Origin: Verrucomicrobiota bacterium
GTDB lineage: Bacteria; Verrucomicrobiota; Verrucomicrobiia; Verrucomicrobiales; DEV007
Assembly: GCA_020630975.1 (NCBI GenBank)
Contig: JAHDID010000061.1
Coordinates: 1 to 34,448 of the forward strand
DNA length: 34,448 nt
Reading direction: 5' to 3'
Positions 1-34,448 of this stretch are shown here, in pieces (position 1 is the first letter of the stretch; the number at the start of each line of letters is the position of its first letter). The notes beneath the pieces are model-generated. The model was not told the origin of the DNA and made no database searches. It was given only the letters and a program-made list of their open reading frames with translations. Position numbers and translations under genes: made by a program.

Positions 1-40
1 GAACGCTTAATGAGAAAACCAACTTTACAACACTCATAGG

Positions 41-90
41 AGCTGCCCGGCTACCCCGGCCGAAGCAATGGCTCAGCCTGCCGGGCAGCT
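41..90. repeat. Perfect 11-bp inverted repeat (hairpin)
   Basis: AGCTGCCCGGC at 41-51 is the exact reverse complement of GCCGGGCAGCT at 80-90, with a 28-nt loop between them. The element lies about 100 nt downstream of the stop codon of the minus-strand gene ending at 190. No T-run follows on either strand, so a simple intrinsic terminator is not well supported. It could equally be a REP-like palindrome. I see no gene in the rest of 1-189. Confidence 0.5.
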
Positions 91-189
91 GAAGACAGCC
101 CCTCCTTGAGCCAAAACAGATCACTCTAAGCCACTAATACTGATCAAACCTTTCCAAACCATCTGCCAAAAGAACACAGACGGTCTATC

Positions 190-933
190 TCACACGCGCT
201 CTAAATCACACGGAAGCTTCTGATTCACATAATCGATGTTAGTTTCCCCATACAGCGATCGAACAAACTTAAGAGTTTCCTTTGAAGCTGTTAACACGGG
301 AAAACCTTTGTGTAGAAATCCACGAGATATCTCGTCACCGAAATAGTGCGGCCCAAAACCTTCATCATAAAGTACTTCATCAAAACCATTGGATGGTAGT
401 TGCAAGCCCTTACAATCATTATTTGAGGCACATCCTCCAGTTAACAATTCTCGGGAAATTGAATTCGCATCAACCTCCTCACAAAACTCATCACATCCCG
501 ACTGATGATGCTCCCAATGACTGAGAGCCTTACCAAGAGATTGAAAGATAAACGGAGTATTCCACCCCAAGCCCGCTAGAGGTGATTGGGAATCCGTCAT
601 CTGATCAAAGGTCTGCGTAAAATCGACCGACTTAATCCGTAGATACCATCGCTTAGCGAGAGTCGGTATCCTACCCATTCGCGCCTCAAAATCTGCTACA
701 GACTGATCATCAACTGAAGAGGAAACAACCAAAGACTCGGTCGGATTCTCGAAATCATACCCAACCGAGACTAACGCCTCATAAATCCTTGTTAAGTTTC
801 GAATCGAACGAGAAACGAACTCATCAGCCACGTCTATAGCCTCGCTTTCTGAATCTTCGCCCTCCAAGCTCAAAAGCGCTTCCCGAACTTCGGCGTAACC
901 TCCTGATTTATAACTAAACAGTAAACCAGACAT
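190..933 (-). CDS. Hypothetical protein, possibly SUKH (SMI1/KNR4)-like
   Basis: This is a 247-residue soluble, acidic protein with no signal peptide or membrane segment. The stretch around residues 84-106 (EARMGRIPTLAKRWYLRI then KSVDF) resembles the G-x-(I/L)-P-x-(L/S)-x-R-x-(F/Y) core and V-D-F strand of SUKH-type proteins, which are often immunity proteins or housekeeping orphans. This assignment is a visual resemblance only. Five Cys residues cluster near residues 147-173. It is the last gene of a minus-strand run, 45 nt after the adenylate-forming enzyme. No toxin or secretion gene is adjacent, so an immunity role has no contextual support. That it is a real gene is likely; its function is unknown. 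Confidence 0.6.
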   Translation of the reverse strand: MSGLLFSYKSGGYAEVREALLSLEGEDSESEAIDVADEFVSRSIRNLTRIYEALVSVGYDFENPTESLVVSSSVDDQSVADFEARMGRIPTLAKRWYLRIKSVDFTQTFDQMTDSQSPLAGLGWNTPFIFQSLGKALSHWEHHQSGCDEFCEEVDANSISRELLTGGCASNNDCKGLQLPSNGFDEVLYDEGFGPHYFGDEISRGFLHKGFPVLTASKETLKFVRSLYGETNIDYVNQKLPCDLERV

Positions 934-978
934 TACTACACGCTCTGCTTTCGGAAAACACCGAGCCGAATTAAAAAC

Positions 979-2043
979 TTAATACACACCCTCAATCACC
1001 TTCTTCGTCAGCGCACCGAATGGACGCACATCACCGACACCATCCCAAGGGTATTTCTCGTGTGGCTTGCGGCGGATGGCTTCGTCGCGCTCGAGGAAGC
1101 GAGGCATGAAAAACTCGTGAGTCAGGGTGGTCAGCTCGACACGACCGTACTCGCCGTAGTCCATAGTCTTGGCGGTGTCCTCGGCATCCACGATGCGGAG
1201 GGCTGCGCGAGGCTGGGGTGCCCAGTAGGTCACGCTGTAGTCATTTTGCTTCAGCTCGCTGGGGATGCTCACCGCTAGCCCCATCAGCGTATTGCCATAG
1301 GTCGGCACGAACAGGGCTTTATCCTCTAGCACCTCTTCCTGCAGGAAGCGGACGTACTCGGGCGTCATCGACGTACCTCCACAGAAGCAGCCTTTGATAC
1401 CCTGCCCAGGGATCGAGATGCGCTCACCGATGCTGGCTAGCAGCTTGGGCGTGGTGAAAATACAGGAGATGTCGCGAGCTTTGATGATATTTACCGCCTG
1501 CTCCATCACGTGGGCCTGGTAGCGCTCGACCTGATCCAGCTCTTTGCGACCAATCAGTCGCTTCACCCAGCGAGGGTCGAGGTCTACATGGTAGCAGCTA
1601 CCGCCACGAGTATTGGCGAGGTGCTCCACCGCCAGACGCAGGCGACGTGGGCCTGTGGGGCCTACCATGATCCAGTTGCCTCCCTTAGGGAAATACTCAT
1701 CGCTGAGCTGATCAGAGAACTGCTCGTAGTCGTGCTTGTAGTCCTCCCAGCCGACTCGCTGCTTGGGACAGCCTGTAGTACCGCCGGTCTCAAACACATT
1801 GAATGGACGCCCCTTGTAGGCATTGGGCACAAAGCGCTCATTTTTCTCCTCACGCAGCCACTCATCCTGAAAGTGATCGAACTTCACGATATCGTCGAAG
1901 CTCTTCACTTCTTCGCGTGGGTCCCAGCCAGCCTCGGCTTTCCAATCCAGCCAAAATGGGCAGCCAGTCTCCTCGGAGAAGTGCCACTGCATCATCTCGC
2001 GTACGCGCTCGTCGAGTTGGTTTCTTGCTTCGTCAGGTGTCAT
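979..2043 (-). CDS. Phenylacetate-CoA ligase-like adenylate-forming enzyme
   Basis: A 354-residue protein with the AMP-binding P-loop motif ETGGTTGCPKQ at about residues 85-95, preceded by the N-terminal F-D-D/F-V-P segments seen in PaaK-type ligases. A second conserved region, FCGGTSMTPE (about 219-228), and a later acidic Y-G-E-Y-G-R segment also fit the family. Such enzymes activate a carboxylate as an acyl-adenylate and usually transfer it to CoA. It is shorter than PaaK (about 430 aa), and the C-terminal lid domain seems reduced. The substrate cannot be read from the sequence, and the neighbours (Uma2, SUKH-like) give no pathway clue. The start ATG lies 13 nt downstream of the Uma2 stop codon, so the two are probably cotranscribed. 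Confidence 0.75.
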   Translation of the reverse strand: MTPDEARNQLDERVREMMQWHFSEETGCPFWLDWKAEAGWDPREEVKSFDDIVKFDHFQDEWLREEKNERFVPNAYKGRPFNVFETGGTTGCPKQRVGWEDYKHDYEQFSDQLSDEYFPKGGNWIMVGPTGPRRLRLAVEHLANTRGGSCYHVDLDPRWVKRLIGRKELDQVERYQAHVMEQAVNIIKARDISCIFTTPKLLASIGERISIPGQGIKGCFCGGTSMTPEYVRFLQEEVLEDKALFVPTYGNTLMGLAVSIPSELKQNDYSVTYWAPQPRAALRIVDAEDTAKTMDYGEYGRVELTTLTHEFFMPRFLERDEAIRRKPHEKYPWDGVGDVRPFGALTKKVIEGVY

Positions 2044-2056
2044 GATAGTTCGTTAG

Positions 2057-2629
2057 TTATTCAAAAGTGATGTCTTCGTAGATCTCGGCTAGAGCCAGCG
2101 AGGTGTCGAGCTTTGGCAGATCGATCACCTGGTCGAGTCCAGTTACGATTGTGTTGGAAAATTGGTCGTCATCCTGCCGCTCGTAGATGCGGACTTCAGG
2201 GCGATCTTGCTCGATCAGGAGGTAGGTGTGGAGGCTCGAGATGCTAAGGTAAGCATCTCGCTTTTCTTTCTGGTCAGTTCGTCTGGTCGAAGTGGAAAGC
2301 ACCTCGATCAGTAGAACAGGCTTCTCCTGAAAAACGTCTGAGTCGCTGTTTTTATCGCACACTACCCCACAGTCGGGATAGTAGTAATCGGCACTCCTCG
2401 CCTGCTGGACTTTCACCTTGGTGTCAGAGCTAAACGGGCGGCACCGCGACTTTCGCAATCTAGCCCAAAGGTGGCCATAGCAATTATCAGCTATGAAGCC
2501 ATGGCGATTTTTACCACCTGCCATGGCATAGATTACCCCATCCACATATTCGTGCTTGGTCTCGCTCTCCTCCTCTAGTCGCAGGTAATCTGCCTCAGAA
2601 AGGTAAGTGGTTTGCTCTGCTATGCTCAT
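2057..2629 (-). CDS. Uma2-family (DUF820) putative endonuclease
   Basis: A 190-residue protein with the Uma2 signature. The N-terminus has YLSEADYLRLEEES and HEYVDGVIYAMAGG (about residues 26-39). These are followed by the PD-(D/E)xK-like core: PD in YYYPDCGVV (about 83-91), the acidic strand LLIEVLS (about 106-112), and K/R residues in DQKEKRDAY. C-terminal LLIEQDRPEVRIYER is also typical. The family is common in cyanobacteria, planctomycetes and Verrucomicrobiota. It has a restriction-enzyme-like fold, but its biological role is unsettled. No transposase or methylase lies nearby. It sits 13 nt upstream of the adenylating enzyme on the same strand. Confidence 0.85.
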   Translation of the reverse strand: MSIAEQTTYLSEADYLRLEEESETKHEYVDGVIYAMAGGKNRHGFIADNCYGHLWARLRKSRCRPFSSDTKVKVQQARSADYYYPDCGVVCDKNSDSDVFQEKPVLLIEVLSTSTRRTDQKEKRDAYLSISSLHTYLLIEQDRPEVRIYERQDDDQFSNTIVTGLDQVIDLPKLDTSLALAEIYEDITFE

Positions 2630-2696
2630 GGCGGTGTGTGATTGTATCTCAGGAAAAAGGCGATAGCAACTCGGCTACCCATGGCGCTAAACGGGA

Positions 2697-4112
2697 TCAA
2701 TTCTCAACGGCAGGGTCATCCGCCAGCTGGTAGGACCAGACTAGATCGCCGTCTCTTGTGCCGGCACTGCGAGTAGCGCCATCGTCTTTTTCGTTGATCC
2801 AGAGGGAGTAAAACAGTGGGCGATCCTGTGGGGTTTCAGGGGCTAGATAGCGAAACTCCGCCCCTGACGCATAGGGATCGATCAGTTGCTCAGCTGATAG
2901 GTAAGTTGGCGCTAGCTGCGAGAGCTTAGCCGGGTAGCGGCCCTTTTCTGATCGGTAGCACTCCAGCGCTAGTGCTATAACCACCGCCCTTTGTGTCGCT
3001 TGCCATCGCCGAATTGCCCATGAGGCATCGAATGTCCACAACATAGGGTCGTCGACCATCTGCCAAATAGTAAAATTCCAATTGCTGTCGAGTCGAGGAA
3101 GGTGAGGCCAGTTTATCACACGCATATTCTCTTGAGATCGGATCCACCACAGCTTGAACCATCCGTTTGGTAAAAATAGAGCGCCTTTATTGATGGCTTC
3201 CTCAGCATCGGTCCACAGTCCCAGTGGCGGAACGATGGACTCATAAGAAAAGAAGCTGTCGTCACTCAGTCTGCCTGATAATGTGGTGATTTGCTCGCGC
3301 ATTTGCCAGTTCACAGATCGATCATTGCAAAAAACCCAATCAGGTAACTGGTTGCTAACGGGTAACGTCGAAAGTTGTGTTAATAACCCTCGTATCTCAT
3401 CGGTCTGCCAAGCTGGTTCATTAGACTGTAGCCCCTCCCAGACGATAGCTGCCACAATTGCGTTCACCCCGTTAGAGACTAACTGATCATTCATGTAGCC
3501 ATCAGCTTTCGCCATTTTAGCGACCATTAAAACCAAGCGCAGATCTTTAATTGCCGCATTTGACTGACCAACAGCTAGATAAGCCGATGCTCGCCAACAA
3601 AGTAGCTGGATACCTCGACTATAGAGTCTCACAAATTGCACGACACCATTCTCATCTGCCTCGTGATAGATGTAGTCGGCCTCTTGAGCAGCGGCTACAT
3701 ATGCCTTCAGCCTAGTTTCCGAAATCCTTTCTAGGTAACGGCGAGCCGCACTAGCTTGGTCCCACTCCCCCTCCTCAGTGATATACTTCTCAAAGGGCAA
3801 GCACCGATCAAGACTGGGGCCATAGCGGAATCTCGCATTATTAAAATTAAATCCCTGGACCTCCAGCTGCTTGCTATCATCGATGCCTGCTGCCGCTAGT
3901 AGATCTGGCAGATTCTGTCCCTCCTCAGGCGGCCCCGGCCTCACCAGCCATTCTCCAGCTTCTAGGCACCGCTGCTCATAGACTCGCATGGCATAGGCCC
4001 CACGGATATTCTCCACCGTGTAAAAGCCTCCCACCACTAGCACCACCCATATCGCCCAGCGCCATCCCCAGGGGACGTGCCGCCAGCGCTGCCACAGCGA
4101 TCGCATAGGCAT
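2697..4112 (-). CDS. Membrane-anchored hypothetical protein
   Basis: A 471-residue protein with a short basic N-terminus and one hydrophobic segment (about residues 16-36), so probably anchored in the inner membrane with the bulk outside the cytoplasm. The C-terminal quarter carries ALALECYRSEKGRYPAKL, then Y-L, D-P-Y and FRYLAP. This pattern is common at the C-termini of uncharacterised Verrucomicrobiota/Planctomycetes proteins and recalls the globular part of type II pseudopilins. No enzymatic motif is visible. The start lies 8 nt after the stop of the upstream symporter gene, suggesting cotranscription. The gene is probably real; its function is unknown. Confidence 0.65.
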   Translation of the reverse strand: MPMRSLWQRWRHVPWGWRWAIWVVLVVGGFYTVENIRGAYAMRVYEQRCLEAGEWLVRPGPPEEGQNLPDLLAAAGIDDSKQLEVQGFNFNNARFRYGPSLDRCLPFEKYITEEGEWDQASAARRYLERISETRLKAYVAAAQEADYIYHEADENGVVQFVRLYSRGIQLLCWRASAYLAVGQSNAAIKDLRLVLMVAKMAKADGYMNDQLVSNGVNAIVAAIVWEGLQSNEPAWQTDEIRGLLTQLSTLPVSNQLPDWVFCNDRSVNWQMREQITTLSGRLSDDSFFSYESIVPPLGLWTDAEEAINKGALFLPNGWFKLWWIRSQENMRVINWPHLPRLDSNWNFTIWQMVDDPMLWTFDASWAIRRWQATQRAVVIALALECYRSEKGRYPAKLSQLAPTYLSAEQLIDPYASGAEFRYLAPETPQDRPLFYSLWINEKDDGATRSAGTRDGDLVWSYQLADDPAVEN

Positions 4113-4120
4113 TTAGGGGC

Positions 4121-5632
4121 TTAAAAGAACTTCCGCAGTGTCGCAGACGATGGCTTGGGCGTGATCAGCGAGACCACGATCATCACCACGGCTCCGACCA
4201 CCCAGCAGATCGCTGCTGGCATGATGTGATTCACAGTGTACTCACCTCCGTAGCCGGACTTGTGGAAGAAATAGGCCCAAGCGATAACTGTAGCGATGAC
4301 ACTGGCGAAGGCACCAAGCTTGGTCGCACCCTTCCAGTAGAGAGCGGCGAGCACCAGCGGAGTGAGCGCTGCAAAGCCTGAGAAACACCACACCGCCAGA
4401 TCGAAGACACTCTTATCATAGAGCACCAGCGACAGGATGTAGGTGAGCACCACAATACCGATGACGAACATCCGCGCGATCTTGACGATCTCCTTGTCGG
4501 AGCGGCGTTTCTTCGAGTTGTGCAACACGATGTCGTTGGTGAAGATCGTGCCCAGACAGAGAAACTGCGAGTCGAGCGACGACATGATCGCTGCCAAAAT
4601 ACCTGCGGTGACCAGACCGACGATGACCGGATTGCCGATCAGCTTGACCACCATGATCGATAGCACAGTTCCGGGATTGGTCTGAGCCGATAGCTGGCCA
4701 GTCGCCCAGATACCGATAAGCACACAGGGGACCCAGACGATCATGATACAGATCGGGTGGGCGATCACTGTCAGGCGGAAAGATTTGGCGCTTTTCGCCG
4801 TGAGCCAGTGCTGGAACAGGTGAGGAAACATCCCCACACTCAGCGGGATGAACATGTAAGTCAGAAACGTGATCGGATGGACGCCGATGTGGCCACTTTG
4901 GGTGCGCACTAGATGAGTATCCTTAGCCCCCTCGATAGCTGCCTGCAGGCCGCCCAGTTCTTTCGAGATCAGCGTAAAGGCCAACACACCCATGACCATG
5001 AAAACGATGGTCTGGAAGGTATTCGCCCAAGCGGCGGCTCGCGAGCCACCAGCAAAGATGTAGCAAAGCACCACGATACAGACCACAGCTCCTGTCAGCC
5101 ATGGCGGGATAGCACCACCAGTCGACTCGAATAGCTCGGGAAACATCCCTGGATTAGGCCCCTTCGCCTTGGTCAGGCCAAACATCGTCTTGCTAGCACC
5201 AATCACACCGATCAAGAGATACGGAATGACCAGCAACACCAAAATCGGGAACAGCAGGTAGCCCAAGGCATTCGACTCGAAGCGATTACGAAAAAACTGG
5301 ATCTGCGTGACGTAGCCGTGGCGCTTGGCGATGGCCCACACCTTGATCCCGATCAGAAAGAAACAGGCCGCATGGATCAGACCCGAGGAAGAAGCCATGA
5401 GGCCATAGGTGCCGACTCCCAGGGTGAAAGCCTTACTCGTAGAACCGACCAGAGCGAAAGCTGTCATCGTCGTGCCGAAAACCGACATCAGCAGCATGAA
5501 TGGGCCGATCGAGTTACTCGCGACGAAATAGTCCTTCGATGTGCCGCGAAAGAGTTTGCCGCTAAACATCGCCATCCCCAGCAGCAGGGCCAGATAGATG
5601 ACGATGATGATGACTGGTAGGTAAGCTTGCAT
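4121..5632 (-). CDS. Sodium:solute symporter (SSS family)
   Basis: A 503-residue, highly hydrophobic protein with about 13 predicted membrane helices and no signal peptide, matching SSS family length and layout. It opens with an N-terminal helix, then the F-x-G-(K/R)...S-K-D-Y-F-V-A-S-N-S-I-G-P loop (about residues 24-45), which is the classic post-TM1 motif. A further family feature is the S-S-L-D-S-Q-F segment in the central Na+-site helix (about 350-357). It should import an organic solute (sugar, amino acid, carboxylate or similar) with Na+; the substrate cannot be told. A 282-nt gap upstream holds repeats and presumably its promoter. The membrane-anchored hypothetical follows 8 nt downstream. 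Confidence 0.85.
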   Translation of the reverse strand: MQAYLPVIIIVIYLALLLGMAMFSGKLFRGTSKDYFVASNSIGPFMLLMSVFGTTMTAFALVGSTSKAFTLGVGTYGLMASSSGLIHAACFFLIGIKVWAIAKRHGYVTQIQFFRNRFESNALGYLLFPILVLLVIPYLLIGVIGASKTMFGLTKAKGPNPGMFPELFESTGGAIPPWLTGAVVCIVVLCYIFAGGSRAAAWANTFQTIVFMVMGVLAFTLISKELGGLQAAIEGAKDTHLVRTQSGHIGVHPITFLTYMFIPLSVGMFPHLFQHWLTAKSAKSFRLTVIAHPICIMIVWVPCVLIGIWATGQLSAQTNPGTVLSIMVVKLIGNPVIVGLVTAGILAAIMSSLDSQFLCLGTIFTNDIVLHNSKKRRSDKEIVKIARMFVIGIVVLTYILSLVLYDKSVFDLAVWCFSGFAALTPLVLAALYWKGATKLGAFASVIATVIAWAYFFHKSGYGGEYTVNHIMPAAICWVVGAVVMIVVSLITPKPSSATLRKFF

Positions 5633-5745
5633 GAGTAGAATGCTGGTTCAGCAACCGATCCTAGAACAATGGCTCCGGCTTTTCACCCCTTTTTATGGCC
5701 CTAAACCTGGCGCAATCGGCCCAGATTCAGTGGCTGAGGCACTGA

Positions 5746-5838
5746 GATGAGAGTAATAGGAGTGATGAGAGTAATGGGGTTGGGAAGAATGAGAATAATG
5801 GGAATTATAAATTCTTCTCATTACTCCCATTCTTCCCA
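5746..5838. repeat. Degenerate purine-rich tandem repeats closing in an inverted repeat
   Basis: Within the 5633-5914 gap, three degenerate direct copies of a unit resembling ATGAGAGTAATGGG lie at about 5746-5761, 5763-5779 and 5788-5803. They are followed by an inverted counterpart at about 5814-5838. The outer arms TGGGAAGAATG (5781-5791) and CATTCTTCCCA (5828-5838) are perfectly complementary over 11 bp. The element lies between the rhodanese and symporter genes, both minus strand. It may act as a transcript end or processing structure, or it may be a degenerate mobile repeat. Confidence 0.55.
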
Positions 5839-5854
5839 TGGGCCAGCCAGCTCA

Positions 5855-5893
5855 AATTCAATAGGGTACAGTCCAGACTGAATAGGGTACAAT
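5855..5893 (+). repeat. 39-bp repeat, copy A (two direct AATAGGGTACA units)
   Basis: This 39-bp element contains AATAGGGTACA twice in direct orientation (5860-5870 and 5881-5891), spaced 21 bp or two helical turns. An inverted copy lies at 34191-34229. The two copies are identical at 36 of 39 positions and differ only in the three central bases (CCA here, TTT in the other copy read in this orientation). This copy lies 22 nt beyond the rhodanese stop codon. Confidence 0.85.
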
Positions 5894-5914
5894 CGACCGG
5901 ACAGCTAGCACTTG

Positions 5915-6412
5915 CTACGGCGCCATCTTCTCCACTGGCAGCCCCTTTTGCTCCCAGCCATGGATACCACCATCCAGGTGATAGATCGTCGTGATGCCTT
6001 GCTTCTTCAGAGCTTCCACTGCTTTCCGACTGCGACCGCCGTCGGCTCCCATTTTTCAGTAGACCACGTAGGGTTTGCCGTGATCGATCTTCGCCAGCTC
6101 CGCTTCGAAGTCAGGATCGGAAATCGGACAGTGAACCGCATCGGCAATGAAACCAGCATCCCACTCCCCCTGAGTCCGCACATCGAGACCAATGGCTTTT
6201 CCCGAGTCTAGCAATGCCTTGGCCTGAGCTGCATCGAGATCGATGACTCCAGAAGATACAGCCGAAGCTGTGATTTGAGGAGGATTGGGCCTAGGAATAG
6301 GTTTTAAAAGAAACCACAAACCAGTGATCAAAACGATGTGTATCACGAAAAGAATTCCTATCACCATAAGACAGGAGGGCTTTTTTCGTGCTGTTGGGTT
6401 CTGGTCTGCCAT
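5915..6412 (-). CDS. Membrane-anchored rhodanese, candidate selenoprotein (UGA = Sec119)
   Basis: Read through one in-frame UGA (6056-6058), this gene gives 165 residues. It has one membrane segment (about residues 15-38), then a rhodanese domain with IDLDAAQAKALLD, LDVRTQGEWDAGFI, A-x-H-C-P-I and KPYVVY. After the UGA come KMGADGGRSRKAVEALKKQG, YHLDGGIHGWEQKGLP and a UAG stop. The UGA occupies the position of the catalytic cysteine of rhodaneses (VVYC-x-x-G...R-S). Conservation resumes immediately, in frame, with no other defect. A SECIS-like hairpin starts 10 nt after the UGA. I chose ATG 6412; a TTG at 6448, closer to a purine-rich stretch, would add 12 residues. The gene follows recR by about 43 nt. 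Alternatives are a recent Cys-to-stop nonsense mutation or a sequencing error. If it is a selenoprotein, it would transfer persulfide sulfur or handle selenium at the periplasmic face. Confidence 0.7.
6026..6045 (-). promoter_or_regulatory. Putative bacterial SECIS hairpin in the rhodanese mRNA
   Basis: Counting from the UGA, nucleotides 11-30 of the transcript fold as CCGAC / GTCGG (5 bp), one G-A mismatch, then GC/GC (2 bp), closing a GGTC loop. The loop begins 19 nt after the UGA and its first two bases are G. Bacterial SECIS elements lie just 3' of the UGA inside the coding region, with a small apical loop roughly 16-37 nt downstream and a G among its first two positions. The E. coli fdhF loop is similarly GGUC-containing. 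The fold was worked out by hand; no energy was computed. Confidence 0.5.
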
Positions 6413-6455
6413 GAAGAGAAAGCTAGCGAGTTCACCATTAAATAGCAAAACAATC

Positions 6456-7070
6456 CTACCCCATACCTATCCGCCCCTCCAGCGCTCTGAGCAAAGTCAG
6501 CTCATCTGCCGACTCCAAACCACCACCCACCGAAATACCGTGGGCGAGACGACTCACACGCAGGCCCTCTTTCTCCCCCAGCATGTCGGCCAGATAGTTG
6601 GCCGTGGCCTCGCCCTCCACATCGGCGCTCAGGGCTAGGATCACCTCGCGGTAGGAGCTGTCTTCTAGGCGCTTCACTAGCTCGGCGATACGCAGATCGC
6701 TAGGGCCGACATCGTCCAGCGGAGAGATCTTTCCGCGCAGTACATGATATTGCCCACGAAACGCTCCAGACCTCTCGAGCAGCAGGATATCTGTCGGCTG
6801 CTCGACGATGCAGAGGCTCTCCATCTCGCGATCCATCGCTCCACAGATGCGGCAGCCCTCCTCGGCTGCTGAGAAAAATCCGCAGATATCGCACTCGCCG
6901 ACCACCTCGCCAGCCTCAGCCAGCGACTGCGACAGCAGCCCCGTCAGATCTCGCCCGTGCTGGATCAGCCAGATAGCGATACGCTCAGCGCTTTTCGGGC
7001 CTACACCTGGCAGACGCTTGAGATGAGAGATGAGCGTCTTTACCGGAGCTGGATAGTCAATCGATGCCAT
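6456..7070 (-). CDS. recR: Recombination mediator RecR
   Basis: A 204-residue protein of the expected RecR length. Its parts are in order: an N-terminal helix-hairpin-helix (LKRLPGVGPKSAERIA, about residues 17-32), a four-cysteine zinc finger (CDICGFF then CRICG, about 60-76), a Toprim domain starting with LCIVEQPTDILLLE, and a C-terminal VSRLAHGISVGGGLESAD motif. RecR acts with RecF/RecO to load RecA onto gapped DNA during repair. The gene starts 3 nt after the stop of the cyclase-like gene and is followed by the rhodanese. dnaX, the usual partner gene, is not adjacent. Confidence 0.95.
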   Translation of the reverse strand: MASIDYPAPVKTLISHLKRLPGVGPKSAERIAIWLIQHGRDLTGLLSQSLAEAGEVVGECDICGFFSAAEEGCRICGAMDREMESLCIVEQPTDILLLERSGAFRGQYHVLRGKISPLDDVGPSDLRIAELVKRLEDSSYREVILALSADVEGEATANYLADMLGEKEGLRVSRLAHGISVGGGLESADELTLLRALEGRIGMG

Positions 7071-7073
7071 TTA

Positions 7074-8375
7074 TCAGAGATTACGAAGCAGACGCGATGC
7101 CCCCACCTCCGTCAATCCACTTTTTGGCTGCTCAGCGGCCTGTTTTTTCTCCTCCGCCTGCAGGATGAAGTAGTCCAGAGGCAGATCCTCACGCCCGGGA
7201 ATCTGGGCTTTGTGCAGGTGCTCGAGAGCCGCCAGGTAGTCCCCCTCGCGCAGGTGGATGATGCCCTGCCAGTAGCTATCGCGCAGCGCACGGTGCTCAT
7301 CGTCGAAATCCTCCTGCAAGGCGAGCAACTGGTAAACCTCGGTCAGCGAGCGATCACCCTGCTCGTAGAAAAGATCCATCGGCCGCAGCTCCATCATAGG
7401 CTGTACCTGCTGCTGCACCTGAGGGCAGACGAGGATATCGGATCCATAGCGCTGATTCGCATGAGCCAGCCGCACACTAAAATCGACAGCAGGCCCCATA
7501 CCACTCAGAAAAAAGTGATCGCGCGAGCCATAGACTCCTGTGGTGACCGGCCCTGTCGATAGACCGATACCGATGCGCAGCTCGTGCAGATAGCGGGTAT
7601 GGCACTCGCGATTGATGCCTGCCAGCGCCTCTTTCATCTGCAGCGCGACTTGGGCTGCATACACCGCATGATCTTGGCTGGCCTCGAGCAGCCCAAAATA
7701 GGCACGGATCATATCTGGCCCAGCCTCATCGAGATAGGCACCACGCTGGGCGAGGTAGTGCGACACGGCGCGCCGATAGAGATTCGCCATTTTCATGAAG
7801 TCCGCTGGCTTCAGTGCGGCCTGCAGCTCCTCTCGATTCGTCAGATGACAGGTCAGCACCGCCACCTCGCGCACTGCCCCCTCGAAGTTCGGCGGCTGAG
7901 GTGCCTCCATCAGTGCATCAAACTTGTCCCGCGATATGCGGCTACCTAGCACTGTCTCCAGCACCTGCTTCCGGCGCCCCACCTCCGTGCCCATCGAGAA
8001 AAACACCGCCCCACAGGCGGCCAGTATTAGGGCCGAAAGCGCAGAAAACGGCTCAAACTCGACCCCAAACATGGCCAAAACCAGCGATGCCGCTCCCAGT
8101 AAAATGCCAAACACCACGAGCACGATGACCTTTTGCGCCGCCTGCCCTAGATCAGCCAGGCACCAGGTCCCCCAGACTCCCACACAAAATATAACCAAAG
8201 GCGATAGCCAAACCGGATCAATCGTCTCGCCCCCAGCTGGATACACCCCGGCAGAGCGGAAATAGCCCTGTAGCCACTCCCCCAGCCCAGCATAGACATC
8301 CAGAAAGTACAGCGCCAGCACAGCCGCAGACACGACCACACCGATAGTCAGGGATATGAGGACAAAGCGCTTCAT
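7074..8375 (-). CDS. Membrane protein with degenerate class III nucleotide cyclase domain
   Basis: From ATG 8375 the product has 433 residues. It has four predicted membrane segments (about 4-25, 57-76, 83-105, 109-129), then a class III cyclase homology domain (about 168-330) and a short TPR-like tail (about 350-415). Several catalytic positions are altered. The first metal aspartate (usual form LFxDI) is His177 in VLTCHL. The second metal Asp is kept (D221). The GD-x-V-N-x-A-x-R motif reads G-P-A-V-D-F-S-V-R (294-302), keeping only the Arg of the key pair. The domain is therefore probably catalytically weak, inactive or altered in function. The frame stays open to 8498, but that extension would translate a REP-like repeat. 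recR follows 3 nt downstream. Confidence 0.8.
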   Translation of the reverse strand: MKRFVLISLTIGVVVSAAVLALYFLDVYAGLGEWLQGYFRSAGVYPAGGETIDPVWLSPLVIFCVGVWGTWCLADLGQAAQKVIVLVVFGILLGAASLVLAMFGVEFEPFSALSALILAACGAVFFSMGTEVGRRKQVLETVLGSRISRDKFDALMEAPQPPNFEGAVREVAVLTCHLTNREELQAALKPADFMKMANLYRRAVSHYLAQRGAYLDEAGPDMIRAYFGLLEASQDHAVYAAQVALQMKEALAGINRECHTRYLHELRIGIGLSTGPVTTGVYGSRDHFFLSGMGPAVDFSVRLAHANQRYGSDILVCPQVQQQVQPMMELRPMDLFYEQGDRSLTEVYQLLALQEDFDDEHRALRDSYWQGIIHLREGDYLAALEHLHKAQIPGREDLPLDYFILQAEEKKQAAEQPKSGLTEVGASRLLRNL

Positions 8376-8420
8376 TTTGGAGAGACGACCGTAATGGTAT
8401 ACCGACGACGTGCGGTGACA

Positions 8421-8565
8421 CAACTGTCTTGGACGCCTTTTAGGCGTAAATTCGGCGAACGCCTCCCCCTGGACCGCCGACGGCCCCGTCGGCTTCATCG
8501 GTTGCGACTAATGGCTAACTAAGCCGACGAGGACGTCGGCGCTCCCGGAAAACTCGCAACTGTCT
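8421..8565. repeat. REP-like palindrome pair flanked by a 9-bp direct repeat
   Basis: Three hairpins lie in this intergenic stretch: ACGCCT-TTT-AGGCGT (8433-8447), GCCGACGG-CC-CCGTCGGC (8476-8493) and GCCGACG-AGGA-CGTCGGC (8523-8540). The last two are clearly related 18-bp palindromes. CAACTGTCT occurs as a direct repeat at both ends (8421-8429 and 8557-8565), as a target duplication would. No terminal inverted repeats are evident. It sits just upstream of the cyclase-like gene and just downstream of the small membrane protein. Confidence 0.6.
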
Positions 8566-8567
8566 CG

Positions 8568-8915
8568 CTAAAATCTCCGCCTAAACTCCGGCGATCGGTA
8601 CTTCACGGCCCAGCCAGTCAGCCTTGCGTCAATCGGCCTCATCGGTGCAAACAACCCGTTCAAAAACTTGATCTCTTTGTCACTCAATTGGTGCCCTGGA
8701 TCTCTGAAGCGCAATGATCTCCCGCCACCTAGAACGGATTTCCCCCAATACGAGACTTTTCCAACCATCCGCTCACCGCTACCTATCCAAGGATCTGCAG
8801 GTATCATCACTCGCGAGTAGCACTCCCACTTCAAAACCAAGTAACTGCTCGTGTAAACAACCAGCAGAATCCCAGAGATAATTAAGGGATAATGGAGCCA
8901 CCACCTTTTGTTCAT
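8568..8915 (-). CDS. Small membrane protein, hypothetical
   Basis: A 115-residue basic protein with one hydrophobic segment near the N-terminus (about residues 9-29, LIISGILLVVYTSSYLVL), so probably a single-pass inner-membrane protein with a soluble C-terminal part. No family was recognised. It starts 4 nt after the P450 stop codon on the same strand and is probably cotranscribed with it. Its downstream boundary abuts the REP-like element. Placement and codon use favour a real gene; the function is unknown. Confidence 0.5.
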   Translation of the reverse strand: MNKRWWLHYPLIISGILLVVYTSSYLVLKWECYSRVMIPADPWIGSGERMVGKVSYWGKSVLGGGRSLRFRDPGHQLSDKEIKFLNGLFAPMRPIDARLTGWAVKYRSPEFRRRF

Positions 8916-8919
8916 AGAT

Positions 8920-10077
8920 CTACTCCTGACTCAGGCGCACCACCAGCCGCTCATACCCAGTCCGGCGCTCATAGTCGTTGTGCGACTCGACATTCTCCTC
9001 TGCATCCAGCACCTCCACCCGCACCTGCATCTCGGCCAGTAGCCGCAGTAACGTGCGCATGATCGCCCGGGCATGATCAACCCCAGCGCACTGATGTGGC
9101 CCTGTGCCAAATGCGATGTGACGATTGGGACTACGCTCGGGATCGTAAACATCCGCATCGACAAACGCCTTTTCATCAAAGTTGGCAGACGCCCAGCACA
9201 GCGAGATGCGTCGATCTGCAGGAGTCGGCACGCCGTGGACATCGCCCTCGCACACATTGACCCTGCCAATATGGGTGAGCACACTCGACATACGAAAAAA
9301 TTCCTCCACAGCAGGCTCGACGATAGCGTCGTCGGCACGGACTCGATCGAGTAAATCTGGCCGATCAGCACAGAGCGCCAACATCAATGCCACGGACTGA
9401 ATGATGGTGTCTCGACCTCCAGCAAAAGCGAGATTAATGTAGCCGACCATCTCATCGCGAGTCAGCTTTCGCCCATTGACGTCGCCGTGAGCCATCGCGG
9501 AAAAGAAGTCATCTCTCGGTGGCGCGGCCTCAGCTTCGTCTAGCTTCCGGTGGATGTAATCCTCGAGTGAAGAGCCCTTTTCCTCGCCATCGCCATCATT
9601 AAAGACATGAATCCCCCAGCCGATCCATTCGTCGGCCTCAGATTCATCGACATTGAGCAGCAGCGTCAGCGCCTGGCACTGCAGAGGCAGGCCCAGCTCG
9701 CGAACTACCTCTACCTCCTCTACCCAGATGGCATGCTTGAGCTGCGCACGGATGATGTCCTCCACTTGATCTATGTAGTACTCCTCTCGTGGGCGGCGAA
9801 AGTAAGGCTTGATCAGCCTCACATAGGCGCTGTGCTCGGGCGGATCAGTCTCGATCGGCAGCTGGCGTATGGTTCGCACATTCTCCTCAGACGGTATCGG
9901 CACACGAAAAGGCGCATCCGATGAAAAACTCTTAAAATTCCGCGCAGCATCGCGTACAGCCTCGTAGCTGAGCAGCATGGTCAGCTCTTCGCCCTCGAAG
10001 TTGATCGGCATCGCATCGCCCTGCTTGCGTTGCTCGGCAAAGGCATCGTGAAACGGGCATTTCGTAGCAGCTGACAT
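8920..10077 (-). CDS. Cytochrome P450
   Basis: A 385-residue soluble P450 with the expected landmarks. The I-helix oxygen-activation motif is AGGRDT (about residues 219-224), the K-helix ExxR is EFFR, and the heme-binding loop is FGTGPHQCAG, with Cys330 as the axial thiolate. ETDPPEHSAYVRLI (about 76-89) is the conserved C-helix region of bacterial P450s. Length and lack of a membrane anchor fit a bacterial soluble monooxygenase needing separate redox partners; no ferredoxin or reductase gene is in the window. The substrate is unknown. An AraC regulator is transcribed divergently 115 bp away and is the natural candidate for control. Confidence 0.93.
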   Translation of the reverse strand: MSAATKCPFHDAFAEQRKQGDAMPINFEGEELTMLLSYEAVRDAARNFKSFSSDAPFRVPIPSEENVRTIRQLPIETDPPEHSAYVRLIKPYFRRPREEYYIDQVEDIIRAQLKHAIWVEEVEVVRELGLPLQCQALTLLLNVDESEADEWIGWGIHVFNDGDGEEKGSSLEDYIHRKLDEAEAAPPRDDFFSAMAHGDVNGRKLTRDEMVGYINLAFAGGRDTIIQSVALMLALCADRPDLLDRVRADDAIVEPAVEEFFRMSSVLTHIGRVNVCEGDVHGVPTPADRRISLCWASANFDEKAFVDADVYDPERSPNRHIAFGTGPHQCAGVDHARAIMRTLLRLLAEMQVRVEVLDAEENVESHNDYERRTGYERLVVRLSQE

Positions 10078-10134
10078 CGGTGACTAAAATGCCAGATACC
10101 GCAACACTCGACAACACCTCTACAAACTAGAACC

Positions 10135-10169
10135 AAGCTTATCTTCACAAAACCGAAGGCTATAAGCTT
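10135..10169. promoter_or_regulatory. Inverted repeat between P450 and araC-type genes
   Basis: AAGCTTAT (10135-10142) and ATAAGCTT (10162-10169) are perfectly complementary across a 19-nt spacer, in the 115-bp gap between the divergent P450 and AraC-type genes. The centre-to-centre distance of 27 bp puts both arms on roughly the same or nearly the same DNA face. An operator for the adjacent regulator is plausible but only inferred. Confidence 0.35.
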
Positions 10170-10192
10170 AGTTTTGCGCCATATTCCATCTG

Positions 10193-11047
10193 ATGAAGCC
10201 CGCAGTTGAATCTATCACCTCGCCCCCGCTACAGTCATTTTCTTGCCTCAGCCTAGACCTGCCCGCTTTTCACAATACCTACCACCGCCATCCAGAAGTG
10301 GAGCTCACACTCATCCAGGAGGGTAGTGGCCAGCGGCTGATCGGCGACTCCCTTTCGCCTTTTCACCCTGGCGATCTAGTCCTGATCGGCTCCGACCTCC
10401 CTCACCAGTACCAGAGCGAGGGAGCTGACAGAGCTCGGGCTAAAGTCATCCAGTTCTCCGCAGATCGATTTGGCTCCGAGTTTTTCCAAATGAGCGAGTT
10501 TCGACCGATTGGCGCCATGCTACAGCGCGCTGCTAGAGGGCTAGATTTCACCAGTAGTGATGCCGGTGTCATCAGTCGTGATATCGAAGGACTATTCCAA
10601 CTGCCAGCAGGCAGCGCCCGTGCCATCCGCCTGATCGAGATCCTCTCTGGTCTATCTGAAAAAACGCCTAGTCAGCTCGCTTCAGTGGAATTTTCCCAGC
10701 AGATATCGACCAAATCGGTGGCTCGCCTCGACCGCACGATACGCTACATCGAGGAAATGACGGAACAGGGCCACCCCATACATCTGCAACAGGTCGCAGA
10801 TGTGGCCGCTCTACACCCACAGTCGGTCAGCCGTTTCTTTCATCAGCATGTCGGCATGAGCTTTCAGAGATACCTGCAGACAGTGCGCATCGGCAAAGCC
10901 ACTCGCAGACTACTCGAGACAGACGATCCGATCTCCATGATCGCCATAGATGTCGGCTACATCAGCCAGTCCAATTTCAATCGTCAATTTCAAGAGATAC
11001 ACCAAACGACACCGCGAGATTTCCGGAAGGCATTGGCGAAGTCCTGA
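10193..11047 (+). CDS. AraC/XylS-family transcriptional regulator with cupin sensor domain
   Basis: A 284-residue regulator. The N-terminal cupin-type ligand domain has H-R-H-P-E-V-E-L-T-L-I-Q and HPGDLVLIGSDLPHQY (about residues 60-75). The C-terminal domain has two helix-turn-helix units: IHLQQVADVAALHPQSVSRF (about 196-215) and the second HTH ending in DVGYISQSNFNRQFQ, the classic AraC signature, then T-P-R-D-F-R. It is divergent from the P450 gene and probably controls it in response to a small-molecule ligand. A secreted thioredoxin-fold protein follows 20 nt downstream on the same strand. Confidence 0.92.
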   Translation: MKPAVESITSPPLQSFSCLSLDLPAFHNTYHRHPEVELTLIQEGSGQRLIGDSLSPFHPGDLVLIGSDLPHQYQSEGADRARAKVIQFSADRFGSEFFQMSEFRPIGAMLQRAARGLDFTSSDAGVISRDIEGLFQLPAGSARAIRLIEILSGLSEKTPSQLASVEFSQQISTKSVARLDRTIRYIEEMTEQGHPIHLQQVADVAALHPQSVSRFFHQHVGMSFQRYLQTVRIGKATRRLLETDDPISMIAIDVGYISQSNFNRQFQEIHQTTPRDFRKALAKS

Positions 11048-11067
11048 GCTATGGTCTAGCGTCGCTC

Positions 11068-12699
11068 ATGCCGAGATGGGTATCCAGCTATCTGATCTAT
11101 GGTGCGTGCCTAGCGATAGGGATGCCCTCTCTTCAGAGCCAGACTATCTCGCCGCCAAAGTACCGCTGTCTAGCGCCATTGCTCTGGTCGCTAGATGCGG
11201 GAGCCGCTCCAAAAAATCTCTACGAAGCCTTTCTCGCAGGTCCCTATGATCGAGTCGACCTACCGACTACAGACCAAACAGCCTACACTCTAGGCTGGCA
11301 GGCTAGTCTGAATGCCGATCATCCGCTAGCCATACGCCTGTTTCGACAGGCCTGGCAGGACAACGCTCGGGGAGAAGCACTCGTCGCCATGGCGATACAC
11401 CAGCTCGATGCCCCAGCTGTCTGCCGCCTTTTTGCCAAGGAAGCTGCGGCGGCGTGTACCTCGGTAGTGTGGCGAGATCTCGCTACAGCCATCGCAGAGG
11501 GCTCTATCTCCGACCACCAGACTCTCGATCTCTGGTGCGGCGCCCACCCCGACTCGGCTTTAGACCTCGTCAGAGAGTGGCTACTCAAAGAGGCGCTGCG
11601 AGCGGGGGAATTCACCCAAACGACTCACAGCTCGTGGCTACTCTCGCATATCGGCGCAGATCGCGACTGGATGCACCTCGCGATAGCCGACCAGATGCAG
11701 CTATTGATCCCTCCCAAGCAGCTCGCCGCTCGCGTGTCCAATCCCGCCACCCTCGAGGTCGCACTACGCCTATCCCTTCGAAACGAAGATTTCGCGACCA
11801 GCAGCGACCTCTTAGCGACCGCAGCAGACCAGAATCTACTCAGTCCAGCCATTTACCCACAGATCATCGAGCTGGCCCATCGCACCGGCCAGACACAGTT
11901 AGCTAGAGCATGGTTAGAGACTTGGCGGCGATCCCCAGCCTACACCACGGCCGATCGAGCTCAACGCCAGCGAGACACCCACGCTTGGACACTCAGGCTA
12001 GCCGACGATAGCGATCTAGACTCCCTGCACACTCGAATCACATCGATCCAGGCCACATTTGATAGCGGAGACACTCGGGCTGCCCTTTTCTCCCTGACTC
12101 GCTCTCTACAGTCGATCATCGCTAGCGCTGACCAGAGCACTGCCCTCGCTCAAATGATAACTCCGGTCACCGATGCCGCAGGCTGGCGGCCTAGCTGGCA
12201 GAGCCGAGCAACCCCGTTTCGGATCCTCATGCCCACAGACGTGCCTACCACTCTCGTCCCAGAGCTAACCGTGACGTTACCCGACGGTACCCACACCACT
12301 GTCGACGCCATGCGGAATGGTCGCCCCGCACTGGTGATTTTCTTCAATGGAGTGACTTGCCCCGCTTGTATCGTGCAGCTCCAAGCATTCAGCAAAATTC
12401 ATAGCTCAATCACCGAACTCGGCTTCGAAGTCATCGCACTGAGTGCTCAGCCACAAAAAACGTTACGCCAAGAACTAGCCACAACCACGGCCTCATTCCC
12501 CTTCCGATTCGCCAGCGCAGACGAGCAACTGACCGCCTTCCTTCGAGCAGGGATGTATGATGGTTATGAAGATTACCCTACGCATGGGGTTTTAGCTCTA
12601 TCTGCAGATGGTAAAGAAATCTGGAAACATCGAAGTTATGAACCCTTTCGTAAGCTAGACGTTTTACTCGAAGAACTCCGCATCCAGACAGACAATTAA
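11068..12699 (+). CDS. Secreted protein with C-terminal thioredoxin/AhpC-TSA-like domain
   Basis: A 543-residue protein. An N-terminal hydrophobic stretch (about residues 8-25, ending near SLQSQ) fits a signal peptide. Residues about 50-390 look all-helical and repeat-like, rich in Leu/Ala with alternating Arg/Asp, reminiscent of TPR-type folds. The last 150 residues carry a thioredoxin-like fold: LTVTLPDGT, PALVIFFNGVTCPACIVQLQ (redox pair Cys431-Pro-Ala-Cys434), F-E-V-I-A-L-S, and D-G-Y-E-D-Y-P-T-H-G-V-L-A-L. The CxxC suggests thiol-disulfide exchange rather than peroxidase chemistry. It starts 20 nt after the AraC gene. A promoter-like sequence just beyond its stop separates it from the DUF1800 gene. 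Confidence 0.7.
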   Translation: MPRWVSSYLIYGACLAIGMPSLQSQTISPPKYRCLAPLLWSLDAGAAPKNLYEAFLAGPYDRVDLPTTDQTAYTLGWQASLNADHPLAIRLFRQAWQDNARGEALVAMAIHQLDAPAVCRLFAKEAAAACTSVVWRDLATAIAEGSISDHQTLDLWCGAHPDSALDLVREWLLKEALRAGEFTQTTHSSWLLSHIGADRDWMHLAIADQMQLLIPPKQLAARVSNPATLEVALRLSLRNEDFATSSDLLATAADQNLLSPAIYPQIIELAHRTGQTQLARAWLETWRRSPAYTTADRAQRQRDTHAWTLRLADDSDLDSLHTRITSIQATFDSGDTRAALFSLTRSLQSIIASADQSTALAQMITPVTDAAGWRPSWQSRATPFRILMPTDVPTTLVPELTVTLPDGTHTTVDAMRNGRPALVIFFNGVTCPACIVQLQAFSKIHSSITELGFEVIALSAQPQKTLRQELATTTASFPFRFASADEQLTAFLRAGMYDGYEDYPTHGVLALSADGKEIWKHRSYEPFRKLDVLLEELRIQTDN

Positions 12700-12700
12700 C

Positions 12701-12730
12701 TTGTCCTTACCACCCTCGCCGCGCTATACT
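12701..12730 (+). promoter_or_regulatory. Putative sigma70-type promoter for the DUF1800/DUF1501 operon
   Basis: TTGTCC (12701-12706) and TATACT (12725-12730) are separated by 18 nt, in the 64-nt gap before the DUF1800 start codon at 12764. The -10 hexamer is a good match and the -35 a partial one. No regulatory palindrome was seen next to it. Confidence 0.35.
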
Positions 12731-12763
12731 CTGAGATGGTTCCCCCTTTAGCCCGAACCATCG

Positions 12764-15700
12764 ATGAACCGCAACCCAAAGTCATCTAGCCCTGCCGCTT
12801 TTTTGCTGCCATGGCTCTGCTGTATCTGGATCACTAGCTCTTGGGCCCTAGATTCGAATAACAATTCTTTCGATGATATCTGGGAAAGCTACTACAGCGC
12901 ATCCGCTTTATCACCAAGTGATGATGCCGATGGTGATGGCTCATCAAATCTCGAGGAGGCACAAGCTGGCACCGATCCATTCGACGATCAAGACTGGCCC
13001 GAGATCAGCCAGTTCACTCACGATGGCTCCACAGCCAAACTCTCCATCCGGACCAAACTGGGTAAACGCTACGTCATCTGGCGTGCGACCGATCTTTCTG
13101 AAAACAACTCGGACTGGCAGATCGACAATACCCTGGCCGATGTCCTAGGCACTGGTACTGTCGTAGAAGTCACGGTAACCGCAGTCGACAAACCTAAAGA
13201 ATTTTTTCGGATCTCTGTGGTAGACCTCGATAGTGACGACGACGGTCTATCTGACTGGGGCGAGAGGCTGCTCAGCGCCTATGATCATTTATCAGACTTC
13301 AGTGATGGCGGCACGGTCTCAGATAGAGATCGCTTCCTAGCCGATTTTCAGGCAGCTTCTGGCTCGGCATCAGTCCAACTATCAGTAACAGACAGCGAGG
13401 CCTATGAGGTGTTTGGAGAGAATGGCCTGGCCGATAATGGTAGCTACACTTTGACCCGTAGCGGCGGGCTCGATCCTATCACTATCTTTCTCACCACGAC
13501 AGGCGATGCCACCGACAGCGACTACACACTGAAGGATACCTCGGGCACAATCATCAATGGTTTTCTCACACTCGGTTTTGGAGAAACGAGCAAAACCCTA
13601 CTAGTCGAGCCCGTCGTCACAGCAAAAGCGGATTACCCGATCTCGACGCAACTGGCCATTCAGGAGCACGCTGACTACACCATAGGCGCTGCCAATGGCG
13701 GCGCAGTGACCATCTACGATGCCAATGATATCGATGCTCACTCGCAGCTATTCTACGGCCCGACATCTCCAGAGCGCGGAGCCTCCACCACAGCCAGCGG
13801 GTATGCCACGATACGTCTCAATGGCCGCCGCGACCGAGCACTAGTCGATTTCAACTTCAACAGCCTCACATCGACTCAAACCGCAGCTCACGTCCACCAC
13901 GCTGGTGACAATGGCAGCGGCGGCGCGACCAATGGCCCAGTCGTAGAAAGCCTACCTCTCGGTGTGATCGATGATCACGTGTGGCAGATCACAGCTACCG
14001 GCCCCTACAGTGGGCAGGACCTCATCGATGCCCTTTATGGGCAGGACGGTGCACTCCCTCTCTATGTGAATGCTCATACGACTAATGCACCAGGAGGTGA
14101 GATCTGGGCATTTTTTGCGCCTTACAACGCAGGAGCCTTTGAGCCACCTAGCGCACCTGTAGTGATCGACCCGCTGACAGGTGACGACCTGAGGAAAGAT
14201 ATCTCCCGCTTTTTGACTCAAGCATCCTTCGGGCCCGACAAATCGGATATCGACTCCCTCTACGACTCCATCGTCAATACCTACAGTGGCGACCGTATCG
14301 CAGCCTTCGATGCGTGGATAGACGAGCAATTCAGCCGCCCTCAATCCTCCATGCATAGTCTCACCTACGCCATGGATACCGAGGAGTATGCTATGAATGG
14401 TCACTCGCGACTGGCTGGTGGCAATCCCCAGCCTTTCTTAGCTAATCGCCGAGGCGCATGGTGGACCCAGGCCTCGGCCGCTCGAGATCAGTTACGCCAG
14501 CGAGTTGGTTTCGCTCTCAGCCAGATCCTCGTTATTTCCGAGGCAGACACCACTGTGCGAAACCGTTCCTACGCCGCCGCTAGCTATTGGGATATGCTCA
14601 GCGCTCACAGCGATGGCAATTTCCGCGATATCTTAGTCGATGTCAGTAAACACCCTCTGATGGGTAAATACCTGAGCCACCTGCAGAATGCCAAAGCCGA
14701 GTACGACAACCAGGGCAACCAAATAACCAGCCCCGACGAAAACTATGCCCGCGAGATCATGCAACTTTTCTCGATCGGCCTAGTCAGCCTAAATCCCGAT
14801 GGCAGACTAAAGTTCGACAATAGCGGCGATCCTATCCCTACCTATACCAATGCGGATATCACCGAACTAGCCAAAGTTTTCACCGGCTGGAGTTTTAGCA
14901 AGCGCACCGGCTCGCGAGCCGATGGCTTTCCAGTATCGAATAACACTTCTTTTACCTATAACGGAGGTTCACGCTACTTTGAGACACCATGGATCGAGCC
15001 GATGATCAACTTTTCGGCTTATCACGATACCAGCGCTAAAACCTACCTAGGCCAAACCTCGCAGGCCGGACTCAGCGGCGAACAGGATCTCCAGGCGGCT
15101 ATCGACGTTCTCTTTCAGCATGACAATGTCGGGCCATTCATTGGCCGCCTATTGATCCAACGGCTCGTCACATCGAATCCCAGCTCCAGCTACATCTACC
15201 GCGTCTCCCAAGCATTCGACGGAGCCGATGGTGGAACCCGTGGCGATATGAAAGCGGTGGTAAAAGCCATACTGCTCGACCGCGAGGCCCGTGACCTCAA
15301 TGTCGCAAAAGGCATCGGCTACGGCAAACAAAAGGAACCAGTCGTCCGCTATGTACAACTCATCCGAGCTCTGAATGGTAAATCCCAGCTACCGCTAGCC
15401 GATCTCCAGACTCATGGGCTATCTGCTGATCAGTTGGCGACTTACGAGCCCGGAGCCACCCAGTACCGCTTCTACGATACCTCGAATCGTCTCGGCCAAT
15501 CACCTCATCAGGCACCCAGTGTTTTCAATTGGTTTCTACCCGACTACAAAGTCGCCGGCCCTCTGGCTACCAATGGCTTAGTCGTCCCCGAGTTCACCAT
15601 CACCTCGGAGACTCAAGTGATCGATGCGGTCAATTTTCACCACTCGATCATCAGCAGTAGCAGCGGACTCTCTGTGAGGAGACGCTACAATGTACCCTCT

Positions 15701-16033
15701 ACCAATACCGATAGTCGCATCCTACTCGATATCTCGGGTATCGAATCTCGGATGACCTCCCTCTACCAGGCTGCTAGTGGTAGCGATAGCGAAAAAGAAT
15801 TATCCGCCATCACGACTCTGCTCGACGAGTACGATCTGGTCATGACAGGCGGACTCCTCAAAGAGCGCTACGAAGCCCTATCGACTACCAACCCAAGATC
15901 TGCCATCATCGAATGCCTGGTAAATATCTGGAGCCCTAGCAATGATGATACCAGCTACAGCGACCGGCAGAGAGTCGCCAGAGATCTGATCCACCTGATC
16001 TCGACCAGCCCCGAGTACCTAATCCAAAAGTAA
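12764..16033 (+). CDS. Secreted DUF1800-family protein with CHRD domain
   Basis: A 1089-residue exported protein. An N-terminal signal peptide (about 1-28) is followed by Ca2+-loop-like acidic repeats (SNNNSFDDIW, DDADGDGSSNLEEAQAGTDPFD, about 31-70), as in thrombospondin type 3. A Calx-beta-like region follows at about 205-310. A CHRD domain at about 325-450 has A-x-V-H-H-A-G and N-G-P-V-V. The DUF1800 domain spans about 479-1085, with SRFLTQASFGP, the R-x-R-V/G-F-A-L-S-Q core, NYAREIMQLFSIGL and VFTGWSF. The tandem DUF1800-DUF1501 pair is a recurring, uncharacterised outer-envelope or secretome module. DUF1501 follows 7 nt downstream and is surely cotranscribed. Function is unknown; matrix or surface modification is only a guess. 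Confidence 0.88.
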   Translation: MNRNPKSSSPAAFLLPWLCCIWITSSWALDSNNNSFDDIWESYYSASALSPSDDADGDGSSNLEEAQAGTDPFDDQDWPEISQFTHDGSTAKLSIRTKLGKRYVIWRATDLSENNSDWQIDNTLADVLGTGTVVEVTVTAVDKPKEFFRISVVDLDSDDDGLSDWGERLLSAYDHLSDFSDGGTVSDRDRFLADFQAASGSASVQLSVTDSEAYEVFGENGLADNGSYTLTRSGGLDPITIFLTTTGDATDSDYTLKDTSGTIINGFLTLGFGETSKTLLVEPVVTAKADYPISTQLAIQEHADYTIGAANGGAVTIYDANDIDAHSQLFYGPTSPERGASTTASGYATIRLNGRRDRALVDFNFNSLTSTQTAAHVHHAGDNGSGGATNGPVVESLPLGVIDDHVWQITATGPYSGQDLIDALYGQDGALPLYVNAHTTNAPGGEIWAFFAPYNAGAFEPPSAPVVIDPLTGDDLRKDISRFLTQASFGPDKSDIDSLYDSIVNTYSGDRIAAFDAWIDEQFSRPQSSMHSLTYAMDTEEYAMNGHSRLAGGNPQPFLANRRGAWWTQASAARDQLRQRVGFALSQILVISEADTTVRNRSYAAASYWDMLSAHSDGNFRDILVDVSKHPLMGKYLSHLQNAKAEYDNQGNQITSPDENYAREIMQLFSIGLVSLNPDGRLKFDNSGDPIPTYTNADITELAKVFTGWSFSKRTGSRADGFPVSNNTSFTYNGGSRYFETPWIEPMINFSAYHDTSAKTYLGQTSQAGLSGEQDLQAAIDVLFQHDNVGPFIGRLLIQRLVTSNPSSSYIYRVSQAFDGADGGTRGDMKAVVKAILLDREARDLNVAKGIGYGKQKEPVVRYVQLIRALNGKSQLPLADLQTHGLSADQLATYEPGATQYRFYDTSNRLGQSPHQAPSVFNWFLPDYKVAGPLATNGLVVPEFTITSETQVIDAVNFHHSIISSSSGLSVRRRYNVPSTNTDSRILLDISGIESRMTSLYQAASGSDSEKELSAITTLLDEYDLVMTGGLLKERYEALSTTNPRSAIIECLVNIWSPSNDDTSYSDRQRVARDLIHLISTSPEYLIQK

Positions 16034-16040
16034 CCAAGCC

Positions 16041-17528
16041 ATGCGCCAACGCGACAAAGACATCCTAGATCGCCGCACATTTGTCCGGCAGGCATCCTGC
16101 GCTAGTCTGGGCATATCGGGACTCGTGCACGGTCTGTCGAATATGCGACTATTCACAGCAGCGATGGCCCAGGGTAGCCAGTCCGACTACAAAGCCATCG
16201 TCAATGTGTTCCAGTTTGGTGGCAACGATAGTAACAACTTTTTGATACCTACCGATGGCGAGGCCCGCCAGGACTACGAATCCAAACGCGGCGTCCTAGC
16301 ACTGCCACTAGACAATCTCAACACCCTCAACCCAACTAATACCTCTCAGGGCCTAGCCCTCCATCCCCAGTGCGGAGATCTAGCTACCCTATTCAATACA
16401 GGCAAAGCCGCATTCGTCGCCAATGTGGGTACACTCACCTACCCGATCACCACCCGCGACCAATACCTCAATGAAACGGTGCCCCTGCCTCCACAGCTAT
16501 TTTCTCACTCCGATCAGCAGACCCAGTGGCAGAGCTCTGTACCCGATCGCCCCTTCACCTCTGGCTGGGGTGGCCGTGTAGCTGACCTGCTCAATGCCTC
16601 CTACAACGGCGGTAGCAATGTATCGATGTCGATCTCGCTGAGCGGTATCAATAGCTTTCAGTCAGGCACCGGAGGCGGTGTCGTGCAGTATGCGGTATCC
16701 TCCAGCGGTGCCAAAAGTTTGAGCGGCTACGGCACCAACTACAGCAGCGCGCTCAACGAAGATGGCAGCTACACCACATCGTGGTCTGGCAGAAGGCTGA
16801 AGGCCTTCGAGACCATCATGAACTACACCCACAACAACCTGCAAGAACAGGCCTACAATCAAGTGATCCGCCGCTCTCGGGAGGCAGAAAACGTGATCGG
16901 CGCCTCGGTCACTGCCGCCGATGCTGCCAATATCGATTTCGATACCATATTCGCCAATGCCCAAAACGGTCTCGGCGATCAGCTAAAGATGGTCGCCAAA
17001 CTAATAGCAGGTAGAGAGAACCTAGGGAACAATCGGCAGATCTTCTTCTGCTCCATCGGAGGCTACGATACCCATCAGGACCAACTCTCGGCTCACGAGG
17101 ATCTGATGCTAGAGTATAGCACTGCGATGTCCGCCTTTCAGACTTCTCTCGAGGCGATGGGTATAGATGACGATGTCGTCACCTTTGGCTCTTCCGACTT
17201 TACCCGTACTTTCACACCCAATGGCACCAACGCCAACACCGCGGGCTCCGACCACGGCTGGGGCGGCCACACCACCGTGATGGGTGGACCTGTGATCGGC
17301 CAAAAGATCTATGGCACATTTCCCGAGCTGAAAGTCGACGCAGGCATCGATACCAATGGCAATCGAGGTCGCTGGATACCATCGACGTCGATCGATCAAT
17401 ACTACGCTGTGATCGCTAAGTGGTTTGGAGTCGATAGCAATTCCATGGAAGCAATCCTGCCCAATCTTGGCCGCTTCGACGATCCCTTTGGTGGTACCGC
17501 CAATTTGGACTTCCTGACGCCAGCCTAG
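16041..17528 (+). CDS. DUF1501-family exported protein
   Basis: A 495-residue protein with a Tat-like N-terminus (D-R-R-T-F-V-R-Q-A-S, then a hydrophobic run). The DUF1501 hallmarks follow: VFQFGGNDSNNFLIPTD (about 54-70), the G-Y-D-T-H-Q-D-Q motif (about 341-348), FGSSDFTRTFTPNGT (about 389-403) and SDHGWGGHTTVMGGPV (about 410-425). The family belongs to the alkaline-phosphatase/sulfatase-like superfamily, and these His/Asp motifs sit where metals would bind, but no activity is established. It is the obligate neighbour of DUF1800 proteins and is placed 7 nt after one here. The twin-arginine motif suggests export in a folded, metal-loaded state. Confidence 0.9.
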   Translation: MRQRDKDILDRRTFVRQASCASLGISGLVHGLSNMRLFTAAMAQGSQSDYKAIVNVFQFGGNDSNNFLIPTDGEARQDYESKRGVLALPLDNLNTLNPTNTSQGLALHPQCGDLATLFNTGKAAFVANVGTLTYPITTRDQYLNETVPLPPQLFSHSDQQTQWQSSVPDRPFTSGWGGRVADLLNASYNGGSNVSMSISLSGINSFQSGTGGGVVQYAVSSSGAKSLSGYGTNYSSALNEDGSYTTSWSGRRLKAFETIMNYTHNNLQEQAYNQVIRRSREAENVIGASVTAADAANIDFDTIFANAQNGLGDQLKMVAKLIAGRENLGNNRQIFFCSIGGYDTHQDQLSAHEDLMLEYSTAMSAFQTSLEAMGIDDDVVTFGSSDFTRTFTPNGTNANTAGSDHGWGGHTTVMGGPVIGQKIYGTFPELKVDAGIDTNGNRGRWIPSTSIDQYYAVIAKWFGVDSNSMEAILPNLGRFDDPFGGTANLDFLTPA

Positions 17529-17536
17529 TCGTAAAT

Positions 17537-18094
17537 TTGAGAGCTTTCGGCATAGGACTGGCTATTGCGTTACTTATCGGTATCGCGATCTACCTCTACT
17601 ACCAGCAGCCCTCAGCAGGCCCCTCTAGTGCGACGCCTGAATTAGCAAAGCCCCAGATCTCAGCTCCTCCCACGCCACTACCACCTAAGGAAACTAGCCC
17701 ACCCGAACCCGCACCAGAGACATCTGAACAGGGTAGCAAGCCCGTCACACGACTCGCAGCTATGGTCGAGCTGACATCTCAGCTGCATCAAAAAGACCAA
17801 GACCCCGCTGAAGATCTCCAAAACCTACAGACTCTTTTGTTTCACTACCGAAAGATCTTCGGCGCTAATCCAGAGGGCGGAGAGAATGTCATCATCACAG
17901 CCAATCTGCTGGGTAAAAACGCCAAACAAATCGCATTTTTTGCCGAACAAACCGATCTCATCAGCCCCTCGGGCGAACTACTGGATAGATGGTCTACCCC
18001 ATATCGTTTCCACCCCCTCTCCGGACAGGAGATGGAAATCATCTCTGCCGGCCCAGATCGCGAATTGTGGACAGATGACGACTTGCGTCTATGA
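17537..18094 (+). CDS. Single-pass membrane protein with pseudopilin-like C-terminus
   Basis: A 185-residue protein translated from a TTG codon, 8 nt after the DUF1501 stop; no in-frame ATG precedes the membrane segment. Residues 3-22 form one hydrophobic helix, followed by a Pro/Ser/Glu-rich linker (about 25-70) and a globular part ending LLDRWSTPYRFHPLSGQEME, then IISAGPD and W-T-D-D-D. The D-x-W-x-T-P-Y...S-A-G-P-D pattern is that of type II secretion major pseudopilins, but the N-terminal prepilin cleavage motif is absent, so it is a pseudopilin-like domain on an anchor. Position makes it the third gene of the DUF1800/DUF1501 operon. Confidence 0.6.
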   Translation: MRAFGIGLAIALLIGIAIYLYYQQPSAGPSSATPELAKPQISAPPTPLPPKETSPPEPAPETSEQGSKPVTRLAAMVELTSQLHQKDQDPAEDLQNLQTLLFHYRKIFGANPEGGENVIITANLLGKNAKQIAFFAEQTDLISPSGELLDRWSTPYRFHPLSGQEMEIISAGPDRELWTDDDLRL

Positions 18095-18142
18095 AGACTC
18101 GCACTACCTAAAAGCACACTTGGACTCACTCGCTTTTAGACA

Positions 18143-19327
18143 ATGAAAAAGATCCCTATCGTAGCTCTCTGCGGCTTTCTCGGCTCGGGCAAGACCACTC
18201 TCTTGCGCCGCTGGCGTCGCGACGAGTCGCTCGCAGATGCCGCCGTGATCGTGCACGACCTCAGCGAGTTTGGCCTAGATGCCGAGCTACTCTCGGGAGA
18301 CGAGGCGACACCGGCAGCCGGTCAGCTCGATGGCAGAGTCGCAGCCCTGCACGGCAGCCACGCCCGCGAGCAACTGCACACCTCTGTAGGCTCTACGCTA
18401 GAGGCTATCTCGGCTCTCACCCCAGCGCCACCTCTGGTGCTCTGCGAGAGCACCGGTGCCGCTCGCCCATGGCCACTCATCAGCGCCCTCACTCAGGATA
18501 GCCGATATGAGCTCAGGCATTTCATCGTCACCGTCGATGCGCTCAATCTCCACCGCGACTTCGCCGATGGCCGGATGCTGACCGGCCAAGCGCCAGCTCC
18601 TGCAGACGGCGCTCTGCAGCAGGCGGCCGAGATCCTCGCCGAGCAGCTCCTGTTTGCCAGCGTGATCATCCTGACCAAGATCGACACCATCGACCAATCC
18701 ATCGTCGATGCGCAGGTCGAGACCCTACAGATGCTCCAACCTCAGGCCGCTATCGGGCTCTCTGCCCAGGCGGGGCTCCATATCCAGCAGCTCGATAGCA
18801 CTCCTGCGCCGAAGCTCAGAGAACTAACCGAGCGCGCAGAGAGATTTGGCCTGACGCAGGAGACCGCCACCCTCGACGATGTCGAGGCGATCGTGCTGCG
18901 CGATCCTCGGCCCTTTCACCCAGAGAGACTGCTCGCAGCCTGCCAAAACCACCTCGGCACCGGTCTCTACCGCACCAAAGGCTACCTCTGGCTAGCCTCT
19001 CGGCCCGGCGATGTACTGCTATGGCAGCAATCCGGCAGCCAGATCGCTCTCGAGCTGACTAGCTACTGGCGCGCCGAGCTAGTGCACAATCGCGATGGCA
19101 AGCTACTCGAAGAGGAAATCGAGATCCTGCAGAAACAACTCGAATCAGAGCACCCAATCTTCGGCGATCGCCACAATGAACTGACTCTGATAGGGCTCGA
19201 GAAAGATCGAGACGCCTTCCACACCGCGCTACTAGATGCGCTCTGTATGGAAGCAGAAATCACCGAGTGGCAAGCTGGCAAAACCTTTCCCGACCCGTGG
19301 CCCAAATCGATCCGGAAGATCGAGTGA
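18143..19327 (+). CDS. COG0523 (CobW/YjiA-type) GTPase lacking the CxCC motif
   Basis: A 394-residue P-loop GTPase. Walker A is GFLGSGKT (11-18), a HDLSEFGLD segment takes the switch I position (38-46), CESTG stands for the usual ESTG (100-104), and TKID replaces NKxD. The CobW C-terminal domain follows ([16 protein letters not shown], then FPDPWP near the end). COG0523 proteins use a G-C-x-C-C motif to bind metal; here that position reads [11 protein letters not shown] (69-79), with no Cys and three His (H70, H73, H79). Such GTPases are metallochaperones or metal insertases, often for zinc. A second paralogue with the intact motif follows directly. The gene starts 48 nt after the anchored protein gene, so it may read from the upstream operon. 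Confidence 0.9.
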
Positions 19328-19336
19328 TACATTCTT

Positions 19337-19357
19337 TAATGCAAGTTATTTGCATCA
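19337..19357. promoter_or_regulatory. Fur/Zur-type operator-like palindrome upstream of COG0523 gene 2
   Basis: TAATGCA (19337-19343) and TGCATCA (19351-19357) match as inverted arms at 6 of 7 positions around a 7-nt centre. The 17-nt core ATGCAAGTTATTTGCAT (19339-19355) matches 15 of 17 positions of the core upstream of the lipoprotein-ABC operon (28723-28739) when both are read toward their genes. Over 27 nt (19336-19362 against 28742-28716) 23 positions agree. It ends 26 nt before the ATG. Zur is the inferred regulator; no zur gene is in the window. Confidence 0.65.
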
Positions 19358-19383
19358 AAGGGGATTTGCCTGATGGTAGCCGC

Positions 19384-20604
<1,221 letters not shown>

Positions 20605-20621
20605 CACCGAGGCGTAGGATC

Positions 20622-20695
20622 GGGTTGCAGAACCCGCTAAAGCAACCCTCTCTACAAAATTGATAAAACTGGACTAACGTTGCTTCACGAGCAAC
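20622..20695. terminator. Two hairpins between convergent genes, possible bidirectional terminator
   Basis: GGGTTGC / GCAACCC (20622-20628 and 20642-20648) form a 7-bp stem with a 13-nt loop. GTTGCT / AGCAAC (20679-20684 and 20690-20695) form a 6-bp stem with a 5-nt loop. They fill the 104-nt gap between the convergent COG0523 and FmdB-like genes. No clear U-tract follows. The related GTTGC cores also suggest REP-like sequence rather than a dedicated terminator. Confidence 0.35.
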
Positions 20696-20708
20696 AGGGA
20701 CCAGGCGC

Positions 20709-20903
20709 TCATCCACCACCGGCAGATCCGCCGGCACTTGATTTGGCTGCGTAGCCAAATCCTCCAGACACTAGGCGCCGTACCGGCACACCTGTGTCAG
20801 GGTGATGAGTGAGCTTATCGTCACTCATGCTCTGCTTTACCTCGAAGCGCTCAGGCTCCTCAGATGCATCTTCTGGTATAGTCTCGTAAACGTAGGTGGG
20901 CAT
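20709..20903 (-). CDS. FmdB-like small protein lacking zinc-ribbon cysteines
   Basis: A 64-residue protein that follows the FmdB family frame: MPTYVYE at the N-terminus, FEVKQSMSDDKLT (20-32), then VPVRRLVSGGFGY and a Gly/Ser-rich tail. In FmdB proteins the ribbon is Y-x-C-x-x-C-G...L-T-x-C-P-x-C-G. Here the first Cys pair is replaced by an acidic insertion (TIPEDASEEPE) and the second pair by H-H-P-D-T-G, so no Cys remains. Cys-less variants exist in planctomycetes and Verrucomicrobiota as I recall. It therefore may be a clade trait rather than a zinc-sparing paralogue, though its position beside a zinc-type GTPase is suggestive. It is convergent with that gene. Confidence 0.75.
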   Translation of the reverse strand: MPTYVYETIPEDASEEPERFEVKQSMSDDKLTHHPDTGVPVRRLVSGGFGYAAKSSAGGSAGGG

Positions 20904-21238
20904 CGGTAGTGGTGATTAGCTGCCTAAAGGTTACCACTACTAGCGTTTTGCGCACCCTCCCATTCCGCAAATTTTTGTCCCCCCAATTAACAGGCGGCAA
21001 ACAGGTTCCAGAAATAATCCGTGTCATCCATGTTCAATCCGTCCAAATCCATGTAAAATTATCAGACTTTGCTATCAAGCAAGAATCGAAAAAGATTAGC
21101 ATGGATTTGACTCCAGAAATCTTTCTTCTTAACACCCGCTGATCCGGAAAGCGGGGTGAAAGCTCCACCGGCATGAATCCCCCGAGCGCCCCAACAAGCT
21201 ATCTTTCAATGCTTTATTCAGATTTCAAAGCTATCTTC
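20904..21238. other. 335-nt gene-free stretch with short repeats
   Basis: I see no convincing gene here. GTAGTGGT / ACCACTAC arms lie within 20905-20945, just upstream of the FmdB-like start. An imperfect tandem repeat follows: AATCCGTGTCATCCATGT at 21016-21033, then AATCCGTCCAAATCCATGT at 21036-21054. CAAATCCATG (21044-21053) is perfectly inverted at 21100-21109. A hairpin with one bulged G, CACCCGCT / AGCGGGGTG, occupies 21133-21158. The 'ATCCGTGTCATCCATGT' phrase looks like a dispersed intergenic repeat. Confidence 0.45.
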
Positions 21239-21679
21239 CTACTTCCTAACTAATCTTGAAGCTCTCATATCTGTAACCACATCGAGGCGTCGAATCAGAA
21301 ACTCACGAGTATCAGGATCAGTTCGGAATAAGTATACCTCTCCTGAATTTGGTTTCCCAGGGGGAATGGTTATACCTTTACTAAGCGATTCAATTGAACG
21401 TCTAATATCTCCAATCGAATCCGATCTGATATGGCCCACACCTTGCGAAGCTAAGTTCGCAGAGATTCTCTCTATACTACCCAAATGACTATCGACGTGC
21501 TCACTAATCCTCTGATCTGCCCAGCGGATTACCCCGATCAGGGAGATGGTCAAAATGGTGATCATAATGATCCATTTCGGATTCCTCAGCATTTTGAGTG
21601 TTTTGCACATTATTATTGTAGTTCTCATCAAGCAAAGGTGCTTCTGTCGAGTTTCGATTATAACGAAGGCACCTATCAT
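21239..21679 (-). CDS. Small membrane protein, hypothetical
   Basis: From ATG 21679 this is 146 residues; internal ATGs at 21628, 21610 and 21592 are alternatives. A hydrophobic segment (about residues 35-52, WIIMITILTISLIGVI) is followed by a predicted helical region (DQRISEHVDSHLGSIERISA) and a soluble C-terminus with E-V-Y-L-F-R-T-D-P. No family was recognised. The region is visibly more A+T-rich than the surrounding genes, which could mean recent acquisition. It is bounded by gene-free stretches on both sides; I see nothing else in 21680-21871. Confidence 0.45.
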   Translation of the reverse strand: MIGAFVIIETRQKHLCLMRTTIIMCKTLKMLRNPKWIIMITILTISLIGVIRWADQRISEHVDSHLGSIERISANLASQGVGHIRSDSIGDIRRSIESLSKGITIPPGKPNSGEVYLFRTDPDTREFLIRRLDVVTDMRASRLVRK

Positions 21680-21871
21680 GGCGCCTTCGGATGTAGGTAG
21701 GGATTTATCGAAATTTCTCCCCTTCCTAAAATTCGGATATTAGAAGATAATAGGTAGAATAAGACGGGAATAGAAGGAGTTCTTTATCAGGTCGTTATGG
21801 GATCACTAAATAAGTGAAATTACATGTAGGATTAGGGGATAGCGTATGCCTGGGATTGGCTTTTTAGATTG

Positions 21872-22540
21872 CTAAAGGAAACCGCTTTTCAATCCTTTTA
21901 TCAAGGCGCTGATCCCTATGATGAGAAATAGCCCTGCGAGAATGATTGAGTTGTGGGTGTTTAGCCACAGCTTCCACTTCTGGAGAATAGCCGCAGTCTT
22001 CTCGCCGCCCAGTTGATTAACGACGACCGGGACCAATACGCCAAGGCTAGCAATCATTGTAAAGCAGCAGACGCTTACCCACTTCGAGCTGTGACTAGCG
22101 ATCATACTAGCTGCGGAGACTGATATCGGCAGATTCTTCACATTGGCGACTACTAGAAATAGCCCCACTCCCAACGACCCCAGAAATCCGATTCGGTTAA
22201 GTGATTGCATCCAGCCCGGAGCCTGAACTACCTCACCTTTTCGGGGGCGCTTTAGCCACAAGCGAAGAGCTAGAATGATGAGAGTCACTCCGAAGCCCAT
22301 TTGAAAGTAAGCGGCTGTGTTGCCAGTTTCACCCGCCGCCCCAGCTATCGATAGCTTGTTAAAAACCGAGCTAGCTACGGTCAAAATTCCAATCAAGCCG
22401 ATCGTCCAGCCGATCAAAAATGCCCAGCCTTTCTGCACACCATTGGCGGACATCATCACCAGGATCACCGCCGCGATCGGGATGGGGCTGATCGTCACTC
22501 CTAGCGCTAAGGGCAGGAGATTGGAAAGGTCTTCGAGCAT
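21872..22540 (-). CDS. GAP-family (Sap/LysE-like) multi-spanning membrane protein
   Basis: A 222-residue protein with six predicted membrane helices. It opens with LLPLALGVTISPIPIAAVIL (9-28), the conserved first-helix pattern (G-x-x-x-S-P-x-P) of the GAP / sulfolipid-addressing protein family within the LysE superfamily. Later features are V-A-N-V-K-N-L-P (about 130-137) and a central basic loop (WLKRPRKGE, about 94-102). Related proteins export amino acids, metals or lipids; the substrate here is unknown. It lies inside the putative metal island, but nothing in its own sequence shows metal binding. The upstream neighbour is a secreted hydrolase, 84 nt away on the same strand. Confidence 0.7.
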   Translation of the reverse strand: MLEDLSNLLPLALGVTISPIPIAAVILVMMSANGVQKGWAFLIGWTIGLIGILTVASSVFNKLSIAGAAGETGNTAAYFQMGFGVTLIILALRLWLKRPRKGEVVQAPGWMQSLNRIGFLGSLGVGLFLVVANVKNLPISVSAASMIASHSSKWVSVCCFTMIASLGVLVPVVVNQLGGEKTAAILQKWKLWLNTHNSIILAGLFLIIGISALIKGLKSGFL

Positions 22541-22624
22541 CGCCTAACTGAGGATAGATTTGAGTTTCGTCAAAGGAATCACATGATTTTCCCGACGCTA
22601 TGAAACCAAGTGCCCCTAACAATC

Positions 22625-23953
22625 TTAATTCGACACCAGACCCGCCGTATTTTCCGCCACCACTCGGTACTGATATGAGCTGCCAGGCTTGGCGTTCTTA
22701 TCCGTGTATTGCATAGGCACCAGTGGTGCCGCAGGTGTGTCGCTATACTGCAGCCCCTGGAAGATAGGTCTACCAAAGCGATTGGTGGCTTTATCGGGGA
22801 CGGTAGCGATTTGCTCGCCGTCGCGGTAGATGATAAATTTGGCCAATCCACTGTCGAGATCGGCTAGAGCATTCCATGTCAGTTGATTGCCAGTGACAGC
22901 CAGGTCCGATACTGGTGGTGGTGGTGACAGGTCTGGGATGTTGGTATCTGCTACATAGTGTTCCCAGGCCCGGGCGATGGCTTCGTTTGGTAGCCAGATG
23001 GATCCTAGTGGATCACCAGAGTAGTTAGCTGCTGGCTGCGCCTTTTTACCGCGCAGAGGAGCGAGCCAGACGGAGTCTGTCGGCATGGGCCTCAGTGCAG
23101 GGCCAGCGGAGTCGGGTAGTCGAGCTGTGAGACAGGCATCCAGCCAGGGGATCGCTAGGTAGCGCTGATTGCCACACTCGTGACTGCTCAGGGGATCGAT
23201 CGCCACACCGAGTAGGCCTCCTTTGCCCCGCATTGCTTTGAAGAAGGCCTGATTCGCTGGCCACACTTTGGAAAATTTACCAGTAGTGACGGTGACGCCT
23301 TCTTTCGTCCCGGGATTGCACATGATAGGCACTTGCAGCGCCGCTTTGGGCAGGGTGTATGGCTTGATGCCTTTGCGATCGGGATTGGCGGCAAATAGAG
23401 GCACGCCAGAGCGCAGCCATGCTGCGGCTACCCGCTCTGGGTGGAGCATGAGCATGCCGCCCGCCCAGTGCCCACCTCCACTGTGTCCCCATAGCGCCCA
23501 TGGTACGCTGGCGAGCTCGGGGTGGCCCGACTGCTCTCCGAGATCTACCAGAGCCTGCTGAAAAACCTCTGCCGATCCATTGCGTGGGTCGCACCACATC
23601 TGGCAATCGGCCTTCTGTGGATGCTCATAGGACGGGCCTAGCAAAGCGCAGTCGTGTTTGCGAGCCAATGCCTGCCAGTGTAGATCAAAGGCAGCTGTCT
23701 GACCCGACTTGCACGAGCCTTCTCCGCAGCCGTGCTGGTGTACGATCACACCACGTAGCTGCTCGACTCCCTCGGGGATCCATACGGTATACTGCACGGG
23801 AAAGATCAGCTCGCCCGGCTCCGCCGAGGCGGCGTAGCGGACTTTGTAGTACGGCGGTTCGATCCCAGGCGGATTGTCGTAGGGGGCCTCCTGGGCTGGC
23901 AGCCAGGTCAGACCGAGTATGAGCCATGCAATAATCCGAGTGATCATCTCCAT
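22625..23953 (-). CDS. Secreted alpha/beta hydrolase (esterase-like) with C-terminal FN3-like domain
   Basis: A 442-residue exported protein. The signal peptide is about residues 1-21 (ending LPAQ-E); ATG 23947 is an alternative start. The hydrolase core has the oxyanion region [11 protein letters not shown] (about 69-79), the nucleophile elbow GHSGGG (about 156-161) and a probable catalytic His in SSHECGN (about 254-260). The core resembles PHB-depolymerase / feruloyl-esterase-type enzymes. After about residue 345 a fibronectin-III-like segment appears (P-P-P-P-V-S-D-L, then [20 protein letters not shown]). It contains several Cys that could form disulfides outside the cytoplasm. The substrate is unknown. 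Confidence 0.75.
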
Positions 23954-24114
23954 TGCCTAACTGATTTCTATGAATCATGGCAATTGAAAACATCCCATCT
24001 TTAGGCTCTTAGAATTGGTTGAACTCTAGTTGCGAAAATACATCCCGGCCGTAATCCTTCGCTACCGAGTGATGAGTGATACCACCTTTAAGGATTCCCA
24101 CTGATCTGACCACT

Positions 24115-25818
24115 ATGAAACGACTGCTGCTGTTCCTGATACCAGTGGTGCTGCTAGGCGGTATCGGTGCTCTGGTGTCGATGCTTTCGGGGAACCGCGC
24201 CGCCCAGCACTACGCCGATGCGAAAAAGATCGATTTCGACCTGCTCGACGAGGCTCGCCCACTGGATCTCATCGATATGAATTTTGACTACCCCGAGCGA
24301 CTCCAGGCGCTGGATGGTCTGCCCGTGAAGATCGTCGGCTTTATGGTGCCCTACGATAGCCTACAGAGTATGCAGCGCTGCATGCTATTCCCCTCCTATG
24401 TGGGGTGTAATTTCTGCACACCTCCCAGCCTGAGCCAAGTACTATACATCCGACAAAAGGACAAAAAAAATGCGCGCTACGACTTCATCGAACCACCATC
24501 GGATGTCACCGGTATCTTGCGACTGCTACGCGAGGAGAGTGAGCACGAGGGTCATCTAGACGGCTTTTACTACGTGATCGACGAGGCTGTCATCACTCCA
24601 CACCTAGGCACCGAGGCGCCGATACCTAGCGGCCATGGCGATCGGAATATGGACCCCACACAGCATAGGCCTGGTGAGCTGAGCGAGGTGTCCCTAGAGA
24701 CTCTGGCCGAGGAGGTGTCGAGCCTGCGCGAGCTAGCACTACTGCGCCCGATCACTTTCGAGCTTGTCCCCGAGAGTCGTCTGCGCGAGCGAGTCCGAGC
24801 TGAGCTGCAGCTAGCCTACCCCACGGCCAGAGGGCAAGCTCTCGTCGAGCTATTCGATCTACTCGGTTTTTTTGAGGAGGAGAATCCCGCTCGCAATTGG
24901 CTAAACCTACAGACTCCACTCTGGCTGGACCAGCGCATCGGCTGGGTCACAGCGGGAGGCACCCGTATCGAGCTGCTCGATACCGTATCGACCGCAGATC
25001 CCTATACCCGCCTAGAGCTGGTCAAATTGATCGCCGAGGCGCTGGTGCAGCAGCATTTCCCCGAGGCCACAGCTCCTATCGCCTGCCACGGCGACGCGCA
25101 GCGAGCCCTCATCGGGCTGCACCAGGGCAATAGCCAACTAGTCGCCTACCGCTACTCGCGTCTGCATAGCATCTCGCCTGCCAGCAGCCCACCAGAGGAG
25201 CTTTTTTCATCATCAGCAGCAGAGCCGAGATTTAGCGACGAGCCTTTATTTACCCAGTGGTTTTATGTGCCCAAAGAGACTGGGCCGTTTTTTGTGGAGG
25301 CACGCACCGGCGCCACAAAGGCGCTATCGCGCATCGATGAGCTATTCGCCACACCACCGCGTACCACCAGAGATCTATTCCGCCCCAAGCGATTCGCTGC
25401 AGCCACAGAGGGAGGCACAGCTATCGAATCCATCCCCACCGACTTTGCCGACCAGCTACTACCCGAGCCACCTCAGCTAGTCGAGAGTTTCGGCCTAGGC
25501 GGGCTCATCCCATGGCTAATGCGCGAAGCCTCCGTCGATCAGGCGAAGACCGTAGCGGGCCAGGTACTCACCGACCGTATGGCACTATGGCAGCTACCGA
25601 AAACTGGCTCACTACTGCTACTAGAGACCCGCTGGCCCGACCAGCACACTGCACGACTCTTTGCCGATAGCATCCCCTGGCACCCTCTCCAGCAGAGCGA
25701 TGTGTCTGAGGTCGGCATGGATCAATATCGTGTCCGACTGCTGCGAGCCACCGATCAGGCGGGACTTGAGCAGTTGGTAAAGGCACTGCGTATGGATGGT
25801 TTGCAACCGACGCGTTGA
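24115..25818 (+). CDS. DUF3299 protein fused to degenerate metalloprotease-like domain
   Basis: A 567-residue protein with an N-terminal hydrophobic anchor (4-23). A DUF3299-like domain follows (about 60-165): VKIVGFMVPYD, FPSYVGCNFCTPPSLSQVLYI with Cys98 and Cys101, and Y-Y-V-I-D. DUF3299 proteins are normally 150-200 aa, so about 400 residues are extra. That part follows a putative metalloprotease family with HELTHALQDQHF, STEQ-x-LHPEKY and GWGGDR-type motifs. Here they read VKLIAEALVQQHF (303-315), PPRTTRDLFRPKRF (414-427) and AGQVLTDRMALW (481-492), so HExxH is lost (K-L-I-A-E). ATG 24115 was chosen for the anchor over GTG 24076. It converges on the ABC operon; DUF3299 genes accompany such ABC systems (Zrg). 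Confidence 0.75.
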   Translation: MKRLLLFLIPVVLLGGIGALVSMLSGNRAAQHYADAKKIDFDLLDEARPLDLIDMNFDYPERLQALDGLPVKIVGFMVPYDSLQSMQRCMLFPSYVGCNFCTPPSLSQVLYIRQKDKKNARYDFIEPPSDVTGILRLLREESEHEGHLDGFYYVIDEAVITPHLGTEAPIPSGHGDRNMDPTQHRPGELSEVSLETLAEEVSSLRELALLRPITFELVPESRLRERVRAELQLAYPTARGQALVELFDLLGFFEEENPARNWLNLQTPLWLDQRIGWVTAGGTRIELLDTVSTADPYTRLELVKLIAEALVQQHFPEATAPIACHGDAQRALIGLHQGNSQLVAYRYSRLHSISPASSPPEELFSSSAAEPRFSDEPLFTQWFYVPKETGPFFVEARTGATKALSRIDELFATPPRTTRDLFRPKRFAAATEGGTAIESIPTDFADQLLPEPPQLVESFGLGGLIPWLMREASVDQAKTVAGQVLTDRMALWQLPKTGSLLLLETRWPDQHTARLFADSIPWHPLQQSDVSEVGMDQYRVRLLRATDQAGLEQLVKALRMDGLQPTR

Positions 25819-25895
25819 ATAGCTAGTTCTGCTAAACCCTGCTAATGAACTAGCGACACGTGGTCATGATAGATGCCGTTGGACTAGTGGTGCCG

Positions 25896-27140
25896 CTAGC
25901 TATCTAGCGAAAGATCGGTGAGCGGTGGTCGACGGTAGGCTGCGATAGCTGGTACAGCCGATGCCACTAGACAGCACAGCGCCATCAGCCCAAAGGCCAT
26001 TAGCTCGGCTCGATCGACTGCCCAGGTAGAAATGACCAGCCCACTGCTCTCACGCAGCCATGAGGCAGCTAGCGCCAGCGTGCCGTGGCCGAGTAGCCAG
26101 CCTAGGCTCAGCCCCATACCACAAAGCAAGCCTCCCTCCAAAAACATAAGTGCGGCCACCTGTCCAGGCCTGGCCCCGAGTGAGCGCAGTATGGCCAGGT
26201 CGCGCCGCCGGCGCTCACCCGACTGGAGCAGAGTCGCCAGCACCGTGAGACACGATACTGCGACCACCGCAGCCGCTACGATCAGCAGAGCCTGCTGCAT
26301 GGGGGCTACGATCCCTTGGTAGAGGCGCATCACCTCGTTCAGCGGGATAGCGGCGATACCGCCGGTCCGCTGGCGGATCTCATCTGCCACAGCCAGCCTC
26401 AGCCCAGGGTAGCGCAGCCGTACTAGCACAGCAGTCGTCTCACGTGGCTTCTTGCGCTTGAGCGTGGCGGTCCCCTGGATGGCCGAGTGCAGCCGATCCT
26501 CGGTCTCGTGGATCAGCCAGACACTCTCTAGCGTGCCAAAGATAGCACGATCCTGCGTGGTCTGAGTCGGCTCGAGTATACCACACACCGTGTAGGGAAA
26601 GTCATCGTGCAGCTCCGAGCCAGGCACTGGCACCAGACCATGGGTACCAGCAAAGCTATCACCTATTCCCAGCCCTGTCGTCCGCGCCACCTCGCTACCT
26701 ATGACTACCTCGAATGGCTCCTCGAAATACCTCCCCTCAGCCAGGACAAAGACAGGCTGCCCATCGCGATCGGTCAGATCGAAAAAATGCACCTCTGTGC
26801 CGACGATCCGATGCCCCTGGTAATTGTCACCTATCCCCAGAGGGGCCGCCCAGCGCACCCGCGAGTCGCGGCGGAGTTTTTCGTAGTCCGAGTAGGGTAT
26901 ATTCCCCGCTGGCACATCGAGGTGATAGATACAGGATAGCACTAGCTGCAGATTCCCCCCCTTGCCCCCTACGACTAGATCGAATAGCGCGGCCTCGCGG
27001 GAAAAAGCGGTCTCCGACTCGCGCTTTAGCACCAGCACTCCGCAGACCAGCGCCGCCCCTAGGCAGATACCGGCTAGGGTCAGCGCTGTCACCGGTAGGC
27101 GCGAGATGACATACCGCCAGGCCATATGACATAGGCTCAT
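25896..27140 (-). CDS. FtsX/MacB-type ABC permease of a Zrg-like system
   Basis: A 414-residue permease with one N-terminal helix (about 15-37), a large extracytoplasmic domain (about 40-270) and three C-terminal helices (about 280-305, 330-355, 370-400), as in MacB/LolE permeases. LVVGGKGGNLQLVLSCIYHL followed by VPAGNIPYSDYEKL (about 55-90) and IGDNYQGHRIVGTE match permeases that accompany DUF2796/DUF3299 proteins in zinc-regulated loci. Its start overlaps the ATPase stop by 4 bp. FtsX-like permeases usually do mechanochemical work on lipoproteins or envelope substrates rather than pumping ions, so direct zinc import should not be assumed. Confidence 0.88.
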   Translation of the reverse strand: MSLCHMAWRYVISRLPVTALTLAGICLGAALVCGVLVLKRESETAFSREAALFDLVVGGKGGNLQLVLSCIYHLDVPAGNIPYSDYEKLRRDSRVRWAAPLGIGDNYQGHRIVGTEVHFFDLTDRDGQPVFVLAEGRYFEEPFEVVIGSEVARTTGLGIGDSFAGTHGLVPVPGSELHDDFPYTVCGILEPTQTTQDRAIFGTLESVWLIHETEDRLHSAIQGTATLKRKKPRETTAVLVRLRYPGLRLAVADEIRQRTGGIAAIPLNEVMRLYQGIVAPMQQALLIVAAAVVAVSCLTVLATLLQSGERRRRDLAILRSLGARPGQVAALMFLEGGLLCGMGLSLGWLLGHGTLALAASWLRESSGLVISTWAVDRAELMAFGLMALCCLVASAVPAIAAYRRPPLTDLSLDS

Positions 27141-27850
27141 GCTGCGGCTGCTCCTTTCTCTCTAGATACAGCAGAGACCAGAGCCGAGCAGTCAAATCGC
27201 TGCGGCATGGCTGCGGCGAGCGCCTCGTCGTGCGTGACCATGATAAAGGTCCGCCCCGCCTCGACTGCGGTGTCACGTAGCAGGTCAAAAATCTCGCCAC
27301 CAGTAGTGGCATCGAGCGAGCCAGTCGGCTCATCGGCCAGCAGCAGCGGCGGATCGGGTGCGATGGCTCGCGCGATAGCCACCCGCTGCCGCTCACCTAC
27401 CGATAGCGTAGCTGGACGCGAACGTCGCCGCTCGGCTAGACCGACTCGATCCAGCGCAGCCTCGGCTAGCTGGCGACACTCAGCTCTGCGGTAGCCTGCC
27501 AGTCGCAGACCGATCATCACATTCTCCAGAGCGGTGAATGGGGATAATAAGTGAAAACTCTGAAACACATGCCCACAGACCTGCCCACGGTGCCGGTCGA
27601 GCGCGGCCTCGCTGAGCCCGGTCAGTTCGGTACCAGCTACCTTTACGCTGCCTGCATCTGGGCGACGCAAGCCCGAGATCAGGTTGAGCAGGGTACTTTT
27701 ACCACAGCCACTAGGGCCAGTCAGCGCGATATGCTCACCCTGCGCCACCGCAAAACTAGGCAGCGAAAACCGAACCCCCTGCGTAGCGTCGCCGCCCAGC
27801 TGGACTGCGACCTCGCGGAGATCGATCATAGGCTCGGCAGCTGGTTTCAA
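27137..27850 (-). CDS. ABC transporter ATP-binding protein (LolD/MacB type)
   Basis: A 237-residue ATPase. Walker A is GPSGCGKST (about 45-53), the Q-loop is HVFQSFHLL, and Walker B is LLLADEPTGSLD (about 163-174), with the D-loop and switch His in VTHDE (about 201-205). The signature motif reads LSVGERQR rather than the usual LSGGQQQR, so two conserved positions differ. The E-P-T-G-x-L-D form is typical of the LolD/MacB/FtsE group and matches the FtsX-type permease next to it. It overlaps the lipoprotein gene by 4 bp upstream and the permease by 4 bp downstream, so translation is probably coupled. Confidence 0.93.
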   Translation of the reverse strand: MKPAAEPMIDLREVAVQLGGDATQGVRFSLPSFAVAQGEHIALTGPSGCGKSTLLNLISGLRRPDAGSVKVAGTELTGLSEAALDRHRGQVCGHVFQSFHLLSPFTALENVMIGLRLAGYRRAECRQLAEAALDRVGLAERRRSRPATLSVGERQRVAIARAIAPDPPLLLADEPTGSLDATTGGEIFDLLRDTAVEAGRTFIMVTHDEALAAAMPQRFDCSALVSAVSREKGAAAA

Positions 27851-28704
27851 TGCGCCTCCTCCTCGGCATGCACATGAGGGCGCAGGATAAACTCGCTCAA
27901 CGCACCATCGAAGTTCATCGCGACTTTGGCTGCAAAATCTGCCCCCATTAGCCAGCTGGCATCGGCACCGGTCTCGCCTGGAAAGACAAAGTAATTGGTA
28001 GCCCCCTCGCGCACAGTGATCTGCCCCGACTCGTCGCGATTTTCCTCAGCATCGCGCACCGCTAGCTGCACCTGTTTCTTTAGATCGGGGAAATGCAGCT
28101 TGATCCGCGAGTCGACTGGCAGGTCCCACACAGGGCCACCATGGCCCTGACGAGTCAGCCACACCTCTATGTCTCCCGCATCATCATGCAGCTTTATCTC
28201 TACCGTGCCTGCTTGATCTCCATTCGTCCCAAATACCGGGTGCAAGTAGCCGCCATTGGGCCCTTCATTGGCATGGATGTGGGGCATGCCAGCCGCCTCG
28301 ATCAGCGCCTCTACCACTGGGTGCAGGCCCTCGACTAGGGAGAATAGCTCCTCATCGGGCACCGACTCACTCCCTAGCCCACCGACCAGGCTAGTCAGAT
28401 CGCCCAGCGTCTGCTCCACCATCGGCTGATTGGCGACATTACTCGGCATGGTATCGATCGATACAGCACGCCCCGAGTCTAGCAGCGGCCCCAGCATACC
28501 ACGGATGCCCTCGGCATCTTTTATCTTGGCATGCCCCTCCATCTGGTAGGCCAGCTCATCAAAGGCCACTAGCTCCGGCCACTCTACTGCAGCACCACTG
28601 CCTGCCTGCCTTTCGCAAGAGCAGATCCAGCAGGTCAGTGAGATCAGCAAGAAAGAAGAAAAACAATCTAGGATGCAGGCAGGCTTATTCATCGGTCGCG
28701 ACAT
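27847..28704 (-). CDS. Lipoprotein with His-rich tail, likely partner of the ABC transporter
   Basis: A 285-residue protein. Its hydrophobic N-terminus ends ICSC-E, a plausible lipobox with Cys30. A domain at about 140-270 opens with HIHANEGPNGGYLHPVF, continues with IKLHDDAGDIEVWLTRQGHGG and ends at RPHVHAEEEAH. The NEGPNGG-Y-L-H segment recalls the H-x-P-H-G-G-type domain of metal-related periplasmic proteins, and His clusters occur in three places. It fills the position of the ZrgA/DUF2796 component, but I could not match it to that family. ATG 28704 has GGTGGGG 6 nt upstream and is preferred to GTG 28716. It is the first gene of the lipoprotein-ATPase-permease operon. Confidence 0.75.
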   Translation of the reverse strand: MSRPMNKPACILDCFSSFLLISLTCWICSCERQAGSGAAVEWPELVAFDELAYQMEGHAKIKDAEGIRGMLGPLLDSGRAVSIDTMPSNVANQPMVEQTLGDLTSLVGGLGSESVPDEELFSLVEGLHPVVEALIEAAGMPHIHANEGPNGGYLHPVFGTNGDQAGTVEIKLHDDAGDIEVWLTRQGHGGPVWDLPVDSRIKLHFPDLKKQVQLAVRDAEENRDESGQITVREGATNYFVFPGETGADASWLMGADFAAKVAMNFDGALSEFILRPHVHAEEEAH

Positions 28705-28720
28705 TACGATCCCCACCCGT

Positions 28721-28741
28721 TAATGCAATTAACCTGCATTA
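28721..28741. promoter_or_regulatory. Fur/Zur-type operator-like palindrome upstream of the lipoprotein-ABC operon
   Basis: TAATGCA (28721-28727) and TGCATTA (28735-28741) are perfect inverted arms around a 7-nt centre. Read toward the operon on the minus strand, the 17-nt core is ATGCAGGTTAATTGCAT, 15 of 17 identical to the core before the second COG0523 gene. It ends 16 nt before ATG 28704. A good -35 (TTGACC, minus strand 28754-28749) lies just upstream, so the palindrome would cover the -10 region and a bound repressor would block RNA polymerase. Confidence 0.7.
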
Positions 28742-29079
28742 ATGAGTGGGTCAAAATTCTCCAAAGTAGTCTAATACTTGCTGCTGGAGCCACTGTTTGT
28801 CGAGGCCAGAACCAATGCAGATCAATGATGCTGAAGCCTGACAACTCTTCGGCACCATCATGGGCGGATCGACTGGCTCTGTGCCTGTGCGCTGGTATAG
28901 CCATCGGTGCCCAGGGCGCTCCAGCTATGTAGCCCCCCCACCCTCGTAGCATAGCAATCAGGCAATACTGCGTGAACGAAGCTCCTGATCTAACACGAAT
29001 ATTTTGTCGGCCAATTATCTAATCACCATAGGCGGTACAAGGTTTGACACCCCAACCGAAACCATTCAGGCTATGGGCG
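28742..29079. other. 338-nt gene-poor stretch between divergent operons
   Basis: No conserved gene was seen. A 35-codon plus-strand reading frame (28825-28932) encodes a peptide with a hydrophobic Cys-containing centre (RLALCLCAGIAIGAQGA). It has no good ribosome site and no homologue I recognise, so I do not call it a gene. The stretch should hold promoters for the minus-strand lipoprotein-ABC operon and the plus-strand PSD1-type gene. Confidence 0.4.
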
Positions 29080-31374
29080 ATGCGATTCCTTGCCATTCTG
29101 CTGGCAGCCGTGATGCTGATCCTGAGCCCGTCGAGTAAAGCGGCTGAGCTCTACGACGACCAGATTTGGAGCTTTTTCGAAACCCACTGCCTAGACTGCC
29201 ATGATGGCGACGCGGAAAAAGGTGGGCTCAATCTACTACAGACATTAGACCAGCCCATGACGGGCCAACAAGCTGTCGATACTTGGACGCATATCTACGA
29301 TCGCGTCGATCACGGTGAGATGCCTCCGGCCAAAAAAGAGCGACCTGCGACAGATGAGAAACAAGCCTTTCTCGACTGGATCAGGCCCCGCCTCATCGCT
29401 GCCGACGATGCGAGTAGCGAGGTGGTCCACCGCCGTCTGAACCGTGAGGAATACCAAAATGCCATACACGACCTACTGGGCATCGATACCGAGCTGAAAC
29501 ATCTGCTGCCTGAAGACCAGTCTCGGGGCGGCTTTGATAACAATGGCGCGGCACTCGCTGTGTCGCCCGAGCTATTCATGCGCTACCTGGAGGCGGCTCG
29601 ACTGGCTATCGATAGCGCTATCGTCCACGGAGCGCAGCCAGAGTTTGAGTCTTTCGTCACGGGGCCACATCAGACTTTGGAGCGCTACCTAGGTAAGATA
29701 TTCGACAAGCAGGGCGACCACTACTTTACCTACCGCCGCTCCAAAGGTGCCTATAGCAAGATCGCCTCGCGCCACAATCGCACGGACCATGCCGGGCGCT
29801 ACCGAGTCAGCTTCTCCGCGCGGACTCTGAATACCGACAAGCCGGTCACTTTCTCTGTCTCCAGCTACGATGACGATGGCTTTATCGAGACCATTGGTTA
29901 CTTCGAAGCAGGTGCCGAGGAGCGCGAGATCGAGATAGAAGTCGATGTGGGTAAAAGTGGCTACGTACAGGTATTTACCTACGGCCTGCCATCGTGGGTA
30001 AACGATCCCGACATAAAGGTCCACGCCGCTATCGGCTACAGCGATTTCACATGGGAGGGACCGCTACATGATACCTGGCCACCGCAGTCTCATCAGCAGC
30101 TACTGGCCGGAGTCGATCTGAGCTCTGGCACCTCCGCAGCCGATGCACAGCCCGCTATCGAGCGCCTAATGACTAAAGCCTACCGCCGCCCGATCTCCGA
30201 GGATGATCTGGCCCGTCCACTGCGCCTGATCGACCAGAGCCTGCAGTCGGGCCGCAGCTTTGAGCAGAGTCTACGCGCAGGGCTCGAGAGTATCCTCTGC
30301 TCGCCGCATTTCCTGTTTCTGAAAGAAAGCCCGAATCAAAACGGCAATATCAGCCATCAGGAAGCGGCGAGCCGTTTGGCCTTCTTTCTATGGAACTCGA
30401 TACCGGACCACGCCCTACTCGACGCGCGCAGCATCGACCGCACCACGATCGAGCGGCTACTGGCCGATCCGAAGAGTCAGCGCTTTGTCGAAAATTTCAC
30501 CGGTCAGTGGCTGAAGCTACGCGACATCGCAGATACCACTCCCGATAGCAAGCTCTACAGCGAATTCGACGACCCTCTACAAGTCAGCATGGTCGCCGAG
30601 GCTCATGCCTTTTTCAGTCACCTACTCGAAGAAGACCTACCCATTACCCATTTTCTCGACTCCGACTTCACCATGCTCAATCGCCGTCTGGCGGAGCACT
30701 ATGAACTACCCGAGGTAGCCGGCTTTGCCATGCGCCCGGTTTCTTTACCTACCGATAGTGTCCGCGGCGGAGTGCTCACCCAGGCTGCGGTGCTGAAAGT
30801 CACCGCTAATGGCACCAATACCTCCCCCGTCCTGCGCGGCGTGTGGGTACTAGAAAATATACTCGGCAAACACATCCCCCCGCCGCCGCCCAATATCGCC
30901 GGAGTCGAGCCCGACATCCGCGAAGCCACCACCATCCGCGAGCAGCTGGATCTCCACCGCAGTAGCGAAAGCTGCAACAGCTGTCACCAATACATCGACC
31001 CGCTAGGATTTGCCCTAGAGAGCTTTGACCCCATAGGTGGCTACCGAGATCGCTACCTACGCTTTCATGTGACCAATGAAGAAAAAGGCTGGGGCAGCGT
31101 AGTCCCCGCCAAACACGTCGATGCCTCTGGCCAGATGTCGACTGGCGAGAGTTTTTCGAGTTTCATCGAGTTTCGCGAATGGCTGGTGGAGAATGCCGAT
31201 CAGTTTACCTACTGTCTGACCGAGCGACTCGCCACCTATGCCCTAGGCCGAGAGATGGGCTTCTCCGACCGAGCAGCCCTGAAAGCGATCGCGGAGAAAA
31301 CCAAAGCCGAAGGCCTAGGCCTACGTACCCTCATTCACAATCTGATAAGCAGCCCGCTTTTCACCAAACCCTAG
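29080..31374 (+). CDS. PSD1-type cytochrome c protein (DUF1587/1592/1588/1585)
   Basis: From ATG 29080 it has 764 residues; a TTG at 29044 would add 12. A signal peptide (about 1-24, ending SSKAAE) is followed by a planctomycete-type cytochrome c domain with a CLDCH heme motif (about residues 39-43) and a distal E-M-P-P. Then come DUF1587 (HRRLNREEYQNAIHDLLGID), a carbohydrate-binding-like region (about 205-335), DUF1595/DUF1592 (AYRRPISEDDLARPL, ASRLAFFLWNSIPDHALLDA), DUF1588 (MLNRRLAEHY, RGGVLTQAAVL, T-S-P-V-x-R-G-x-W-V-L-E) and DUF1585 (CNSCHQYIDPLGFALESFDP, a second CxxCH). It is probably a diheme periplasmic oxidoreductase of unknown substrate, always paired with the DUF1552 gene that follows 12 nt later. 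Confidence 0.92.
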   Translation: MRFLAILLAAVMLILSPSSKAAELYDDQIWSFFETHCLDCHDGDAEKGGLNLLQTLDQPMTGQQAVDTWTHIYDRVDHGEMPPAKKERPATDEKQAFLDWIRPRLIAADDASSEVVHRRLNREEYQNAIHDLLGIDTELKHLLPEDQSRGGFDNNGAALAVSPELFMRYLEAARLAIDSAIVHGAQPEFESFVTGPHQTLERYLGKIFDKQGDHYFTYRRSKGAYSKIASRHNRTDHAGRYRVSFSARTLNTDKPVTFSVSSYDDDGFIETIGYFEAGAEEREIEIEVDVGKSGYVQVFTYGLPSWVNDPDIKVHAAIGYSDFTWEGPLHDTWPPQSHQQLLAGVDLSSGTSAADAQPAIERLMTKAYRRPISEDDLARPLRLIDQSLQSGRSFEQSLRAGLESILCSPHFLFLKESPNQNGNISHQEAASRLAFFLWNSIPDHALLDARSIDRTTIERLLADPKSQRFVENFTGQWLKLRDIADTTPDSKLYSEFDDPLQVSMVAEAHAFFSHLLEEDLPITHFLDSDFTMLNRRLAEHYELPEVAGFAMRPVSLPTDSVRGGVLTQAAVLKVTANGTNTSPVLRGVWVLENILGKHIPPPPPNIAGVEPDIREATTIREQLDLHRSSESCNSCHQYIDPLGFALESFDPIGGYRDRYLRFHVTNEEKGWGSVVPAKHVDASGQMSTGESFSSFIEFREWLVENADQFTYCLTERLATYALGREMGFSDRAALKAIAEKTKAEGLGLRTLIHNLISSPLFTKP

Positions 31375-31386
31375 CCACCTAGAATC

Positions 31387-32628
31387 ATGCAATCCACACC
31401 AGCTATCGATCGACGTCACTTTCTCCGCGGTATGGGAGTGGCCATGGCTCTACCCGCTCTAGAGAGTCTCGGCCAGGTAGCCACCACTCCTGCCCAGCGA
31501 ATGGTAGCCATCAATATACCGCTAGGGTTTCACCCTCCTTATTTTTTCCCACGCACGACAGGGCGCGACTACCAAGCTAGCAAATACCTAGCTCTATCCG
31601 ATCACCTGCGCGATCACTACACCGTCATATCCGGAGTGAGCCACCCAGGGGTGACTGGTGGTCACTCGGCGATCAAATCTTTTCTCACCGCCGCACCGCG
31701 ACCAGGCGAGCGCGGCTTTAAAAACACGATCTCCTTTGATCAAGTGGTAGCCAATCAAGTCGGTAGCACCACACGGTATGCCTCGATCATCGCTGGAGAG
31801 ACTAGCCAATCCTGGACGGCGAATGGGGTATCGATCCCGCAAGAGGTATCTCCGGCCAAACTCTATGCCCGGCTATTTCTAAGTGGTAGCGCCGCCGATC
31901 TCGAGAAGCAGCGCCACCAACTGGAAGATGGCCACAGCATCATCGACTCGGTCATGGAAGAAGTCACGACTATGGAGAAACAAGTCAGCTCGGCGGATCG
32001 GGATAAGCTCGACCAATTCATGACGGCCGTGCGCGAGACCGAAAAGCGGCTCACCAAATCCGAGAAATGGCTCGCCACACCAAAACCTAAAGTCGACACC
32101 CCTCAGCCTGCGGAGGTAGGCCTGCCACAGGTCGATCAATGGATGAAGTCTCACTTCGAGGTATTTCGCCTAGCACTGATGACTGACTCGACTCGAGTCA
32201 TCACCCTAGGTGGTGCAGGCCACGGCAGTGTCGTGCCACTGCCAGGGGTGTCTATGGGCTACCATGGGCTGACACACCACGGTAAAAACCCTGATATGAT
32301 CCGCCAGCTGGAAATCATCGAAAAAGCGACGATGCAAACATGGGTCGACTTTATCCAAAGCCTAAAAGACACCCCCGATGGTGAGGGCACACTACTCGAC
32401 CACACCCAAGTATTGATGAGTAGTAATCTAGGCAACGCCAGCGGCCACATCACGACCAATCTACCTACTATCCTAGCCGGTGGTAACTACAAGCATGGTC
32501 AGCACCTGGCCTTTGACCAGAAAAACAACTACCCACTGGCCAATCTATTCGTCAGTATGATGCAAGGCATGGGATTGGAGGAAGATACTTTTTATACAGC
32601 CACAGGGACAATGACTGGGCTGATATAG
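31387..32628 (+). CDS. DUF1552-family exported protein
   Basis: A 413-residue protein with a Tat-like N-terminus (DRRHFLRGMGVAMALPALE, residues 8-26). DUF1552 features follow: PLGFHPPYFFP, YLALSDHLRDHYTVISGVSH (about 61-80), the G-G-H-S-A-I-K-S-F-L-T-A segment, SFDQVVA, and a C-terminal LMSSNLGNASGHITTNLPTI region followed by LAGGNYKHGQHL. Like DUF1501, it belongs to an uncharacterised group with alkaline-phosphatase-superfamily flavour. It is cotranscribed with the PSD1-type cytochrome. Twin-arginine export in a folded state would fit a cofactor- or metal-containing enzyme. It converges with selO, whose stop is 15 nt away. Confidence 0.9.
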   Translation: MQSTPAIDRRHFLRGMGVAMALPALESLGQVATTPAQRMVAINIPLGFHPPYFFPRTTGRDYQASKYLALSDHLRDHYTVISGVSHPGVTGGHSAIKSFLTAAPRPGERGFKNTISFDQVVANQVGSTTRYASIIAGETSQSWTANGVSIPQEVSPAKLYARLFLSGSAADLEKQRHQLEDGHSIIDSVMEEVTTMEKQVSSADRDKLDQFMTAVRETEKRLTKSEKWLATPKPKVDTPQPAEVGLPQVDQWMKSHFEVFRLALMTDSTRVITLGGAGHGSVVPLPGVSMGYHGLTHHGKNPDMIRQLEIIEKATMQTWVDFIQSLKDTPDGEGTLLDHTQVLMSSNLGNASGHITTNLPTILAGGNYKHGQHLAFDQKNNYPLANLFVSMMQGMGLEEDTFYTATGTMTGLI

Positions 32629-32643
32629 GAAAATCAGTACCAA

Positions 32644-34104
32644 CTACGTCCCGCAAAAGGTCTCACAGACGACTTCCTCGGGCTGTGGTGCCTGCTCGAG
32701 ATCCGCATATTCAGCTCTCTCCTCAAAGGGCTTTGCTAATGCATCGACCAAACGATGGAAAGGTGCGTAATCACCATGCTGGTAGACGGCTTGAATCGCT
32801 TCTTCGATACGGTGATTTCGAGGAATCAAAATCGGATTCGCCGCCTGCATCATATCGACACGACTATCAGGACAGGACTCTTGTTGCCAACGGCCAAGCC
32901 AAGACTCAAATCTCTCACGATCGGAAAAATGAGCCTGTAACGCCTCCGCCTGGTGGCCTGCTGCTACCTGCGTGAGGTGGCGAAAGAACAAAGTAAAGTC
33001 CACCTCTTGATCCGTCAGTAAGTCGAGAGTATCACCGATCAACTCAGATGCACTACCTGAGTCCGAGAGACCAAGTTTTGCGCGAAACCGTGCATCAAAC
33101 CGTTCGGCGAACATCTCCTCAAACGGCTTCAAAGTCTCTTGGGCTATTTCAACAGCTTTTTCAGTCTCATCATCTAATAGAGTGAGCAGTGTCTCGGCGA
33201 ATCGACATAGATTCCATAGCACGATTTGGCCCTGATTACCCCAGGCATAGCGCCCGCCGGTATCGATCGAGCTAAAGACTTTCTCGGGGTGAAAGGTATC
33301 CACAAAAGCACAGGGCCCATAGTCGATCGTCTCTCCCGAGATCGCACAATTATCGGTATTCATCACCCCATGGATAAAGCCCAGCGACATCCAGTGAGTG
33401 ACTAAGTCGCACTGCGCCTCGATCACCCGCTCGAGTAGGGAGCGGTAGGGCGCCTCGGCTTGCAAGCACTCCGAGTAGTGGCGCTCGATCACATAGTCGG
33501 CCAGGATGCGTATGGCCTCGGTATCCTCCCGTGCGTAGAAATACTGAAAGGTACCGACTCGTATATGACTGCTAGCTACCCGCGTGAACACCCCACCTGG
33601 ACAGGGGCCCTCCTGGCGCAACACGCTCTCACCTGAAGCGACCGCTGCCAGCGCACGGGTCGTCGGTACACCTAAAGCAGCCATAGCCTCACTAACGATG
33701 TATTCTCTCAGTACTGGACCGAGAGCCGATTTGCCATCACCCCTTCTCGAGAAAGCCGTACGTCCCGAACCCTTTAGCTGCAGATCATAGCGATGACCGG
33801 AGCGATCAACTACCTCGCCCAATAGTATAGCCCGCCCATCACCTAGCTGCGGCACAAACCCACCGAACTGATGCCCAGCATAGGCCTGAGCAATCGGCGT
33901 CGCGCCCTCAGCGATGGCATTGCCCGCCAGTACAGCCAGCCCACTCTCGGTCGAGCCCAGCCAGTCAGCATCGAGTCCTAGTTGATCTACCAAGTCTGTA
34001 TTCAAGCGAATGAATTCAGGCGCTGACACAGACTCAGGTACCTCTTCGCTAAAGAAGCGAGCAGGCAGCTGTGAGTAAGTATTGTCGAAAGGGATCGTGG
34101 ACAT
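32644..34104 (-). CDS. selO: SelO/YdiU-family protein adenylyltransferase
   Basis: A 486-residue pseudokinase-fold protein that transfers AMP to Ser/Thr/Tyr of proteins (established for E. coli SelO). Landmarks: YAGHQFGGFVPQLGDGRAIL (about 77-96), LQLKGSGRTAFSRRGDGKSA (about 112-131), RVASSHIRVGTFQYF, HGVMNTDNCAISGETIDYGP (about 244-263) and FSSIDTGGRYAWGNQ. The C-terminus is VCETFCGT: the Cys three positions from the end occupies the site that is selenocysteine in vertebrate SelO, so here it is the Cys form. ATG 34104 is chosen; GTG 34137 with GGAGGG only 3 nt away is an alternative. It likely has a role in redox stress. A 39-bp repeat lies upstream. Confidence 0.94.
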   Translation of the reverse strand: MSTIPFDNTYSQLPARFFSEEVPESVSAPEFIRLNTDLVDQLGLDADWLGSTESGLAVLAGNAIAEGATPIAQAYAGHQFGGFVPQLGDGRAILLGEVVDRSGHRYDLQLKGSGRTAFSRRGDGKSALGPVLREYIVSEAMAALGVPTTRALAAVASGESVLRQEGPCPGGVFTRVASSHIRVGTFQYFYAREDTEAIRILADYVIERHYSECLQAEAPYRSLLERVIEAQCDLVTHWMSLGFIHGVMNTDNCAISGETIDYGPCAFVDTFHPEKVFSSIDTGGRYAWGNQGQIVLWNLCRFAETLLTLLDDETEKAVEIAQETLKPFEEMFAERFDARFRAKLGLSDSGSASELIGDTLDLLTDQEVDFTLFFRHLTQVAAGHQAEALQAHFSDRERFESWLGRWQQESCPDSRVDMMQAANPILIPRNHRIEEAIQAVYQHGDYAPFHRLVDALAKPFEERAEYADLEQAPQPEEVVCETFCGT

Positions 34105-34190
34105 ACCCCGGACTATACTACGAATCTCACCAAGCACACGCCCTCCATCTTCACTTGCTCAAACCAAGCACTCACAGCCTCCGGGGCACC

Positions 34191-34229
34191 ATTGTACCCT
34201 ATTCAGTCAAAACTGTACCCTATTGAATT
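34191..34229 (-). repeat. 39-bp repeat, copy B (inverted relative to copy A)
   Basis: The reverse complement of this segment matches 5855-5893 at 36 of 39 positions, differing only in the central three bases. It contains two TGTACCCTATT units 21 bp apart. It lies 86 nt upstream of the chosen selO ATG, that is, in the probable promoter region of selO. Confidence 0.85.
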
Positions 34230-34238
34230 CGATGAAAA

Positions 34239-34394
34239 AGTGGCGGCGAGTGTCAACGAGTGGACTACAAAGCATCCAGCCGCCCCCTATACCAGTGTCC
34301 CCAACCCAATACCACGGCACTCGCTGATGCTCGCCTCCACATCCTCCAAGTCAGTCCACTTTGGCTAGTGGCGGCGAGCGCCTAGCGAGTGGAG
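34239..34394. repeat. Cluster of three REP-like elements at the window end
   Basis: AGTGGCGGCGAG-N6-CGAGTGGA occurs at 34239-34264, with a second direct copy, AGTGGCGGCGAG-N7-CGAGTGGA, at 34367-34393. A third, diverged copy is inverted (CACTCGCTGATGCTCGCCTCCAC, in blocks CACTCGC and GCTCGCCTCCAC) at 34318-34340. Each is roughly palindromic (GGCGAG versus CTCGCC-type arms between copies). With the adjacent 39-bp repeat this makes 34191-34394 a repeat cluster. I see no gene in 34138-34448. Confidence 0.6.
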
Positions 34395-34448
34395 TTTCAT
34401 CGTGCTGGCGCATTGGCGGATAGGCTCTGTAGCCACTCACTGGCGTTC

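Follow-up and report, generated by a model that had tools for sequence, protein, structure and literature searches.

A candidate selenocysteine rhodanese with a predicted membrane anchor in a Verrucomicrobiota bacterium

A rhodanese-like reading frame of a Verrucomicrobiota bacterium contains a single UGA codon, and this raises the question of whether the codon ends translation, marks a damaged gene or encodes selenocysteine (Sec). We analysed the whole stretch of DNA that carries the frame (34,448 nucleotides, referred to as the window) together with the genome of origin and sets of related genomes. Our data favour the reading that the gene is a functional Sec rhodanese in which UGA encodes Sec, and we put the probability of this reading at about 0.9. 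This preference is based on the location of the UGA at the catalytic Cys, on the full Sec machinery of the bacterium and on other likely selenoproteins in the same genome. Standard annotation would label such a gene a fragment or a pseudogene.

The UGA codon, the active-site loop and the downstream hairpin

5915 to 6412, minus strand: candidate Sec rhodanese gene, from ATG at 6412 to TAG at 5917-5915, 165 residues with UGA as Sec
5948 to 6232, minus strand: rhodanese domain PF00581, residues 61-155, Pfam 8e-18, spanning the TGA
6056 to 6058, minus strand: in-frame UGA at the catalytic Cys position, residue 119, an invariant Cys in aligned homologues
6032 to 6058, minus strand: active-site loop U-K-M-G-A-D-G-G-R, 3 residues longer than the usual C-x-x-G-x-R

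Translation of the minus strand yielded one internal stop of the rhodanese frame, the UGA at 6058-6056, and no other lesion was detected, in agreement with the first-pass annotation. The 46 residues that it gave between the UGA and the UAG were found as well, and the Pfam match runs across the TGA. With Cys in place of Sec, the protein passed the gathering score of PF00581 (65.2 bits vs 22.2), and conserved rhodanese residues persist in frame downstream of the UGA in both the alignment and the Pfam match. This continuation argues against a true stop, which would give a truncated membrane protein that lacks the second half of its rhodanese domain. A table-11 ORF that begins at a TTG and spans 130 aa does exist, but its product would end just ahead of the catalytic residue, and we consider this explanation extremely improbable.

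The UGA had been placed exactly at the active-site Cys of rhodaneses. In an alignment with nine homologues, residue 119 falls on an invariant Cys, and among the matches listed Cys was present at this position in 78 of 78 distinct homologues whose active site was read (28 + 21 + 8 new of 17, the other 9 repeating earlier genes, + 21; L041 and L068 were left out because of a contig edge). The homologues read thus carry Cys and no other residue at the UGA codon; homologues from close relatives were not found. The last 21 of the 78 are the listed matches that were flagged for a TGA and had not been read before, and the flagged TGA is their natural stop or, in L213, lies upstream. A rhodanese-like paralogue of the same genome (L004) also carries Cys at its active site. 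Nearly all homologues have the short loop C-x-x-G-x-R-S, whereas the sequence here is U-K-M-G-A-D-G-G-R-S. The two best solved structures (3tp9 and the first domain of 6mxv) leave a three-residue gap opposite this loop, and L167 shows an arrangement that is different again. Since two relatives from the class search (L054 and L055, see below) share the longer loop and have Cys in it, the UGA of this extended-loop rhodanese coincides, as judged by alignment, with the catalytic Cys.

In a Cys119 version of the gene, 52 single-base changes lead to a stop codon, 12 of them to TGA, and exactly one is the conversion of Cys119 to TGA. On sequence grounds, the codon position is strong evidence for Sec. 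The same count speaks against a fresh pseudogene, in which a nonsense mutation would have turned the catalytic Cys codon into TGA and no other lesion would have followed yet. It upholds one half of the earlier argument that chance would hardly produce both this codon position and a suitable hairpin. The other half concerns the following element:

6026 to 6045, minus strand: SECIS-like hairpin, 5+2 bp, loop GGUC, 18 nt after the UGA, moderate evidence

The stretch 6045-6026 folds as CCGAC-G-GC[GGUC]GC-A-GUCGG with 7 bp and -9.1 kcal/mol. The 5+2 bp stem and the GG-starting four-base loop are as first described; the spacing is 18 nt and not 19 nt, a figure that counts the first base of the loop. 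According to the Fig. 2 legend in the accessible portion of PMC13188914, bacterial SECIS elements have a loop of 3-9 nt, a stem of 4-16 bp, a G in the first two loop positions, a spacing of 16-37 nt and an MFE <= -7.5. The rhodanese hairpin lies within these limits. When our loose version of the bSECIS model was applied to the window, 446 of 1117 TGA trinucleotides passed (40%), the rhodanese site included; among Cys homologues the figure was 18 of 49, and among synonymous recodings 282 of 400. With respect to the hairpin, the chance argument is therefore weaker than claimed. RNA folding near the UGA gave a divided answer: the best fold contained the hairpin in two of the three stretches tried, but the 51 nt from the UGA favoured another fold. 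Compared with shuffled sequences, none of the three stretches was more stable (z -0.22, -0.89, -0.58).

More restrictive loop criteria gave lower background rates, which are not clean p-values because both criteria were set once the rhodanese hairpin was known, and the second one after two peroxiredoxin-like genes (see below) had been seen. When the loop had to begin with GGU, 32 of 1117 window TGA sites passed (about 3%; 26 of them at the energy of the rhodanese hairpin or better); none of the 49 Cys homologues did, and among synonymous recodings 19 of 400 passed (10 at equal or better energy). With N-G-U at loop positions 1-3 plus a spacing of 16-26 nt, 33 of 1117 TGA sites passed, again none of the 49 Cys homologues, and 70 of 1000 recodings. 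E. coli fdhF is one model for the GGU loop test. The test also rests on the bSECIS model text in the accessible portion of PMC13188914. Taken together, the hairpin lends moderate support, in the range of about 3-7%, and is no proof by itself.

Selenocysteine decoding and peroxiredoxin-like UGA genes in the genome

The genome is a draft of 7.14 Mb in 158 contigs and is 95.8% complete. A search for selA, selB, selC (tRNA-Sec) and selD had been set beforehand as a possible refuter of the Sec reading. All were found over curated cut-offs, and the bacterium thus has the full Sec machinery. For tRNA-Sec we obtained 58.6 bits (Rfam cut-off 47), and ARAGORN reported SeC with the anticodon TCA; 5 of 14 control genomes also scored above the cut-off with this model, so the match cannot decide the matter by itself. 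The two pieces of SelB together scored 296.5 bits (cut-off 242), SelD 301 bits (cut-off 125) within a 763-aa frame, and SelA 522 bits (cut-off 268), a level above cut-off in 1 of 14 control genomes. Of the 132 genomes in the relatives set, own genome included, 57 gave a selA match, and of the 33 genus members among them, 24 did.

Other selenoproteins were sought in the genome by one family, AhpC-TSA, and an internal TGA was found in 2 of its 19 matches. One of them (L108, G000:C84:16880-17410) reads AFTGGUTKQC, and the other (L112, G000:C101:10544-10924), a membrane-protein-like gene with a Prx-type domain, reads YRGYWUPFC; in both, the UGA is located at the catalytic Cys. The two proteins resemble thiol peroxidase models and score below every curated cut-off. 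A hairpin follows the UGA in each gene, with a GGU loop 24 nt downstream in L112 and the loop CGUGA 21 nt from the UGA in L108. The motifs are similar to the TxxU and UxxC peroxiredoxin-type motifs in the tables of PMC13188914 and PMC9312934, as far as these sources are accessible.

Protein matches to L108 were obtained in 21 of 71 genomes, its own genome among them, and 20 of these matches carry the motif (L193 is without it). In these 20 genes (L108 and its relatives L174-L192), the codon in question is TGA in 14 cases and TGC or TGT in 6. All 14 TGA genes keep CCGTGAGAG downstream of the UGA, and their folds show the loop CGUGA in 13 cases and GUGAGA in one (L192); as the conserved hairpin stretch is also coding, part of this conservation may serve the protein. 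Among the six Cys genes, the CGUGA hairpin is kept in two (L178, L184) and gone from four. SelA turned up in 13 of 14 genomes with a TGA gene, the exception being a 720-contig draft (G038), and in 4 of the 6 genomes with a Cys gene; the two without selA (G001 and G015) are also without the CGUGA hairpin. In our view, the L108 series independently supports a reading of UGA plus hairpin as Sec in this lineage. With U and C forms both present among related genomes, the family offers a natural test of the retention and loss of a SECIS hairpin.

These findings bear on two of the alternatives. That the genome decodes Sec and holds two further genes in which UGA occupies a catalytic Cys position argues against a fresh pseudogene. 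It might also be suspected, as the genome is a draft in 158 contigs, that the TGA is a base error in the assembly and that an ordinary Cys rhodanese with TGC or TGT at this codon lies behind it. Such an error must strike one particular base, and TGA stands at the catalytic Cys of the two other genes, with the TGA of one of these conserved across other genomes. We regard a sequencing or assembly artefact of this kind as very unlikely.

Membrane anchor, gene neighbourhood and distribution of the rhodanese

6305 to 6373, minus strand: predicted N-terminal membrane anchor, residues 14-36; helix in the model, membrane character from sequence

Single-sequence fold prediction of the whole rhodanese was poor (mean pLDDT 60.3, pTM 0.42). 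For the anchor helix 14-36, the block means of pLDDT were 84, 95 and 76. Residues 21-55 of the anchor region share 54% identity with a segment of two further proteins encoded by the genome, and because of this resemblance the rhodanese protein may be a fusion.

Those two proteins (L002, G000:C106:5492-5596, and L003, G000:C128:61623-61727) are near-identical long proteins with PRPNPPQITASAV in common. Both PRPNPPQITASAV and the hydrophobic segment before it are shared with the rhodanese anchor.

The rhodanese start follows the recR stop after 43 bases on the same strand. In the genus search, the closest match of the window's recR was found in a genome of the same genus (78%), which fits the contig belonging to this genome. 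Elsewhere in the window, positions 18143-20604 carry what we take to be two adjoining CobW-like GTPase genes, with GCICC in the second and apparently missing from the first, and positions 32644-34137 presumably encode a SelO/YdiU-like protein with the C-terminal end CETFCGT.

Among the matches read from 141 relatives, 384 class and 387 phylum genomes (overlapping sets, own genome included), we saw no other UGA rhodanese, and hence the UGA was not seen conserved. A protein-pattern scan of genome contigs returned 134 pattern matches and no confirmed relative, with patterns that have Cys for Sec and could miss UGA forms; a scan with a TGA-containing pattern returned 26 loci and no rhodanese in the frames judged by eye, with a fixed motif that could likewise miss UGA forms. 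Plasmid records gave 42 entries with a protein match, none over 80% of the query, and no DNA match. In these searches, a close orthologue of the rhodanese, whether with Sec or with Cys, was not found. Within about 1.5 kb of recR, a match to the rhodanese was present in 0 of 29 other genus loci examined, a count that leaves out two of 32 recR matches without a locus. Since the gene is missing beside recR at these loci, it may be dispensable. This pattern and the lack of a Sec relative are what a fresh pseudogene would predict; weighed against the codon position and the Sec decoding of the genome, we judge a pseudogene improbable, more probable than the two other alternatives.

Proposed function and comparison with known selenoproteins

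If the gene is a functional Sec rhodanese, SelB with Sec-tRNA-Sec would read the UGA at codon 119, aided by the downstream hairpin. The product of 165 residues would then carry a selenol as nucleophile where other rhodaneses have the catalytic thiol. The N-terminal helix would hold the protein at the membrane, with the rhodanese domain probably on the outer face, and the basic residues ahead of the helix suggest such a location outside the cytoplasm. Sec at the base of the loop would most likely attack a sulfane-sulfur or an oxidised-thiol substrate, and a thiol acceptor would then receive the sulfur from a Se-S intermediate. Both sulfane sulfur transfer and thiol redox are considered as roles.

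As to the origin, a tentative scenario, to which we give somewhat less than an even chance, is that of a separate, recently arisen Sec rhodanese. An extended-loop Cys rhodanese would have been joined to the anchor shared within the genome, and Cys would then have changed to Sec in a Sec-decoding lineage, with a SECIS hairpin over the codons of the loop extension. If real, the gene adds a membrane-anchored Sec rhodanese, and, as the 78 relatives read all have Cys, it may show an exchange of Cys for Sec close to the time at which it arose.

The gene had been described as an unusual selenoprotein, and this holds in part. The accessible portion of a 2026 review (PMC13188914) lists five rhodanese-like selenoprotein forms, two of them with UxxG; earlier reports are found in PMC1088965 and PMC2398784, and such proteins are also listed in PMC9312934, each source being accessible in part. 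A Sec rhodanese is thus of a rare though already known kind, and the novelty here is modest: the anchor, the longer loop and the lack of any Sec relative found. The term 'verrucomicrobi' does not occur in the accessible text of PMC13188914, PMC9312934, PMC2398784 and PMC5029168, and among the papers listed in a literature search, none is, as judged by its title, on verrucomicrobial selenoproteins. Forms 2 and 4 of the review (UxxG, PF00581) share with our protein the rhodanese domain, the UGA at the catalytic position and UxxG (here U-K-M-G), a likeness by motif, drawn from the accessible portion of PMC13188914. The rhodanese scores below the curated cut-offs of form 3 (NF041203, LYCAU; 47.2 bits vs 115) and of form 5 (NF045694, TsoB; 24 bits vs 805).

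The best non-self match of the class search (L054, genome G478) has 47% identity over the matched part and the same longer loop (CAAGTPGGRS), and L055 (genome G487) has 42% identity over the matched part and again this loop (CASGSPTGRS). They differ from the rhodanese studied here by Cys in place of UGA and by another N-terminus. The peroxiredoxin-like genes L108 (TGGUT) and L112 (WUPFC) share with it the UGA at the catalytic Cys and an NGU- or GGU-loop hairpin 18-24 nt downstream; they belong to another protein family. For L108, the hairpin tip is kept in relatives.
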